From the NCBI RefSeq assembly GCF_029626025.1, contig NZ_JARUBF010000001.1:3348001-3412000 (forward strand): a stretch of DNA of 64,000 nt. Direction: 5' to 3'. Positions 1 to 64,000 of this stretch are shown here, piece by piece (positions within the stretch are counted from its first letter, which is position 1; each line of letters opens with the position of its first letter). The notes under the pieces were generated by a model. That model ran no database searches, was not told where the DNA came from, and saw nothing but the letters and a program-made list of their open reading frames with translations. This DNA is from Solwaraspora sp. WMMD406. Its GTDB lineage: Bacteria > Actinomycetota > Actinomycetes > Mycobacteriales > Micromonosporaceae. Position numbers and translations under genes: made by a program.

Positions 1-1
1 C

Positions 2-3000
2 GTGGCCGACCTGAACGGCCGCCGCTCGCACGACGTGGTCGCCAAGGGCCTGTCCGCGCTCTGCCGGCTGGACCACCGGGGTGCCCGGGGCGCGGAGCAG
101 AACACCGGCGACGGCGCCGGCATCATGATCCAGGTCCCGGACGCCTTCTTCCGGGCCGTTGTCGACTTCGACCTGCCGCCGGCCGGGCAGTACGCCACCG
201 GGCTGGTCTTCCTGCCCACCGATCCCGACGACGAGGCGCGCGCCCGCCGGGTGATCGAAAAGTACGCCCTGGTCGAAGGCGCCGAGGTGCTCGGCTGGCG
301 GGACGTACCGGTGGAGCCGGACGGTCTCGGCGAGACCGCCGACGCCGCCCGCCCCCACATCCGGCAACTCTTCCTGGCCGCCCACCGGCTCACCGACTCC
401 ACCGCCGGCCCGGCCGGCACCCCGCTGAGCGGGCTCGACCTCGACCGGGTCGCCTTCTGCGTGCGCAAGCAGGCCGAGCGGGAGAGCAGCGAACGCGGCG
501 TCACCGCCTACTTCCCGTCGCTGTCCGGCCGGACCATGGTCTACAAGGGCATGCTCACCCCGGACCAGCTGCCGGAGTTCTTCCCGGACCTGCGCGACGA
601 GCGGGTCGCCAGCGCCATCGCCCTGGTGCACTCCCGCTTCTCCACCAACACGTTCCCGTCCTGGCCGCTGGCCCACCCGTACCGGTTCATCGCCCACAAC
701 GGCGAGATCAACACCATCCGGGGCAACAAGAACTGGATGAACGCCCGCGAGGCGCTGCTGGCCACCGGGAACATTCCGGGCAACATCCGCCGGCTGTTCC
801 CGGTCTGCACCCCGCAGGCGTCCGACTCGGCCAACTTCGACGAGGTCCTCGAACTGCTGCACCTGGCCGGGCGCAGCCTGCCGCACGCCGTACTGATGAT
901 GATCCCGGAAGCCTGGGAGAACGACCCCGGGATGGACCCGGCGAAGCGGGCCTTCTACCGCTTCCACGCCAGCCTGATGGAACCCTGGGACGGCCCGGCG
1001 TCGGTCGCCTTCACCGACGGCGACCTCGTCGGCGCGGTGCTGGACCGCAACGGGCTGCGTCCCGGCCGCTGGTGGCGTACCAGCGACGGCCTGGTGGTGC
1101 TGGGCAGCGAGGCCGGCGTGCTCGACCTCGACCCGGCGACGGTGGTCGCCAAGGGTCGGCTGCGCCCCGGGCGGATGTTCCTGGTCGACACCGTCGGTGG
1201 GCGCATCGTCGAAGACGAGGAGATCAAGGCCGAGTTGGCCGCCGCCCGGCCGTACGGCGACTGGCTGCACGCCGGCCTGATCGAGCTGCGGGACCTGCCC
1301 GAACGCGACCACATCGTCTACGCCCACGACTCGGTGCAGCGCCGCCAGCAAACCTTCGGCTACACCGAGGAGGAGCTCAAGATCCTGGTCGCGCCGATGG
1401 CCCGCAAGGGCATCGAGCCGCTCGGGTCGATGGGCACCGACACCCCGATCTCGCCGCTGTCCACCCGGCCCCGGCTGCTGTTCGACTACTTCCACCAGCT
1501 GTTCGCCCAGGTCACCAACCCGCCGCTGGACGCCATCCGGGAGGAGATGGTGACCAGCCTGCAGTCCACCATCGGCCCGGAAGGCAACCTGCTCGACCCG
1601 GGACCGGCCTCGTGCCGGCAGATCGTGCTGCCGTACCCGATCATCGACAACGACGAGCTGGCCAAGATCCTGTCGGTGGACGAGGACGGCGACCTGCCCG
1701 GCTTCAAGGCGGTCCGGGTCTCCGGGCTCTACCCGTTGCGCGACGGCGCGCACGGCATCAAGGCCCGGCTCACCGAGATCTGCCGGCACGTGTCGGAGGC
1801 GATCGAGGACGGCGTACGGATCTTCGTGCTCTCCGACCGGGACTCCACGATGGACCTGGCGCCGATCCCGTCGCTGCTGCTCACCGCCGCAGTGCACCAG
1901 CACCTGGTCCGCGAGCAGACCCGTACCCAGGTGGCGCTGGTCGTCGAGAGCGGTGACTGCCGCGAGGTGCACCACGCGGCCGTGCTGATCGGCTACGGTG
2001 CGGCGGCGGTCAACCCGTACCTGGCGTTCGAATCGGTCGAGGATCTGATCGCCACCGGCGCGCTGGCCGGCATCACCTCGACCGAGGCGATCCGCAACTA
2101 CGTCAAGGCGCTCGGCAAGGGCGTCCTCAAGATCATGTCCAAGATGGGCATCTCGACGGTCTCCTCGTACTGCGGGGCGATGGTCTTCGAAGCCGTCGGC
2201 CTGGAACCGCGACTGGTCCAGCGCTACTTCGCCGGCACCCCCAGCACGGTCGGCGGCGTCGGCCTCGCCGGCGTCCACGCCGAGATCGCCGCCCGGCACG
2301 CCCGCGCCTACCCGGCCAACAGCGCCGAACGCTCGCACCGCCGCCTCGACGTCGGCGGCGAATACCAGTGGCGGCGGGAAGGCGAACTGCACCTGTTCAA
2401 CCCGGAGACGGTGTTCCTGCTGCAGCACGCCACCCGCTCCGGGCAGTACGACGTGTTCCGCCGCTACACCGCCACCGTCGACGACCTGGCCGCACAGGCC
2501 GGCTCGCTGCGCGGACTGTTCACCCTGCGCACCGGCGTACGCGAACCGGTCCCGCTGGACGAGGTCGAACCGGCCAGCGAGATCGTCAAACGCTTCTCCA
2601 CCGGGGCGATGAGCTACGGCTCGATCTCCGCCGAGGCCCACGAAACCCTCGCCATCGCGATGAACCGGCTCGGTGGGCGGTCCAACACCGGTGAGGGCGG
2701 CGAGGACGTCGACCGGCTCTACGACCCGACCCGGCGTTCGGCGGTCAAGCAGATCGCCTCCGGCCGGTTCGGTGTCACCAGCGAATACCTGGTCAACGCC
2801 GACGACCTGCAGATCAAGATGGCCCAGGGCGCCAAGCCCGGCGAAGGCGGCCAACTGCCCGGCAACAAGGTGTGGCCGTGGATCGCCAAGACCCGGCACG
2901 CCACCCCCGGCGTCGGGCTGATCTCCCCGCCGCCGCACCACGACATCTACTCCATCGAGGATCTGGCCCAACTGGTCCACGACCTCAAGTGCGTCAACCC

Positions 3001-4507
3001 AGCCGCCCGGGTACACGTCAAGCTGGTCAGCGAGATCGGCGTCGGCACCATCGCCGCCGGCGTCGCCAAGCTCAAGGCCGACGTCATCCTGATCTCCGGC
3101 CACGACGGCGGCACCGGTGCGTCTCCGCTCAACTCGCTCAAGCACGCCGGCACCCCGTGGGAGCTGGGCCTGGCCGAGACCCAGCAGACGCTGCTGCTCA
3201 ACAAGCTGCGCGACCGGGTCACCGTCCAGGTCGACGGCCAACTCAAGACCGGCCGGGACGTGCTGGTCGCGGCGCTGCTCGGCGCCGAGGAGTACGGCTT
3301 CGCCACCGCCCCGCTGATCGTCGAGGGCTGCGTGATGATGCGGGTCTGCCACCTGGACACCTGCCCGGTCGGCATCGCCACCCAGAACCCGGTGCTGCGG
3401 GAACGCTTCACCGGCAAGCCGGAGTTCGTGGAGAACTTCTTCCTGTTCCTCGCCGAGGAGGTCCGCGGCTACCTGGCCGAGCTGGGTTTCCGCAGCATCG
3501 ACGAGGCGATCGGCCGCGCCGACCTGCTCGACACCGCCCCGGCGGTGGACCACTGGAAGGCCAAAGGGCTGGACCTGTCGGCGGTACTGCACGTGCCGAC
3601 CCTGCCGGCCGGGGCGTCGCTGCGCGGCGTCCGCGCCCAGGACCATGGCCTGGACAAGGCGCTGGACAACACCCTGATCGCGTTGGCCGCGCCGGCGTTG
3701 ACCGACCGGACCCCGGTGCGGGCGGCGGTCGCGGTGCGCAACGAGCACCGCAGCGTCGGCGCGATGCTCGGCGGCGAGGTGACCCGCCGGGCCGGCGGCG
3801 CCGGGCTGCCCGACGACACCATCGTGTTCACCCTGACCGGCACCGCCGGGCAGTCGTTCGGGGCGTTCCTGCCGCGCGGGGTGACGATGCGGCTGCACGG
3901 CGATGCCAACGACTACGTCGGCAAGGGCCTGTCCGGCGGCCGGCTGATCGTCCGCCCGGACGCGGCCGCGCCGTTCGCCGCCCCCGGCGGGGTCGGCGCC
4001 GAGGAACAGATCATCGCCGGCAACACCATCCTGTACGGGGCCACCGCCGGTGAGCTGTTCCTGCGTGGCCGGGTCGGTGAACGGTTCGCGGTGCGCAACT
4101 CCGGCGCGGTCACCGTGGTCGAGGGCGTCGGCGACCACGGCTGCGAATACATGACCGGCGGTACGGTCGTCGTACTCGGGCCGACCGGACGCAACTTCGC
4201 CGCCGGCATGTCCGGCGGTACGGCGTACCTGTGGCGGCTGGACACCGAGCGGGTCAACCGCGAACTGGTCGACCTGGAGCCGGTGTCGGCCGAGGCTGAG
4301 GTGCTGCTGCGCGACCTGGTCGAACGGCACTTCGCCGAAACCGACTCGGCGGTGGCCGAGGCGCTGCTCAAGCGCTGGCCGGAAGCGGTGGAGGAGTTCA
4401 CCGCCGTGGTGCCCCGCGACTACAAGCGGGTGTTGGAAGCGATGCGGGCCGCCGAAGCCGCCGGCCGTGACGTGGATGAGGCCGTCATGGAGGTGGCTCG
4501 TGCCTGA
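2..4507 (+). CDS. gltB: Glutamate synthase large subunit, 5' truncated by the window edge
   Basis: This is the alpha subunit of NADPH-dependent glutamate synthase, which makes two glutamates from glutamine and 2-oxoglutarate in the cytoplasm. The visible 1501 residues begin inside the N-terminal amidotransferase domain ([20 protein letters not shown]); the catalytic N-terminal cysteine that starts the mature enzyme must lie upstream of base 1. The GTG at 2 is therefore probably internal. The central and FMN-binding synthase domains follow ([22 protein letters not shown]). Cysteines near residues 1110-1121 ([15 protein letters not shown]) fit the 3Fe-4S cluster, and the C-terminal glycine-rich beta-helix contains [20 protein letters not shown]. 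The stop overlaps the gltD start by 8 bases, so the two are co-translated. Family assignment is secure; only the start is missing. Confidence 0.97.
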
Positions 4508-6068
4508 CCCGACCGGATTCCTGCGGTTGTCGCGGCGGCTGCCAGAGCGCCGCCCCGTGCCGGTACGGATCTCCGACTGGCGTGAGGTCTACCCACCGGC
4601 GACCGACGAACTGATCCGTGAGCAGGCGACCCGCTGCATGGACTGCGGGATCCCGTTCTGCCACGACGGCTGCCCGCTGGGCAACCGCATCCCGGACTGG
4701 AACGACCTGGTCCGTACGGGTGGCTGGGCGGCGGCCATCGAGTCGCTGCACGCCACCAACAACTTCCCGGAGTTCACCGGCCGGCTCTGCCCGGCGCCCT
4801 GCGAGGCGGCCTGCGTCCTTGGCATCGCCGGTGGCGCGCCGGTCACCATCAAGCAGGTCGAGGTCGAGATCATCAACCGGGCGTTCGGCGCCGGTCTGGT
4901 GACCCCGCAGGTGGTGCCGGAGCCGTCGGGCAAGCGGGTCGCCGTGGTCGGCTCCGGACCGGCCGGGCTGGCCGCCGCCCAGCAGCTTGCGCGGGCCGGG
5001 CACGCGGTCACCGTCTTCGAACGCGACGACGCGATCGGCGGGCTGATGCGCTACGGCATCCCCGACTTCAAGCTGGAAAAGGAACACATCGACCGCCGGC
5101 TGGACCAGTTGGCCGCCGAGGGGGTCCAGTTCCGCACCGGGGTCGACGTCGGTGCCGACGTGACCGCCGAGCAGTTGCGGGCCGACCACGACGCGGTGCT
5201 GCTGGCCTGCGGCGCGCTGGCCGGTCGGGACACCCCGGCCACGCCGGGGCGGGCGCTGCGCGGGGTGCACCTGGCGATGGATCACCTGGTCGCCGCCAAC
5301 CGGGTGGTGGCGCAGGCCGCCGCGCAGGCCCGGTCGGCCGAGGCGGCCGGGGTGGTGGCGGTGGAGCCACCGGCCGACGACAGCCTGTCGCACGTGGACG
5401 GGGTCGCGGTCGGTCGTCCGGCGATCGACGCCGCCGGCAAGCACGTGGTGATCATCGGTGGCGGTGACACCGCCGCCGACTGCCTGGGGGTCGCCCACCG
5501 GCAGGGCGCCGCCGGCGTCTACCAGCTGGATCTCTACCCGGAGCCGCCGTCGGCCCGGGACGAGGCCCGGGACCCGTGGCCCACCTGGCCGTGGATCCTG
5601 CGCGAATACCCGGCCCACGAGGAGGGCGGCGAACGGGTCTTCGCCGTCGCGGTGCAGGAGTTCGTCGACGACGGTACGGGCGCGGTGCGCGCCGTACGGA
5701 TCGCCGAGGTGACCGTGACCAAGGTCGACGGGCAGCGGATCCTGACGGTGGTGCCGGGCTCGGAGCGGGAGTTGCCGGCGGACCTGGTGCTGCTGGCGAT
5801 CGGATTCGAGGGCACCGAGCCCCAGCCGCTGCTGGAGCAGTTGCGGCTGACCCGTAACCGGCGGGGTGCGATCGACTCCGACGGGCAGTGGCAGACCGCC
5901 ACCAAGGGGGTATTCGTCGCCGGTGACATGCATCGGGGCGCGTCGCTGATCGTGTGGGCGATCGCCGAGGGGCGGGCGGCGGCGGCCGCGATCCACTCGT
6001 ACCTGGGCGGGGTGGGGGAGTTGCCGGCCCCGGTGACCCCGACGATGCAGCCACTCGTCGCCCGCTGA
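4500..6068 (+). CDS. gltD: Glutamate synthase small subunit
   Basis: This 522-residue beta subunit delivers NADPH electrons to GltB. The start is the GTG at 4500, preceded by GGAGGT at 4489-4494 with 5-base spacing; a longer in-frame ATG at 4467 lies inside gltB and lacks a ribosome site. N-terminal cysteine motifs [14 protein letters not shown] and CPAPCEAAC bind the Fe-S clusters. The FAD fold follows at [14 protein letters not shown] (about residue 152) and the NADPH fold at GGGDTAADC (about residue 320). Length matches the family. It forms a two-gene unit with gltB, ended by the hairpin at 6163-6194. Confidence 0.97.
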
Positions 6069-6162
6069 TCCTGCGGGGCCCGCTAGGCCCGCTGACCGTT
6101 TTCGCGGTCGGCGTCGTTTCGCGGTCGCCGTCGTTTTCGCGTTCCGCCTCGTCGGGGTACGG

Positions 6163-6194
6163 CCCTGCTGGAGATCTGCTGGTCTCCAGCAGGG
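6163..6194 (+). terminator. Hairpin after gltBD
   Basis: A perfect 12-bp inverted repeat (CCCTGCTGGAGA, 8-base loop, TCTCCAGCAGGG) is followed by a pyrimidine-rich tract CTTTCCTCTT. It sits 95 bases after gltD and is a convincing intrinsic-type terminator. The stretch before it (6099-6140) holds short direct repeats of TTTCGCGGTCG-like sequence with no visible function. Confidence 0.8.
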
Positions 6195-6310
6195 CTTTCC
6201 TCTTCCCGACATGTAGATGTTTCGATAGAATTACCGGCTAGTAACAACCGTTGCTTCCCACGGCCACGCGCGCGGCCACGAGGATCCCCCATCCTTCGTG
6301 AGGTCCGTCC

Positions 6311-7117
6311 ATGATCCTTCGTCCCCTGGCTCGCGCTGCCCTCGCGCTAGCCGTCACCCTCGGTGCCGTCGGCGCCGGTGCCCTCGCGGTCGCCGCCCCG
6401 GCGCAGGCCGCACAAGCGGTGCACTACGTCGCCCTCGGCGACTCCTTCTCCTCCGGTGTCGGTGCCGGACCCTACGACGGCACGACCTGTCTGCGCAGCA
6501 ACCGCTCGTACGCCCCACTGTGGGCGGCCGCCAACTCGCCGGCCAGCTTCCGCTTCCCGGCCTGCGGCGGAGCGGTCACCTCCGACGTGATCAACCGGCA
6601 GCTGTCGTCGTTGAGCGCCACCACCACGATGGTCACCATCACGATCGGCGGCAACGACGCCGGGTTCGCCGACGTCGTGCTCAACTGCCGGCTGGGCAGC
6701 GAGTCGTCGTGCGCGAGCGCGGTCGACCGGGCCGAGCAGTTCGCCACCAGCCAGCTGCCGGGCCGGCTGGACGCCACCTATGCCGCGATCACGCAGCGGG
6801 CACCCAACGCCCGGCTGATCGTGCTCGGCTACCCGCGCCTGTTCGACGAGGTCCGCTACTGCGGGCTGCTGAGCATGAGCCTGACCAAGCGGGCCATCAT
6901 CAACGACGCCGCCGACCTGCTCGCCGACGTCACCGCGGCGCGGGCGGCGGCCGCCGGCGCGACCTTCGTGGACACCCGACCGCAGTTCGCCGGACACGGA
7001 GTCTGCGCGGCCAGCCCGTGGATCAACGACTTCTCGGCGTTGATCGCCGCCTACCACCCCAACGCCGCCGGCTACCGCGACGGCTACCTGGCCGCGCTCA
7101 CCACGGTCACCGGCTGA
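6311..7117 (+). CDS. Secreted SGNH/GDSL-type esterase or lipase
   Basis: A 268-residue exported hydrolase. The first ~34 residues are a Sec signal peptide (hydrophobic alanine-rich core, then APAQAAQA). Block I is GDSFSSG with the catalytic serine, block III is GGNDAGF, and block V is near the C-terminus (HPNAAGYRDGY, catalytic histidine). Cysteines in TTCLRSN, PACGG, LNCRL, SSCAS, RYCGL and HGVCAA would form disulfides as in Streptomyces secreted SGNH lipases. The substrate is presumably an acyl ester; specificity cannot be read from sequence. It is monocistronic, flanked by the gltD terminator and its own hairpin. Confidence 0.9.
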   Translation: MILRPLARAALALAVTLGAVGAGALAVAAPAQAAQAVHYVALGDSFSSGVGAGPYDGTTCLRSNRSYAPLWAAANSPASFRFPACGGAVTSDVINRQLSSLSATTTMVTITIGGNDAGFADVVLNCRLGSESSCASAVDRAEQFATSQLPGRLDATYAAITQRAPNARLIVLGYPRLFDEVRYCGLLSMSLTKRAIINDAADLLADVTAARAAAAGATFVDTRPQFAGHGVCAASPWINDFSALIAAYHPNAAGYRDGYLAALTTVTG

Positions 7118-7120
7118 CCG

Positions 7121-7156
7121 GGCCGGTCCCCGACCTCGCGCGATCGGGGACCGGCC
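7121..7156 (+). terminator. Hairpin after the lipase gene
   Basis: Perfect 13-bp stem (GGCCGGTCCCCGA / TCGGGGACCGGCC) with a 10-base loop, starting 3 bases after the lipase stop. There is no T tract, as is common in high-GC actinomycete terminators. Confidence 0.75.
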
Positions 7157-7226
7157 ACGCTTCGACCGCGTCGAGCGGAGGCGGCCAGCCCGCTTCGATC
7201 GCGCGCCCGGACACCAATATGCGGTG

Positions 7227-7274
7227 GGCGGTGATCCCGTAGGGGGATCATGATCCCCCTACGGGATCACCGCC
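7227..7274. repeat. 48-bp perfect palindrome, dispersed element copy 1
   Basis: The two 24-base arms are perfect reverse complements; the core arm is GATCCCGTAGGGGGATCA, meeting its mirror at a central TCATGA. It lies between convergent genes (lipase and channel). A close relative is at 31691-31728. The bases just downstream are also conserved between the two (cAAAACgaCATcGG here, cAAAACagCATtGG there), so this looks like a repeated genomic element rather than a chance terminator. It may also act as a bidirectional terminator here. Confidence 0.8.
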
Positions 7275-7337
7275 AAAACGACATCGGCTCCAGGACCACG
7301 ACGTTGGCTCCGGGGCGGGGCAGCACCGTCCGTCGGC

Positions 7338-8141
<804 letters not shown>

Positions 8142-8246
8142 CGACCGCACTTCCGGCAGTTGTCGTGACACTCTCGTTACGGATACTAGGCGCATTTCGG
8201 GCTGCAGGTGACTCGCCGCCGCCGTCTGCCGTCCAGGCAGCGGCGA

Positions 8247-8277
8247 TCCGGTCCCCGGTCGTACTCCGGGGACCGGA
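8247..8277 (-). terminator. Hairpin after the protease operon
   Basis: Perfect 12-bp inverted repeat (TCCGGTCCCCGG / CCGGGGACCGGA) with a 7-base loop, 20 bases beyond the stop of the minus-strand gene ending at 8297. Confidence 0.7.
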
Positions 8278-8296
8278 ACTACCTCACCGGCTCGCG

Positions 8297-8896
8297 TCAG
8301 GGGCCGGGCGTCGCCCCCGGTGCCTCCGACTGATCGGGCGGGATCATCGTGCTGGCCTTTTCGGCCAGGTCACTCAGGAATTCGTCCGCCGGGACCACGC
8401 GATCTTCCTTACCGACCGGCGAGGGTTCCAGTGGAATGATCAGGTCTCTCCTGGGCAGGTGCAGCCACAACGCCATCACGTACAGGGCGGGGACCCGTAG
8501 CAGGCGCAGCTCGAATCGGCCGGTCTTGAGCGCGGCCAGGTTGAGGAGACCCTTGAGAGCCTTGTCGGTGGACGCGACGAACGGCCCTTCGGTGAACTGC
8601 GACATCTGTTCGGTGCCGTCCGGCGCGGCAGCGGTCTCCGCGCTGGCGATGGGTTGTCCGGCTTCCTCGATCAGGTAACGCCAGCCAACCGGCTGTGCGC
8701 TGTCCAGCCCGTTGCCGGCGATGATGTCGTCGAGACCCAGCACGTAGATCCGGTGCGGAGTGGACAACTCGAGCTGATCTTTCCGGGCGTTGCGTAGTGC
8801 CTTGGTCGAGAATTTCGAGGCGTCGGCGAACGTGCGCATCCTCGACCGGATCCGGTCGCGTACGCCGCTCGGCGGATCGGGCATTTCGAGTGGCAT
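8297..8896 (-). CDS. Hypothetical protein, partner of the papain-like protease
   Basis: A 199-residue soluble protein that I do not recognise. It starts 9 bases after the stop of the protease gene, with GGAG at the stop codon as ribosome site, so the two form an operon. The N-terminal third is basic and helical (RDRIRSRMRTFADASKF). The middle holds TPHRIYVLGLDDIIAGNGLD, and the C-terminal part is LRVPALYVMALWLHLPRRD followed by an acidic, proline-rich tail. There is no signal peptide or clear TM segment. It could be an inhibitor, chaperone or co-effector of the protease; this rests only on gene order. Confidence 0.75.
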   Translation of the reverse strand: MPLEMPDPPSGVRDRIRSRMRTFADASKFSTKALRNARKDQLELSTPHRIYVLGLDDIIAGNGLDSAQPVGWRYLIEEAGQPIASAETAAAPDGTEQMSQFTEGPFVASTDKALKGLLNLAALKTGRFELRLLRVPALYVMALWLHLPRRDLIIPLEPSPVGKEDRVVPADEFLSDLAEKASTMIPPDQSEAPGATPGP

Positions 8897-8905
8897 GTCT
8901 ATCTC

Positions 8906-9916
8906 CTAGCGCTGGGTCTTGTAACTGACGTTCCAGGTCCCGCTGCCCTGATATCCGTCGCGGAAGGTGCGGTACGAGACGTCGGAGTCCCCGTACCACG
9001 GGTCCGCCACACTGACGTACTCCTCACCGTCGAGGAAAAAGCGTCCGCGTATCGCCAGGATATGGCCGCCGCCGCCCCGCCAGGACGTATTCAATTCGAT
9101 CGGGGCCGAGTTGGCCATCTCGGCGCCGATCTCGGCGGGAGTCAAGGCCCGGTTCTCTCGTTGACGCAGGACGCCGACACGCTGCATCGCCGTGTCCGGC
9201 CAGCGCCCCTGGTTGCCGGGCGACACCACGCCCGGAGCTACGCAGCAGTCGTTCCGGTTTAGCTCCGCGTCGGCGAGGGTGCACTGGGTCCAGGGGGTGT
9301 TCGGGTCGTAGTAGGCCGCGACGCTCACGGTGGCCGCCGACCAGCACCACATGTCCTGCTCCTGGCGCTGCATGGCGAAATCGAGCCGCTGGTCGATCAT
9401 CGAGATGACGAACTTCTCGTGGATTCCGCCATTAGCGTTGAACTGACAGTTGACGCGCCCGCCGCCGTTGTCGGTGGACGAGGTCACGCCGGTGCCGTCC
9501 ATCCGGAGAAACACGTTCGAGGTGAGGGTCGACTCGAAGGAGAACGCGTCGCCCGCGTGGGTGTGCAGCCGGAACTTCTCGGCGGAACCGCCGTTGGCGT
9601 TGAACTGGGCGTTGACCAGACCGCCGCCGCCCGTGACCTGCGCAGCGACACCCCGGCTATCCATCCGGAGCCACACGTTGGGAAAGGCGGCCGACTCGAA
9701 CGAGTAGGTGCCGTCGGCCTGTCGACGAATCTTGAACCTTTCGTACGGGCCGGGTGTGCCGGCGCTGAACTGGCAGTTGACCAGTCCGCCGCCATTCGCG
9801 GTCTGGGAGGTGACCCCTCGACCGTCAAGGCGGAGATAGACGTTCGGGAACGCTGTCGATCGGATCGTGATCGGGGTTTCCCCGAGCACGGCAAGATCGG
9901 CCGCTGATAAGGGCAT
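8906..9916 (-). CDS. Papain-like cysteine protease with three beta-trefoil-type repeats
   Basis: A 336-residue protein starting at the ATG at 9916 (GGAG, 5-base spacing); an upstream start at 9952 is less likely. Residues ~15-63, 70-117 and 125-171 are three tandem repeats with the pattern NVxLRxDGxGVxxxxxNGGG followed by VNxQFNANGG and EKF, resembling fascin/ricin-like trefoil folds. The C-terminal half has the signature of the papain-like C39-2/C70-type family: Q185 or Q187 and C191 in QDMWCWSAA, H285 in GGGGHILAIRG, and D305 in VADPWYGD. Extra cysteines (QCT, NDCCV) lie after the active site. No signal peptide is visible, so it may act inside the cell or be exported by a non-Sec route. Confidence 0.82.
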   Translation of the reverse strand: MPLSAADLAVLGETPITIRSTAFPNVYLRLDGRGVTSQTANGGGLVNCQFSAGTPGPYERFKIRRQADGTYSFESAAFPNVWLRMDSRGVAAQVTGGGGLVNAQFNANGGSAEKFRLHTHAGDAFSFESTLTSNVFLRMDGTGVTSSTDNGGGRVNCQFNANGGIHEKFVISMIDQRLDFAMQRQEQDMWCWSAATVSVAAYYDPNTPWTQCTLADAELNRNDCCVAPGVVSPGNQGRWPDTAMQRVGVLRQRENRALTPAEIGAEMANSAPIELNTSWRGGGGHILAIRGRFFLDGEEYVSVADPWYGDSDVSYRTFRDGYQGSGTWNVSYKTQR

Positions 9917-10373
9917 GGTGTCTCCGATCCGTGTTGCGGTGCCAACGATCATGTTGGCGCAATGGACGGCAAGGCACCATCACTATAAATCACCGGTCGA
10001 TTACCGCAAGTGTCTGGAGCGCGACTGCCGAGGGGTTGACACAGCAAGGTTTGCCACCTTGCCACAATTGTTAAGCAAATCGCCGGGTCAAGTGCAATAG
10101 GCAAATCGCCATGTGTTGGGTCATGATATGAATTTGCCACCGAAGCTGGCTGCTGTACGGGCTCGTTGCGATCGATCATGCGGCGACGCCGTGCCGGGAC
10201 GGGCCGGGGTGTGCCGGGCGGGTCCGGGCGAGGCCGGGTCAACAGCGCACGGCCGATTCGGATAGTGTTTTCCCGGCTACCCGGAAGCAGGTGGGGGTGC
10301 GGGTGAAGGACCGGTGCTGGGCCCGGTGCGGGGCACTGCCACGGGCAGGCGGAGCACTGCCGGGGGTGGCACG
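9917..10373. other. Divergent intergenic region between protease and FtsK-type genes
   Basis: 457 bases without a convincing gene, less GC-rich than its surroundings around 10020-10140. It holds a TTGACA hexamer on the plus strand (10036-10041), a 7-bp inverted repeat GCAAGGT/ACCTTGC (10044-10050 and 10056-10062), and two copies of GCAAATCGCC (from about 10074 and 10102). These are candidate promoter or operator elements; assignment to either gene is not possible by eye. Confidence 0.4.
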
Positions 10374-13067
10374 ATGAGTTTCGGCACCGCGTTGCGCCGC
10401 GCGATCACCGCACACCGGCAGGCGATCACCCACCTCGGCGCGGCCCGCCGAGCCATCGCCGACGCGGCACCGCCCCCGCCGCCCGACCTCACCGACGTCA
10501 CCAGCCGGCTCCGTCGGGTCGGCGAAGCGTTGACCACCGGTGCCACCGGCTCCGTACAGGACCCGGCCGCCGGCCCGGCCCCGGTCCGACTCGGCATGGC
10601 CCGGCCCGCCGCGCTGACCGCAGCGGCCGCGCCGACCGCCCCGGCCACGCCGACCGCCCCGGCCGTTGACTTTCCCGCCCTGGTGCCGCTCGGCGCCGGC
10701 GCGCACCTGGCCATCGACGCCGACGCCCGCCAACCCAGGGTCGCCGCGCTGCTGCGCAGCCTGGTGGTCCGGCTGCTCGCCGCCGCTCCACCCGGGACGG
10801 TCCGGGTCATCGCCCTGGACACCAGCTCGATGGGCGCCACCTTCCTGCCGCTGCGCCCACTGGTCGAAGCCGCCGCGCTGGGCGCCCCGGCCAGCACCGA
10901 CGCCGAAACGAAGACCCTGCTCGACGACGCCGACCAGCACGTCCGTACCGCTCAGGGCCGCACCGGCGGCGACCACAGCGGCGGAGTCGGCGGCGGGGCC
11001 GCCGGCACCGAACTGCTGGTCGTGGTGGCGGGCGCGCTACCCGACAACCGCGCCGACCTGATGCGCCTCGCCGCGCTCACCCACGCCGGGGCCGCCGCCC
11101 GGGTCTGCGTCATCGTCGCCGGCTACCCGCCCGCCGGGACCGGCGTGCAGCCGCCCGCACTCGGCGCCACCACCCAGGTCACGGTGGACGGCAACCGGGG
11201 CTGGATCGGCGACCCGCCCGGACAACCGTTCAGCTCCGACGGCACCGGTCTGGCCGTACCGGTGGCATTGGACGGTGACCCACCGGCGCGGGTCGTGGAA
11301 GCCCTCGCCGAACGCCTCGGTGACCTGCACCGGCGTGGCTCCGCGCTGGACTTCGCCGACCTGCTGCCGCCCCGGATCTGGACCGAGACGTCCGTCGACG
11401 GCCTGCACACCGTCGTCGGCCGCGCCGGACGCGAACCGGCGATCCTCGCCTTCGACGACGTCACCCCGCACTGGCTGGTCGGCGGCCGGACCGGCTCCGG
11501 CAAGACCGTCTTCCTCCTCGACCTGCTCTACGGCCTGGCGGCCCGCTACTCACCCGACGAACTGGCCCTCTACCTGCTCGACTTCAAGGAAGGGGTCAGC
11601 TTCACCGAGTTCGTGCCGACCGGCCGGGACCCGTCGTGGATCCCGCACGCCCGCGCCGTCGGCATCGAATCCGACCGCGAGTACGGCGTCGCCGTCCTGC
11701 GGGAACTGCGCCGCGAACTGAACCGGCGGGCGGCGGCGATGAAACGCCACGGCGTGACCAAGCTGGCCGACCTGCCCCGCGACGGCACCCCGACACCGCG
11801 TACCGTCGCCGTGATCGACGAGTTCCACGTCCTGTTCGAAGGCAACGACTCGGTCGCCCGCGAAGCCGCCGCCCTGCTGGAGGAGCTGGCCCGCAAAGGC
11901 CGCTCGTACGGCGTGCACCTGGTGTTGGCCAGCCAGAGCATGTCCGGCATCGAAGCGTTGTACGGCAAGACCGACTCGATCTTCGGCCAGTTCCCGCTGC
12001 GGGTGGCGCTGCCCGGCGGCAACGGGGTCCTCGACCCGCTCAACCACACCGCCGGTGGGCTGCCGATCGGGCAGGCGATCGTCAACCCTTCGGCCGGTAT
12101 CGCCGGTGCCAACACGATTATCCGGTTCCCGGACGCGCACGGCGGCGCGCGGCGGATCGGCGCGCTGCGCCACGAGCTGTGGCAGTCGCGGGCCGCCGGT
12201 TCCCGCCCGCCGGCGATCTTCAAAGGCTACGAGGCGGCGCACCTGCGCGACGATCCGACGTTCCGGTCCCTCGCGCCGGGCGGACGGCGTCCGCTCGCCC
12301 TGGTCGGCCGGCAGGTCGACGTGGATCTCAGTTCGGCGGTGTTCGCGCTGGACGCCACCCCGGGCCGGCATCTGGCGGTGGTCGGCACCACCGGGCACGC
12401 CGCCGACGTGCTGCACGCCGCCACGGTCAGCCTGGCCAAGCAGGAGGTGCCCGGCCAGGCCCGGTTCCTGTTCGCGCCGCTGGTGGCGTCGGCCGACGAG
12501 GTCGCCGAGGAGGCCGCCGACGAGCTGCACGCCCTCGGGCACGCGATCACCCGGCTGACCGCCGTCGAGCTGCGCGAGGAACTGCGCCGGCTGGCCAAGC
12601 CGGACACGGCTGCGCCGGAGCCGGCCGGGAGCGCCGGTCAGGTGCCGCCTGCCGCCGGCAGTATCAGTCAGGTGCCGCCTGCCGCCGGCCGTACGTACCT
12701 GGTCGTGTTCGGGATGGACGCCGCCGCCGGGGTGCTCGGCGCGAAGGACGAGATGTACAAGTCGGGGCTGGACGACCTGCAGGTGGTGCTGCGGCAAGGA
12801 CCCGGCCACGGCGTACACCTGCTGGGGTGGTGGCGGGGGTTGCGCCGGCTCGCCGACGACCTGGGCGGCTCACACAACCGCGACGACCTGGCCTGCCTGG
12901 TGGCGATGAACGTGCCCGGCGGTGAACTCGGCTCCTACCTGGGCACCCACGAGTTGGCGTACCGGCCGCGACCCAACCGGGCGCTGCTGATCGACCGGCA
13001 CGACCAGCGGACCCGGCTGATCGTGCCGTTCGCGTTGCCCGGCCGCGAACTGGACGAGGAAGGCTGA
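10374..13067 (+). CDS. Soluble FtsK/SpoIIIE-type ATPase
   Basis: An 897-residue protein from the ATG at 10374 (GGGGGTGG upstream); the ORF can be read from 10314 but that lacks a ribosome site. Residues 1-90 are helical and alanine/proline-rich without TM segments, unlike true FtsK. The HerA/FtsK motor starts near residue 340: Walker A is GGRTGSGKTV at ~369-378, and Walker B is VIDEFHVLF at ~479. A second, degenerate ATPase-like module follows (GRHLAVVGTTGHAADVLHAA) with no Walker A lysine. This one-active-plus-one-degenerate layout recalls the motors of type VII secretion (EssC/EccC), but no ESX substrate or other ESX gene is present. The next gene, 5 bases downstream, encodes a membrane protein that may anchor it. 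Confidence 0.85.
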   Translation: MSFGTALRRAITAHRQAITHLGAARRAIADAAPPPPPDLTDVTSRLRRVGEALTTGATGSVQDPAAGPAPVRLGMARPAALTAAAAPTAPATPTAPAVDFPALVPLGAGAHLAIDADARQPRVAALLRSLVVRLLAAAPPGTVRVIALDTSSMGATFLPLRPLVEAAALGAPASTDAETKTLLDDADQHVRTAQGRTGGDHSGGVGGGAAGTELLVVVAGALPDNRADLMRLAALTHAGAAARVCVIVAGYPPAGTGVQPPALGATTQVTVDGNRGWIGDPPGQPFSSDGTGLAVPVALDGDPPARVVEALAERLGDLHRRGSALDFADLLPPRIWTETSVDGLHTVVGRAGREPAILAFDDVTPHWLVGGRTGSGKTVFLLDLLYGLAARYSPDELALYLLDFKEGVSFTEFVPTGRDPSWIPHARAVGIESDREYGVAVLRELRRELNRRAAAMKRHGVTKLADLPRDGTPTPRTVAVIDEFHVLFEGNDSVAREAAALLEELARKGRSYGVHLVLASQSMSGIEALYGKTDSIFGQFPLRVALPGGNGVLDPLNHTAGGLPIGQAIVNPSAGIAGANTIIRFPDAHGGARRIGALRHELWQSRAAGSRPPAIFKGYEAAHLRDDPTFRSLAPGGRRPLALVGRQVDVDLSSAVFALDATPGRHLAVVGTTGHAADVLHAATVSLAKQEVPGQARFLFAPLVASADEVAEEAADELHALGHAITRLTAVELREELRRLAKPDTAAPEPAGSAGQVPPAAGSISQVPPAAGRTYLVVFGMDAAAGVLGAKDEMYKSGLDDLQVVLRQGPGHGVHLLGWWRGLRRLADDLGGSHNRDDLACLVAMNVPGGELGSYLGTHELAYRPRPNRALLIDRHDQRTRLIVPFALPGRELDEEG

Positions 13068-13072
13068 GCGCG

Positions 13073-14092
13073 GTGAGCAGCGGATTCGACGAGTACGCCG
13101 CGCTGGCCCGGCACCTGCACGACCTGCACCGCACCGGTCAGGCCGACGCCGCGCAGCACGCGACCCGCAGCCAGCGGCTGGGTGCCCTGGCCGATCAGCT
13201 CGGTCACCGGCTCTACGCCCAGTGGCAGCGGCTGGCGGCGATCGCCCAGGCGACCGGGGAGCAGGTGCCGGCCGCGCCGCCGCCGCTGGTCGCCGCCCCG
13301 GCCCCCGAGCCTCAGCCTGGCCAGTCGCAATTCGGCGGGTACGGGCACCAGCCCGGCGGGTACGGGCAGCATCCGCCCGGCGGCTACGGTGCCGGGCCGG
13401 GCGGCGGCGGTCAGCCGTGGCCCGCGCCGCATTCGTCGCCCCCGGGCCGACCCGGGCTTCCGCCGCCGCCACGCCGTCCCGAGTTGGCCACCGGTGAGCA
13501 GCGGATCCGGTTGCCGGCCGGCGGTGCCGGCGCGGTGCAGCCGGCCGGCGGCAGTGCTGCCGGGGTGGGTGCCCCGGTCTCCGGTGTCCCGGTGTCCGGT
13601 GCGCCAACGTCGGGTGCGCCGGTCTCGGACGCGCCAGGCTCCGGTGATCCGGCGGCGGCCGGCGGGCTCGCGCCGGATCCGGAGCAGGAGCTGGCGGCGG
13701 CCCGCCGGCAGCTCGACGAGGCCGACGCGGCGGCGTACGAGGCGGAGCAGGCGGCTGCCCGGCCGCCGCTGCTGCCCGGCTGGTCGCCGCTGGGCCGGGC
13801 GGTCGCCGTCTACCTGGGGTTCGCCGTCGTCGTCGCCGTCCTGCAGTTCACGTTCTTCCTCAACCCGATGACGCTCGCCGTCGACCAGAGCACCAAGTGG
13901 ATCTGGTCCTGCACCGGCTTTCCAACGATGGGCTTCTTCATCGCGTACTTCGTGATCAGCAAGTGGGGGACGTCCCGGCTGGAAACCGACGGCGGTCCTC
14001 GGTTTCCCAAGCTGGGGTTCCTGATCAGCTATCTCGGTGCCGCCGTCTCGATGGTGCTGCTGCTGGTGTTCCTCCAGATCGGCCCGTTCTAA
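13073..14092 (+). CDS. Pro/Gly-rich protein with C-terminal membrane segments, FtsK-type ATPase partner
   Basis: A 339-residue protein beginning at the GTG at 13073, 5 bases after the ATPase stop. Residues 1-62 form a helical domain (FDEYAALARHLHDLHRTGQ) rich in histidine and glutamine. A low-complexity linker follows (GGYGHQ repeats near 85-125, then SGVPVSGAPTSGAP near 165-185). A short coiled coil (EQELAAARRQLDEADAAAYE) precedes three hydrophobic segments at ~242-262, 280-298 and 316-336. The order suggests a cytosolic head on a membrane anchor, possibly tethering the ATPase. I recognise no characterised family. Confidence 0.78.
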   Translation: MSSGFDEYAALARHLHDLHRTGQADAAQHATRSQRLGALADQLGHRLYAQWQRLAAIAQATGEQVPAAPPPLVAAPAPEPQPGQSQFGGYGHQPGGYGQHPPGGYGAGPGGGGQPWPAPHSSPPGRPGLPPPPRRPELATGEQRIRLPAGGAGAVQPAGGSAAGVGAPVSGVPVSGAPTSGAPVSDAPGSGDPAAAGGLAPDPEQELAAARRQLDEADAAAYEAEQAAARPPLLPGWSPLGRAVAVYLGFAVVVAVLQFTFFLNPMTLAVDQSTKWIWSCTGFPTMGFFIAYFVISKWGTSRLETDGGPRFPKLGFLISYLGAAVSMVLLLVFLQIGPF

Positions 14093-14095
14093 GCT

Positions 14096-14647
14096 ATGAC
14101 CGAGTCGAGGCTCGCCTATCGATGGAGCCAGAGCGAGTTTCTGCGCGCATCGAAAGCGGGGGCGTTCGACCATCGGGTGGAGCTGGTCGACGGGGCGATC
14201 TGGCCGGTAGCGGTCGGTTCCTGGCATGGTGACACGGTCGGCCGGCTGCTGGCGACGCTGCCGCGAGACGGGGTACGGGTGACGACCGCGACCCTGCCGA
14301 CCGGCGAATCGCTGCCTGACCCGGACTGCTGGGTGCGTCGGATCGACGCGAGTCCGATCGGGACGGTCGGCTCGCGGCTGTCGGTCTGGGCCGCCGCCGA
14401 TGTGCTGCTGGTGGTCGAGGTCGCCGACGAGACGATGATCCAGGATCTGAACGTCAAGACCAGGCTGTACGGCCAAGCGGGTTACCCGGTGTACTGGGTG
14501 GTGACCCAGCGGGCGGTCTACGAGCACACCGGACCCATCCGGCCCGGTTACCGGACGCGGGTGGAATACCTCCACGGGGAGCGCATCCCGGTGCCGTACG
14601 CCGATGCGGGCCTCGCTGTCGACGAGCTGATCGCCCCGCGTTCCTGA
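14096..14647 (+). CDS. Uma2-family putative endonuclease (DUF820)
   Basis: A 183-residue member of the Uma2/DUF820 family, which has a restriction-endonuclease-like fold. The expected acidic and basic residues are present in order: PDPDCWV, LLVVEVAD, then LNVKTRLYGQAGYPVYWVV. The fold and catalytic pattern are family knowledge; no nucleic acid target is known for most members. It starts 3 bases after the preceding stop, so it may belong to the same transcript. Its stop lies in a 16-bp tandem repeat (14638-14680). Confidence 0.85.
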   Translation: MTESRLAYRWSQSEFLRASKAGAFDHRVELVDGAIWPVAVGSWHGDTVGRLLATLPRDGVRVTTATLPTGESLPDPDCWVRRIDASPIGTVGSRLSVWAAADVLLVVEVADETMIQDLNVKTRLYGQAGYPVYWVVTQRAVYEHTGPIRPGYRTRVEYLHGERIPVPYADAGLAVDELIAPRS

Positions 14648-14680
14648 TCGCCCGCGTTCCTGATCGCCCGTTCCTGACCG
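14638..14680. repeat. 16-bp tandem repeat over the Uma2 stop codon
   Basis: Two exact copies of GCGTTCCTGATCGCCC (14638-14653, 14654-14669) and a partial third copy. The first copy contains the Uma2 stop codon TGA. Confidence 0.8.
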
Positions 14681-14786
14681 CCGCGTATTCGCGGCACGCG
14701 CCGGGTGGCAGCGGCCTGCCCGACCGCTGACGTGCGCCCCGATCCGGTGACCTCGCCCACCAGTGGTGGTCGTTCGCGCCCGAGGA

Positions 14787-14818
14787 CTTGTACGTTCGTA
14801 CATGTACGTCTGTACAAG
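14787..14818. promoter_or_regulatory. Candidate TetR operator before the SMR pump
   Basis: A 32-bp dyad centred at 14802/14803 with 13 of 16 base pairs symmetrical: outer arms CTTGTAC and GTACAAG, inner palindrome GTACATGTAC. It ends 16 bases before the efflux-gene ATG. Size and position resemble the long inverted repeats bound by QacR-like TetR repressors, and the TetR gene is the next gene in the operon, so autoregulation with the pump is likely. Confidence 0.75.
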
Positions 14819-14833
14819 AACGGAGTTCGGGTC

Positions 14834-15154
14834 ATGGCCTACGTGTTCCTCGCCGCCGCGATCACCGCCGAGGTGATCGGGACGAGCCTGCTCAAGTCGA
14901 CCCACGGGTTCACTCGGCTGTGGCCGACGCTGGCCCTGGTCGCGGCGTACGTCACCGCGTTCGCCTGTCTCGCCCAGGCGGTGAAGACCGTCCCGGTCGG
15001 TGTCGCCTACGCGTTGTGGGCCGGCCTCGGTACGGCGGCGATCGCGGCGATTGGCGCGGCGTTCCTGGGGGAGCCGTTGACGGTGCCGAAGGTGACCGGG
15101 ATCGGGCTGGTCATCGCCGGTGTGGTGGTGCTCAACCTGGGTGGTGCGCATTGA
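14834..15154 (+). CDS. SMR-family multidrug efflux protein
   Basis: A 106-residue four-TM protein of the EmrE/QacE/SugE small multidrug resistance family. The start is the ATG at 14834 with GGAG 8 bases upstream. The family glutamate in TM1 is present (AAAITAEVIGTSLLKST), as are the AYALWAGLGTAAIAAIG motif of TM3 and GIGLVIAGVVVLNL of TM4. The AYALWxGLG form is of the EmrE/QacE (drug exporter) subtype, which exports lipophilic cations by proton antiport. It is translationally overlapped with the TetR gene (TTGA), and a dyad operator sits in its leader. Confidence 0.93.
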   Translation: MAYVFLAAAITAEVIGTSLLKSTHGFTRLWPTLALVAAYVTAFACLAQAVKTVPVGVAYALWAGLGTAAIAAIGAAFLGEPLTVPKVTGIGLVIAGVVVLNLGGAH

Positions 15155-15834
15155 CCGCCGACCCGGACCGCAGCGCACACACCAGCGCACCCGCCAGCGC
15201 ACCCGCCGGCCCGCACCCCGGGCCGGCCCCGCACGCCGACCAGCGCGGCGCGGCGCGTCGGCCGGTTCGGCCTCGGGATCCGGAGGGCCGGCGTCAGGCG
15301 TTGGCGGCGGCGACGCTGGAAGTGGTCGCCGAGGTCGGCATCGGCCGGACGACGCATCGGGCGGTCGCCGCCCGCGCCGGTGTCCCACTGGGGGCGACCA
15401 CCTACTACTTCCCGACATTGACGGATCTGATCGTGGCGGGGCTGCGGCAGGCGCAGTCGGATGTCGACGCCGAGTTGGACCGTTGGGCCGGGCGGCTCGG
15501 CGACGGCACCGACCTGCCGGCCCTGCCGGCCCGGCTGGCCAGGTTGATCGGGGAGTACCTGGCCGACCGGGGCCGGGCGTTGACCGAGCTGGAGTTGTAT
15601 CTGGCGGCGGCCCGCAGTCCGGAGCTGCGCCCGCTGGCCCGCGCCTGGCGGGACCGGCTCTGCCGCATCTTGTCGCCGGTCACCGGTGACCGGGCGGCGT
15701 ACGCGGTCGCGGTCTTCGTCGACGGTGTCCTGCTGCAGCATTTCGCGATCGGCGAGCCGGTGGACGCCGCCGCTGTCGAGTCGGCGATCGCCGCGCTGCT
15801 CAGGACGGAATCGCCGGCCGGTCGTCCGGGGTAG
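15151..15834 (+). CDS. TetR-family regulator of the SMR pump
   Basis: A 227-residue repressor probably starting at the TTG at 15151, which overlaps the pump stop as TTGA; no ATG or GTG fits better. The N-terminal ~45 residues are a disordered Ala/Pro/His tail. The HTH follows: EGRRQALAAATLEVVAEVGI, then AVAARAGVPLGATTYYF. The C-terminal ligand domain is variable, as usual. The likely target is the dyad at 14787-14818. Its last 35 bases overlap, tail to tail, the end of the minus-strand gene ending at 15800. Confidence 0.88.
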   Translation: MTADPDRSAHTSAPASAPAGPHPGPAPHADQRGAARRPVRPRDPEGRRQALAAATLEVVAEVGIGRTTHRAVAARAGVPLGATTYYFPTLTDLIVAGLRQAQSDVDAELDRWAGRLGDGTDLPALPARLARLIGEYLADRGRALTELELYLAAARSPELRPLARAWRDRLCRILSPVTGDRAAYAVAVFVDGVLLQHFAIGEPVDAAAVESAIAALLRTESPAGRPG

Positions 15835-16315
15835 CGTCGGCTGGCTGGTCGGGACGGCCGTCGACCGCGGGCGGTTCCGATACGGCGACGGTGACGGCCG
15901 CCGTGGCGGCCAGCATCTCGGCGGTTTCGTCGAGCAGCTGTGTCAGGCCGGTGGGGCTGAGTCCTTCGTCGTTGATCAGGGCGACGACGAGCATGGTCTG
16001 CGCGGCGATGGTTTCGGCGGTGGCCGGCAGGGTGTCGTGTGCGCCGAGCGCGGCGTGCATCAACGTTTCGGCCACGGTCGCGTCGATGGTGGTGCCGGCC
16101 GGGTCGAAGCGTTCCCGGACGCTGGCGACGAAGCGGATCACGGCCGCCGGGTCGCCGTTGCGGAAGCGCCGGTCGACGGCGAGCACGAACAGCCCGCTGA
16201 GCAGGTCGAGGTATTCCTGCCACTGGGTGTCGTCGAAGCGGGCCAGCTGGCGTTCGTGTGCGCCGGTCTGCCCGGCGATCAGGTGGGTGAGGGCGGCGGC
16301 GGGTGGGCTGGTCAC
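15800..16315 (-). CDS. Hypothetical protein, third gene of a minus-strand operon
   Basis: A 171-residue protein starting at the GTG at 16315, overlapping the upstream stop as GTGA, with GGAG 6 bases before it. It is mostly helical (TQWQEYLDLLSGLFVLAVDR, AAVIRFVASVRERF, ETIAAQTMLVVALINDEGLS) with an acidic, proline-rich tail and no TM segment. I recognise no family. Strict GTGA coupling across three genes argues that they act together. Confidence 0.75.
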   Translation of the reverse strand: MTSPPAAALTHLIAGQTGAHERQLARFDDTQWQEYLDLLSGLFVLAVDRRFRNGDPAAVIRFVASVRERFDPAGTTIDATVAETLMHAALGAHDTLPATAETIAAQTMLVVALINDEGLSPTGLTQLLDETAEMLAATAAVTVAVSEPPAVDGRPDQPADATPDDRPAIPS

Positions 16316-17082
16316 CACAGTCTCCAGGTGCGTTTGGTGTTGTCCCAGAAGCCTTGGCGTAGCTGCTGCCAGGAGGTGCGGAAGTGGATGCGGTCGCGGT
16401 GGGCGGCGACCAGCGCGGCGGCGGCCCGGGTGCCGATACGCCGTACCTCGGGTGGGGGTTGCCGGTCCGGGCCGGCGGTGGTGATGGGGTGTTGCCGGGC
16501 GAGGCGTTGTCGTCGCCGCTGCGGCGGGTCCTGCCCGGTGTCGAGAGCGTCGAGGTAGCGGTCGATGGCCCGGGTGCCGATGGCGAGGCCGGCGCCGAGT
16601 TGGTCGGTGTGGGCGAGCGCGGCGCGCAGCCGGTTGCCGGCGGCCTGGGCGCGGGGGTCGTCGCTGTGGCGGAGCCGGTCGGCGGCGACGCCGATCCGGT
16701 GCCGGCTTTCCAGGATGGTCACGGCCGCGTGTTGGGCCTGGTGGCGGGCGGTACGCAGGCCGTGCAGGATGGCGGCGACGCCGACCGGCGCGGCTCCGGG
16801 CAGGTGTGGCCGGGCGTCGGTGACGGCGTCGTGCACGTCGCCGTACGCCTCCCAGGCTTCGGTGAGGGCGTCGGCGTAGCGGTCGAGGACGGTACGGGCG
16901 TCGGGGTGCCGGGCTCCGGCGAGATGTTCCCCGGCGTAGGTGACGGCGGCTTCCAGGGCGAGGCATGCCGTACGCAGGGAGGCGACGGTGTCGGCGGCGA
17001 CCCGCAACGCTTCGCCGTCGGGGCTGCCGGTGTCGGCGGCGGCGGTGGTGCCGCCGTGGGCGGTGTCGTCGGTGGCGGTCAC
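16312..17082 (-). CDS. Hypothetical helical protein, second gene of a minus-strand operon
   Basis: A 256-residue protein from the GTG at 17082, preceded by GAGGAGG at ideal spacing. After an N-terminal Thr/Ala/Asp-rich stretch it is almost wholly alpha-helical and His/Arg/Ala-rich (RTARHQAQHAAVTILESRHR, NRLRAALAHTDQLGAGLAIG). It ends in the basic, tryptophan-rich segment SWQQLRQGFWDNTKRTWRLW. Its start overlaps the previous stop (GTGA) and its stop overlaps the next start (GTGA). It has no known function; a coiled-coil or four-helix structural role is possible. Confidence 0.75.
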   Translation of the reverse strand: MTATDDTAHGGTTAAADTGSPDGEALRVAADTVASLRTACLALEAAVTYAGEHLAGARHPDARTVLDRYADALTEAWEAYGDVHDAVTDARPHLPGAAPVGVAAILHGLRTARHQAQHAAVTILESRHRIGVAADRLRHSDDPRAQAAGNRLRAALAHTDQLGAGLAIGTRAIDRYLDALDTGQDPPQRRRQRLARQHPITTAGPDRQPPPEVRRIGTRAAAALVAAHRDRIHFRTSWQQLRQGFWDNTKRTWRLW

Positions 17083-17420
17083 GCCGACCTCCTCAGCCAG
17101 GCGAAACGGGGCCGGTCGGGGGTGTCGGCGATCCGGCTCGGGTCGAGCAGGGTCGCGCCGGGTCGGCGGAACGGCAGCCGGTGGTAGCGGTGCATCGTCG
17201 CTTCGGCTTCGGCCAGGTCCGCGCACGGTCCGGGCCGTCCACAGCCGAGACAACAGCCGGTGTACGCCGAGGTGGTGTGACTGTCGATGGTGCGTTGCGC
17301 CTCGACGACGCGGCTGCGGGCGTACCGGGTGTAGTAGGTCGCGGATCGCTGGTTGCCGGCCGGGCGCTGCCGGGTGGGTGGTGGTGGGACGGTCGGGGTG
17401 GGGCGGGGGTCGGGTGTCAC
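17079..17420 (-). CDS. Small cysteine-cluster protein, first gene of a minus-strand operon
   Basis: A 113-residue protein from the GTG at 17420 (GGGAGG 9 bases upstream). The N-terminus is proline-rich and disordered. The centre has a histidine and four cysteines, HTTSAYTGCCLGCGRPGPC, which could form a small zinc-binding knuckle. The C-terminus (RYHRLPFRRPGATLLDP) is basic. It leads the operon that continues with the genes at 17082 and 16315, and is divergent from three HTH-only GntR regulators. Function unknown. Confidence 0.7.
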   Translation of the reverse strand: MTPDPRPTPTVPPPPTRQRPAGNQRSATYYTRYARSRVVEAQRTIDSHTTSAYTGCCLGCGRPGPCADLAEAEATMHRYHRLPFRRPGATLLDPSRIADTPDRPRFAWLRRSA

Positions 17421-17689
17421 CGGACGTTGCCTCCCGTACGCGTGGAGATGGCACCCGCCGCCGGTCGACTGTTGTCGCAGGTGGCGGGCAGGTTGACGCA
17501 CCCGGCCGACCGACAGGCGACGCCGGCCGACCGGGCTTCTTGCGGGACAACCACTCCGGTTTGCAGACCAGGGAGCGGCGCGGAGACAGCTTTACATGTG
17601 CGCCCATACGAAGCAACCCATGAGCGCCAATTTCTTGCCATACAAAGCTGGCGCGTGATCAAATGGGTGCGCAGATCAGGGAGCCGCCC

Positions 17690-17923
17690 ATGCCCGCCAA
17701 GCCCAAGTGGGAGAAGATCGCCGACCACCTTCGGAGCCAGATCGCCTCCGGTGAGCTGGCACCAGGCGACAAGCTTCCGTCCACCGCTCAGCTGTGCAAG
17801 GAGCACGACGTGTCAGCGATCGTCGTGCGCCAAGCCATCTTCAAGCTTCGGACCGAAGGGTTGATCGAAGGCGTACAGGGCGTCGGCGTGTTCGTCGTAG
17901 ACCCAAACGACCAGCAGGGCTGA
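17690..17923 (+). CDS. HTH-only GntR-type regulator, copy 1
   Basis: A 77-residue protein from the ATG at 17690 (GGGAG, 6-base spacing; an earlier ATG at 17663 lacks a ribosome site). It is essentially one winged helix-turn-helix of the GntR type: KWEKIADHLRSQIASGELAP, LPSTAQLCKEHDVSAIVVRQ, then the wing ending in GVGVFVVDPND. No effector domain follows, so it is a minimal DNA-binding protein, perhaps sensing nothing itself or acting with a partner. It is the first of three related genes in a row and is divergent from the three-gene operon at 17420-15800. Confidence 0.85.
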   Translation: MPAKPKWEKIADHLRSQIASGELAPGDKLPSTAQLCKEHDVSAIVVRQAIFKLRTEGLIEGVQGVGVFVVDPNDQQG

Positions 17924-18048
17924 ACCCCTGCTGGTCGGCAGGGAAGACGTTCGGACGCCCTGGTGGCCCGGCGGACATTGACGGTGACCTGGCGAGTCAG
18001 CCGCTACCGGCCGAGTGGCGACAGCGCTGATCGGGGGGAGGGCCGGCG

Positions 18049-18288
18049 ATGCCGCCGAGCGCCAAGTGGGTGGGCCTCGCCGCTCGCATCCGCAAGCAGA
18101 TCGCGACCGGCGAGCTGTCGCCCGGCGCGAAGTTGCCATCCACGTCGCAGCTCTGCGCCGAGCACAACGTGTCGGCGATTGTCGTCCGCAACGCGATGAT
18201 CGCGCTCAAGGCCGAAGGCCTGGTCGTCGGCGTGCCCGGTGTCGGCGTCTTCGTCGTCGACGCCAACGAGGCCACCGGTGGGTCGTAG
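18049..18288 (+). CDS. HTH-only GntR-type regulator, copy 2
   Basis: A 79-residue winged-helix protein with a strong ribosome site (GGGGAGGG, 6 bases before the ATG). It is a close paralogue of copy 1: both share KLPSTxQLC, EHxVSAIVVR, the AEGL/TEGL turn and the closing GVGVFVVD. It has no ligand domain. Separate ribosome sites and ~125-base gaps between copies suggest tandem duplication with individual retention. Confidence 0.85.
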   Translation: MPPSAKWVGLAARIRKQIATGELSPGAKLPSTSQLCAEHNVSAIVVRNAMIALKAEGLVVGVPGVGVFVVDANEATGGS

Positions 18289-18390
18289 CTGGAAGCCCGC
18301 GTTTGTATCTGCGAACGGCTTGGCCGTGGTCTTGGCTACGCTGGGTTTGTTGCCCATCTACTCGGGTGCTTGGAGTGGTGACCTCGGATC

Positions 18391-18627
18391 ATGCCTTACG
18401 CCGTGCCCCTTTGGAAATCGATCCGTGACGACCTCCGTGCGCAGGTCAAAGCAGGGCTGTTGAAGCCGGGCGACCGGATTCCGACCACTCGGAAGCTGAT
18501 GGAGCAACACTCGACGACCTCGGCAACCGTGCGCCGTGCCGTCGACTCGATGATCGAGTCCGGCGAACTCGTCGGCAGGCAGGGCCTCGGCGTGTTTGTC
18601 ATCGACCCGAACGAGGTGCGGAGCTGA
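18391..18627 (+). CDS. HTH-only GntR-type regulator, copy 3
   Basis: A 78-residue winged-helix protein (LWKSIRDDLRAQVKAGLLKP, RKLMEQHSTTSATVRRAVDS, ending GLGVFVIDPNE). It is more diverged from copies 1 and 2 than they are from each other, but shares length and the GxGVFVxDPNE end. The ribosome site is weak (GGTG about 10 bases upstream). It lies tail to tail with the lower-GC gene at 18646. Confidence 0.82.
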   Translation: MPYAVPLWKSIRDDLRAQVKAGLLKPGDRIPTTRKLMEQHSTTSATVRRAVDSMIESGELVGRQGLGVFVIDPNEVRS

Positions 18628-18645
18628 AACCGTGATCTAGAGGCT

Positions 18646-19623
18646 TCAGAGGGATTCCTTGATCTGAAGAACGATCGGCCCATCGCTGGATGGAGCGATC
18701 AGGGCCTCGTAATTGATGTTGCGATTCTCCATCTTTGCTTCGCCGATCAACTTGTAACGAACGTGTAACGCAAATGTGCCACTGATTCGGTAGATTCCGA
18801 ACTCTTTGTCAAAATAAGGGCGCGCTGTCAGAGTGGGATCCCCAGCTACTGACCACTTGACTTCAGTGGCACCGGGCGAGAGTTTCCACTCAGGGCAACC
18901 TGAAGGCATGGTCGGGCCAGTGTCGCTCACGCACTGTGCGAAGGCGTACTTCAGATTCGCCTCCATCGGTTCCCATGCTTGCTTGGGATCTTGCTTCACT
19001 ATTTCGGGATCGTTTGGGTGCGAATGCTTATCGATCTTCTGGACATCGAGTTTGCCGTCGGTCCAGCCGACCTTCGCCCAGTATTTCATCAGCGTCACTG
19101 TGCGATTCGGGCTCCCTGAGATGGTGTATTCCGCTAGAACTACAGCGGTCCCAAGTATATCGAAACGGCCCTCGTCTTTGCTGTACCGAATGACCGGATG
19201 ATCAAGAGGGTTTTCAAGGAAGGTCCACAGCACGGAAGATACACTTAGTTCACCTGTGATGGATTGGGGGCAGTTCGAGGGAGCTGCTGACGTGGACCGC
19301 TGGCACCTATCGAACCAGTCGGCAACGGCAGCGACTACGGCATCCTGTTTGACGTCTGGCGGCCACGGATCTGACTCCGTTGGGAATGGCTCGCTGCCCC
19401 CAAAGACCATGTAGGCAACGACGGCTAGTACTATCACAGCGAACGCCCCAATGCCTCCGCCGGCAGTCGCTACGCTACCGTTACTGATGGCGGAATGCGA
19501 CGATTCTTCGTAGTCTTCACTGTCTTGGTAGCCGAAATCTGGGCCGAAGACGTTGATTTCTATGTGGTCTCCTGCGGTGTTGTTTACGTCGCCCTGGGCG
19601 GTGTATCCAGTCTGATTCGTCAT
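18646..19623 (-). CDS. Single-pass membrane protein, last gene of the four-gene operon
   Basis: A 325-residue protein of unknown family. The cytosolic N-terminus carries TGYTAQGDVNNTAGDHIEIN. A TM helix follows at ~55-74 (GGIGAFAVIVLAVVAYMVFG), then an outer domain of ~250 residues with paired cysteines (DRCQRS, SNCPQS, AQCVSD, SGCPEW) and beta-rich segments. Its ATG overlaps the stop of the upstream gene (ATGA). Base composition is visibly lower in GC than in neighbouring genes, suggesting acquisition. It is the last gene of a unit whose third gene is split by an IS, so its transcription may be reduced. Confidence 0.8.
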   Translation of the reverse strand: MTNQTGYTAQGDVNNTAGDHIEINVFGPDFGYQDSEDYEESSHSAISNGSVATAGGGIGAFAVIVLAVVAYMVFGGSEPFPTESDPWPPDVKQDAVVAAVADWFDRCQRSTSAAPSNCPQSITGELSVSSVLWTFLENPLDHPVIRYSKDEGRFDILGTAVVLAEYTISGSPNRTVTLMKYWAKVGWTDGKLDVQKIDKHSHPNDPEIVKQDPKQAWEPMEANLKYAFAQCVSDTGPTMPSGCPEWKLSPGATEVKWSVAGDPTLTARPYFDKEFGIYRISGTFALHVRYKLIGEAKMENRNINYEALIAPSSDGPIVLQIKESL

Positions 19624-19901
19624 CTGGTCTCACCGTCCGGATGGCGTCGGCCTCGAACGTAGTTGTCACCTGCGACGTTAAACAGGTCACCCTTGAGGGT
19701 GTATCCGTTCTGGTGTACGATTCGCCCGGCATTACTTGAGGTGTTGTCGGGGTCGCTTTGAGTGTGCCTGCTAGAGCCTGTGCCGCGGAGCGCAATGATC
19801 AACCCGAGGATTGCGACGGGAAGAGCGAATATGTTCGCCCAGGCCGCAGCACCGCTGAGGCTTCCGCTCGTGATCATGATCACCGAAGCGATGATGATCA
19901 A
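19620..19901 (-). CDS. Residual 3' ORF of the IS-split membrane gene
   Basis: 93 residues can still be read from a TTG at 19901 (or an ATG at 19877). They contain two hydrophobic segments and a cytosolic tail with NGYTLKGDLFNVAGDNYVRG. The same GYTxxGDxxNxAGD pattern opens the next protein (18646-19623). No ribosome site precedes the TTG, so expression is doubtful. It is best seen as the 3' part of the gene described at 19620-20905. Confidence 0.6.
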   Translation of the reverse strand: MIIIASVIMITSGSLSGAAAWANIFALPVAILGLIIALRGTGSSRHTQSDPDNTSSNAGRIVHQNGYTLKGDLFNVAGDNYVRGRRHPDGETR

Positions 19902-19917
19902 GAAAAGTGTAGTAACA

Positions 19918-20801
19918 GAGGTCTATTCACAGGCCATCCTGTAGAAGTGCAACCCGATAACACAGGAGATCGTTTCTGTGAAGGTCGCGAGCGGTCTGCG
20001 GTAGTCGGTGTGCAGGATCCGCCATGTCTTCAGGTTCGCGACGACCTGTTCCACAACCCAGCGGATCTTGTTGACCTGCCTGTTGTATTCCTTCTGCCAT
20101 TCCGCGAGCTCGCCACCTTTGGGCTTCTTGTACGGGGTGATCATGCCGTTGCCGACGTAGCCCTTGTCACCGATCCAGTCTCCGGGATTCAGGGTGACGA
20201 GGACCCCGGTGTCGTTGATCGCGTACGAGTCGTGGTGGTTGCCGGTGACGGGATCGGAGATCCAGGCGAGCGCGCCGTCGAGGGTGCAGGCGACCTGGAC
20301 GCTCATGCCCGTGGTCTTGTGCTTGCCGGAGTACAGACAGCGGTGCGTGCGCCATGACCAGCAGGGAAGCAGGGTGCCGTCGACGATGTACTGGTCGGTC
20401 GGGCTGAGGTCGTCGGCTGTCGGTACGAACTCCGTCAGCACGCGATCGAGGACCGGGGTGATGCCGGTTACCGCTCGCGAGATCGTCGGCTGGGAGACGC
20501 CGTGTGCTTCGGCGATCTCCGCTTGGACGCGGTTGCGACGCATGTAGGTCAACGCGACGACGACAGCGCGGTAGAGACCAAGGACCGGGGGCCACGGCTC
20601 CACATCCAGATCCTGGCATTCCGCTCGGACCAGCACGCAGAGGTCGCGGATCTGGTCCGTGGTGAAGCCAGTGGTATGATACATGTTCGGCGGTCCGCTT
20701 TTCTTTGTGATGTTGTGTGGTAACTCCATCCTACGGAAGAGCGGATCGTCCTTTTATTGGGGGTCTACTGTAGCGGGTCGGAGGCCTGCTGAATAAGCCT
20801 C
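19918..20801 (-). mobile_element. IS5-type insertion sequence, 884 bp, complete
   Basis: The ends are imperfect inverted repeats: GAGGTCTATTCACAGGCC at 19918-19935, and GAGGCTTATTCAGCAGGCC read on the minus strand at 20801-20783. The trinucleotide ACA flanks both sides (19915-19917, 20802-20804) as a target duplication; 3-bp duplications occur in IS5 subgroups such as ISL2 and IS1031. One intact transposase gene fills the element, and its stop codon lies inside the left repeat. It looks recent and possibly still mobile. Confidence 0.88.
19923..20684 (-). CDS. IS5-type DDE transposase
   Basis: A 253-residue transposase from the ATG at 20684; an ATG at 20729 would add 15 residues. The N-terminus holds an HTH (AEIAEAHGVSQPTISRAV). 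The catalytic triad is readable: D in YIVDGTLLP, D in WIGDKGYVG and E in RWVVEQVVANLK, with the DDE_4-type spacing. It appears full length and undamaged, so the element may be active. Confidence 0.92.
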   Translation of the reverse strand: MYHTTGFTTDQIRDLCVLVRAECQDLDVEPWPPVLGLYRAVVVALTYMRRNRVQAEIAEAHGVSQPTISRAVTGITPVLDRVLTEFVPTADDLSPTDQYIVDGTLLPCWSWRTHRCLYSGKHKTTGMSVQVACTLDGALAWISDPVTGNHHDSYAINDTGVLVTLNPGDWIGDKGYVGNGMITPYKKPKGGELAEWQKEYNRQVNKIRWVVEQVVANLKTWRILHTDYRRPLATFTETISCVIGLHFYRMACE

Positions 20802-20917
20802 ACAGTCCAACGTCGGTTTGGCACGGTGTCGATGATAGACGAGCCAAGCAATCCAGATGGTGGCCGTGGCAGCGACCGTTGTGGATCAATCTGTCTCTTG
20901 TCCATTCTGTCGTTCTT

Positions 20918-21619
20918 CTACAGATTAGACAAGTATGCCTTGAGGCTCTTCGTGGCCTGGTGGGTGAGGACGGCGGCTTCTTCGATGTTGGCGCGGGACA
21001 GCTCAGCCCAGGTGTAGATCTCCTGCGTGCGGTCCTGCCGTCCGCCGGCAAGCAGCTGCGCCAAGCCGAGCTGGCTCGCTCGCATCGCGTTGGCCACGTT
21101 CGCCAGCTTCGCCTGCTGGGTCTCGATCTCGTCGAGGATCTGCCGGAGCCGCCCGAGGTACCCGCCGGCTGACCCCGTCTCCGGTCCACCCCGAGGCCGG
21201 GTGAGCCGGCGGGGCCGATGGGGTGGCGCACGTCGTGGTTCCCGTCCCGCCGGATCGACCGCCCGAAGCACCGGCTTTAGCTCACCCGTACTCGGGATCG
21301 CCGCTGGGGGCTCGCCATCCGATGGACCCTGCTCGCCATCATCGGGCTTCCGGCTCATCAAGCGGTCGACGGCCGTACCGATGGCGGACTTGCCCACCAC
21401 CCCGAGGATCGCGCCCGCGATCGCGCCACCGGTAGCGGCTGTCGACGATGGCACGGGGAGACCGGCCTTCGTCGAGGCCAGCCCGAGCAACATGCCGGCG
21501 GCGGCACCGCCCAGCTCGGCCAACTTGCCGAGTGACTCCTTCGACAACTCCCGGCGGAACTGCTGGCCGTAGGTCTCGGCCTGCTGCTGACCTTTGCGCT
21601 GCTTCCGGCCGTACCTCAT
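20918..21619 (-). CDS. Glycine-zipper membrane-associated protein, second gene of the four-gene operon
   Basis: A 233-residue protein whose ATG overlaps the upstream stop (ATGA). A basic, glutamine-rich N-terminus (RYGRKQRKGQQQAETYGQQF) is followed by two short hydrophobic Gly/Ala segments, at ~36-50 (LGGAAAGMLLGLAST) and ~62-80 (ATGGAIAGAILGVVGKSAIG). This pattern is typical of glycine-zipper membrane-inserting proteins. A proline/arginine-rich linker then leads to a helical C-terminus (YLGRLRQILDEIETQQAKLA). Pore formation is conceivable but unproven. The next start in the unsplit operon lies 13 bases downstream. Confidence 0.75.
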   Translation of the reverse strand: MRYGRKQRKGQQQAETYGQQFRRELSKESLGKLAELGGAAAGMLLGLASTKAGLPVPSSTAATGGAIAGAILGVVGKSAIGTAVDRLMSRKPDDGEQGPSDGEPPAAIPSTGELKPVLRAVDPAGREPRRAPPHRPRRLTRPRGGPETGSAGGYLGRLRQILDEIETQQAKLANVANAMRASQLGLAQLLAGGRQDRTQEIYTWAELSRANIEEAAVLTHQATKSLKAYLSNL

Positions 21620-22254
21620 GTCTCGACGACCGGATCAAGGAAGGCGCATCCGGTGACGATCATCATCGGGAGATTGATCGCGACGTCGCGTGCTACCCCG
21701 GCCGACGACAGTTCTAGCAGCTTCTCGCCAGCGGCTTCCTCCTCCGACTGGTCGGCGTAGAAGGCGCACGCGTCCCACAAGTTGGCGTGCAGGAAGGCGT
21801 ACGACCACTGGGTGTAGACCTGGATGGGTACCGCGACCGCCGCCTTATCGCCGAAGCCGATCCGGTGCAGGTCGGGATCCTCAGGCGTGGAGCCGAGGCC
21901 CTGGGCGAGGGGGAGCAGCTTGTGGCGGCTGAAGACCGGTCGCAGGTCGCCGTCGGGGTCGAACTCGACGAGTAGGCCACGGTCGATCAGGTCGTCGACG
22001 TAGCTGGCGGCGTGCGGCTCCGGGCTCGGCGCGGTTTCCAGCATGCGTACCAGGGAATCGCGGTTGACCGTGAGCTTCGCGTGCTGGTCGGGGTAGAGGA
22101 AGGCAGCGGCCCAGACGGCGGCCTCGGCGTCGGTGAGCTCGACCAGGTCGTCACCGAGGTGTACCTCGTAGCATTCCGGCGTCGGGTCCGGTGGGCGGAC
22201 GTACCGGTATCGGGGACCCATGCTCAGCCCGGCGGGCACGATCACAGTCGACAT
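21616..22254 (-). CDS. Unknown 212-residue protein, first gene of the four-gene operon
   Basis: A soluble protein of no family I recognise. Features include DPTPECYEVHLGDDLVELTD, a helical segment (EAAVWAAAFLYP), a winged-helix-like stretch (RDSLVRMLETA, YVDDLIDRGLLVEFDPDG) and a conserved end (NLPMMIVTGCAFLDPVV). A second copy, at 27354-27992, is about 83% identical over the full 212 residues with no gaps (35 differences by hand alignment). Conservation between copies includes PVFSRHKLLPLAQG and QVYTQWSYAFLH. It begins the operon and may be its regulator or sensor; this is inference. Confidence 0.8.
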   Translation of the reverse strand: MSTVIVPAGLSMGPRYRYVRPPDPTPECYEVHLGDDLVELTDAEAAVWAAAFLYPDQHAKLTVNRDSLVRMLETAPSPEPHAASYVDDLIDRGLLVEFDPDGDLRPVFSRHKLLPLAQGLGSTPEDPDLHRIGFGDKAAVAVPIQVYTQWSYAFLHANLWDACAFYADQSEEEAAGEKLLELSSAGVARDVAINLPMMIVTGCAFLDPVVET

Positions 22255-22741
22255 CAGGTCATCTTCCCAGCCTGGCTGACCTCGTCATCCCCGAAGCGGG
22301 CGACACCCGCCTCGACCGCTTCGACCGCACTCACCGCGACACCCTCCCCGTCGGACAATGTGCAGCAGCTTCGACCGTACCGGACGACGTTGATCCTCGG
22401 TCGGCTTCACACTGTCGGCTTCGCGCACGGATATTGGCGAGCGATCTCGTCGAATGGATAGCCCGCATGTCAGCTGAGAAGCTTCATCCGGTCGACCGCC
22501 GTTGAGCCATGGGCCACGAACACGAGCCCTTCGGCGGAACCAGGCGCGGAATCGCGCGACGTAAGGTGCCGGTCTGAGCCAGCGCGGGCGGTCCACCGAC
22601 AAGCGCCTCGAACACAGTGGACTTGATCCGTGTTCACCTGCCGGCTGCGGAGTGAATCACGGCGTCGACGTGGGGATGCCGTCCTTCGCTGGTTGGGCTG
22701 GGGTAGACGCCGCTGATGCGATTTGATGGAGGTCGTTAGTT
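22255..22741. other. Divergent intergenic region
   Basis: 487 bases between the four-gene operon and the exonuclease gene. I see no supported gene. GGAGG near 22725 is the exonuclease ribosome site. Short readable frames here lack ribosome sites and homology I can recognise. Promoters for both directions must lie here, but I cannot place them reliably. Confidence 0.4.
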
Positions 22742-24325
22742 ATGTTCACCCGTGGCGAACTTACCCGTCGAAGTGGTGCCGACCCGCGTGCCCTGACGTA
22801 CGCCGTCATTGACCTGGAGACCACCGGGCTGCACCCGAACAGAGGGTCCCGCGTCTGCGAGCTGGCGATTGTGCGGATGCGGGGTGACGGCGTCGTGCTC
22901 GACGAGTACTCGACCCTGATCAACCCCGGCATGCGGATCAACAACACCGAGTACCACGGCATCACCAACGCCGACGTCACACACGCCCCGACCTTTCAAC
23001 AAGCCGCCGGTGACATGTTGGCCTATCTCCGCGACGCCATCGTGGTCAGCCACAACCTGGATTACGAGGAGAAGTTCCTGACTGCCGAGTTCGGGCGGCT
23101 CGGCGTCAACCTCAGCGGTGTTCCCGGGCTGTGCTCGCTGGTCACCGCCCGTACCCAGATCGACAGCTGGGGCTACAAGCTGGAGAACGTCCATCACCTA
23201 ATCACGGGGGAGTGGCTCGACGCGGTGCACTCGGCGCTCGGCGACGCAAGGGCACTTGCCGTGACCCTGACGAAGTTCATCAACGGTGCGCCGCAGCGGC
23301 TTTCCTGGATCGGGCCGCAGCCCGTACCTGTTCCGGCGCTACCCCGCACCGGCATCGTCGCGCCCAGGGCTGCCGGGCTGCGCAAGGGCACCGAAGGATG
23401 GCTGGCCACCCTCACCGCACGGCTGCCGCGTATGGCGTACCCGCCGCAGCCCCGGCCGGGCGGGCTGGCCGACTACAGGGCGTTGCTCGGCCACGCCCTT
23501 GCCGATGGTCGGATCGTCGGTGAGGAAGCCAACCAACTGGCGGTAGCGGCCACCAACGCCGGACTGACCCAGACCACCGCCCGCCAGGTGCACGAAGAGT
23601 TCCTGGCGGACGCCCGAGCCCGAGCCGAGGCCGACGGCGTGGTCACCCCGGCAGAGCTGCGGGAACTGCAGCGGGCTGGCCGGGAACTTGCGTCGTCGCA
23701 CCTGATCAATGACCTGGAGCAAGCGGCAGCCGCCAACCGGGCCAGGGCAAACGGTCCACTCAAAGGCTGGCGAATTCTGCCGATCGGCGACTCGCCCGCC
23801 GTCACCGAGATAATCGACTATGCCGTGGAGCACGGTGCAAAGGCCGCCGTCAGCTTCACCAAGACGGTACGCCTGGTCGTCTGCGACGATCCGCTGGCCG
23901 ACGATCCTCGGTTGGCGAAGCCGGCCGCGTCCGGTGTCGACGTCCTTGCTCCGGAGCATGCTCGCAAGCTGCTGGAAGATGAGGCTGCGAAGCGGCCGAC
24001 CGGACTCTTCGCCGACCAGGCCGGCGAGCAGGTCGCCCAACGGATCGCGGCCGAACGCGCCAACTCGGGTCGACAGTCCCGACCCGAGTGGCACGGATCC
24101 TGGCGGAAGTACGAGCTGACCGACACCCAGTACCACCAGACGTTCGTTGCGCGGGATCGGAGTTGGACCGAGCCGTACGTGCATCAGGTCGACATGGCGG
24201 AGCTGCGCGAGCGGCAGGCCAGGGCCGCGTCGGCGACGCGCAGCAGCGGTTGCGCGGTGGTGCTCCTCGCCGGTGGCGCGGTTGCGGCCGGCCTCGCCGA
24301 ACTCGTCCGTCAGATCGTGGCGTAG
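22742..24325 (+). CDS. DEDDh exonuclease with BRCT-like domain and C-terminal TM segment
   Basis: A 527-residue protein. Residues 18-180 are a DnaQ-type 3'-5' exonuclease domain: D24 and E26 in VIDLETTG, then SHNLDYEEKF, and the final motif HSALGDAR. A middle helical region (~240-320, ALADGRIVGEEANQLAVAA) may be a TerB-like fold. Residues ~343-410 (GWRILPIGDSPAVTEIIDYA, then VRLVVCDDPLADDPRL) resemble a BRCT domain. A short hydrophobic C-terminal segment (CAVVLLAGGAVAAGLAELV) may anchor it to the membrane. DnaQ-BRCT proteins act in DNA repair or defence. It is convergent with the HNH gene, 21 bases apart. Confidence 0.85.
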   Translation: MFTRGELTRRSGADPRALTYAVIDLETTGLHPNRGSRVCELAIVRMRGDGVVLDEYSTLINPGMRINNTEYHGITNADVTHAPTFQQAAGDMLAYLRDAIVVSHNLDYEEKFLTAEFGRLGVNLSGVPGLCSLVTARTQIDSWGYKLENVHHLITGEWLDAVHSALGDARALAVTLTKFINGAPQRLSWIGPQPVPVPALPRTGIVAPRAAGLRKGTEGWLATLTARLPRMAYPPQPRPGGLADYRALLGHALADGRIVGEEANQLAVAATNAGLTQTTARQVHEEFLADARARAEADGVVTPAELRELQRAGRELASSHLINDLEQAAAANRARANGPLKGWRILPIGDSPAVTEIIDYAVEHGAKAAVSFTKTVRLVVCDDPLADDPRLAKPAASGVDVLAPEHARKLLEDEAAKRPTGLFADQAGEQVAQRIAAERANSGRQSRPEWHGSWRKYELTDTQYHQTFVARDRSWTEPYVHQVDMAELRERQARAASATRSSGCAVVLLAGGAVAAGLAELVRQIVA

Positions 24326-24346
24326 CGCGGCGAGGTGAGCCCGGCG

Positions 24347-25276
24347 TCAGTGCTGGAAGACCGTGTCGGTGTGCCATTCGAGCAGGTCGTGGTCGGGGCG
24401 GCGGGCCTTCTGGTCGGGTACGGCGATCTGGGTGCCGGCGCGGGCGTAGAACTGTTCGCCGTTGCCGAAGTCGTCGCGCAGGCGTCGGCTGACCAGCAGC
24501 CGGTATTTCGGGTCGACGCCCAGGTAGCCCTGGTCGAAGAGGATGTGTACGTCGGCCCGCAGCAGCATGCCGTTGTCGATGCGGTGCTCGCCGCCGGAGG
24601 CCACCGGGCGGATATGCGCGGCCTGCAGCGCGGGCCGCAGCTTGCTGTCGGTGATCGCGCAGCGCCGGGAGTAGGTGTCGAGGACGACGGCCTTGAACGA
24701 CTGCTGCCCGAGGCGCTGCGGCCGGAGCCGGGGGTCGCCGAACACCGGTCCCGGCCGGTGCCAGGTGCCTTCCGGATCGACGCGGACCTCGCCGCCGAGC
24801 AGGAGTTTCGTCAGCTGCTCGAAGTAGTCGAAGTGTGTGCCCGACGACAGGTCGTACGTCTTGCCCTGGGTGAGGTTCGGCGAGAACTCCGGCGGGGGCT
24901 CCGGCTGACGGCCGGCGGGGAAGAAGACCGTGTCGCGGATGAAGATGCAGCCGATGACCGGGTCCTCGCCGGGGCCGATCGGGTCCTTGCGGTACTTGCC
25001 GATGTCGCGTGCCATGTCGGCGAGGGAGCCCGCGCCGTTGGCCTCGCCGAACAGCCCCCACGCTTCCGAGAGCCGCAGCTTCGCGAAGCCGCTGAAGAAG
25101 CCGCCGCCGACGATCCGGTTGTGCGGGTAGCGGCTCTTGAAGAAGAACGGCTCGCCGGGGGTGAGAGTCTTGAAGCTGCCGCCTCCCGGCCGCCAGAAGT
25201 TGACCTCGTTGATCTGCGGCCGGGAGGCGAGGAAGCTGCGCCACTCGCCGTCGGTGACCCCCACAAACGCCTTCAC
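24347..25276 (-). CDS. HNH endonuclease with N-terminal PUA/EVE-like domain
   Basis: A 309-residue protein from a GTG at 25276. Residues 1-130 match a widespread EVE/PUA-superfamily-like domain (FFFKSRYPHNRIVGGGFFSG, AWGLFGEANGAGSLADM, IGCIFIRDTVFF) that is often fused to HNH nucleases. The C-terminal half has the HNH core: RRCAITDSKLRPALQAAHIRP, then DNGMLLRADVHILFDQG. EVE/SRA-type readers fused to HNH domains are known to cut modified DNA (type IV restriction), so a modification-dependent restriction role is likely. It sits in an accessory island beside an IS and an exonuclease. Confidence 0.83.
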   Translation of the reverse strand: MKAFVGVTDGEWRSFLASRPQINEVNFWRPGGGSFKTLTPGEPFFFKSRYPHNRIVGGGFFSGFAKLRLSEAWGLFGEANGAGSLADMARDIGKYRKDPIGPGEDPVIGCIFIRDTVFFPAGRQPEPPPEFSPNLTQGKTYDLSSGTHFDYFEQLTKLLLGGEVRVDPEGTWHRPGPVFGDPRLRPQRLGQQSFKAVVLDTYSRRCAITDSKLRPALQAAHIRPVASGGEHRIDNGMLLRADVHILFDQGYLGVDPKYRLLVSRRLRDDFGNGEQFYARAGTQIAVPDQKARRPDHDLLEWHTDTVFQH

Positions 25277-25424
25277 CCGGTCATCTTGCTCGGCCGGCGG
25301 CGCAGCCCGGTATGGGCCGACCGGCTGACAGTCGAGAGTGCACCGCCGCGACGTGTGGTCCGAGAACTCGCCGCAGGCGACGCGGCAGACGCGGGCGGTT
25401 GACGGCGGTGGTTAGCGTCGGCGC

Positions 25425-26552
25425 ATGACCAGCAGGCTTCTTCGGCGAATTTCGTCCGTCCTTGGTGCTGCGGCGGTCGGCCTGGCCGCTACCGTTGCGG
25501 CGGCCGGGCCGGCTGCGGCGGCCGTCACCCCGGCCGTGACCGGGTACGTGTGGGCCAGCAACCCCAGCGCGGCCAGCTACACGGTGCCGATGTGGACCTC
25601 CGGCGGCCACACCTACTACTCGTACGCGAAGAATCCCGGCGGCGGGCCGATCACCGTGACCCGGTCCGGTGCCGGCGTCTACCAGGTGCGTTTCGGTGGG
25701 ATCGGGTCGCTGGTGACCGGCGGCGGGGGAGTGGTGCACGCCCAGGCGTACGGCGCGGCGGCCCGGTTCTGCACCGTCGGCTCCTGGTATCCGTCCGGCT
25801 CCGATCTGCTGGTCAATGTCTACTGCTTCGGGGCCAGCGGTGCCCGGCAGGACGCGTACTTCGTGGCGAACTTCGTCGAGGCCACCGGCTCCACGCTGGC
25901 CGCCGACGGAGTCTCGTACCTCTGGTCGAATGATCCGACCTCGCCGATGTACACCCCGAGCGCCTGGTACCGCTACGACGCCGGCGCGGGCACGCCGTGG
26001 GTGGCGCGGGACGCGCCCGGCTCGTACGCGGTGGAGCTGCCCGCCTCGGCCGCCCAGACCGAGACCACGTTCTACCAGATCACGGCCTACACGTCGGCGG
26101 CCGTGAAGTGCAAGGTGGACTCGTACCTCGCCGACGGGATCGCCCGGGTGCGGTGCCGGGACGCCTCCGGAGCCTTCGTCGACTCCCGGTTCACCATCAC
26201 CTGGACGATCCACAACCTGCTGCAGCAGATCGCCCCGACGGCGTTGGCGACGGTCGACGACACGTACCCGTCGGGTGGGCCGGCACCGGCGATCACCTGG
26301 ACCAACGACAGCTCGGTGAGCGGCGACTACGCCGTGACCCGGACGAGCACCGGACGGTACGCGGTGCACTTCCCGCAGATCATCGACTACTCCGGGCACG
26401 CCGTGGCGTACGCGCTGGGCTATCAGGACGCGCACTGCCACGTGCAGTACTGGCACCCGGTCGGCACCGCCGACATGACGGTCGGCGTGACCTGCCTGAA
26501 CAGCGCCGGCACGCCGGTCAACACCCCGTTCACGGTCGGCTTCACCTGGTAG
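25425..26552 (+). CDS. Secreted protein with three ~110-residue repeats
   Basis: A 375-residue exported protein with a Sec signal peptide (RRISSVLGAAAVGLAATVAA, cleavage near AAAA-VTPA). The mature part has three tandem beta-rich repeats. Each starts with YVWASNPS-, YLWSNDPT- or ITWTNDSS-like sequence, has a YxVxF core, then HAxxYG or HAxAYALG and a cysteine-flanked WxP strand. This recurring pattern is seen in actinobacterial secreted proteins of unknown role. Its last base is shared with the GTG of the next gene (TAGTG), suggesting coupling. Confidence 0.82.
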   Translation: MTSRLLRRISSVLGAAAVGLAATVAAAGPAAAAVTPAVTGYVWASNPSAASYTVPMWTSGGHTYYSYAKNPGGGPITVTRSGAGVYQVRFGGIGSLVTGGGGVVHAQAYGAAARFCTVGSWYPSGSDLLVNVYCFGASGARQDAYFVANFVEATGSTLAADGVSYLWSNDPTSPMYTPSAWYRYDAGAGTPWVARDAPGSYAVELPASAAQTETTFYQITAYTSAAVKCKVDSYLADGIARVRCRDASGAFVDSRFTITWTIHNLLQQIAPTALATVDDTYPSGGPAPAITWTNDSSVSGDYAVTRTSTGRYAVHFPQIIDYSGHAVAYALGYQDAHCHVQYWHPVGTADMTVGVTCLNSAGTPVNTPFTVGFTW

Positions 26553-27313
26553 TGCAGACCTGGCAGGAGAGTGTGCCGTTCCGGTGGGACCTGGTCACGC
26601 CGGACCAGCTCGGAACGTTGCTCGACGGTGCCGTACCGCCGAGTCTGTGGTTCCTCGATGAGCTCGTCACCTGCACGGGGAAGGTCCTGGCCCGCAGCGG
26701 GAACGGTGACCTGTACTTCGTCGGCAGATCGTTGGACTCGATGTTCGACCTGCTCGGCGGAGTCCTCGCCGGACCCGTCGGCGTACAGCGACTTCACCGG
26801 CTGCCGCTGTCGTTCCAGCGTCCGGCGGTCAGGTCCGGGAGCCGCCGGTGGCGGCGGCGTCCGTTGACCCGCGCCGAAGTGGCCCAGGGGCGACGGTTCC
26901 TCGACGCGGTCGGGCTGACGCCCCGCGCGCTGGCCCGACGGGACCGGCCGGCGGTGCTGGTCGACGTCGTGCATCGTGGTGGGACGTTCACCGAACTGTT
27001 CACCCTGCTGCGCGACTGGATGCTGCCCGCCGCCGCCGTGACCAACGTGTCGCTGGATCCGTCAGTCTGGTCGCACTTCGGCGACCACCAGGTGAAGCTG
27101 ACCCGCTCGCTGTACCCCGACCGGTGGCTGGCCGAAGACACCGGGCCCGGCCGCGGCGAGCGCACCCGGCAGGCCCTCGCCGAGGCCGCCGCGCTGGTGG
27201 CGTACGGCCGCAGTTGGGCCGGCCGGCACGCCGTCGCCCGCGCCATCGGACGCGATCACGCGCTCGCGCAGCCATGGCTGCGCACCCTCGTCACCAACCT
27301 CACGAACAGCTGA
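26552..27313 (+). CDS. Phosphoribosyltransferase-like protein
   Basis: A 253-residue cytosolic protein from the GTG at 26552, overlapping the previous stop as TAGTG. Near residues 135-150 it has AVLVDVVHRGGTFTELFTLL, which resembles the PRPP-binding loop of type I phosphoribosyltransferases, with the acidic pair replaced by DVVH. Residues ~51-70 (DLYFVGRSLDSMFDLLGG) resemble the N-terminal block of stand-alone PRTase-like proteins found in stress and conflict clusters. The middle is arginine-rich. Assignment to the PRTase fold is my inference; the substrate is unknown. Confidence 0.65.
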   Translation: MQTWQESVPFRWDLVTPDQLGTLLDGAVPPSLWFLDELVTCTGKVLARSGNGDLYFVGRSLDSMFDLLGGVLAGPVGVQRLHRLPLSFQRPAVRSGSRRWRRRPLTRAEVAQGRRFLDAVGLTPRALARRDRPAVLVDVVHRGGTFTELFTLLRDWMLPAAAVTNVSLDPSVWSHFGDHQVKLTRSLYPDRWLAEDTGPGRGERTRQALAEAAALVAYGRSWAGRHAVARAIGRDHALAQPWLRTLVTNLTNS

Positions 27314-27353
27314 CCGACAGCTGCAGATCCTCGGCAAGCTCAGATCCGGAAGC

Positions 27354-27992
27354 TCAGGTCCGGACGACCGGATCCAGGAACGCGCATCCGGTCACGATCA
27401 TCATCGGGAGGTGGACCGCGACGTCGCGGGCCACCCCGGCCGCCGTCGGATGCAGCGGCTTCTCGTCGGCGGCTACCTGCTCCGACCGGTCGGCGTAGCA
27501 GGCGCACGCGTCCCACAAACTGGGGTGCAGGAAAGCGTACGACCACTGGGTGTAGACCTGGATCGGCACCGCGACGGCGGTCGTGTCACCGAAGCCGATT
27601 CGATGCAAATCGGGCTCCTCCGGCGTGGAACCGATACCCTGGGCCAGCGGCAGCAACTTGTGGCGGCTGAACAGCGGCCGCAAATCGCCATCGGTGTCGA
27701 ACTCGATCAGCAGGCCTCGGGCGATCAGGTCGTCGACGTAGCGGGCGGCCTGCGGCTCCGGGTTGGGCGCGGTCTCCAGCATCCGTACCAACGACTCCCG
27801 GTTGACCGACAGCTTCGCGTGCCGGTGCGGGTAGAGGAACGCCGCCGCCCACACGGCGGCCTCGGTTTCGGTCAGCTCGACCAGGTCGTCCCCGAGATGC
27901 ACCTCGTAGCATTCCGGCGTCGGGTCCGGCGGGCGCACGTGGCGATAACGCGGACCCATGCTCAGCCCAGCGGGCACGATCACAGACGGCAT
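27354..27992 (-). CDS. Unknown 212-residue protein, second copy
   Basis: Same length and about 83% identical to the first gene of the operon at 22254, including PDPTPECYEVHLGDDLVELT, the PLFSRHKLLPLAQG block and PMMIVTGCAFLDPVV. Here it stands alone, without the membrane genes that follow the other copy. Differences cluster near residues 170-185 (SEQVAADEKPLHP). It could be a solitary paralogue, an immunity-like copy or the remains of a second operon. Function unknown. Confidence 0.82.
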   Translation of the reverse strand: MPSVIVPAGLSMGPRYRHVRPPDPTPECYEVHLGDDLVELTETEAAVWAAAFLYPHRHAKLSVNRESLVRMLETAPNPEPQAARYVDDLIARGLLIEFDTDGDLRPLFSRHKLLPLAQGIGSTPEEPDLHRIGFGDTTAVAVPIQVYTQWSYAFLHPSLWDACACYADRSEQVAADEKPLHPTAAGVARDVAVHLPMMIVTGCAFLDPVVRT

Positions 27993-28162
27993 CAGCTGAT
28001 CCTCCCCAGCCGGTCAGCGGCTCGCCGCGGCGACCTCATCGCTCGAAATCATCTCAGAACCCTCCCTAATGGACCTTGATGACAGTCTCGACGGTACCCG
28101 ATCGGTGTTGCCGGTGGCTGACGTCCGGCTGACCGTTTTCGGGCGGGACCTACGATCGGGGC

Positions 28163-29107
28163 ATGGCGCTGACGGGAGACGACGTCGACCGGTTCGAGGC
28201 CGCCCGGCCACGCCTGGCGGCGATCGCCTACCGGCTACTCGGCTCCGCCAGCGAAGCCGAGGACGCCGTACAGGAGACGTTCCTACGCTGGCAGGCCGCC
28301 GACGTCGACCGGATCGACGTCCCCGACGCCTGGCTCACGAAGGTCCTCACCAACCTGTGCCTCAACCAGCTCAGCTCCGCGCGGGCCCGCCGCGAGACGT
28401 ACGTCGGGCAGTGGCTGCCCGAGCCGCTGCTCGCCGGCGACCCGATGCTCGGCCCGGCCGACACCGCCGAACAGCGCGAATCCGTCTCGTACGCCGTCCT
28501 CGCCTTGATGGAACGTCTCACCCCGCAGGAGCGGGCCGTCTACGTCCTGCGGGAAGCGTTCGACTACCCGCACCGCGACATCGCCGCCGTCCTCGGCGTC
28601 TCCGAGTCCGCCAGCCAGCAGCTCCTGCACCGGGCCCGGCGGCACCTCGCCGATGGCCGGGCCCGCGCGGAGGTCGACCGGGCCGCCGCCCGGCGGGTCG
28701 TCGAAGAGTTCCTGGCCGCCGCCACCAGCGGTCGCGTCGAGCCACTGGTCCGCCTGCTCACCGAGGACGCCGTCTCGATCGGCGACGGTGGCGGACACGT
28801 CCCGGCCCGCGCCCTGCCGGTCGTCGGCGCCGTCGCGGTCGCGAAGTTCCTGCGCGGCCTGTTCACCCCCGGCGAAGCCAAGCGGGCCCTGCTCGGTGGC
28901 TCACCCGAGGTCTACGCCTGGACCGCCAACGGGGACCCGGCCGTCGTGGTCGTCGTCGACGGCCGGGTCATCGGCGTCATGTGCCTGCAGGTCACCACGG
29001 ACGGCGTCGCCGCGATCCGCAGCCAGGTCAACCCCGACAAGCTGCACCGGGCCACCACCGCCTGGGCGGGTGCCGACCACGGGGAACCGCTGTTCACCGC
29101 CTTCTGA
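28163..29107 (+). CDS. ECF41-type RNA polymerase sigma factor (SigJ-like)
   Basis: A 314-residue ECF sigma factor with a SnoaL-like C-terminal extension. Sigma2 is readable at YRLLGSASEAEDAVQETFLR and sigma4 at ERLTPQERAVYVLREAFDYP with HRDIAAVLGVSESASQQLLH. The extension carries the ECF41 signatures DGGG (GDGGGHVPAR) and NPDKL. In this group the extension itself regulates activity instead of an anti-sigma factor, and the sigma factor usually drives a neighbouring oxidoreductase or decarboxylase gene. The NDH-2-like gene directly downstream fits this pattern. Confidence 0.93.
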   Translation: MALTGDDVDRFEAARPRLAAIAYRLLGSASEAEDAVQETFLRWQAADVDRIDVPDAWLTKVLTNLCLNQLSSARARRETYVGQWLPEPLLAGDPMLGPADTAEQRESVSYAVLALMERLTPQERAVYVLREAFDYPHRDIAAVLGVSESASQQLLHRARRHLADGRARAEVDRAAARRVVEEFLAAATSGRVEPLVRLLTEDAVSIGDGGGHVPARALPVVGAVAVAKFLRGLFTPGEAKRALLGGSPEVYAWTANGDPAVVVVVDGRVIGVMCLQVTTDGVAAIRSQVNPDKLHRATTAWAGADHGEPLFTAF

Positions 29108-29202
29108 CCACCATGTGAGGTGCTTCACGTCGCCGCGCTGTCAGGACGGGCCGGGCTACCTGGTTCAGGTGTCGAACCCGTACCGACAGACAGGAGCCTG
29201 AC

Positions 29203-30396
29203 ATGCGACACCGCGTCATCGTCCTGGGCGCCGGATACGCCGGAGCCGTCGCCGCCGGCCGCCTCGCCCGGCGGCTCGACCCCGCCGACGTCGCCATCAC
29301 CGTCGTCAACACCCAACCCGACTTCGTCGAGCGGGTACGGCTGCACCAGCTCGCGACCGGCCAGGACCTCACGGCCCGGCCGTTACGGAAGATGTTCGCC
29401 GGCACCGGCGTCGAGGTGCGGATCGCCACCGTCACCGGTGTCGACGTCGACGCCCGGACCGTGTCCGTCACCGACGGCAGCGGCAGCGCAGCCGGCGGCG
29501 CGGGCTACGACGTGCTTGGCTACGACACGCTCGTCTACGCCCTCGGCAGCGGCTGGAATCCCGGCGACGTCCCCGGCGTCGCCGAGCACGCCGACGAGAT
29601 CGCCAGCCGGCCTGGCGCGCTGCGGCTGCGGGCCCGCCTTGCCCGCCTCGCCGCCGGGCAGCCGGTCGTCGTGGTCGGCGGCGGGCTGACCGGCCTGGAA
29701 GCCGCCACCGAGATCGCCGAGGCCCGCCCGGACCTCGACGTCGCCCTCGCCGTCCGCGACGGCCTCGGCGACAGGTTCTCGCCCAAGGGTCGTGCGCACC
29801 TGCGCGCCGTCCTCGGCCGGCACGACATCACCGGGTACGAACACACCGCCGTCACCGGAATCGACGCCGAGCAGGTCACCACCGCCGACGGCCGTACCAT
29901 CCCGGCGGCGGTCACCGTCTGGACCACCGGGTTCGCGGTCCACCCGATCGCCCGTACGACCGCGTTGACGCTCGCCGACGCCGGCCAGATCGTCGTTGAC
30001 GACACCACGCGGTCGGTGTCGCATCCGGACGTCTACGCCGTCGGCGACGCCGCCTGGGTGATCGGCCCCGAGGGAAAACCGCTGCGGATGTCGTGCGCCT
30101 CCGGGGTGCCGACCGCGTGGCAGGCCGCCGACTCGATAGCCGCTCGGCTGACCGGCGGGAAGCTGCCGAACGTCCCGATCCGCTACTACAACCAGTGCGT
30201 CTCGCTGGGCCGCCGTGACGGACTGATCCAGTACGTCACGGCCGACGACCAGGCGAAGCCGGCGGTCCTGACCGGACGGTTCGCCGCCGGCTACAAGGAA
30301 CTGGTCTGCAAGGGTGCCGCCTGGGGCGTCGCCAACCCGACACTCGGGCTACCGACCCGCCGTCGGCACGTCAGTCGCCTCGGTGCCGTCGCATAG
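29203..30396 (+). CDS. NDH-2-like FAD-dependent oxidoreductase, likely sigma target
   Basis: A 397-residue flavoprotein. The N-terminal FAD Rossmann fold is VIVLGAGYAGAVAAGRLARR, the central NAD(P)H fold is VVVVGGGLTGLEAATEIAE, and the FAD pyrophosphate motif is SHPDVYAVGDAAWV. A second signature, TTGFAVHPIARTT, is typical of NADH dehydrogenase-like proteins. It is preceded by AGGAG and lies 95 bases after the ECF41 sigma gene. Family knowledge predicts that the sigma factor transcribes it; I could not find a clear ECF41 promoter. Confidence 0.9.
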   Translation: MRHRVIVLGAGYAGAVAAGRLARRLDPADVAITVVNTQPDFVERVRLHQLATGQDLTARPLRKMFAGTGVEVRIATVTGVDVDARTVSVTDGSGSAAGGAGYDVLGYDTLVYALGSGWNPGDVPGVAEHADEIASRPGALRLRARLARLAAGQPVVVVGGGLTGLEAATEIAEARPDLDVALAVRDGLGDRFSPKGRAHLRAVLGRHDITGYEHTAVTGIDAEQVTTADGRTIPAAVTVWTTGFAVHPIARTTALTLADAGQIVVDDTTRSVSHPDVYAVGDAAWVIGPEGKPLRMSCASGVPTAWQAADSIAARLTGGKLPNVPIRYYNQCVSLGRRDGLIQYVTADDQAKPAVLTGRFAAGYKELVCKGAAWGVANPTLGLPTRRRHVSRLGAVA

Positions 30397-30433
30397 ACTC
30401 CTGTCTCGCCACTGAACTCGGTTGGAGGCCGGT

Positions 30434-30850
30434 ATGTCGTGGACGGACTGGTCGCTGCTTGTCGTGTCGCAGATCGCGGTCCTCTGCGTCGCCGTCTCCA
30501 TCTTCGTCAGAGACGCGCTCAAGGCGTACTTCCTCCGCGAGAAGCTGATCTGCTACGTACTCTGCCTCGGCCTGCTGGCGGTCGACGCGCTGGTCCTGAC
30601 CGGCGTCGTCGGCCCCGGCTGGCCCCCGTCGGCGCGCATGAGCCTCGGCCTGCTCGCGATCGCTCTGCAGGTTTTCCTGGTCAACGACATCTTCTATCGG
30701 CTGAGCATCATCGATTCGGCGGCCGCCTCACCACTACAGATGATGCTGGGCATCGACGACTGGTCCCTCCGGCGGCGGCGGATCCGGCTGGACCTGTACG
30801 GTGTCGGCCTGCTCGTCGCCGTCGAGATCTGGCTGATCGCCTCCGCCTGA
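30434..30850 (+). CDS. Small four-TM membrane protein
   Basis: A 138-residue integral membrane protein from the ATG at 30434 (GGAGG, 5-base spacing). Four hydrophobic segments lie at ~6-24, 40-61, 70-90 and 118-136. A charged loop before the last helix reads SLRRRRIRLDLYG. I recognise no family. It may be an accessory to the upstream oxidoreductase, but a 37-base gap and a fresh ribosome site allow independent expression. Confidence 0.8.
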   Translation: MSWTDWSLLVVSQIAVLCVAVSIFVRDALKAYFLREKLICYVLCLGLLAVDALVLTGVVGPGWPPSARMSLGLLAIALQVFLVNDIFYRLSIIDSAAASPLQMMLGIDDWSLRRRRIRLDLYGVGLLVAVEIWLIASA

Positions 30851-30886
30851 ATCCCCGCGCCGCTGTCCGCCGCCTCGGCCCTGGGT

Positions 30887-31107
30887 TCACCTCAGACTGT
30901 CAGCCGGGATCGCGGTCCTGGTCAGGCGCTGCGAGACCTGCCAGACACGTACGGCGTCGTCGGTGCGCAACAGCGGGGGATAGGTCCGGTGCTCGACCGG
31001 CGGACCGCCCAGGTTACCGAGGCCGGCAGGCCCATTCCGTCGCTGGCACCGGTGACGAGCGCGCGCTTGCCGGACAGGTCGGGAATCGTGATGTCGATCG
31101 TGATGAT
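30887..31107 (-). pseudogene. Short-chain dehydrogenase remnant with internal deletion
   Basis: Two ends of an SDR gene remain close together. The N-terminal nucleotide-binding start is IPDLSGKRALVTGASDGMGL (about 31100-31035), and the C-terminal end is LRTDDAVRVWQVSQRLTRTA with its stop near 30887. A normal SDR would have ~240 residues between them. The two parts are also in different frames. It is divergent from the XRE remnant, the usual arrangement for an SDR and the XRE-MmyB regulator that controls it. Confidence 0.75.
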
Positions 31108-31638
31108 CGATCGGGCCGGGCTGGCGGAGTTCCTCCGCAGCCGTCGCCAGGCGCTGCCGGACTGCGCCGTGAAGAGGCCGCGTCGCTGTGCCACATGTCG
31201 ACCGACTACTACTCCCGCCTGGAACGGGAACGCGGACCCCAGCCGTCGACCCAGATGCTCGCCTCGATCGCCCAGGGCCCGCACCTGTCGCTTGACGAGC
31301 GAGACCACCTGTCCCGCCTCGCCGGACACACCCCGCCCGCCTGTGGCGGGACCAGCGACCACATCAGCCCCGGCCTGCTGCGGGTCCTCGACCGGCTGAG
31401 CGACACCCGGCGGAGATCGTCACCGAACTCGGCGAAACCCTGCGGCAGTCCCCCGATGGGCGTCGCGCTCACCGGCGACACCACGACCTACACCGGTCGG
31501 CGTCCTGCAGCTGACCTGCGGATGGCTCGTCGACCCCGGCCAGGCCCACTCGCTGCTCGTCTACACGGCGATTCCGGCAGCGAAAGCCACGACAAGCTGC
31601 GGCTGCTGTCGGTCATCGGAACGCAGACCCTCGACTGA
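31091..31638 (+). pseudogene. XRE-family regulator with MmyB-type domain, degraded
   Basis: The reading starts RAGLAEFLRSRRQALP. It shifts frame near 31157 to GLRREEAASLCHMSTDYYSR, continues RLERERGPQPSTQMLASIAQ, shifts near 31412 (AEIVTELGETLRQSP) and back (MGVALTGDTTTYTG). It loses most of the ligand domain and ends with LTCGWLVDPGQAHSLLVYTA and SHDKLRLLSVIGTQTLD, again in different frames. Intact relatives are ~280 residues long. At least three frameshifts and one large deletion make it non-functional. Confidence 0.82.
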
Positions 31639-31690
31639 CGGCGGTGACGTCGGCCGTGACCGCCCGGCCGACTGATACTCCGATCGCGGC

Positions 31691-31728
31691 TGATCCCGTA
31701 GCGGGATCATGATCCCGCTACGGGATCA
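31691..31728. repeat. 38-bp perfect palindrome, dispersed element copy 2
   Basis: Arms TGATCCCGTAGCGGGATCA and TGATCCCGCTACGGGATCA are exact reverse complements. The sequence and its downstream flank (ACAAAACAGCATTGG) match the element at 7227-7274 closely; the other copy has a GGGGG core in place of GCGGG. It lies 52 bases after the degraded XRE gene. Confidence 0.8.
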
Positions 31729-31930
31729 ACCACAAAACAGCATTGGGTCCGCTGGACGGTGGGCCGGCGTCGCGCCGGCCCGGCCCAGTCGGCCGAGTCG
31801 GCCAGGTGCGAGGTCGGGTCGTCGTGCAGACCAGTGGACGACCGGCACCGAACTGGCGTACCGACGGGGTGTTCATGCGGCGGCGCACCATCGACAACTA
31901 CGCCGTCACCACCATGTGCCGACCGCGTCG

Positions 31931-31959
31931 CTGACATTAGGTATGGGGTCGCATACAAT
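31931..31959 (+). promoter_or_regulatory. Sigma70-type promoter giving a leaderless mRNA
   Basis: CTGACA at 31931-31936, a 17-base spacer and TACAAT at 31954-31959. A start site about 6 bases later would coincide with the ATG at 31965, so the NTPase mRNA would be leaderless, which is common in actinomycetes. Confidence 0.65.
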
Positions 31960-31964
31960 GGAGC

Positions 31965-33872
31965 ATGTCCGAGGCGCTGATCATGTATGGCCGGGCGGAG
32001 TTTCTCCGCCTCGTCCGGGAATGCGCTGCCTGGCCGTCATCGGGGCGTCCATTGCCCGTCATGGTGCTCTTCGGCCCTGCCGGTAGCGGCAAGACCACCA
32101 CTCTGCGGATCGTGCGAAACCGCACCGAGAAACTACACACCGCCTACGTCGACGTGGCGGCCAGAGGCTTCGAATCGAGCAGCGAGATCATCACGGAGCT
32201 CGTCGCCCAGCTGAGTCTGGTGCGCAAAGGTCTGGGTACGTTGCGTTTTCCTCGTTTCCTGCTGGGGCAGCTCGCGTTGCGACTCCCGACTCCGGACAGT
32301 TCGCAGCCCAGCAAGCAGCAGATCCGTGATCTGCTCTCCTCCCTCAAAGGGCTCAGGACACCGCCAGAGGTTCGGGAACTCATCAGCAAGGCGGCGGAAA
32401 TCGGCGTGAACACCGCCGGAGTGCCGGTGCCGGGCGGGACCCCGGACCTGTTGCTGTCCGCCGTCGAAGTCGCCTTCGGCTGGCGGCGTACGAATGGGGA
32501 GAAGTGGTGGTCGACCGCTGGCCGCCCCGCGCCGGACGCCCTGCTGGAACTGCACCGGATGCACCACGACGGCGTCGACCACGAGAAGCAGCAGGCGCAG
32601 GACAAGCTGATCCAGGCGTTCCTGGCCGATCTACGGGACAGCTACGCCGGGCGCCGCCGGAGGGCGCAGGGTGACGTGGCAAGTCTGGTCCTGCTGGACA
32701 ACGTGCACACCGAAGCCGGTAGTGCGTTTCTCGACCTGCTGGTCCGGGCCCGCAATCAGCATCCGGACCTGGTCGATCCACTTCTCGTGGTGGCCACCAC
32801 CGGCAGAACGATCGCTGAGGTCGCACGTCCGGACGCGACGGAGACCAAGCCCCGCCTCAGCTACTCGGCGTGGCAGAGCCAATGGACTCCGGACGTGACG
32901 GCGAGCTGGTACCTCCCCATCTGGCTGCATGATCTCAGCCACGACGACGCCGCCCGATGGGCTCGCGAACAGGGCATCTACGACCGTTGGACGGTCGCGG
33001 CGGTCCACCGACTGACCGGCGGTCATCGGCTCGGCGTCGCCGAATTGCTCGCCACCGGCCCGGCGGGGACCGACGGTCGCCCGTCGAGGAGCGGCGCCGA
33101 TCAGGCCAGGATCAGAAGGCTCGGCGTACCGCGCGGCGGCGGCAGGTCCCTCGCCGACCTTCTGCTGGACCAGCTGTTGGCCGACATCCCGGAGGAGCGC
33201 CGCGACGAGGTGATCACCTGCTCGGCGAGCCGGAACCTGACGGCCACCGAGATCCAGGCGGCACTGGGCAACACCACCATCCACGCCGCCGATGATCTGC
33301 GCGTGCTGCTCGACGAGCGGTTGTGGCTCGACACCGGCAGGTCGACCCCGATGCACCCGTTCCTGAGCCGATTGCTGCACCTGCACCTGCAGGCCCGTCC
33401 GGACGACCACCCGGACAGCTGGACCGCCGTCCACACCCGACTCCGTGCGCACTGCGACGATTCCGGCGACATCGTCGGAGCACTCCATCACGGCCTAGCC
33501 CTGGACGAGGTACGGGAGGTCGCCCACCAACTGGACCAGATCCTCGACCGTGAGGATGACGGCGACGTCGACTGGCTCGCGACGCTCAAAGAGGTCACTG
33601 CCGCACCCAACCGGCTGGCGAAGACCGGCGACATCGCGCCCCGGGAGGTCGTCTCCTGGACGGCGGATCTCGACCGGCGGGCTGGCACCGTCGCACTACT
33701 CGTCGCCGGGCTCTGGATCCAGTCCGACCCGTTGACCGCCAGCCAGCCGACGTTGTCGCGCACCACCGCCCACCAGTTCATCGAACTCGCCAGCCTCGTC
33801 CCACGGCTGTCCGACGCGTTGTTCGCGATGGCCGAGAAGTGCCGCCGGGAGGCAGACACCTATGACGCCTGA
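31965..33872 (+). CDS. P-loop NTPase (STAND/AAA-like) paired with a ligand-binding protein
   Basis: A 635-residue protein. Walker A is LFGPAGSGKTTT (residues 35-46), and a Walker B-like strand is ASLVLLDNVH (~240-248). A winged-helix-like and helical C-terminus follows (SRNLTATEIQAALGN, MHPFLSRLLHLHLQ), broadly like STAND NTPases. The ATG at 31965 fits a leaderless start; an ATG at 31983 has a GAGG site. The stop overlaps the next gene by 11 bases. Pairing an NTPase with a membrane-anchored type 1 periplasmic-binding-fold protein suggests a signalling or conflict module rather than transport, since no permease is present. Confidence 0.78.
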   Translation: MSEALIMYGRAEFLRLVRECAAWPSSGRPLPVMVLFGPAGSGKTTTLRIVRNRTEKLHTAYVDVAARGFESSSEIITELVAQLSLVRKGLGTLRFPRFLLGQLALRLPTPDSSQPSKQQIRDLLSSLKGLRTPPEVRELISKAAEIGVNTAGVPVPGGTPDLLLSAVEVAFGWRRTNGEKWWSTAGRPAPDALLELHRMHHDGVDHEKQQAQDKLIQAFLADLRDSYAGRRRRAQGDVASLVLLDNVHTEAGSAFLDLLVRARNQHPDLVDPLLVVATTGRTIAEVARPDATETKPRLSYSAWQSQWTPDVTASWYLPIWLHDLSHDDAARWAREQGIYDRWTVAAVHRLTGGHRLGVAELLATGPAGTDGRPSRSGADQARIRRLGVPRGGGRSLADLLLDQLLADIPEERRDEVITCSASRNLTATEIQAALGNTTIHAADDLRVLLDERLWLDTGRSTPMHPFLSRLLHLHLQARPDDHPDSWTAVHTRLRAHCDDSGDIVGALHHGLALDEVREVAHQLDQILDREDDGDVDWLATLKEVTAAPNRLAKTGDIAPREVVSWTADLDRRAGTVALLVAGLWIQSDPLTASQPTLSRTTAHQFIELASLVPRLSDALFAMAEKCRREADTYDA

Positions 33873-35415
33873 CCAACTGATCGTCCCGAGCACGCCGTGG
33901 TGGCGTCGTCGGTGGCTGTTCGTCGTGGTAGCCACGATCGTGGTGGCCGCGTTCCTCGCCGCCGCGGCGGCGGTTCTCCTCGACGAGCGTCGGTCCTGCG
34001 GCGACGGGGTGACCCGATTCGGCGGCACCCGGGAATGCGTGGGAATCACCGACGGTGCCTTTCACTTCGAGCTCGACGGCCCCGACGGAGAGGCGGCGAG
34101 CATGCGCAGGGTGCTTGAGCTGATCCGCGAGGCGAACGACGACGTGCGCGACAGCGGCGATCTCTGGTTCAGCGTGGCGTACGTGTTGCCGATGCCGTGG
34201 CGAGGTCAGGGTGCCTATCCCGCCGTCAACGTCGTGCACCAGCTCTATGGGGCGTACGCCGCCCAGACACAGGCGAACGAGCGCAACGACCGGCTGAAGA
34301 TGCGCCTGCTGGTGGCGAACACCGGACACGACGGTGTCGCCTGGGAACAGGTCGCGCAGGACCTGATCGATCGACGCGGCTCGGACCGCCTCGCGGCGGT
34401 GGCCGGGCTCGGTCCGAGCCGGGACACCACGAAGGAGTTCGTCGCCAAACTGTCCGAGGCCGGAATCCCGATGGTGGGCGCGACCATCACCGCCGACGAC
34501 CTGAACGGCGCCAACTACCCGCACCTGTACCGGGTGTCGCCGACCAACGCCGACGAGGTGGCCGTCGGGCTGCGATATCTCCGAGGCGTGTCGGAGTCAG
34601 CCGACGTGAACCCGTACCTGTTGACGGTCGGCGGCCAGGACGACACGTACGTGGCGACGTTGAAGGAAGCGTTTCGGGCGACGTTCCCGGACGCCTTTTC
34701 CGCCCGGACCCTCGATCCGGACGAGAACGGGCACAACCAGGCACTCGAAGCGTTGGCCGGTGACCTCTGCGCTTCCGGCCTCCCGGTGGTCGCCTACTTC
34801 GCCGGCCGCGCCGCCTCGCTGCGGACCTTTCTGATGGCGTTGGGGGAGCAGTGTCCCCGCAACCACTCGGTGACGGTGCTGTCCGGCGACGACGCCAGCG
34901 CACTGGTCGGCACGTTCACGCCGGAGCAGACGGCGGCACTCCAGGGAAAGGCGATCACGCTCGTCTACACCGGGCTGACCCATCCAGAACAATGGATTAC
35001 CAAACCGGTCGAACTGGATAATCTTCGAGAGATCGTGGCGGATAGGATGCCGTACGCCGCCGCCGGTCTCGCCACCGGCGGAACCATCATGGCCTACGAC
35101 GCGGTGCGGCTGGCAGTTCGTGCCCTGCTCAACGTCGCACCCTCGCAAGAGGACCTGGGCCAGCTGGACTCGCTCAGCAACGGTTTCGCGCAGATCAACA
35201 CGGATTCGCCGTACTGCGGGGCCTCTGGTCCGATCGCGCTGGAGGCGAACCGGCCCGAGGCAGCAGGCAACACGGTCAACAAGCCCATCCCCGTCATCGA
35301 GATCACTGCCGCCGGTGTCGCCCAGGTACGCACGCTGCTGTCGCCGACCGAGCCGGAGAACGGCGGTGTCACCTGGGACGGCAAATGCCCGGTTCAACAG
35401 GGCATGGCTGGCTAG
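33862..35415 (+). CDS. Membrane-anchored type 1 periplasmic-binding-fold protein
   Basis: A 517-residue protein with an N-terminal anchor (WWRRRWLFVVVATIVVAAFL, ~13-40) and a large outer domain related to branched-chain amino acid binding proteins (Leu/Ile/Val type). Readable segments are NVVHQLYGAYAAQTQANERN, VAAVAGLGPSRDTTKEFVAK, VGGQDDTYVATLKEAFRATF and GLATGGTIMAYDAVRLAVRA. Usual binding proteins are lipoproteins beside permeases; this one is TM-anchored and translationally coupled to an NTPase. It may sense an extracytoplasmic ligand. Function unknown. Confidence 0.8.
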   Translation: MTPDQLIVPSTPWWRRRWLFVVVATIVVAAFLAAAAAVLLDERRSCGDGVTRFGGTRECVGITDGAFHFELDGPDGEAASMRRVLELIREANDDVRDSGDLWFSVAYVLPMPWRGQGAYPAVNVVHQLYGAYAAQTQANERNDRLKMRLLVANTGHDGVAWEQVAQDLIDRRGSDRLAAVAGLGPSRDTTKEFVAKLSEAGIPMVGATITADDLNGANYPHLYRVSPTNADEVAVGLRYLRGVSESADVNPYLLTVGGQDDTYVATLKEAFRATFPDAFSARTLDPDENGHNQALEALAGDLCASGLPVVAYFAGRAASLRTFLMALGEQCPRNHSVTVLSGDDASALVGTFTPEQTAALQGKAITLVYTGLTHPEQWITKPVELDNLREIVADRMPYAAAGLATGGTIMAYDAVRLAVRALLNVAPSQEDLGQLDSLSNGFAQINTDSPYCGASGPIALEANRPEAAGNTVNKPIPVIEITAAGVAQVRTLLSPTEPENGGVTWDGKCPVQQGMAG

Positions 35416-35474
35416 CCACGGCGTCCGCGTACGGCGGGCCGGCCCGATCGACCATCGCGATAGGCTCGCTGCCC

Positions 35475-37241
35475 GTGAGCCCGTCGCGTGGAGAATCGCA
35501 GGCCGTCAGCCACGATGGGATCGTCATCCCGGAGGCGTCCGTCGCTCGCGACGACGGTTCCGTTCCGGTCGTGGAGAAGGTCGCGGAGAAGGTCGCGGAG
35601 CCGACGGACCACCCTGGGTGGCTGCGGCGGCACCGACGCTGGTGGTACCCGCTGGTCGTGGCCGTGCTGCTCGGGCAGATGGCGTTCGCGATGGTCACCA
35701 CCGCGCTCGCCCAGGCCCCGACGATCGACGAGCCGGTGTACGTCGGCGCGGCCGCGCTCTACCCGCAGGGCGGCGGCCTGCAGGTCAACCCGGAGCATCC
35801 GCCGTTGGGCAAGCTGATTATCGGGGCCGGCCTCGCGTTCGCCGACCCCCGGATCGATCCGGGCTTCCGGGGCAACCAGACGGACCTCGGCCGGCACGTG
35901 CTGTACGAGGCGGGAAACGACGCCGACCGACTGCTGCTCCTGGCCCGGCTGCCGATGATCGGGCTGACCCTCGCGTTCGGCCTGGTGGTCCTCGCGTTCG
36001 CCCGGGACCTGACCGGGCCGGCGGGCGGCCTCGCGGCGCTGGCCCTGTACGCGTTCACCCCCGACGTGATCGCCCACGGCTCGCTGGCGACGCTGGACGT
36101 ACCGACCGCCGGCTTCCTGCTGACGTCGGTCTGGCTGCTGTGGCGGGCTCGGCGGCGGCCCTGGATCTACCTGCCGGCCGCCGGCCTGGCGCTCGGCGCG
36201 GCGCTGGCCACCAAGATGAGCGCCTTGGCCGCCGTACCGGTGCTGCTGGCGCTCGCCACCTGGTCGGTCTGGCGGGCCCGGCCGGCCGCGCCCAGGCCGC
36301 GACTGCTGGCCGTCGCCGGCATGGCCGCGATCGCGGTCGGGCTGCTCGCGGTGGCGACGGTGTGGGCGAGTTACCTGGTGGTCGACTGGCGCCTGCCGAC
36401 GGTGGCAGCCGACGCGGTGCCGGTGGTGGACGGGCTACGCGGGACGGTGATCAACTGGTTGCCGTTCCCGGAGTCGTTCCGTGACGGCATGCGGATCCAG
36501 TTCGGCTTCGAGGACCGGGTGTGGGGCGGCTACCTGTTCGGCCAGACGTACTCCGGCTCGCGGTGGTACTACCTGCCGGCCGCGCTGCTGGTGAAGAGCC
36601 CACTCGGCGCGCTGGCGCTCTGGCTGGTCGGCGCGATCGTCATGCTGACCGTGCCCCGGCTGCGGGCGGCCGCCGCGTACCTGCTGCTGCCGGCGGGCGT
36701 CCTGCTGGCGGCGGCGATGACCAGCGACCGCGACCTCGGCGTCCGCTACGCGATCGTCATCCCGATGTTCCTGGCGGTGGCTGCGGCGGCCGTGACCGCC
36801 GTACGGTGGCCGGCCGGCGCCGCCCGCTACGTCCGGCCGACGGCGGCCGTGCTGGTCGCGCTGGTCGCGGTCAGTTCGCTCCGCGCGTTTCCGTTCTACC
36901 TGCCGTACGCCAACGAGGCGTTCGGCGGCCCGGCCCGCACCTACCACCATCTGCACGACTCGAACGTGGACTGGGGGCAGGACCTGGCGCGGTTGGCCGA
37001 CCGGCTGCGGCAGCGCTACCCGGACGAACGGGTGTGGCTGGCCTACAAGGGTGCCGGCGTCCCGGAGTATTACGGCATCACCGCGTCCGACCCGCGCGAC
37101 GCGGCTCCCGAGGAGGTACGCGGCTTGTTGGTGGTCTCCAACACCTGGGTGGCGACCACCGGCGGTGAGCTGCGCGAGCTGATCGACAGCAGCCAGCCGA
37201 TCGAGCAAATCGGACACTCGATCACCATCTTCCGTCGCTGA
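35475..37241 (+). CDS. GT-C membrane glycosyltransferase (PMT/GT39-like)
   Basis: A 588-residue polytopic membrane protein. The GTG at 35475 is the best start I see; 35385 is also open but overlaps the preceding gene. After ~55 cytosolic residues the first TM helix leads into the loop motif APTIDEPVYVGAA and NPEHPPLGKL, which carry the acidic and HPP residues of dolichyl-phosphate-mannose-type GT-C enzymes. About ten more TM helices follow. The C-terminal outer part holds YHHLHDSNVDWGQDLARLAD, a motif shared by bacterial GT39-like proteins. It likely transfers a lipid-linked sugar outside the membrane; donor and acceptor are unknown. Confidence 0.83.
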   Translation: MSPSRGESQAVSHDGIVIPEASVARDDGSVPVVEKVAEKVAEPTDHPGWLRRHRRWWYPLVVAVLLGQMAFAMVTTALAQAPTIDEPVYVGAAALYPQGGGLQVNPEHPPLGKLIIGAGLAFADPRIDPGFRGNQTDLGRHVLYEAGNDADRLLLLARLPMIGLTLAFGLVVLAFARDLTGPAGGLAALALYAFTPDVIAHGSLATLDVPTAGFLLTSVWLLWRARRRPWIYLPAAGLALGAALATKMSALAAVPVLLALATWSVWRARPAAPRPRLLAVAGMAAIAVGLLAVATVWASYLVVDWRLPTVAADAVPVVDGLRGTVINWLPFPESFRDGMRIQFGFEDRVWGGYLFGQTYSGSRWYYLPAALLVKSPLGALALWLVGAIVMLTVPRLRAAAAYLLLPAGVLLAAAMTSDRDLGVRYAIVIPMFLAVAAAAVTAVRWPAGAARYVRPTAAVLVALVAVSSLRAFPFYLPYANEAFGGPARTYHHLHDSNVDWGQDLARLADRLRQRYPDERVWLAYKGAGVPEYYGITASDPRDAAPEEVRGLLVVSNTWVATTGGELRELIDSSQPIEQIGHSITIFRR

Positions 37242-37289
37242 CCCCGCTCGGTTGTCACCCGTTGCCGTATCGCCCGGGACGATGCGACC

Positions 37290-37440
37290 TCACCAGCGCT
37301 GATCGGCCGCGAGCTGGTCGGCGATCCGGGTCGGTCGCCGATCGAACAGCGGTACGCCGAGCTGCCGCTCCAGGTCGCGGATCTGCCGGCTCAGCGGCGG
37401 CTGCGCCATGTGCAACCGCCGCGCCGCGCCCTCGAAGCTG
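37290..37440 (-). pseudogene. LysR-type regulator HTH fragment
   Basis: About 50 residues of a LysR helix-turn-helix remain: [20 protein letters not shown], then [20 protein letters not shown], then an early stop. The start of the HTH and the entire effector domain are missing. It overlaps nothing functional and lies against a second fragment on the opposite strand. Confidence 0.7.
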
Positions 37441-37459
37441 CCCTCCTCGGCGGCGACGA

Positions 37460-37716
37460 CGCCGGCGCGCTGCACCGCGTCGACCTGCTGTACGCGGTCA
37501 GCAACGTCGACGGCACCGGCGACACGGTCAACGTGCTGCGGCTGCACCGCCACGCCACCCGGGCCACCCTGGTGGCCCGGGTCACGGACCCCCGGCTGCA
37601 CGGCCCGTCGACGGCCGCGTTCGACGGCCGGGACCTGCTGGTGGTCAAACCTCCAGTACGGGGCCACCGACCCGGTACTGCCGTACACGGTGGTGCCGCT
37701 GCCCGCCCGCCGGTGA
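37460..37716 (+). pseudogene. C-terminal fragment of a lactonase/SMP-30-like secreted protein
   Basis: The reading [20 protein letters not shown] continues to [15 protein letters not shown], then must shift frame to [20 protein letters not shown] before its stop. This resembles the C-terminus of beta-propeller sugar-lactonase-like exported proteins. No start, signal peptide or upstream blades remain. The family call is tentative; that it is broken is clear from the frame change. Confidence 0.55.
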
Positions 37717-37746
37717 CCTCGACCCCGTCGTCTCACCGGGTCAGGA

Positions 37747-38166
37747 TCAGTCGGCGGGCAGCGCGGCGGCGATCCGCTCGGCGTACTGCCGGGCCTGCGC
37801 GTCGTCGGCGTAGCGGGTGCGCGGCCAGAAGAAGCCGCGCAGGCCGTCACCCTTGGTACGGGGCACGACGTGGGTGTGCAGATGCGGCACCGACTGGGAC
37901 ACCCGGTTGTTGATCGCGACGAACGTGCCGCCCGCGTCGAGTCCGGCTTCGACCGCCGCCGCGACCCGCTGCACCAACGCGAAATAGCCCGCCAGATCGG
38001 CCGGCGGCAGATCGGTCAGCGTCACCAGATGCGGGCGGGGCGAGATCAACACGTGCCCCCGGAACACCGGCCGGGTGTCCAGGAACGCCACCCCGGCGGC
38101 CGTGTCGGCGACCCGCCAGGCAGGGGAGTCGCCGGCCACGATCCGGCAGAACACGCATCCGTTCAC
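37747..38166 (-). CDS. HIT-family nucleotide-binding hydrolase
   Basis: A 139-residue histidine-triad protein. The N-terminal [16 protein letters not shown] supplies a zinc-type CxxC and the nucleotide base site; the active-site triad is [11 protein letters not shown]. Length and order match HinT/HIT-like hydrolases that cleave nucleotide phosphoramidates or dinucleotides. The C-terminus ([17 protein letters not shown]) is as in actinobacterial members. Confidence 0.92.
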
Positions 38167-38175
38167 CGGGGCAGG

Positions 38176-38519
38176 TTAGCCGCTGGCCGGTCCGGTCGCC
38201 GAATGCTCGACGCGCAGGTTCCAGCGGACCTCGTCGTCGGCGCAGACCACGTCGGCGCGGGACCAGGGCCGCGCCACGACCGCCAGGTCCCCGCCGAGGC
38301 AGTCGATGGTGATCCACAGGGTGCCCGTCGGGATCTCGACCGTGCCGACCAGTGCCGGGCCGCGTGTCGCGGTCACCGAGACGACCGTACGGGCACCGAC
38401 GGCTGCGTACCGTCGGTGTCGCCACCATCGGCGTCGGGCGGTTCGGCGATGCACGCCACGGTGGCAGCTGCGACGGCGACCGCGAGTACGGCGAGCGTCG
38501 CCCACCTGACGACGGTCAT
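38176..38519 (-). pseudogene. Lipoprotein gene with a frameshift
   Basis: The ATG at 38519 overlaps the upstream stop (ATGA) and opens a lipoprotein signal: VVRWATLAVLAVAVAAATVA, then C. The frame stops after GGDTDGTQPSVPVRSSR. In the next frame coding continues from about 38395 with RTVVSVTATRGPALVGTVEI, then WSRADVVCADDEVRWNLRVE, to the stop at 38176. A single small indel near 38385-38400 would join the two. Whether it is a true mutation, programmed, or a sequence error cannot be told here. Confidence 0.7.
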
Positions 38520-38965
38520 TCGTAGCGTTCCAGGATCTGCTTCATCTGGTCGATCTCCTCCTGCTGCGACTCTACGATCTGCGCGCACAACTCGATGATC
38601 TCGGGATCGGTGATGTCCGATCGTTCGCAGACCAGGATCGCCCGTGAGTGGTGCGGGATCATCGACTTGAGGAACTGTTCGTTGCCGATGAAGGTCTCCT
38701 GTCGGCCGAGGACGAAGGCGACGACGAACAGCGCGGCGAAGCCGATAGTGAGAACGACGTTGAGGGCCCGGTTCTTGAACATGATCCACATGACACCGAG
38801 CATGATCAGACCCATCGGGGCGACCATCATCACCGCCATGTAGGTGTTGCTCAGGTTCAGGTAAAAATCGTCGAACGTCCAGATCATCGAGTACGTCAGC
38901 AGCAGCATCACGATGAAACTGAGGGTCAGGGCGAGGCCCAGCCGCAGGTAACTCCGGTTCGTCAT
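38516..38965 (-). CDS. DUF305-type membrane protein
   Basis: A 149-residue protein from the ATG at 38965 with GGAGAA upstream. Three hydrophobic segments (~10-30, 42-62, 71-88) precede a C-terminal DUF305-like helical domain: FLKSMIPHHSRAILVCERSD, then EIIELCAQIVESQQEEIDQM. The HH and M/C residues resemble those of DUF305 proteins linked to copper or metal stress. It is followed, with ATGA overlap, by the frameshifted lipoprotein gene, so the two formed an operon. Confidence 0.88.
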   Translation of the reverse strand: MTNRSYLRLGLALTLSFIVMLLLTYSMIWTFDDFYLNLSNTYMAVMMVAPMGLIMLGVMWIMFKNRALNVVLTIGFAALFVVAFVLGRQETFIGNEQFLKSMIPHHSRAILVCERSDITDPEIIELCAQIVESQQEEIDQMKQILERYE

Positions 38966-39156
38966 CAACTTCTCCGTTGATCGTCCGAGCGGGTGGCGCG
39001 GTCGCCCGTGGCAGACGACACGTTCCTGGCGTACCCCGACCGCCCCGGCGGTAACGCCGCCGGCCGTTCCCTTGTCGGCGCGGTCCGTGGCGGTGACCCG
39101 GTCCCGTGGCGGGGTGTTCCTACCCTGAGGATCGACCGGGCTGACGGGAGAACACG

Positions 39157-39726
39157 ATGTCCCTACTGGATCACCTGCCGACCATCCTGGCGGTCGCCGT
39201 CGGCGGCGTGCTGACCTACGTCGGCACCGGGTTGACCGAGCGCAGCCGGTGGCGTCGGGAGCTTGGCGTACGGTGGGACGAGCGCCGGCTCGCCGCCTAC
39301 ACCGAGTTCGCCGCCACCGCCAAACGAATCGCCCTGCTCTCCTCCCGGGTGCTGGCCTGCCGAGGACTGATCACGTCGATCAGCCCGATCGGCCGCGACG
39401 AAGGGCTGGCGTTGCTCGGGCAGGCCGAGTCGGACCGCTCGGTGCGGTTCGAGTCGATCCTGCTGCTCGCCGACGGTCCGACGATCACCGCCGCCCAGGC
39501 GTTGACCGAGACGCTGTGGCGGCTGGAGGGCTTCGCGACCGGCGACGAACCGGTCGACGACCAGATCTGGCGCGACGGGTTCGCGGACTACCGGCGGGCC
39601 AGGGCCGAGTTCTACCAGCGGGCCCGGACCGACATGGGGGTACGGGCCGCCGAGATCCCGCTGACGGCGGTGGCGTCCCGCCAGGTCAACCCACCCGGCT
39701 CGCTCGCCGCCACCGGCACCGACTGA
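39157..39726 (+). CDS. Hypothetical protein with N-terminal membrane anchor
   Basis: A 189-residue protein with GGGAG before the ATG. One TM helix (LPTILAVAVGGVLTYVGTGL, ~7-26) is followed by a basic turn (ERSRWRRELGVRWDERR) and a helical cytosolic domain (AYTEFAATAKRIALLSSRVL). Similar small anchored helical proteins are common and uncharacterised in actinomycetes. No operon partner is evident. Confidence 0.78.
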   Translation: MSLLDHLPTILAVAVGGVLTYVGTGLTERSRWRRELGVRWDERRLAAYTEFAATAKRIALLSSRVLACRGLITSISPIGRDEGLALLGQAESDRSVRFESILLLADGPTITAAQALTETLWRLEGFATGDEPVDDQIWRDGFADYRRARAEFYQRARTDMGVRAAEIPLTAVASRQVNPPGSLAATGTD

Positions 39727-39892
39727 ACCTCGCTTGTCGACCGGCGGGACCCGTCACGCAGTTCCCGACCGGACGCCTCAGGGCGCGGGTACGCGGCCAC
39801 GGGCGAGCCGGTCGACCCGGCGCAGCGCCGTGCGTCGACGCGACGCGGGCGGCAGACTGGTCGGGTGACCGTAGCCGGATCCGGCCCGTACG

Positions 39893-40249
39893 TTGACCTT
39901 CGAGATCGCGGCGGTCCCGCTGGCGCCGGAAGCGGCCCGGTTCCGGGTCCTGGAGCAGGACGTCTACCTGCCGAAGGTGACCACCTCCGGGCCACGGTTC
40001 CGCTACGCGCACCGGGACTTCAGCCCGGTCGGCGAACAACCGCTGCACGTCGGCCGGGAGCTGCGGGTGTTGCTCGCGCTCCCGGCCGACGTGACGGCCA
40101 TGCCGGTGACTTTCACGCTCCGGGCGTCGGTGGCCGTGGCCGGCCTGCCCGGTCAGGTACCGCTGTTCGGGCGGCGCACCGTCGAGTTCCGGGTGCACCG
40201 TACGTCGAGCCTGGCTCACATCCGTACGTCGAGCCAGACGAGCCGGTGA
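39893..40249 (+). CDS. Hypothetical beta-rich protein
   Basis: A 118-residue protein, probably from the TTG at 39893. Third-position GC is very high and the frame is open, so it is likely real, but no family is recognised. It reads as beta strands (FEIAAVPLAPEAARFRVLEQ, LRVLLALPADVTAMPVTFTL). Its last 34 bases overlap the end of the minus-strand nuclease gene. A nearby GTG (39865) is in another frame, so the start is uncertain. Confidence 0.55.
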   Translation: MTFEIAAVPLAPEAARFRVLEQDVYLPKVTTSGPRFRYAHRDFSPVGEQPLHVGRELRVLLALPADVTAMPVTFTLRASVAVAGLPGQVPLFGRRTVEFRVHRTSSLAHIRTSSQTSR

Positions 40250-41547
40250 TCCGAGGTGGGGAAGCCGCCGGGTAGCGCCGGGTCGTAGTCGCCGACCAGC
40301 CGGAACAGCGGGTCCGTCGGCACCGGCCAGAAGACGCCGCTGCCGCGTACGGGCAGTCCACGGCTGGGCAGTACGTAGTCGACCCGCAGGTTGCCCGGGG
40401 TGTTGTCGGCGAAGTCCGCCGTGTCGTGGCGCGGGTCGCCCTCGTGGGTCAGGTTCGCCCCGCCCTGGCGGTCGGTGGCGGCCGGTCCGCCGGCGCTGGT
40501 CGGCGGCGTCCGGTCGTTGACCAGCGGATGCTCGGTGACCTGCTGGGCGGCGCCGGGGATGCTGTCGCCGTCGTACGGGTCGGAGTTGAGGTCTCCGGCG
40601 ATGACGAACCGGGCACCCGGTCGCAGACCGCCCCGGCGGCCCCGGTCGTCGTAGACGTAGCCGGAGCGGCCCGGCGAGACGTAGTCGGCCCAGAACCGGA
40701 TCTCGTCGTGGTTGCGGCGGCCGTTGCGGTCCTCCGGGCCGTCGAACACCGGTGGCGTCGGGTGGCTGGCCAGCAGGTGCACGGTCCGGCCGCCGACTCG
40801 TACCGGTACGTCCCAGTGGCTCTTGGACGACAGCCGTACGTCGGCGAGGGCCTCGGGGGAGAACCAGTCGGCCGGTTCGGGGGTGGCCGGGTCGTCGGGC
40901 AGCAGCGCGTCAGGCATGTCCTGCCAGCGGAACGTCTGGAAGGTTCGCACCGACCACCGGTCGATCGGGTAGCGCGAGTACACGGCCATGCCGTACTGGC
41001 CGGGGAAGAACCCGAAGCCGTACGCGTCGTCCGGGCCGCCGACCGTACCGTCGCGGTTGAGGTCGTGCCCGGAGGGCACGCCGGTGTTCGACGCGGCGGC
41101 GAACCGGTACGGGTAGTGGATCGGCCTGGCCCCGCCCTGCCCCCGGGACAGGTAGTTGCGCTGGAATAACTCCAGCGACCGCCCCTCGGCGTCGTGGTCG
41201 AACTCGTTGATCAGCAGGACGTCGGGCCGGACCCGCTGGATCACCTCGGCGACGTTGGCGGCCTGCGCGTTGCCCGGCGTCGACAGATCGGCGACCAGGC
41301 CGCCTTCGGTCGCGCGGTTCAACGACGCGTTGAAGGTGGCGAACCGGATCCCGCCCGGCGTGCCGTGCCCGCCGCCGTGGCCCTTGCCGTTGTGCCGGCC
41401 GCTGTCGCCGGCGGGCCGGCCGTCACCGGCGTTCGCCGCCGCCGCGCCCGCGCCGCCGCCGGCTCCGAGGGCGGCCGCGATCGCGCCGGCCAGTAGGGCC
41501 GTCACCACCGTGCGGGCCGCCGATCGGGTCCGATTGCTCCGTGTCAC
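40216..41547 (-). CDS. Secreted endonuclease/exonuclease/phosphatase-family protein
   Basis: A 443-residue exported protein. The GTG at 41547 has GGAGG 9 bases upstream and opens directly into a signal peptide (RTVVTALLAGAIAAALGAGG); longer starts are possible. A Gly/His-rich linker (GRHNGKGHGGGHGTPGG) precedes the EEP fold: RFATFNASLNR, DVLLINEFDHD, LLASHPTPPVFDG, VIAGDLNSDPYDGDSI and TSDHRLVWLDV. These contain the metal-binding Asn/Glu and catalytic His/Asp residues. Likely roles are an extracellular DNase, phosphodiesterase or phosphatase for phosphate scavenging. Confidence 0.88.
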   Translation of the reverse strand: MTRSNRTRSAARTVVTALLAGAIAAALGAGGGAGAAAANAGDGRPAGDSGRHNGKGHGGGHGTPGGIRFATFNASLNRATEGGLVADLSTPGNAQAANVAEVIQRVRPDVLLINEFDHDAEGRSLELFQRNYLSRGQGGARPIHYPYRFAAASNTGVPSGHDLNRDGTVGGPDDAYGFGFFPGQYGMAVYSRYPIDRWSVRTFQTFRWQDMPDALLPDDPATPEPADWFSPEALADVRLSSKSHWDVPVRVGGRTVHLLASHPTPPVFDGPEDRNGRRNHDEIRFWADYVSPGRSGYVYDDRGRRGGLRPGARFVIAGDLNSDPYDGDSIPGAAQQVTEHPLVNDRTPPTSAGGPAATDRQGGANLTHEGDPRHDTADFADNTPGNLRVDYVLPSRGLPVRGSGVFWPVPTDPLFRLVGDYDPALPGGFPTSDHRLVWLDVRM

Positions 41548-41942
41548 CTGTCGCCACCTCCAGGGCATGCCGGCCACCGTCTGGTCCGCCACCGTCCGGG
41601 GAAGCAGCCGACGGGTGATGAGTTAACCGTGTCGATGTGACGATCCGGCTAATGATCGCGTAACGATCAGTGGGATCCGGCGGGATCCGGTGGGTGGTGG
41701 GTTCGGCGTGGGCCGAGGGCTTGGGTTCATCCGGTGTGTGACAGCGAGCCGCCCGGGCGTACCGCCGCGGTCATGTGGCGCGCTACGCTGATGGGTGCGG
41801 TCGTCGATGCCCGCCGGTCAGGCGTCCTGCGGCCCGCCCGTGGTGACGATGTCGCCGTGGAGCGGCCGGACGCTGGTGAGCACTTCCGTTCGGACATCTG
41901 ATGGGTCGGCCACTTGGTCGATCAAGGGGAGAGACTAGCCTG
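41548..41942. other. Divergent intergenic region before pyk
   Basis: 395 bases between the EEP gene and pyruvate kinase with no supported gene. It contains short GATCCGG direct repeats near 41670-41690 and the pyk ribosome site (GGGGAGAG, 41926-41933). Promoters for both directions are expected, but I cannot assign boxes with confidence. Confidence 0.4.
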
Positions 41943-43387
<1,445 letters not shown>

Positions 43388-43391
<4 letters not shown>

Positions 43392-44314
43392 CCGCAGCCG
43401 GTCGACCGACCGACCCGAGCCCGGCGGCACCGCCGCCGGGCTCCGGCCCGATCTCCGGCCAGGCCGCCGTCGACCACCTGCTGGAGGTCCTCGACCTGGA
43501 ACAGCGGGGTACGGCCGCCTTCCGGGGGATCAGCCCGAAGGTCGGGCCGCAGCGGGTGTTCGGCGGGCAGGTCGCCGGCCAGGCGTTGGTGGCCGCCGGA
43601 CGGACCGTCGACCCGCAACGGCTGGTGCATTCGCTGCACGGCTACTTCGTCCGACCCGGCGACAGCGCTCAGCCGATCGACTACGAGGTGGAGAACATCC
43701 GCGACGGGCGGTCCTTCTCGGTCCGTCGGTCCGTGGCCTACCAGCACGGCAAGCCGATCTTCTTCATGTCCGCGTCGTTCCACCACCACGAGGACGGGCT
43801 GGAGCACCAGGCGCCCCAGCCGCCGGACGTGCCCGCCCCGGAGGCGGTCCCGACCATGGCGGACCGGCTCGCCCGCTATCCGGAACGGCTCGGCGTCTGG
43901 GCGGTCATTCCCCGGCCGATGGACGTGCGCTACGTCGGCGAACCGGGGCTGGTGGCGCCGGGCGACCGACCCGCCGACCCGTACCAGCGGGTCTGGATCC
44001 GGGTCGACGGCAAGCTGCCCGACGATCCGTTGCTGCACGCCTGCGTCCTCACCTACGCCTCGGATCTGACCCTGCTCGACTCGGTGCTGTCCGTACACGG
44101 CGAGGTGTGGGGACCGGGCGGGGTGACCGGCGCCAGCCTCGACCACGCGCTGTGGTTCCACCGCCCGTTCCGGGCCGACGAATGGTTCCTCTACGACTGC
44201 TGGAGCCCGTCCGCCGCCGGTGGTCGCGGCCTCGCCACCGGCCGCATGTTCACCCGCGACGGCCGGCACATCGCCAGCGCCGTCCAGGAAGGTCTGGTCC
44301 GCCGGATCGGCTAG
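43388..44314 (+). CDS. tesB: Acyl-CoA thioesterase II
   Basis: A 308-residue double-hotdog thioesterase that cleaves acyl-CoA to free fatty acid and CoA. The GTG at 43388 overlaps the pyk stop. The N-terminal hotdog has RVFGGQVAGQALVAAGRTVD and HSLHGYFVRPGD; the C-terminal one has SLDHALWFHRPFRADEWFLY and GLATGRMFTRDG. The TesB catalytic residues (Asp, Thr, Gln) lie in DHALWFH, the SDLTLLDS region and the C-terminus. Coupling to pyk is typical of this group of organisms. Confidence 0.93.
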
Positions 44315-44349
44315 TCCCATACGGGAAACAATGGCGTAACCTGACGGGT

Positions 44350-44811
44350 ATGCGCCTCTCCGCACGGGTCGACTATGCGTTGCGGGCCGTCGCCGAGTTG
44401 GCGTCGGCCGCGGTCGAGGCGCGACGGACCGTGCTCACCGCCGAGCAGGTCGCCCGGGCACAGGGCATCCCACCCAAGTTCCTGGAGAGCATTCTGCTGC
44501 AGTTGCGTCGCGGCGGCGTGGTGCAGGCCCAGCGCGGTCCCGACGGCGGCTACTGGTTGGCCCGGCCGGCCGAGGACATCACCCTGGCGGAGATCATCCG
44601 GGTGATCGACGGTCCGCTCGCCAACGTCCGGGGACAGCGGCCGGAGGAGCTCGGCTACCAGGGATCGGCCGCCGCCCTGCAGGAAGTGTGGATCGCGTTG
44701 CGCGCCAGCGAGCGGGAGATCCTCGAATCCGTCTCGGTCGCCGACGTGGCCACCGGGAAGCTGCCCGACCGGGTCCGGGACCTGGCCGCCGATCCGCGCG
44801 CGTGGAGCTGA
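44350..44811 (+). CDS. Rrf2-family regulator without cysteines
   Basis: A 153-residue winged-helix regulator (RLSARVDYALRAVAELASAA, VARAQGIPPKFLESILLQLR, RGPDGGYWLARPAEDITLAE). It contains no cysteine at all, so it cannot bind an Fe-S cluster as NsrR, IscR or RirA do. That places it with the CymR-like class tied to sulfur metabolism. The adjacent TauE/SafE exporter, and a dyad in that exporter's promoter, support sulfur-related regulation. Confidence 0.9.
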   Translation: MRLSARVDYALRAVAELASAAVEARRTVLTAEQVARAQGIPPKFLESILLQLRRGGVVQAQRGPDGGYWLARPAEDITLAEIIRVIDGPLANVRGQRPEELGYQGSAAALQEVWIALRASEREILESVSVADVATGKLPDRVRDLAADPRAWS

Positions 44812-44902
44812 TCCGCTGATCCGCGTGTCGGTGCTTCCGGGCTGAGGTCGCGGCCGGGCGGGTCGTCGGCATCGTGCCCGACTCCGGTCAGTGAATCGAC
44901 TG

Positions 44903-44947
44903 TTGACAGGAGGACCTTACTTCCCACATTCTCTACTAAGTCTGTAG
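44903..44947 (+). promoter_or_regulatory. Promoter with dyad operator before the TauE gene
   Basis: TTGACA at 44903-44908, an 18-base spacer and CATTCT at 44927-44932. Overlapping the predicted start site is CTACTAAGTCTGTAG (44933-44947), with inverted ends CTAC and GTAG. The position suits repression by the neighbouring Rrf2 protein; the dyad is short, so this is tentative. Confidence 0.5.
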
Positions 44948-44972
44948 GTTTGATCGTTGAAGTGGGTGGCTC

Positions 44973-45941
44973 GTGCGGAAATTGCTGATACTCGCCCTGG
45001 TCGGTCTGCTCGCCCAACTCGTCGACGGCGCCTTGGGCATGGCGTACGGAGTCACCTCGACGACCCTGCTCCTACTCGCGGGCGTGGCACCCGCCTCGGC
45101 CAGCGCCTCCGTGCACCTGGCCGAGATCGGCACCACACTCGCCTCCGGCACCGCCCACTGGCGCTTCGGCAACGTCGACTGGCGGATCGTGGCCCGGATC
45201 GCCGTACCCGGTGCGGTGGGGGCCTTCGCCGGTGCCACCCTGCTCAGTTCGATCTCCACCGAGGCCGCCGCACCGTGGATGGCGGGCATCCTGCTGGCCC
45301 TCGGGGTCTACCTGCTCCTCAGGTTCGCCCGACCGGTCGGTGCCACCCGGGTCCGCCGGCCGCTGCGGACCCGGTTTCTCGCCCCCCTCGGGCTGACCGC
45401 CGGTTTCATCGACGCCACCGGTGGCGGCGGCTGGGGCCCGGTGGCCACCCCGTCGCTGTTGGTCTCCGGTCGGCTGGAGCCGCGCAAGGTGATCGGCTCG
45501 GTGGACACCTCGGAGTTCCTGGTCGCCGTCGCCGCGAGCCTCGGTTTCCTGATCGGGCTCGGCGCGCAGGGCTTCGTCTTCCCGATCGTGGCGGCCCTGC
45601 TGGTCGGGGGCCTGATCGCCGCGCCGATCGCCGCGTACCTGGTCCGGGTCGTACCGGCCCAGCTGCTCGGCGCGGCGGTCGGCGGGCTGATCGTGCTCAC
45701 CAACTCGCGCACCATGATGCGCGCCTTCGACGTGGCCGGTGAGCTGCGGGTGACCGTCTATCTGCTGGTCGTCGCCGCCTGGGTGGTCGCTTTCGGACTG
45801 GCCGTACGGGTACTGCGCCGTACCCGTGCCGAGGCCGCCGGCACGCCGGATCACCTGGTCGGGTCAGCGAACGCCGATCCGGCGCAGGCCGGCCACCCGG
45901 AGGGCAGGGAGGCGGTCGTCACCCACCCGAGGTCGTCGTGA
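44973..45941 (+). CDS. TauE/SafE-family sulfite or organosulfur exporter
   Basis: A 322-residue membrane protein from the GTG at 44973. Two halves of about four TM helices each carry the family motif: QLVDGALGMAYGVTSTTLLL near the start, and GLTAGFIDATGGGGWGPVAT at ~140. TauE/SafE proteins export sulfite or sulfoacetate-type anions. The C-terminal ~40 residues are a hydrophilic tail. It is divergent in control, not orientation, from the Rrf2 gene 161 bases upstream, with a promoter-operator between them. Confidence 0.9.
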   Translation: MRKLLILALVGLLAQLVDGALGMAYGVTSTTLLLLAGVAPASASASVHLAEIGTTLASGTAHWRFGNVDWRIVARIAVPGAVGAFAGATLLSSISTEAAAPWMAGILLALGVYLLLRFARPVGATRVRRPLRTRFLAPLGLTAGFIDATGGGGWGPVATPSLLVSGRLEPRKVIGSVDTSEFLVAVAASLGFLIGLGAQGFVFPIVAALLVGGLIAAPIAAYLVRVVPAQLLGAAVGGLIVLTNSRTMMRAFDVAGELRVTVYLLVVAAWVVAFGLAVRVLRRTRAEAAGTPDHLVGSANADPAQAGHPEGREAVVTHPRSS

Positions 45942-45971
45942 CCACCGCTGGCGGCGCGGCGGCGACGTGGT

Positions 45972-47519
45972 TCACTGGTCGAGCCCCAGCAGCTCGTCGG
46001 CGGTCCGGCTGATCAGGTCCCAGGCGGCGACCAGATGGCGCCGCTCGGTACGCGGAGCACCCACCGCCAGCCGCAGCGTGAACCGCCCGCCGACCCGGGT
46101 GTGGGTCAGGAAGACACTCCCGTCGCTGTTCACCCGCCCGAGCAACCGGGAGTTCAGCGCGTCGGCTCGCTCCTGCGGGGAGTTCAGCGAGTCGGCTCGC
46201 TCCTGCCGGCCGTCGGGCAGGTCGGCCCGGAGCCGGAAGCAGACCAGCGCGAACGGTCCCGGTGCGACCACCTCGAACCGGTCGTCGGCGGCGACCCGCC
46301 CGGCGAACCAGGCCGCGTGCTCCACTGCGGATCGTACGTGCGCCCGCAGTCCGCGCGCGCCGTACCAGCGGAGCACGAACCACAACTTGAGTGCCCGGAA
46401 CCGCCGGCCGAGGGGCACCTGCCAGTCACGGTAGTCGATCACCGCACCGGATTCGGAGGCCGCGTTGCGCAGGAACTCCGGCAGCACGGTCAACGCGGCC
46501 ACCAACCCGGCCCGGTCGGCCACCCAGAACGCGTCGCAGTCGAAGCCGGTCAACAGCCACTTGTGTGGATCGAAGCAGTACGAGTCGGCCCGTTCCAACC
46601 CGGCGTGGGTCCAACGAAGTTCCGGGCAGACCGCGGCGGCGCCGGCGTAGGCGGCGTCCACGTGCAGCCACACCCCGTACTCGGCGCAGATCGGGCCGAT
46701 CCGCTCGACCGGGTCGATCGCGGTCGTCGAGGTGGTGCCGATGGTGGCGACCACGATCGCCGGCCGCCGCCCGCCGGCCACGTCGGCGGCGAGCGCCGCG
46801 CGCAACGCCGCCGGTCGCATCGCCATCGTCGTCGGATCAGTCTCGATCAGCCGTACGTTGTCGTCGCCGATCCCGGCGATCCGGGCCGCCTTCTCGATCG
46901 ACGAATGTCCTTCGGTCGAGGTGTACGCGGTGTAGCCGCCCGTGGTGCCGTCGGTCCGCCAGCGTCCGCCGCTCGCCCGGTGCAGCGCGGCGAGCGTGGC
47001 GACCAGGGTCGCCGAGGACGCCGAGTCCTGGATGACGCCGCCGCCGCCCGAGTCGCTGCGGAACCGGGACGGCAGATCCAGCAGTTGCGCCAGCCAGTCG
47101 AGCATCACCGTCTCGATCTCGGTGCAGGCCGGGCTGGTGGCCCAGAGCATGCCCTGTACGCCGAGCCCCGCGCTGACCAGGTCGCCCAGCACGCTCGGCC
47201 CCGAGGTGTTGGCCGGAAAGTAGCCGAAGAAGCCGGGATGCTGCCAGTGGGTCAGGCCCGGTGCCACGATCCGATCGAGGTCGGCGAGGACGCCGTCGAA
47301 GCCGGTGCCGTCCTCCGGCGGTGCCGCCGGGAGCGCGGCGGCCACCGCCCCCGGCGGGCTGTCCGCCGGCTGGACCGGCCGCCGCTCCAGGGTCTCCCAG
47401 TAGCCGGCGATCCAGTCGACCACCTCGTACCCGTACCGGCGGAACTCAGCGACGTCCATGTGCCCGGGATCGGCGGGGGCCGGGCCGGGCCGGTCGGCGG
47501 CCGCCATCTCGTCTGCCAT
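45972..47519 (-). CDS. PLP-dependent aromatic amino acid decarboxylase
   Basis: A 515-residue group II decarboxylase (AADC/TDC-like) that removes CO2 from aromatic amino acids such as tryptophan, tyrosine or DOPA. The N-terminus has the family YGYEVVDWIAGYWETLERRPV and HPGFFGYFPANTS. The pyridoxal site is VWLHVDAAYAGAA and the Schiff-base lysine is K320 in DPHKWLLTGFDCD. The C-terminal substrate loop region is present. Near residues 437-456 a short duplication (QERADSLNS, PQERADALNS) comes from a 30-bp tandem repeat. An internal ATG at 47459 (MDVAEFRRYG) could be the true start. Substrate is uncertain. Confidence 0.92.
   Translation of the reverse strand: MADEMAAADRPGPAPADPGHMDVAEFRRYGYEVVDWIAGYWETLERRPVQPADSPPGAVAAALPAAPPEDGTGFDGVLADLDRIVAPGLTHWQHPGFFGYFPANTSGPSVLGDLVSAGLGVQGMLWATSPACTEIETVMLDWLAQLLDLPSRFRSDSGGGGVIQDSASSATLVATLAALHRASGGRWRTDGTTGGYTAYTSTEGHSSIEKAARIAGIGDDNVRLIETDPTTMAMRPAALRAALAADVAGGRRPAIVVATIGTTSTTAIDPVERIGPICAEYGVWLHVDAAYAGAAAVCPELRWTHAGLERADSYCFDPHKWLLTGFDCDAFWVADRAGLVAALTVLPEFLRNAASESGAVIDYRDWQVPLGRRFRALKLWFVLRWYGARGLRAHVRSAVEHAAWFAGRVAADDRFEVVAPGPFALVCFRLRADLPDGRQERADSLNSPQERADALNSRLLGRVNSDGSVFLTHTRVGGRFTLRLAVGAPRTERRHLVAAWDLISRTADELLGLDQ
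46150..46209. repeat. 30-bp tandem duplication inside the decarboxylase gene
   Basis: Two 30-base units (46150-46179 and 46180-46209) starting GAGTTCAGCG and differing at two positions. They add ten residues in frame to a surface-exposed region. Confidence 0.85.
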
Positions 47520-47572
47520 GGCGCGAGTCGATCAAGAATCGGCACGCGGGGCAAGCCACCCGCCGCCGACCG

Positions 47573-48835
47573 TCAGGTGGTGCCGGTGCGGGCCGCCGGC
47601 GTTGTCGCCCGCTCCGGTGTCGTGGACCGGGCCTGGGCGGCGACGCTGCTCTTGGTCGGTCGGGTTCCGCTCGGCTGGGTGCCGCTCGGCTGGGTGCCGG
47701 CCGGGCCGGTGCCGGCGGTGGCGGTGCCCGTGCTGGCCCGTACGGTCAGCCGTGGGTCGAGCAGCGTCGCCGCCGGCACCGGCTCGTCCTCCAACTTGCG
47801 CATCAGCAGGTTGACCGCCTGCCGCCCGACGTCCTCGGCGGGGATCGACACCGAGGTGAGCGCCGGACCGGAGCGTTCGGCCACCTCGTCCGGACAGATC
47901 GCCACCACCGAGATGTCGCCGGGCACCTGCCGGCCCAGGGTCGGCAGTGCGGCCAGGACGTGCCCGACCGCTGCTTCGTTGTGCACCACCAGGCTGGTCA
48001 GCCCGGGATGGCGGTGCAGCAGGCCGGCGAGCTCACGGCGTACCGCGTCGAAGTTCTCCTCACAGGGCTGGGCGATCGCGTCGACGCCGTGCTGGTCTGC
48101 GGTCTCGGCGAAGCCGGCCCGGGTGCGATGCGCGAAGCCGGTCTCCCGCTCGTAGACCACCGACGGCGCGCCGAGCAGGGCCATCTGCCGATGTCCGAGC
48201 GTCGCCAGGTGGTCGACGCACGCCGCACCGGCCCGATAGAAGTCGAGGTCGACGCAGGTCAGACCGTCTGCCTCGGCCGGGAAACCGATCAGGACGCTGG
48301 GCCGTTCCAACTCGCGCAGCAGGGGCACCCGGGGGTCACGCATCTCCACGTCCATCACCACGATGCCGTCGACCATCGCGCTCGCCGCGATCCGGCGCAG
48401 CCCGGCCGGTCCCTCGTCGGCCGTGACCAGCAGGACGTCGTGGTCGTACTGTCGCGCGGTGGTGACCACGGCGGTCGCGAACTGCATCAGCACCGGCAGG
48501 TGCATGCCGGAGCGCAGCGGCAGGACCAGCGCGATCACGTTCGCCCGTCGGCTGGCCAGCGCCCGCGCACCGGCGTGCGGGTGGTAGCCGAGAGTGTGGA
48601 TGCTGGCCAGGACCCGCTGCCGGGTGGTGGCCGAGATCGCCCGTTTGCCACTGAGCACGTAGGACACCGTGCTGACCGCGACCCCGGCGTGTCGGGCGAC
48701 GTCGGCGATCGTCACCATGTCGGGCCGTTTGCCGGTGCCCGCCACCGTGGCCGACACCGGCGAGGGGAGGTCGTCGGCCGGTGCGTCAGACCGGCCGCCG
48801 GCACCGCCCGCCGGTGGGTGCGACCGAGTGGACAC
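47573..48835 (-). CDS. LacI-family sugar regulator
   Basis: A 420-residue repressor. The GTG at 48835 shares a base with the GH3 stop (TAGTG), so the two are coupled. An alternative start is the ATG 39 codons later. The HTH is TIADVARHAGVAVSTVSYVL with hinge GYHPHAGARALASR, followed by the periplasmic-binding-fold effector domain (ANVIALVLPLRSG, MVDGIVVMDVE, DISVVAICPDEVAE). The C-terminal ~50 residues are a low-complexity Thr/Pro/Gly tail with repeated GTQPS. The likely target is the perfect palindrome at 51931-51944 ahead of GH3. Confidence 0.9.
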   Translation of the reverse strand: MSTRSHPPAGGAGGRSDAPADDLPSPVSATVAGTGKRPDMVTIADVARHAGVAVSTVSYVLSGKRAISATTRQRVLASIHTLGYHPHAGARALASRRANVIALVLPLRSGMHLPVLMQFATAVVTTARQYDHDVLLVTADEGPAGLRRIAASAMVDGIVVMDVEMRDPRVPLLRELERPSVLIGFPAEADGLTCVDLDFYRAGAACVDHLATLGHRQMALLGAPSVVYERETGFAHRTRAGFAETADQHGVDAIAQPCEENFDAVRRELAGLLHRHPGLTSLVVHNEAAVGHVLAALPTLGRQVPGDISVVAICPDEVAERSGPALTSVSIPAEDVGRQAVNLLMRKLEDEPVPAATLLDPRLTVRASTGTATAGTGPAGTQPSGTQPSGTRPTKSSVAAQARSTTPERATTPAARTGTT

Positions 48836-51792
48836 TAGGCACCTCCATCCTTGTCCCCGGCCGGACCACCGTCCGTGGCGTCGGCGAAATTCAGGTAGCT
48901 CACGGTAGCGCCTGCGGCACCGAACAGCAGATAGAGGTCCCGTACTCCGGACACACCGTGGAGCTCACCGCGCACCGTCGCCCATTCGTGCCGGCCACCG
49001 GTCACCGGCACCGGCAGGGTCCCGGCGACCGGTCCGACCAGCGGGTCGTCCAGCCGCAGGGTCAGGGTCGACCCGTCCGGTCCGCAGTCGGCCCGCCGCT
49101 GCGCGACCCGGGCGGTGACGGCGGTCGGACCCGAGCCGAAGTCCACGCCGGCGAAGGCGATCCAGCCGCCCGCCTCGGCCGCGCCGACCGCCGATCCGGT
49201 CACGCCGTCGGTGTCGGCGTCGGTGTCGCGGGCGGTGCCGTCGACGTCGTCGGTGGGTTCGATGCCGGCGTAGTCGTCGTTGTCCGCCGCCCACAACGGC
49301 CCGGCCAGCGGATCGCGCGGGCCGACGCGCTCGCCGCGTACGGTGAGTGTGGTGGTGGCGACCAGATCGGTGCAGGACCGGCCGATCGCGACGGTGTGCC
49401 GGGCGCTCTCCACCACCGGGCGGCCCCGGGTCACGTCCCAGCTGGCCAGGTCGGCGGCGGCGAGCCGGAACCGTACGGGCTCCTGCGCCCCCGGCCCGAG
49501 CTCGATCCGGTGGAATCCGCGCAGCTGACGCAGCGGCTGCTTGACCCGCGAATGTCGCTGCCGGGTGTAGAGCTGCACCACTTCGGTCCCGGCGCGGGTG
49601 CCGGTGTTGCGCACCGTGACACTGACCTCGACCAGTCCGTCGGCGTCCGTGGTGGCGGCCGACAACCTCAGGTCGCGGTAGTCGAAGGTGGTGTAGCTCA
49701 GGCCGTGCCCGAACGGGTAGAGGGGGTCGCCCCGGAAGTAGAGGTAGGTGGCGTCCGAGGCGATGATGTCGTAGTCGAGCAGGTCCGGCAGGTCGGCGGT
49801 GCGCCGGTACCAGGTCTGGGTGAGCCGGCCGGCGGGGTCGGCGTCGCCGCAGAGCACTTCCGCCAGCGCCGCGCCGTACTCCTGACCGCCGTGCGCCGAC
49901 CACAGGATCGCCGGGACGTGCTGGTCGGCCCATTCCACGGCGTACGGGTAGCTGCTGGCCAGCACCAGCACCGTCCGGGGGTTGGCGGCGTGCACCGCGC
50001 GCAGCAGCGACTCCTGGCCGGCGGGCAGCGCCAGGTCGGTGCGGTCCTCGGTCTCCCGTCCGCACACCATCGGATGGTTGCCCAGCACGACGACGGCGAC
50101 GTCGGCGTCGCGGGCGAGGGCCGCCGCGTCCCGGGCACCATCGGCGACCAGTTCGACGGTGAACGCGGTCGCCGTGTCGACGCTGGTGGCGTCGGCCCGC
50201 AGCACCCCGTCGGGGTCGACGATCACGAACCGGTCCCGGGCCAGGTGGTGCAGGGCCAGCCGGCCGTCGGCGCGGCGGACCAGCCGGAAGGTCTCGTTGA
50301 CCACCCAGCCGCCCGGTCCGGTGCGATCGTTGCGCAGCACACCGTCGTCGGCGGCGGCCAGATGACGTCCATTGGCGACGCTGCGCAGGGCGATCACGCC
50401 GTCACCCCAGCTGAACAGGTCGAACCAGCTTTCGGGCACCGCCTCGGGGGCGCTGGCCGTCAGCGGACCGCCGTCCGGGTCGCCGCTGGCCCGCAGGTAC
50501 GCCGTACCGGTGCCGACGCGCAGTGCGATCCGGTCGACGCCTTCGTGCGGGGTGACGGTGGCCGTGTCGAAGCGGGCGGCCAGCCCGTCGCGGGCGGTCA
50601 CCGCGTACGGCAGGGTCCCGCTGTACCAGTCGGTCAGTACGGTGTCGGCGAGCGGGCCGATCACCGCGATCCGCCGGATCCGGCCGCTGTCCAACGGCAG
50701 TAGCGGCGGCTCCTGCGGGCCGACGGGTGCGTTGCGCAGCAGGACGATCGACGCTCGGGCGGCGGCGCGGGCGAGTCGTTGATGTGCCGGGCAGTTGATC
50801 ACGTCGGTGTCGATCGCCGCGTACGGGTTGCGGTCGGCGGGGTCCAGGTCGCCGAGCCGGATCCGGATCGCCAGGATGTGCCGGACCGCCTGGTCGACGT
50901 CGGCCTCGTCGAGCAGTCCCCGGTCCAACGCCTCGGTGATCCGCGCGATGGTGGGGGCCGGATCGGCGTCGTTCTCGGTGAAGCTGTCGATACCGGCCCG
51001 CAGCGCCGCCGCGTATCCGGTGACGTGATCGGGAAGGTACGCCTGGGAGCCGGCGATGTTGGTGGCCGCCCCCGCGTCGCCGACGACCAGGACGTCCTGG
51101 TCGGTCCAGCGCCGTAGCTCGTCGTCGATCAGCGGGCTGAGGTGCGCGGGCCGACCGTTGACCAGGTTGTACGACGCCATCACCGCGACCGCCGCGCCGG
51201 CGGCGATCGGGGCGCGGAAGGCGGGCAGTTCGTATTCGTGTAGCACCCGGGGCGGCAGGTTGCTGGAGGTGGTGTCACGATCGGTCTCGTTGTTGTAGCC
51301 GAGGAAGTGTTTCAACGTGGGCGCGGTCCGCAGGTAGGTGGGGTGGTCGCCGCGCAGCCCGCCGGCGTACGCGGTGGCCAGTTCCCCGGTCAGCCACGGG
51401 TCTTCGGCGTAGCCCTCCTCGTTGCGTCCCCACCGGGGGTCGCGTAGCGGGTTGACCACTGGTGCCCACACGTTGAGTCCGGCGGTGCCCGGATCCTTGT
51501 GGTGGAAGGCCCGTGCCTCGGTGCCGACCGCTTCGCCGACCGCGCTCAGCAGTCGCGGATTCCAACTGGACGCGAGCCCGATCGCCTGTGGGAAGACTGT
51601 CGCCGGGCCGAGCCAGGCGACCCCGTGCAGTGCTTCGGTGCCGGTGCGGAACGCCGGGAGGCCCAGCCGCCGCACAGCTGGCTGATGCTGGTGCAGCAGG
51701 GCGATCTTCTCCGCGCGGGTGAGCCGGCTGAGCAGGTCGGTGACCCGGGCGGTGAGGGGCTGTTCGGGATCGCGGAACGTGCTGTCGCTCAT
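48835..51792 (-). CDS. GH3 beta-glycosidase with trefoil-like insert and C-terminal CBM-like domain
   Basis: A 985-residue enzyme from the ATG at 51792 (GGAAGG, 9-base spacing). The GH3 N-terminal barrel includes LNVWAPVVNPLRDPRWGRNE, LKHFLGYNNE and the nucleophile region QDVLVVGDAGAATNIAGSQA. The GH3 C-domain is IVLLRNAPVGP to LYPFGHGLSYTTF, followed by a fibronectin III-like domain. Between the two halves of the C-domain is an inserted block (RSVANGRHLAAADDGVLRND) resembling fascin/ricin trefoils. The C-terminus (~850-985) resembles CBM6. No signal peptide is visible, so it is probably cytosolic. It likely splits beta-glucosides or beta-xylosides imported by the nearby ABC system. Confidence 0.9.
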   Translation of the reverse strand: MSDSTFRDPEQPLTARVTDLLSRLTRAEKIALLHQHQPAVRRLGLPAFRTGTEALHGVAWLGPATVFPQAIGLASSWNPRLLSAVGEAVGTEARAFHHKDPGTAGLNVWAPVVNPLRDPRWGRNEEGYAEDPWLTGELATAYAGGLRGDHPTYLRTAPTLKHFLGYNNETDRDTTSSNLPPRVLHEYELPAFRAPIAAGAAVAVMASYNLVNGRPAHLSPLIDDELRRWTDQDVLVVGDAGAATNIAGSQAYLPDHVTGYAAALRAGIDSFTENDADPAPTIARITEALDRGLLDEADVDQAVRHILAIRIRLGDLDPADRNPYAAIDTDVINCPAHQRLARAAARASIVLLRNAPVGPQEPPLLPLDSGRIRRIAVIGPLADTVLTDWYSGTLPYAVTARDGLAARFDTATVTPHEGVDRIALRVGTGTAYLRASGDPDGGPLTASAPEAVPESWFDLFSWGDGVIALRSVANGRHLAAADDGVLRNDRTGPGGWVVNETFRLVRRADGRLALHHLARDRFVIVDPDGVLRADATSVDTATAFTVELVADGARDAAALARDADVAVVVLGNHPMVCGRETEDRTDLALPAGQESLLRAVHAANPRTVLVLASSYPYAVEWADQHVPAILWSAHGGQEYGAALAEVLCGDADPAGRLTQTWYRRTADLPDLLDYDIIASDATYLYFRGDPLYPFGHGLSYTTFDYRDLRLSAATTDADGLVEVSVTVRNTGTRAGTEVVQLYTRQRHSRVKQPLRQLRGFHRIELGPGAQEPVRFRLAAADLASWDVTRGRPVVESARHTVAIGRSCTDLVATTTLTVRGERVGPRDPLAGPLWAADNDDYAGIEPTDDVDGTARDTDADTDGVTGSAVGAAEAGGWIAFAGVDFGSGPTAVTARVAQRRADCGPDGSTLTLRLDDPLVGPVAGTLPVPVTGGRHEWATVRGELHGVSGVRDLYLLFGAAGATVSYLNFADATDGGPAGDKDGGA

Positions 51793-52107
51793 CGTGGATC
51801 GCCTTCCGGGATCTGCGGGGCGCCCGGCGTCCGGTTGGTGGGAAACGGTCGGTGGACCCGTTTCCGGCGCCGTGCGCGGGCAGGCGGCGGTGCGGAGTGG
51901 AGCCTGGCCGCCAGCCCGGGAAGCGCCGGCTCGAAGCGCTTCGACGACCGTCCGAAAAATGCCCCACCATCGACACGGTTTCACACGTGTTAACCGCAGA
52001 GCCCTTTGAGGTTGACATCCACCCCGGCGGCCGGTCAAGGGGCCATCCGCCACGAATTGATGTCGGTCGTGCGACCGCGCGGCGGCGGGGCGGCGGGCGC
52101 GGTCGCC
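51793..52107. other. Promoter region of the GH3-lacI unit
   Basis: 315 bases between the ROK stop and the GH3 start. They contain the LacI operator at 51931-51944 and, further upstream for GH3, a near-palindrome around ACACGTGT (about 51983-52001, arms GGTTAACAC and GTGTGAAACC on the minus strand). No gene is supported here. Confidence 0.55.
51931..51944. promoter_or_regulatory. LacI-family operator before the GH3 gene
   Basis: Perfect 14-bp palindrome TCGAAGCGCTTCGA with the central CG typical of LacI-family sites. It lies 139 bases upstream of the GH3 ATG, and the LacI gene is the last gene of the same unit. Confidence 0.8.
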
Positions 52108-53346
52108 TCAGCCGCCGGGCTTGGTCGGTATCGCCGGCATCCGACCGCTGTCGATCGCCGCGATCGCCCGGGTGGCCCCGCCGGTCGCCGCCGCGCCGCC
52201 GGCCAGAGTGGACGCGACCAGTCGCGCGCCGCCGGCCTCCGGTGCCACCGTACGGGCTGCCAGCTGCTCCTGCGCGGCCGGCAGCAGCCAAGCGGCCAAC
52301 GGAACGTAGTAGCCGCCGAGCAGCACCACCTCGGGGTTGACCAGGTTGGCCAGGATCGACACCCCGGTGCCCAGGTGCCGGCCGATCTCGGCGAGTGTGG
52401 CCAGGGCGCGCTCGTCACCGGCGCGAGCCAGGGTCCGTACCCGGTCGATCTCCGGCGCGAAGTCGGTCAGCGGCCCGTCGGCCTCGGCGTCGGGCAGGAC
52501 CCGGCGGATCAGGGCGGGCACGCTGGCGAGCGCCTCCAGACATCCGTTGGCGCCGCACCGGCACACCGGCCCCTCGGGGTCGAGCTGGATGTGTCCGATC
52601 TCGCCGGTGAAGCCACGCGCGCCGTGCAGCAGCCGACCATCGACCACCAGGCCGGCGCCGATGCCGGCACCACCGGTGAGGTGCACCAGGTTGGCGGTGC
52701 CGGCGTGCGGTCCGTGCCGGTGTTCGGCCAACGCGGCCAGTTGCGCGTCGTTGTCGACCACCACCTCGTACGCCGGCTCGCGCAGCGCCCGGATCAGGTC
52801 GGTGCGCAGGTCCACGTCGCGCCAGCCGAGTTCGGGAGACAGGCAGACCCGCCCGTCGCGGTCGACCAGACCGGGTACGCCGACCGTCAGCCCCAACACC
52901 TGGCGACCCTGCCGGGACACCCGGGCCACCGCCCGGCCGGCCAGCGCGGCCACCGTACTCGCCGCCTTCCCGGGGGTGGCGGCCAGGCCGGTGAACGCCC
53001 GCCGCCAGGACAGCAGCTCGCCGCCCGCGAGGTCGAGCGCGACGGCGGTGAGGTGGTCCGCGCTGATCTCGATGCCGACCGCCGCGTACGCCGCGCCGTC
53101 GATGACCAGCATGGTGGCCGGCCGGCCGATCCGGTGCTCGGTCAGCCCGATCTCACGTACCAGCCGCCGGTCGATCAGATCGGCGACGAGGCTGGAGACG
53201 GTCGCCTTGTTGAGCCCGGTGGCGGCGGCGATGTCGGCCCGGGAGCACGGTGCGTGGGCGCGGACGTAGCGCAGCACGACCGCGAGGTTGGTGGCGCGTA
53301 CGTCGGTCAGGTCCGCTGGTTGCGGGCCGCTCTGCATGGTGATCAC
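52108..53346 (-). CDS. ROK-family transcriptional regulator (XylR-like)
   Basis: A 412-residue ROK protein from the GTG at 53346 (GAGG, 6 bases; an ATG three codons later is possible). The N-terminal winged helix is SRADIAAATGLNKATVSSLV. The sugar-kinase fold follows (GIEISADHLTAVALDLAG, LTVGVPGLVDRDGRV, VDNDAQLAALAEH), and the ROK zinc motif is CRCGANGCLEALAS. It is divergent from the sugar ABC operon. Operator-like sequences of the XylR type lie in that divergent promoter and before GH31, so it probably represses both until a xyloside-type sugar binds. Confidence 0.92.
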   Translation of the reverse strand: MITMQSGPQPADLTDVRATNLAVVLRYVRAHAPCSRADIAAATGLNKATVSSLVADLIDRRLVREIGLTEHRIGRPATMLVIDGAAYAAVGIEISADHLTAVALDLAGGELLSWRRAFTGLAATPGKAASTVAALAGRAVARVSRQGRQVLGLTVGVPGLVDRDGRVCLSPELGWRDVDLRTDLIRALREPAYEVVVDNDAQLAALAEHRHGPHAGTANLVHLTGGAGIGAGLVVDGRLLHGARGFTGEIGHIQLDPEGPVCRCGANGCLEALASVPALIRRVLPDAEADGPLTDFAPEIDRVRTLARAGDERALATLAEIGRHLGTGVSILANLVNPEVVLLGGYYVPLAAWLLPAAQEQLAARTVAPEAGGARLVASTLAGGAAATGGATRAIAAIDSGRMPAIPTKPGG

Positions 53347-53473
53347 GTTACGCCTCGCCGACCTGGGTGATCGGCTCGGCCGTCGGCGTACGGGGGTCGG
53401 GTTCCGGGGGTGGGCCGCCGCTGGTGGGTCGCGTCATGTCGGCCTCCCTTGTGGCACCTGTCACCGTCGGCTA

Positions 53474-53499
53474 CTTTGTTTAGTCACCAGACGAACTAA
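53474..53499. promoter_or_regulatory. Candidate ROK operator at the ABC transporter promoter
   Basis: Read on the minus strand, this site begins TTAGTTCGTCTGGTGAC and ends AACAAAG. It aligns without gaps to the site at 60306-60332, sharing TTAGTT, TGGT, AC and AACAAA at equal spacing. Its ends also form a partial dyad (GTTTAGT and ACTAAC). B. subtilis XylR operators have the same TTAGTTTGTTT/AACAAACTAA character. Confidence 0.7.
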
Positions 53500-53598
53500 C
53501 TCTAGCGTGCAAACCGTACCCCCACACCCCCATTACGAGCGGCACGTCACCGGCGGCCATACCGGGACAGCCGCTCGCCGATACGAAGGGAGCGCGCC

Positions 53599-55281
53599 GT
53601 GGATCCATCCCTCGCGAGCGCGGCCACCAACCGACGTCGATTCCTTGGCCTGCTCGGTCTGGGTGCCACCGCGGTAGCCGGTGGTGGACTGCTCTCCGGC
53701 TGCAGCCGACCGGCCGGGACCCAGGGCACCGCGACCAACGTCGACGCGATCAGCGCGGTCCTGCCCAAGTACCAACCCCTCGACCTGGTCACCCCGGACA
53801 TCGCCGGGGTCCGGCCGATCGCCGACGGATACCTCGAGTACCCCGCCCAACTGGTCAAGGCGGTCACCGAGACACCCGGCGCCGGCGGCGAGACGATCAG
53901 CGCGATGACCCCGTGGTGGGGCCCGACCCCGCCCGGGATCGACCGCAACACCTACCTGCAGGCGGTGAACGAGCAGCTCGGCGTCCCGGTCGACTTCAGC
54001 ATCCAGGACGGCAACACGTACGCCGACAAGCTCAGCGCCGCCCTCGGCGCCCGCGACGTACCGGACCTGCTCTGCGCGCCCAACTGGGAGATCGACAAGA
54101 TCCCGCGCTTCGCCGACGCGGTCTCCACCCTGTTCGAGGACCTGACCGACTACCTGGCCGGCGACGCCGCGCTGGCCTACCCCAACCTGGCCTGCTTCCC
54201 GACCGGGGCCTGGCAGTACGCGGTCTGGGGCGGCCGGCTCGCCGCCGTCCCGTGGCCCACCGACGGACCGTTCCCGTACGCGCTGTTCTACCGCAAGGAC
54301 CTGACCGACACCGCCGGTGTCCAGGCCCCGAAGAACATCGAGGAGCTGTACGAGTTCGGCAAGGCGATGACCGATCCGGGCAACAACGTCTGGGCGTTCG
54401 GCTCGGTGTTCAACATGGTGCAGATGTTCTACGGTGTACCCGGTTCCCAGGGCGGTTGGCGTCAGACCGACGGCGGTGGGCTGGAGTTCAAGTACGAGAC
54501 CGAGGAGTACCGCGAAGCCCTCGAATTCACCACCCGACTGTTCGCCGAGGGACTGGTGCACCCGGACATCGCCGAGAGCCGGGGATCGGCCGACGCCAAG
54601 CAGTTGTTCAACAGCGGCCGGATGGTCTGCTACGAGGACGGCATCGGCGCCTGGCGCGGCATGTACTCGGAGCAACGACAGATCACCCCGGCGTACGACA
54701 TGCGGCCGGTGCCGATCTTCTCGGCCGACGGGCAGGGCGACCCGATCGCCTGGGGTGAGGAGAAGCCGGTCTTCTACACCTTCGTCAAAAAGGGCCTCGG
54801 CAAGGAACGGGTCGAGGAGATCCTGCGGGTGCTCAACTGGTGCGCCGCGCCGTTCGGCTCGGAGGAATACCACCTGCGCCAGTACGGCGTCGAAGGCCAG
54901 CACCACACCGTCAGCGCCGACGGCAGCCCGGAACTGACCGAGCTCGGCCGCCAGGAAATCGCCGACCAGTACACCTTCATCGTCGGCCGCTACCCGGCGA
55001 TCGTGCAGACCGCCGACGTACCCGGTTACGTGGAGAGCCTGCTCGCCTACTCCAACGAGACGGTGAAGCACCTGGAGCCCAACCCGTGGGCCGGGATCAA
55101 GCTGGAGCTGCCGGCCAACTACTCCCGCGTCGGCCAGCCGACCGAGGACAAGATCCTCGACGTGCTGCGGGGGCGCCGACCGACCAGCGACCTCGACCAG
55201 ATCACCGAGGAGTGGCGCAGCGGCGGTGGTGACGAGGGGCGCGACTTCTTCCGCAAGGCACTCGAAGACAACGGTCGTTGA
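53599..55281 (+). CDS. ABC transporter sugar-binding lipoprotein
   Basis: A 560-residue family-1 solute-binding protein from the GTG at 53599 (GAAGGGAG upstream). The signal has a Tat-like NRRRFLGLLGLG and ends in the lipobox LLSGC. Long binding proteins of this type (~550 residues, MTPWWGPTPPG, ADKLSAALGARDVPDLLCAP) bind oligosaccharides. The next two genes encode the permeases, but a TnpB remnant of ~380 bases lies between. No ATPase gene is present; a shared MsiK-type ATPase is usual in actinomycetes. Confidence 0.92.
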   Translation: MDPSLASAATNRRRFLGLLGLGATAVAGGGLLSGCSRPAGTQGTATNVDAISAVLPKYQPLDLVTPDIAGVRPIADGYLEYPAQLVKAVTETPGAGGETISAMTPWWGPTPPGIDRNTYLQAVNEQLGVPVDFSIQDGNTYADKLSAALGARDVPDLLCAPNWEIDKIPRFADAVSTLFEDLTDYLAGDAALAYPNLACFPTGAWQYAVWGGRLAAVPWPTDGPFPYALFYRKDLTDTAGVQAPKNIEELYEFGKAMTDPGNNVWAFGSVFNMVQMFYGVPGSQGGWRQTDGGGLEFKYETEEYREALEFTTRLFAEGLVHPDIAESRGSADAKQLFNSGRMVCYEDGIGAWRGMYSEQRQITPAYDMRPVPIFSADGQGDPIAWGEEKPVFYTFVKKGLGKERVEEILRVLNWCAAPFGSEEYHLRQYGVEGQHHTVSADGSPELTELGRQEIADQYTFIVGRYPAIVQTADVPGYVESLLAYSNETVKHLEPNPWAGIKLELPANYSRVGQPTEDKILDVLRGRRPTSDLDQITEEWRSGGGDEGRDFFRKALEDNGR

Positions 55282-55665
55282 CAATCCTCCCCGCCCCAAC
55301 CGACGGGGATTCCCTGGGTCGCCCCAGGGGGTTCCTGCTTCACCGACGACCGCCCCGCCCGAGAGGAGGACTCCCGGTGAGGTCTTACACCGCCTCCACA
55401 GGCAGTCACGGAGAGCCCCTCCGCGAGAAGGTTGCGGGCCGCGTCGACGTCCCGGTCGTGGGCCTGCCCGCATCGGCAGGTCCACGACCGGACGGGCAAC
55501 GGCATCCGCTCGGCCAGTGCGCCGCAGGCGGAGCACGGCCGGGTCGACGGGAACGAGCGGTCCACGACCACCAGGTCCTGCCGGGACCAGACGATGTCCA
55601 ACGGTGCGGTCATCTTCGCCAGGGTCAGGGCCCGTTTCGCCCAGAAGTTGGTGAACGCGGCCGGT
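55282..55665 (-). mobile_element. IS200/IS605-type TnpB 3'-end remnant
   Basis: The minus strand encodes only the C-terminal TnpB part: FWAKRALTLAK, DLVVVDRSFPSTRPCSACGA, SWTCRCGQAHDRDVDAARNL and SSVKQEPPGATQGIPVG. It holds the zinc ribbon and the last RuvC aspartate. The HTH, the first RuvC motifs and a stop codon are absent. Two hairpins close to the end (TCCCCG/CGGGGA at 55288-55309; CCCTGGG/CCCAGGG at 55312-55329) look like an IS605-type right end. It begins directly after the stop codon of the binding-protein gene. Confidence 0.83.
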
Positions 55666-55729
55666 ACATCATGTCTTGGCCATTCCCCAACGGAGTCCTG
55701 AAGACCGGAGTATCCACGGAAGGAATCCG

Positions 55730-56788
55730 ATGACCTCGGTCGAGACGTCCGTGACCGCCGGCTCCGGTGACGACCAGAGCCGGCGGTCGGCGGACCAGCC
55801 CACCCCGGCCGGCGACCGCCGCTCCCGCCGTACCCCGAACAGCCGCCGCACCCGCCGACGGACGGTGCCGCTGCGGGCCCGGCTGCGTCGCGACTGGCCG
55901 TTGCTGGCGATGGCGGCCCCGGCCGCGGTGCTGCTGCTGGTCTTCCACTACCTGCCGACCCTGGGCAACGTGATCGCGTTCCAGGACTACAACCCGTGGG
56001 TCGGCGACAACGCGTTCGAGGCGTTCGTCTACAGCGAGTGGATCGGCTTCGGCAACTTCGAGACGCTGTTCCGGGATCCGGCGTTCTGGGACGCGGTACT
56101 CAACACGTTGACCATCACCGCGTTCCAGTTGGTGTTCTTCTTCCCGCTGCCGATCCTGCTCGCCATCCTGTTGCACAGCATCCTCTCCGGCCGGGTGCGT
56201 GGCTTGATTCAGAGCGTGGTCTACCTGCCGCACTTCTTCAGCTGGGTGCTGGTCGTCACGTTCTTCATGCAGATGCTCGGCGGGGCCGGCCTGCTCGCCC
56301 AACGCATGCGCGACGCCGGGCTGGAACCGCTGACCATCATGAGCAACCCGGACACCTTCATCGTCCTGGTCACCGCCGAATCGGTGTGGAAGGACGTCGG
56401 CTGGGGCGCGATCATCTTCCTCGCCGCGCTCTCCGCGATCGACCAGAACCTGTACGAAGCGGCGGCCGCCGACGGCGCCGGCCGGTGGCGGCGGCTGTGG
56501 CACATCACCCTGCCCGGTCTGCGGCCGGTGATCGTCCTGCTGCTGATCCTGCGGCTCGGCGACGCGCTCACCGTCGGCTTCGAGCAGTTCATCCTGCAAC
56601 GGGAAGCGGTCGGACGGCAGGCCGCCGAAGTGCTCGACACCTACGTCTACTACCAGGCGATCATCCCGCAGCAGTGGGGGATGGGCGCCGCCGCCGGCCT
56701 GTTCAAGGGCGTCATCGGGCTGGTCCTGATCATCGCCGCGAACAAGTTCGCCCACCGTCTCGGCGAGCAGGGAGTGTATTCCAAGTGA
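55730..56788 (+). CDS. Sugar ABC transporter permease 1 (LplB-type)
   Basis: A 352-residue inner-membrane permease from the ATG at 55730 with GGAAGGA. An arginine-rich N-terminus (~50 residues) precedes six TM helices. The EAA loop is LYEAAAADGAGRWRRLWHIT. The FxDYNPW segment (IAFQDYNPWVG) after TM1 is typical of LplB/YteP permeases for uronide or oligosaccharide uptake. Its stop overlaps the next start (GTGA). Confidence 0.93.
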   Translation: MTSVETSVTAGSGDDQSRRSADQPTPAGDRRSRRTPNSRRTRRRTVPLRARLRRDWPLLAMAAPAAVLLLVFHYLPTLGNVIAFQDYNPWVGDNAFEAFVYSEWIGFGNFETLFRDPAFWDAVLNTLTITAFQLVFFFPLPILLAILLHSILSGRVRGLIQSVVYLPHFFSWVLVVTFFMQMLGGAGLLAQRMRDAGLEPLTIMSNPDTFIVLVTAESVWKDVGWGAIIFLAALSAIDQNLYEAAAADGAGRWRRLWHITLPGLRPVIVLLLILRLGDALTVGFEQFILQREAVGRQAAEVLDTYVYYQAIIPQQWGMGAAAGLFKGVIGLVLIIAANKFAHRLGEQGVYSK

Positions 56789-57795
56789 GCATCGCGACCC
56801 AGCTGATCCGGGGCCGGCGCCCGAAGCTCGATCCGACCAACCCCCGTACGGGACCGGGCCGTGGCGGCGGGCGGGGGAGATTCGGCGGGCGGGGCCGACC
56901 GGCCCGCCCGGTGTGGGAAGAGGCACCGAGCCCGGTGGGTCAGGGCGTCAAGGCACTCGTCCTGAGCGCGATGGTGCTGGCCGTGCTGTTTCCGCTGTGG
57001 TCGGTGCTGGTGACCAGTCTGGCCTCCCGGGAAACGATCAACGCCACCGGTGGCATGGTCGTCGTCCCCCGGGAGATCGACCTGTCGGCATACGTGAACA
57101 TCTTCTCCGGCGGGCAGATCAGCCGCGCCGTGTGGGTCAGCACCATGGTCACCGTGGTCGGCACCCTGTTCAGCCTGGTGCTGACCGTGCTCGCCGCGTA
57201 CGGGCTGTCCCGCAAGGATTCGCTCGCCCACCGGCCGCTGTTGTTCCTGTTCCTGCTGACGTTCCTCATCTATCCCGGCATGGTGCCGAGCTACCTGGTG
57301 GTCACCGGGCTCGGGCTCAAGAACAGCCTCTGGGCGCTGATCCTGCCCACCGCGATCAGCGTGTTCAACCTGGTGGTGATCCGGGCGTTCTTCATGAACG
57401 TGCCCGGTGAGCTGATCGACAGCGCCCGCATCGACGGAGCGGGGGAGTTCCGGATCCTCTGGCAGATCATGCTGCCGCTGTCGAAGGCGGTGATCGCGGT
57501 GGTCGGCCTGTTCTACGCCGTCGGCTACTGGAACGCCTACTTCAACGCGGTGCTCTACATCGACGACAACGACAAATGGCCCATCCAGCGGGTGCTGCAG
57601 AGCTACATCCTGGCCGGGCAGTCGCCGGCGGTGACCGGAGCGCCGGTGAACATCCCCGGCGTGTCGGCGTACCCGCCGACCCTGGCGGTCAAGATGGCCG
57701 TCGTGGTGATCACGGTGCTACCAGCGGTGATCATCTTCCCGTTCGTGCAGCGCCACTTCACCAAGGGCGTGATCACCGGCGCGATCAAGGGCTGA
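56785..57795 (+). CDS. Sugar ABC transporter permease 2 (LplC/YtcP-type)
   Basis: A 336-residue permease from the GTG at 56785, coupled to permease 1. A Gly/Arg-rich N-terminus precedes six TM helices; the EAA loop is ELIDSARIDGAGEFRILWQI and the C-terminus is the family HFTKGVITGAIKG. With the binding protein and permease 1 it forms an importer for a plant-derived oligosaccharide, likely feeding the GH31 and GH3 enzymes. Confidence 0.93.
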   Translation: MSIATQLIRGRRPKLDPTNPRTGPGRGGGRGRFGGRGRPARPVWEEAPSPVGQGVKALVLSAMVLAVLFPLWSVLVTSLASRETINATGGMVVVPREIDLSAYVNIFSGGQISRAVWVSTMVTVVGTLFSLVLTVLAAYGLSRKDSLAHRPLLFLFLLTFLIYPGMVPSYLVVTGLGLKNSLWALILPTAISVFNLVVIRAFFMNVPGELIDSARIDGAGEFRILWQIMLPLSKAVIAVVGLFYAVGYWNAYFNAVLYIDDNDKWPIQRVLQSYILAGQSPAVTGAPVNIPGVSAYPPTLAVKMAVVVITVLPAVIIFPFVQRHFTKGVITGAIKG

Positions 57796-57799
57796 CCAC

Positions 57800-57872
57800 G
57801 GCCCGGCCGGCCCGGCCCGGCTGATCGGACCGGTCCGGCCGCGCCGGCGAATCGCACCGGCCCGGCCGGGCC
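57800..57872. terminator. Bidirectional hairpin between the permease and GH31 genes
   Basis: GGCCCGGCCGGCCCGG at 57800-57815 pairs with CCGGCCCGGCCGGGCC at 57857-57872, with one mismatch. It lies between convergent stops at 57795 and 57883. Confidence 0.65.
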
Positions 57873-57882
57873 GCGAACGCTG

Positions 57883-60240
57883 TCAGCCGCTGGCGAGCAC
57901 GGCGGTCGGGACACCGTCAACGGTCCCCATCGGTGCCGGTACACCGTCGATCAGCACCCTGACCGGCGGTTCGGCTCCCGTCACCGGCGGGAACGCGATC
58001 CGGCGTACCGGCAGCGGGCCGTCGACCGACGCTCGTACCGTGTCCCCGTCGCGGACCAGCAGCACGACGGTGTCACCGTCGACGTCGCGGATCACCGTCT
58101 CGGCGGTCAGACCACCCCAACTCTGCACCGTCACGTCGGTGAACGGGCCGTCCCCGACGGTGTCGCCGACCTCGGTGGTGGCGATCAGCGCACCACGCCG
58201 GACGAACAGCGGGATCCGCTCCAGCGGCGTCCGCACCCGCAGATGCCGTCCGCCGGGCCGCACCTCGCCGGTCCAGAAGTCGATCCAGTCGTCGCCGGCC
58301 GGCAGGTAGACCTGCCGCTGCCCGTCCGGGTTGATCATCGGGGCGACCAGCAGGTCGGTGCCGAGCCGGTACTCCAACTCGGCGTTCCACGCGGCCGGGT
58401 CGTCCGGCGAGTCGACCAGCAACGCCCGCAGCATCGGCGCACCGGTACGGGCGGCGGTCACCGCCGCCGAGTACAGGTAGGGCATCAGCCGGTACCGCAG
58501 CCGGATCGCCTCGACCGCCTCGCGGGCGGCGTCGTCGGGAAAGTCCCACGGCAGCCGGCTGGTGGTGCCGTGGAACCGCACCAGCGGCGACAGCGCGCCG
58601 AACTGCGCCCAGCGTACGTACAGGTCCGGGGTCGGCGTGCCGTGGAACCCGCCGGCGTCGTGACTCCAGAACGGCATGCCGGACAGGCCGTGCGACAGCC
58701 CGCCGCGCAGCGTGCTGGCCAGTCCGGGGTACGTGGCGTTGACGTCCCCGCTCCACTGCGCCGGGTGCCGCTGGCCGCCGAGAAACGACGACCGGGCCCA
58801 GACCATGCCGTGCCCGGCGACCTCCCGGGTCACCGCCGCCACCGCGTCGTTGAACAGCAGCGTGTAGACGTTGTGCAGTTCCACGCCGGTCATCCCGTTG
58901 TGGGCCACCGCGTCGGCCGGCACCCCTTCGGCGAAGTCGGTCTTGAACACCATCGCGCCCTGGCGCAGCAGGTCACGCAGCAGCCCGGTGAACCACTCGG
59001 TGGCCGCCGGATTGGTGAAGTCGACGATGCCGCAGACCGGGTAGGAGCCGTGCCAGACGTCGGCGATGTAGGTGCTGCCGTCGGCCCGGCGCAGGAAGTA
59101 GCCGGCCGCGTCGGCCTGCGCGAAGACCGGGCTGCCGGTCATGATGTACGGGTTCATCCAGAGGCTGACCTTGAACCCCTGCTCGGTCAACGTGGCCAGC
59201 ATGCCGGCCGGGTCCGGGAAGTTGGTGGCGTCCCAGGCCAGGTCCGACCAGGCACCGTCGGCCTGCCAGTAGCAGTCCAGGTGCAGCACGTCGCAGGGGA
59301 TGCCGCCGGCCCGGATGCGCCGCGCCCGCTCCAGCACCAACTCCTGGGTGTCGACGTAGAAGCCGGACGAGATCCAGGTGCCGAACGCCCACTTCGGTGG
59401 CAGCACCGGCCGGCTGGTCAGCTGGTCGTAGCGGTCCAGGATCTCCGACGGGGTGGGTCCGGCGATCACGTAGTAGTCGATCAGGTCGTCCGGCACCAGG
59501 ATCTGCACGCAGCTGTGTGTCGAGGAACAGATGTCGAACTCGACCGGCATGCCGCTGTCGACCAACACGCCGTACCCCCGGTCGGACAGGTAGAGCGGGA
59601 CGTTCTTGTGCGAGCGGTCCGACTCGGCACCGAAGGCGTCGAAGTTCCACATCAGCGCCCGCTGCCCGCGTTTGTCCAGCCGGGTGAACTTCTCGCCGAG
59701 ACCGACGAAGCGTTCGTCGCCGGGGGCGTCGAAGCACTCGTGGTAGGCGGCGACCGCGCCGTCGACCAGGGATCGGCCGAAGGGTAGGGTCCGCAGCCGG
59801 CCGCTGATGTCGCGCTCACCGCGGTTCTGGGTGACCAGCAACCTGCCGTCGGCGTCGAGGAAGCGGAGCTGCCAGGGGTCGAGCCGCAGCTCGGCGACCA
59901 CGCCGCCGGCGTCGATCCGGACCAGGTCACCGTCGGTCGTGACGCGCGCCGGGTGCGCCTGCGGGTGGACCAGCGGCAACGCTCGGGCCGAGCGGCTGCG
60001 GGCGTCCGGTGCCGCGCTGAGCCGTACCCGGATCACGCCCTCACCGGCGGCGCTGATCGTCACCGTCAGCGAATCGCCGTCCGTGGTGCTGCCCTTGCAG
60101 ATCACCCCGGAGCCGTCGGTGTTGACCACCTCGCCCCGCGCCAGCGCGGAGAGACCCTGCTCGCCTGGTGCGCGTACCGGCAGGTCGGGCGGGTCGGCCA
60201 CGAACGTCTCGTGGGGGACCAGGGGCGGACGGTACGGCAT
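57883..60240 (-). CDS. GH31 alpha-xylosidase
   Basis: A 785-residue cytosolic enzyme from the ATG at 60240 (GGAG, 5-base spacing). The GH31 barrel includes PPKWAFGTWISSGFYVDTQE, CDVLHLDCYW and KVSLWMNPYI. The nucleophile is D435 in VFKTDFAEGVP and the acid/base is D499 in WSGDVNATYPG. The overall pattern is YicI-like, so alpha-xylosidase is more likely than alpha-glucosidase; the product would be xylose from xyloglucan oligosaccharides. Its promoter contains a ROK operator-like site. Confidence 0.92.
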   Translation of the reverse strand: MPYRPPLVPHETFVADPPDLPVRAPGEQGLSALARGEVVNTDGSGVICKGSTTDGDSLTVTISAAGEGVIRVRLSAAPDARSRSARALPLVHPQAHPARVTTDGDLVRIDAGGVVAELRLDPWQLRFLDADGRLLVTQNRGERDISGRLRTLPFGRSLVDGAVAAYHECFDAPGDERFVGLGEKFTRLDKRGQRALMWNFDAFGAESDRSHKNVPLYLSDRGYGVLVDSGMPVEFDICSSTHSCVQILVPDDLIDYYVIAGPTPSEILDRYDQLTSRPVLPPKWAFGTWISSGFYVDTQELVLERARRIRAGGIPCDVLHLDCYWQADGAWSDLAWDATNFPDPAGMLATLTEQGFKVSLWMNPYIMTGSPVFAQADAAGYFLRRADGSTYIADVWHGSYPVCGIVDFTNPAATEWFTGLLRDLLRQGAMVFKTDFAEGVPADAVAHNGMTGVELHNVYTLLFNDAVAAVTREVAGHGMVWARSSFLGGQRHPAQWSGDVNATYPGLASTLRGGLSHGLSGMPFWSHDAGGFHGTPTPDLYVRWAQFGALSPLVRFHGTTSRLPWDFPDDAAREAVEAIRLRYRLMPYLYSAAVTAARTGAPMLRALLVDSPDDPAAWNAELEYRLGTDLLVAPMINPDGQRQVYLPAGDDWIDFWTGEVRPGGRHLRVRTPLERIPLFVRRGALIATTEVGDTVGDGPFTDVTVQSWGGLTAETVIRDVDGDTVVLLVRDGDTVRASVDGPLPVRRIAFPPVTGAEPPVRVLIDGVPAPMGTVDGVPTAVLASG

Positions 60241-60611
60241 GCGGTCTCCTCGGGGCTGCACGGCGAAAGCTCCCGGGTGGAGCTGCCGGATCGCGGGCGG
60301 TTCCTTTAGTTTCTTTGGTAACCCAACAAACTGTCAACGGCGCGCGTAAGTCGTGCGGGTAGGGGTGATCGGACTGTGTCGACGGTCGATCCGATTCGAC
60401 TCGTGGGCCATGAAACCGCGAATGGTCGACGCGATCCATTGCTCGCGGGAAAGCGGTTGCTTAGCATGAAGCGGCACGGGAGCCGACCCCCGCGACCGCC
60501 GTCAGGCGGTCGTCGACCAGCACGGATCACCCACGGCGGACCGATGTTCCTCGGCCGGGCAGCCAGGACGGTCGCCACAAGTGCCGTGCCATCTCCTCCC
60601 GGAGTGCACCC
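60241..60611. other. Divergent promoter region of GH31 and PL11 genes
   Basis: 371 bases without a gene. The GH31 side holds the ROK-like site (60306-60332). The PL11 side holds GAAAGCGGTTGC (60449-60460), an imperfect LacI-type site, and CCGGAG before the PL11 ATG. Two regulators may therefore meet here. Confidence 0.55.
60306..60332. promoter_or_regulatory. Candidate ROK operator at the GH31 promoter
   Basis: Site beginning TTAGTTTCTTTGGTAAC and ending CAACAAACT. The halves AGTTTCTTTGG and CCCAACAAACT form a near-perfect dyad around TAA (9 of 11 pairs). It matches the site at 53474-53499 in sequence and spacing, and lies 66 bases upstream of the GH31 ATG. Confidence 0.75.
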
Positions 60612-62957
60612 ATGCGCGATCACCGTCCTCCCTCGACCAGCCGTCCGTCCCGTCGGCGCGTGCTCGCCGTCGCCACCGCCGCGGCCACGGCCGCCAGCGC
60701 CGGAATCCTCACCACGATCGTCGCCACCTCGGCCTCGGCCGCCGCCGGCTGCGCCGTCGACTACCGGATCAGCAGCCAGTGGCCAGGTGGCTTCGGCGCC
60801 GGCGTCCGGGTGACCAACCTCGGTGACCCCCTCACCTCATGGCGGTTGACCTGGACCTTCGGGTCCGGGCAGACCATCACCCAGGCCTGGAACGCGACCG
60901 TGTCGCAGAGCGGTGCCCAGGTCACCGCCGACAACGTCGGCTACAACGGCAACCTCGGCACCAACGCCAGCACCGAGTTCGGGTTCAACGGTGCCTGGAC
61001 CGGCGGCAACCCGGTGCCGGCGAGCTTCGCGCTGAACGGCACCACCTGCACCGGCGGCGTCGCACCGACCACCGGCGTACCGACCACCGCCCCACCACCC
61101 ACGACGGCACCGCCGCCGACGACGGCCCCACCACCGACCACGGCCCCGCCCACGACCGCCCCACCACCGACGACGGCACCACCGCCGACGACCCCGCCGC
61201 CCGGGCCGGGGGCGAAACAAATGGAGAACCTCGACCGTGGCGTGATCAGCGTCCGGTCCGGCTCCGGCAACCTGGTCTCCTGGCGGCTGCTCGGCACCGA
61301 AGCCGCCGCCACCGGCTTTCACGTCTACCGGGGTACCACCCGGTTGACGTCCGCGCCGATCACCACCTCGACCAACTACTACGACGCCGGAGCCGCCACC
61401 AGCGCCAGCTACACGGTGCGGGCCGTGGTCGACGGCGTCGAGCAGCCGGCGTCACCGGCGTCGCTGACCTTCGCCAACGGCTACCTCGACGTGCCGCTGC
61501 AGGTGCCGTCCGGCGGCACCACGCCGTCGGGGGAGTGGTACAGCTACTCGGCCAACGACGCCAGCGTCGGTGACCTCGACGGCGACGGCCGGTACGAGAT
61601 CGTCCTCAAATGGGACCCGTCCAACGCCAAGGACAACTCCCAGTCCGGCTACACCGGCAACGTCTACGTCGACGCGTACGAACTGACCGGCACCCGGCTG
61701 TGGCGGATCGACCTGGGACGCAATATCCGGGCCGGCGCCCACTACACCCAGTTCCAGGTGTACGACTACGACGGTGACGGCCGGGCCGAGGTGGCGATGA
61801 AGACCGCCGACGGCACCCGCGACGGCCGGGGTACGGTGATCGGCTCCGCCAGCGCCGACTACCGCAACTCGTCCGGCTACGTGCTGTCCGGGCCGGAATT
61901 CCTGACCATGTTCAACGGTCAGACCGGCGCGGCGATGTCCACCGTCAACTACGTACCGGCCCGGGGCACCGTGTCGTCGTGGGGCGACTCGTACGGCAAC
62001 CGGGTGGACCGCTTCCTGGCCGGTACGGCGTACCTGGACGGTCAGCGTCCGTCGCTGATCATGTCGCGCGGCTACTACACCCGTACCGTCATCGCCGCCT
62101 GGGACTTCCGTGGCGGCGGCCTGAGCCAGCGGTGGGTGTTCGACTCCAACTCCGCCGGCAACGGCGGGTACGCCGGGCAGGGCAACCATTCGCTGTCCGT
62201 CGCCGACGTCGACCGCGACGGCCGTGACGAGATCGTCTTCGGTGGCGCCACCATCGACGACAACGGCCGTGGTCTGTGGAACACCAGCCTCAACCACGGC
62301 GACGCCGGTCACGTCGGCGACCTCGACCCGGCCCGGGCCGGACTGGAGTACTTCAAGATCCAGGAGGACGGCGGCAAGCCGTCGTCGGCGCTGATCGACG
62401 CGCGTACCGGCCAGATCATCTGGCAGACCCCGACCGGTGGCGACAACGGCCGGGGCGTGTCGGCGGACATCTGGGCCGGCAGTGCCGGGGCCGAGTCCTG
62501 GTCGTCGGCGGTCAACGAGTTGCGCTCGCCATGGGGTGGCAACGTCGGGCGCAAGCCGTCGTCGGCCAACTTCGTCATCTGGTGGGACGGCGACCCGGTC
62601 CGGGAGTTGCTCGACCAGACCCGGATCGACAAGTACGGCACCTCCGGCGACACCCGGTTGCTCACTGGTTCCGGGGTGGCGTCCAACAACGGGACCAAGG
62701 CGACCCCGGCGTTGTCGGCCGACCTGTTCGGCGACTGGCGCGAGGAGGCGATCTGGCGGACGTCGGACTCGAGCGCGCTGCGCATCCACGCCACCACCCA
62801 CTCGACGGACCGGCGTATCCACACGCTGATGCACGACGCGCAGTACCGGGTGGCGATCGCCTGGCAGAACACCGCCTACAACCAGCCGCCCCATCCGTCG
62901 TTCTTCATCGGCGACAACATGGCGACCCCGCCGCAGCCCAACGTCTATCTGCGCTGA
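60612..62957 (+). CDS. Secreted CBM2-PL11 rhamnogalacturonan lyase
   Basis: A 781-residue exported enzyme. A Tat-like signal (SRRRVLAVATAAATAASAGI) is followed by a CBM2 cellulose-binding domain (~45-148, cysteines near both ends, SSQWPGGFGAGVRVTNLGDP), a Pro/Thr linker (~155-198, PPPTTA repeats) and the PL11 catalytic domain. That domain begins MENLDRGVISVRSGSGNLVS and has calcium-binding DxDGDG repeats (DLDGDGRYEIVLKWD, DYDGDGRAEVAMKTADG). PL11 enzymes cut the rhamnogalacturonan I backbone of pectin by beta-elimination; the CBM2 would hold it on plant cell walls. Confidence 0.94.
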   Translation: MRDHRPPSTSRPSRRRVLAVATAAATAASAGILTTIVATSASAAAGCAVDYRISSQWPGGFGAGVRVTNLGDPLTSWRLTWTFGSGQTITQAWNATVSQSGAQVTADNVGYNGNLGTNASTEFGFNGAWTGGNPVPASFALNGTTCTGGVAPTTGVPTTAPPPTTAPPPTTAPPPTTAPPTTAPPPTTAPPPTTPPPGPGAKQMENLDRGVISVRSGSGNLVSWRLLGTEAAATGFHVYRGTTRLTSAPITTSTNYYDAGAATSASYTVRAVVDGVEQPASPASLTFANGYLDVPLQVPSGGTTPSGEWYSYSANDASVGDLDGDGRYEIVLKWDPSNAKDNSQSGYTGNVYVDAYELTGTRLWRIDLGRNIRAGAHYTQFQVYDYDGDGRAEVAMKTADGTRDGRGTVIGSASADYRNSSGYVLSGPEFLTMFNGQTGAAMSTVNYVPARGTVSSWGDSYGNRVDRFLAGTAYLDGQRPSLIMSRGYYTRTVIAAWDFRGGGLSQRWVFDSNSAGNGGYAGQGNHSLSVADVDRDGRDEIVFGGATIDDNGRGLWNTSLNHGDAGHVGDLDPARAGLEYFKIQEDGGKPSSALIDARTGQIIWQTPTGGDNGRGVSADIWAGSAGAESWSSAVNELRSPWGGNVGRKPSSANFVIWWDGDPVRELLDQTRIDKYGTSGDTRLLTGSGVASNNGTKATPALSADLFGDWREEAIWRTSDSSALRIHATTHSTDRRIHTLMHDAQYRVAIAWQNTAYNQPPHPSFFIGDNMATPPQPNVYLR

Positions 62958-62986
62958 TCATCGGCGGCTGCCCGGGGCGGGAAAGA

Positions 62987-63023
62987 CGTTGGCGGGGGAC
63001 CGGAACCCAGTCCCCCGCCAACG
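62987..63023 (+). terminator. Hairpin after the PL11 gene
   Basis: Perfect 14-bp stem (CGTTGGCGGGGGAC / GTCCCCCGCCAACG) with a 9-base loop, 29 bases after the lyase stop. There is no T tract. Confidence 0.8.
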
Positions 63024-63160
63024 GACGCGACGACATCCACCCCACGCGTGATCTCGTGCGTCGAACCATCACCTGAGTAGACGATATCCGGCGAGCCGTC
63101 GCCTACCGGTGACCAGCTGATGAAGCTGTTGTTTCACGCAATTGATCATCGTGGTTGGTT

Positions 63161-64000
<840 letters not shown>

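Follow-up and report, generated by a model that had tools for sequence, protein, structure and literature searches.

Ten families of bacterial amyloid signaling sequences (BASS) have been described, and NB-ARC proteins are the classical receptor type in such systems. The NLR/Bell pairs of filamentous bacteria, as presented in the accessible parts of the sources, consist of two adjacent genes that encode a similar short motif, located at the C terminus of the effector and at the N terminus of the receptor (PMC7889193, PMC12261475, PMC8086366). A commentary from 2021, as far as its accessible part goes, treats bacterial signaling amyloids in NLR-independent pathways as an open question and considers the surveys to be biased toward NLR/executor architectures (PMC7889193).

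The locus described here is part of a 64,000-nucleotide stretch of the Solwaraspora sp. WMMD406 genome (the window). It contains two adjoining genes, C and D, the first of which is interrupted by an insertion sequence (IS; Table 1). On balance, the data lean slightly toward an IS5-type insertion into the effector C of a sensor-effector pair, C-D, which would signal by homotypic, probably amyloid, templating.

Table 1. Features of the C-D locus and its borders, in window coordinates
Feature	Position	Strand	Evidence
Three short GntR-type HTH ORFs, opposite slot border	17663..18627	+	GntR match of the first ORF (E 3.6e-18), to which the scan was limited
Gene D, candidate sensor in the membrane, 325 aa	18646..19623	-	Adjoins C in 10/10 relative loci; 4-nt overlap with C
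D ectodomain, two tandem NTF2-like domains	18646..19374	-	Residues 84-204 and 211-325; invariant Cys pair in each
Single predicted membrane span of D, residues 56-74	19402..19458	-	Hydropathy 2.42
N-terminal head motif of D, cognate of C tail	19549..19623	-	Motif model A4, E 1.7e-9 (segment is part of the model); covariation
3' part of gene C: both hydrophobic segments, linker, tail motif	19620..19917	-	Excision, homologs, hydropathy
Residual ORF after insertion, TTG start, 93 aa	19620..19901	-	ORF list, hydropathy
C-terminal tail motif of C	19647..19721	-	Motif model A4, E 4.0e-10 (segment is part of the model); covariation
Target-site duplication ACA, left copy	19915..19917	.	Sequence and copy comparison
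IS5-type insertion sequence, 884 bp	19918..20801	.	8 near-identical copies in own genome, identical ends, 3-bp duplications at 8/8
Left imperfect terminal inverted repeat	19918..19935	+	End comparison
Open DDE transposase gene, 268 aa	19923..20729	-	Pfam DDE_Tnp_4, E 5.3e-27 (94.8 bits, cut-off 24.8); NCBIfam IS5 family NF033581, E 2.3e-18 (66.6 bits, below the curated cut-off of 140)
Right imperfect terminal inverted repeat	20783..20801	-	End comparison
Target-site duplication ACA, right copy	20802..20804	.	Sequence and copy comparison
5' part of interrupted gene C (candidate effector), ATG at 20905 uncorroborated	20805..20905	-	Excision, homologs
Conserved gene bordering the cargo slot, 233 aa, outside the C-D unit	20918..21619	-	Congener comparison
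Conserved border gene, 212 aa	21616..22254	-	Congener comparison

The IS5-type element

The element in gene C is of the IS5 type: it encodes one DDE transposase that matches IS5-family profiles, at scores below their cut-offs, has short inverted ends, and is flanked by a 3-bp duplication. The target duplication in several subgroups of this family is 2 to 4 bp. A first-pass annotation of this DNA had described imperfect inverted ends, ACA on both sides, and an intact transposase, and all three are seen again: the terminal repeats are identical in 16 of 19 aligned columns (two mismatches and one gap), both ACA copies are in place, and the transposase ORF is open throughout. The annotation also took the insertion to be recent and of the IS5 type, in agreement with the copies found elsewhere in the genome. 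There are 8 full-length copies (counting the one in the window), all with the same extent and each with a perfect 3-bp duplication (ACA, ATT, TAT, GTT, ATT, CGT, AGG, and CAA). Compared with the seven others, the copy in the window has a single change, at position 552, that leaves the transposase sequence unaltered, and one further difference is found in one other copy. Matches to the element are present in four of the six congeners; three of these genomes contain full-length copies at 86 to 90% identity, plus partial ones at 83 to 98%, and the fourth has only a 31-bp match. These near-identical copies, seen next to the 86 to 90% identity of the full-length copies in congeners, suggest that the element probably multiplied recently within its own lineage. 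The insertion itself is an ordinary event.

The interrupted gene C

Excision of the 884 bp and one ACA reproduces the frame given in the first-pass annotation, i.e., 399 nt or 133 codons including the stop (132 residues), with no internal stop. The annotation proposed a search with the joined protein; run against 354 genomes of the family (E <= 0.01), it yields matches in 34 genomes, the Solwaraspora genome among them. Strong homologs (E of 1e-17 or better) are found at 10 loci in 9 other genomes; the 24 genomes with weak matches (E of 1e-5 to 0.01, in frames of 78 to 1422 aa) are left out of the homolog set. All 10 homolog alignments begin at residues 17 to 26, ahead of the junction at residue 34, and the join is therefore right. 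Relatives that start inside the residual ORF at 19901, which would have spoken against the joined gene, are not seen among these homologs, as they extend past the junction.

The start of C is a different matter. The candidate ATG (20905-20903) does begin 13 nt past the preceding gene, whose stop codon ends at 20918, as had been stated. However, at the position that aligns with window residue 24 or 25, an Ile in the window, a Met codon is present in all 10 relatives, and the frame upstream of this position, inspected by eye, is not common to all ten. The ATG at 20905 is one start option among several, and its choice is uncertain. The annotation had the start, junction, and frame agreeing independently; the junction and the frame stand, with 10 loci aligning across, and the start does not.

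C contains two hydrophobic segments in the hydropathy profile, and a low-confidence model of a C homolog shows only two helices and a tail. Neither the residual ORF nor the one homolog compared has a relevant match in Pfam or PADLOC, and no Bell model was identified in these libraries. Half of a transmembrane helix had been regarded as lost through the insertion; instead, the residual ORF codes for both hydrophobic segments and the entire tail motif, and the loss is limited to a few residues at the start of the first helix. The upstream half of C would yield a 46-residue stub that terminates within the element. The insertion parts the start of C from its membrane part, so the strain probably carries an orphan sensor with no working effector. 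The knockout proposed in the annotation is accordingly scaled down from an outright loss of C function to a likely one, because both hydrophobic segments are kept in the residual ORF.

A restart at TTG 19901, producing a shortened C under IS transcription, with D also transcribed from the IS and C not abolished, appears improbable. It would fit the common orientation of the transposase, residual ORF, and D, the location of the TTG 22 nt beyond the transposase stop (last base 19923), and the retention of the hydrophobic segments and tail; however, a strong ribosome-binding site is not seen by eye upstream of the TTG, and the shortened C would lack about 15 N-terminal residues, including two basic ones, that relatives conserve.

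Gene D and the C-D unit

Each repeat of the D ectodomain has a fold similar to solved NTF2-like domains. The ARC6/PARC6 intermembrane domain and VirB8-like NTF2 folds are 8 to 13% identical to D, which is a match of fold only, with no function implied. At an E value of 1, D matches no Pfam family and, hence, no NB-ARC or NACHT NTPase. Assignment of D or C to a PADLOC system was rejected, as neither has a PADLOC match.

The first-pass annotation placed C in an operon. This holds for C and D, which are adjacent at all 10 relative loci, and does not hold for the preceding gene: neither of the two genes that precede C in the window occurs at any of the 10 relative C-D loci. The 233-aa gene was considered as a C-D member and rejected, being absent near all 10 relative pairs and kept in five of six congeners that lack C-D.

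Full-length D is found at 15 loci in 14 of the 354 family genomes, each with a small upstream gene that carries a matching tail; at one of them (L049), this small gene is frame-broken. The D ectodomain (E of 3e-43 or better) is found at 16 loci in 15 of the 354 genomes, comprising 11 loci of the window type, 3 of type II, 1 of a third type, and 1 remnant. The distant full-length relatives are 28 to 31% identical to D. The search with D matches 30 genomes, 15 of which (as well as a second place in G280) have short weak matches only (E of 3e-6 to 8e-4); the search with the ectodomain matches 20 genomes, 5 of them with such weak matches only. Four weak D matches inspected by eye are three long HExxH proteins and one other membrane protein. 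A scan of contigs with D alone gives 70 pattern matches and no relative, and an alignment-based scan gives 7 loci, on contigs that match in length those of genomes already counted. Samples of the class and phylum (394 and 396 genomes) yield the Solwaraspora genome only, and no wider spread is therefore claimed.

Three of the 16 loci are broken: C is interrupted by the IS in the window and has a shifted frame in Actinoplanes sp. TFC3 (L049/L065, one of the ten relatives, broken downstream of the junction), and D at L071 is a remnant beside ORFs that, by eye, resemble a transposase. These breaks, along with an insertion that hits the effector and not the sensor, fit a suicide system that is costly and of use only under some conditions, though simple dispensability would account for them, too.

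Two side observations concern the distribution of these genes. Micromonospora matsumotoense carries C-D twice on a single contig (L042 and L043), at a distance of about 13 kb. The proteins at L073, L074, and L075 are long membrane proteins with an HExxH motif and, by eye, a Cys-pair segment common with the D ectodomain, so the sensor module of D may be reused.

The motif common to C and D

The last ~40 residues of C and the first ~30 residues of D have in common a motif of ~25 residues, roughly Q-x-G, a spacer, and then Q/V-x-N-V-x-G-D-Y, and the tail and head vary in step between loci. A motif model built from 14 segments and scanned in 10 genomes gives 22 matches at an E value of <1e-7. Each is a C tail or a D head, 14 of them being the segments of the model itself, and the next-best hit stands at an E value of 0.95. 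Covariation was scored by local alignment (BLOSUM62) of C tails with D heads at 11 of the 15 full-length-D loci, leaving out the near-identical L042, L043, L045, and L046. The average score is 66.9 for own tail/head pairs and 31.7 for foreign ones, and none of 200,000 random pairings reaches the observed sum. For the 7 close loci alone, the averages are 66.3 and 36.7, and the observed sum is reached by 2 of the 5,040 pairings, including the true one. One of these seven, L047, scores better with the head of another locus, and the tails and heads of the three type II loci are interchangeable in the pairing test.

In 6 loci, 40 of the 76 residues that are identical between tail and head use the same codon. 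The likeness is therefore not the product of recent DNA copying, and recent gene conversion was rejected as its source. The same data bear on the view that nothing more has happened here than the recent arrival of an IS in a hypothetical gene that is dispensable, and that the motif is a functionless relic of duplication. We consider this view very unlikely: the multicopy nature of the IS, the lack of C-D in all six congeners, and the 3 broken loci are what it has in its favor, whereas own tail/head pairs outscore foreign ones even though their codons differ, and a relic would drift apart rather than be replaced on both proteins together.

Such replacement is seen in the distant relatives. The tails and heads of the type II loci (L068, L069, and L070) share a motif quite different from that of the window type. 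The type II partner at L070, the only one scanned, has two hydrophobic spans, like C. At L072, the single locus of the third type, the partner is 139 aa long and has a single hydrophobic stretch, a weak one. In its tail, 15 of the 21 residues of the Frankia BASS3 peptide ORT49035.1_103_123 recur, and the D head matches this peptide, too (scores of 67 and 48 for tail and head, each reached in 0 of 2,000 shuffles). According to the accessible part of the source, the Frankia peptide shows an amyloid-type FTIR spectrum and Congo red staining (PMC8086366). The window tail resembles AEB69175.1_5_29 (score of 37, 0 of 2,000 shuffles), the second verified bacterial or archaeal peptide in the accessible part of that study (PMC8086366). 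Among the 14 close-family segments, resemblance at an uncorrected p of <0.05 is seen to AEB69175.1_5_29 in 8, to the BASS3 peptide in 1, and to a fungal sigma peptide in 2. The type II pair at L069, the one compared, has a clear match to neither bacterial peptide. Three relatives of the L072 effector were found, and the NB-ARC scan covers one neighbor: the relative concerned is 39% identical and adjoins an ORF with an NB-ARC match (E of 1.3e-6).

The same receptor ectodomain thus occurs with three different motifs, each common to its own partner. A constitutive binding pair would also give the linkage and covariation of C and D, and the makeup of C (only two helices and a tail in the low-confidence model of its homolog) would suit an ordinary IS inactivation of a small membrane subunit, with the motif as a non-amyloid docking site that holds C and D in a complex. 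However, docking pairs seldom have one sequence on both sides and seldom exchange it for another common motif, and one of the replaced motifs here is close to the amyloid-verified BASS3 peptide. We regard docking as rather unlikely.

Proposed mechanism

The mechanism that we infer for C and D involves a membrane sensor and a small membrane effector. D would be the sensor, crossing the membrane once, with its head motif taken as cytosolic and its two NTF2-like domains on the outside. C would be the effector, made up of a pair of helices followed by a flexible linker and, at the C terminus, a tail with the motif of D. A signal sensed by the ectodomain might cause D to cluster, and the clustered heads could then nucleate a homotypic, probably amyloid (RHIM/BASS-like), assembly that would recruit the tail of C. 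The clustered C hairpins might damage or depolarize the cell's own membrane, and the ensuing arrest or death could serve as a defense response.

A more specific version, which we put forward only tentatively, is that C-D might act as an amyloid signalosome whose receptor, instead of being an NLR, spans the membrane and has its sensor domain on the extracytoplasmic side; this receptor would template a two-span executor at the inner membrane face, and its ectodomain looks as though it had been rewired by joint motif replacement. If true, this would extend intracellular amyloid signaling to cues from beyond the membrane. Being small and expressible, C-D is a concrete candidate for NLR-independent amyloid signaling, and its natural variants with three motifs make specificity and templating directly testable.

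Genomic neighborhood

C and D are absent in all six congeners. The 233-aa gene is present in five of the six at 86 to 89% identity, and the block 20919-22272 aligns at 89 to 91% in these five, ending within 10 bp of the stop of this gene. DNA of the HTH cluster at the far border has matches in four of five congeners; its ORFs (17663-17923, 18049-18288, and 18391-18627, plus strand) encode tandem GntR-like DNA-binding domains without a ligand domain. Between the same borders, congeners hold other genes (L095 to L099), namely, a 326-aa gene in two congeners, a 436-aa gene, a 447-aa gene, or a 266-aa gene together with a 557-aa one. On this comparison, C-D is read as cargo in a variable slot. The 557-aa cargo protein contains ApeA N-terminal (E of 5.7e-31) and Apea-HEPN (E of 6.9e-19) domains and matches PDC-S58 and Cas13-ApeA in PADLOC, as expected of an ApeA homolog; the 447-aa protein matches PADLOC weakly (1.6e-6), and the remaining three cargo proteins scanned have none. 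With four kinds of cargo in five congeners, the slot is a possible hot spot for new defense genes.

Two further proteins of the window are of note. The 527-aa exonuclease-domain protein at 22742-24325 (plus strand), encoded near the slot, matches the PADLOC candidate defense family PDC-S48 over nearly its full length (E of 5e-235), and the 309-aa protein at 24347-25276 (minus strand) has HNH restriction-type PADLOC matches (E of 1.2e-18).

Comparison with known systems

Several described systems resemble C-D in part. In the accessible text on the fungal NWD2/HET-S system and the mammalian RHIM necrosome, a motif is templated from a sensor to a membrane executor, which is the logic proposed here for C-D; the sensors there, however, are NLRs or kinases (PMC7889193). 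On the C-D side, the comparison with eukaryotic motifs is that with one fungal sigma peptide. The TRADD-N/EACC2-type conflict systems are bacterial and two-component, like C-D, and one component can have membrane helices along with an extracellular domain; as described in the accessible part of the source, they differ in using folded TRADD-N or Death-like adaptor domains, with no common short tail/head motif, and it is by this description that they are set apart (PMC8195603).

The literature covered, including PMC8086366, PMC12261475, PMC7889193, PMC8195603, and PMC12881547, contains in its accessible parts no recognized transmembrane or non-NLR bacterial amyloid receptor; this coverage is partial, with few subscription papers or preprints.

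The BASS pairs are the closest match. C and D, like them, are encoded by adjacent genes, with a common motif at the C-terminal end of one product and the N-terminal end of the other; there are several motif families, and one distant C-D member comes close to a verified BASS3 peptide in its tail. In contrast to the cytosolic NLR of the BASS pairs, the C-D receptor crosses the membrane once and has NTF2-like ectodomains, and D has neither the NB-ARC nor the NACHT NTPase of the BASS/NLR receptors. The effectors differ as well, those of the window type and the scanned type II locus having two hydrophobic spans. Since its receptor is not an NLR, C-D is called BASS-like: judged by analogy, it is a variant that works like BASS and not a member of that group.
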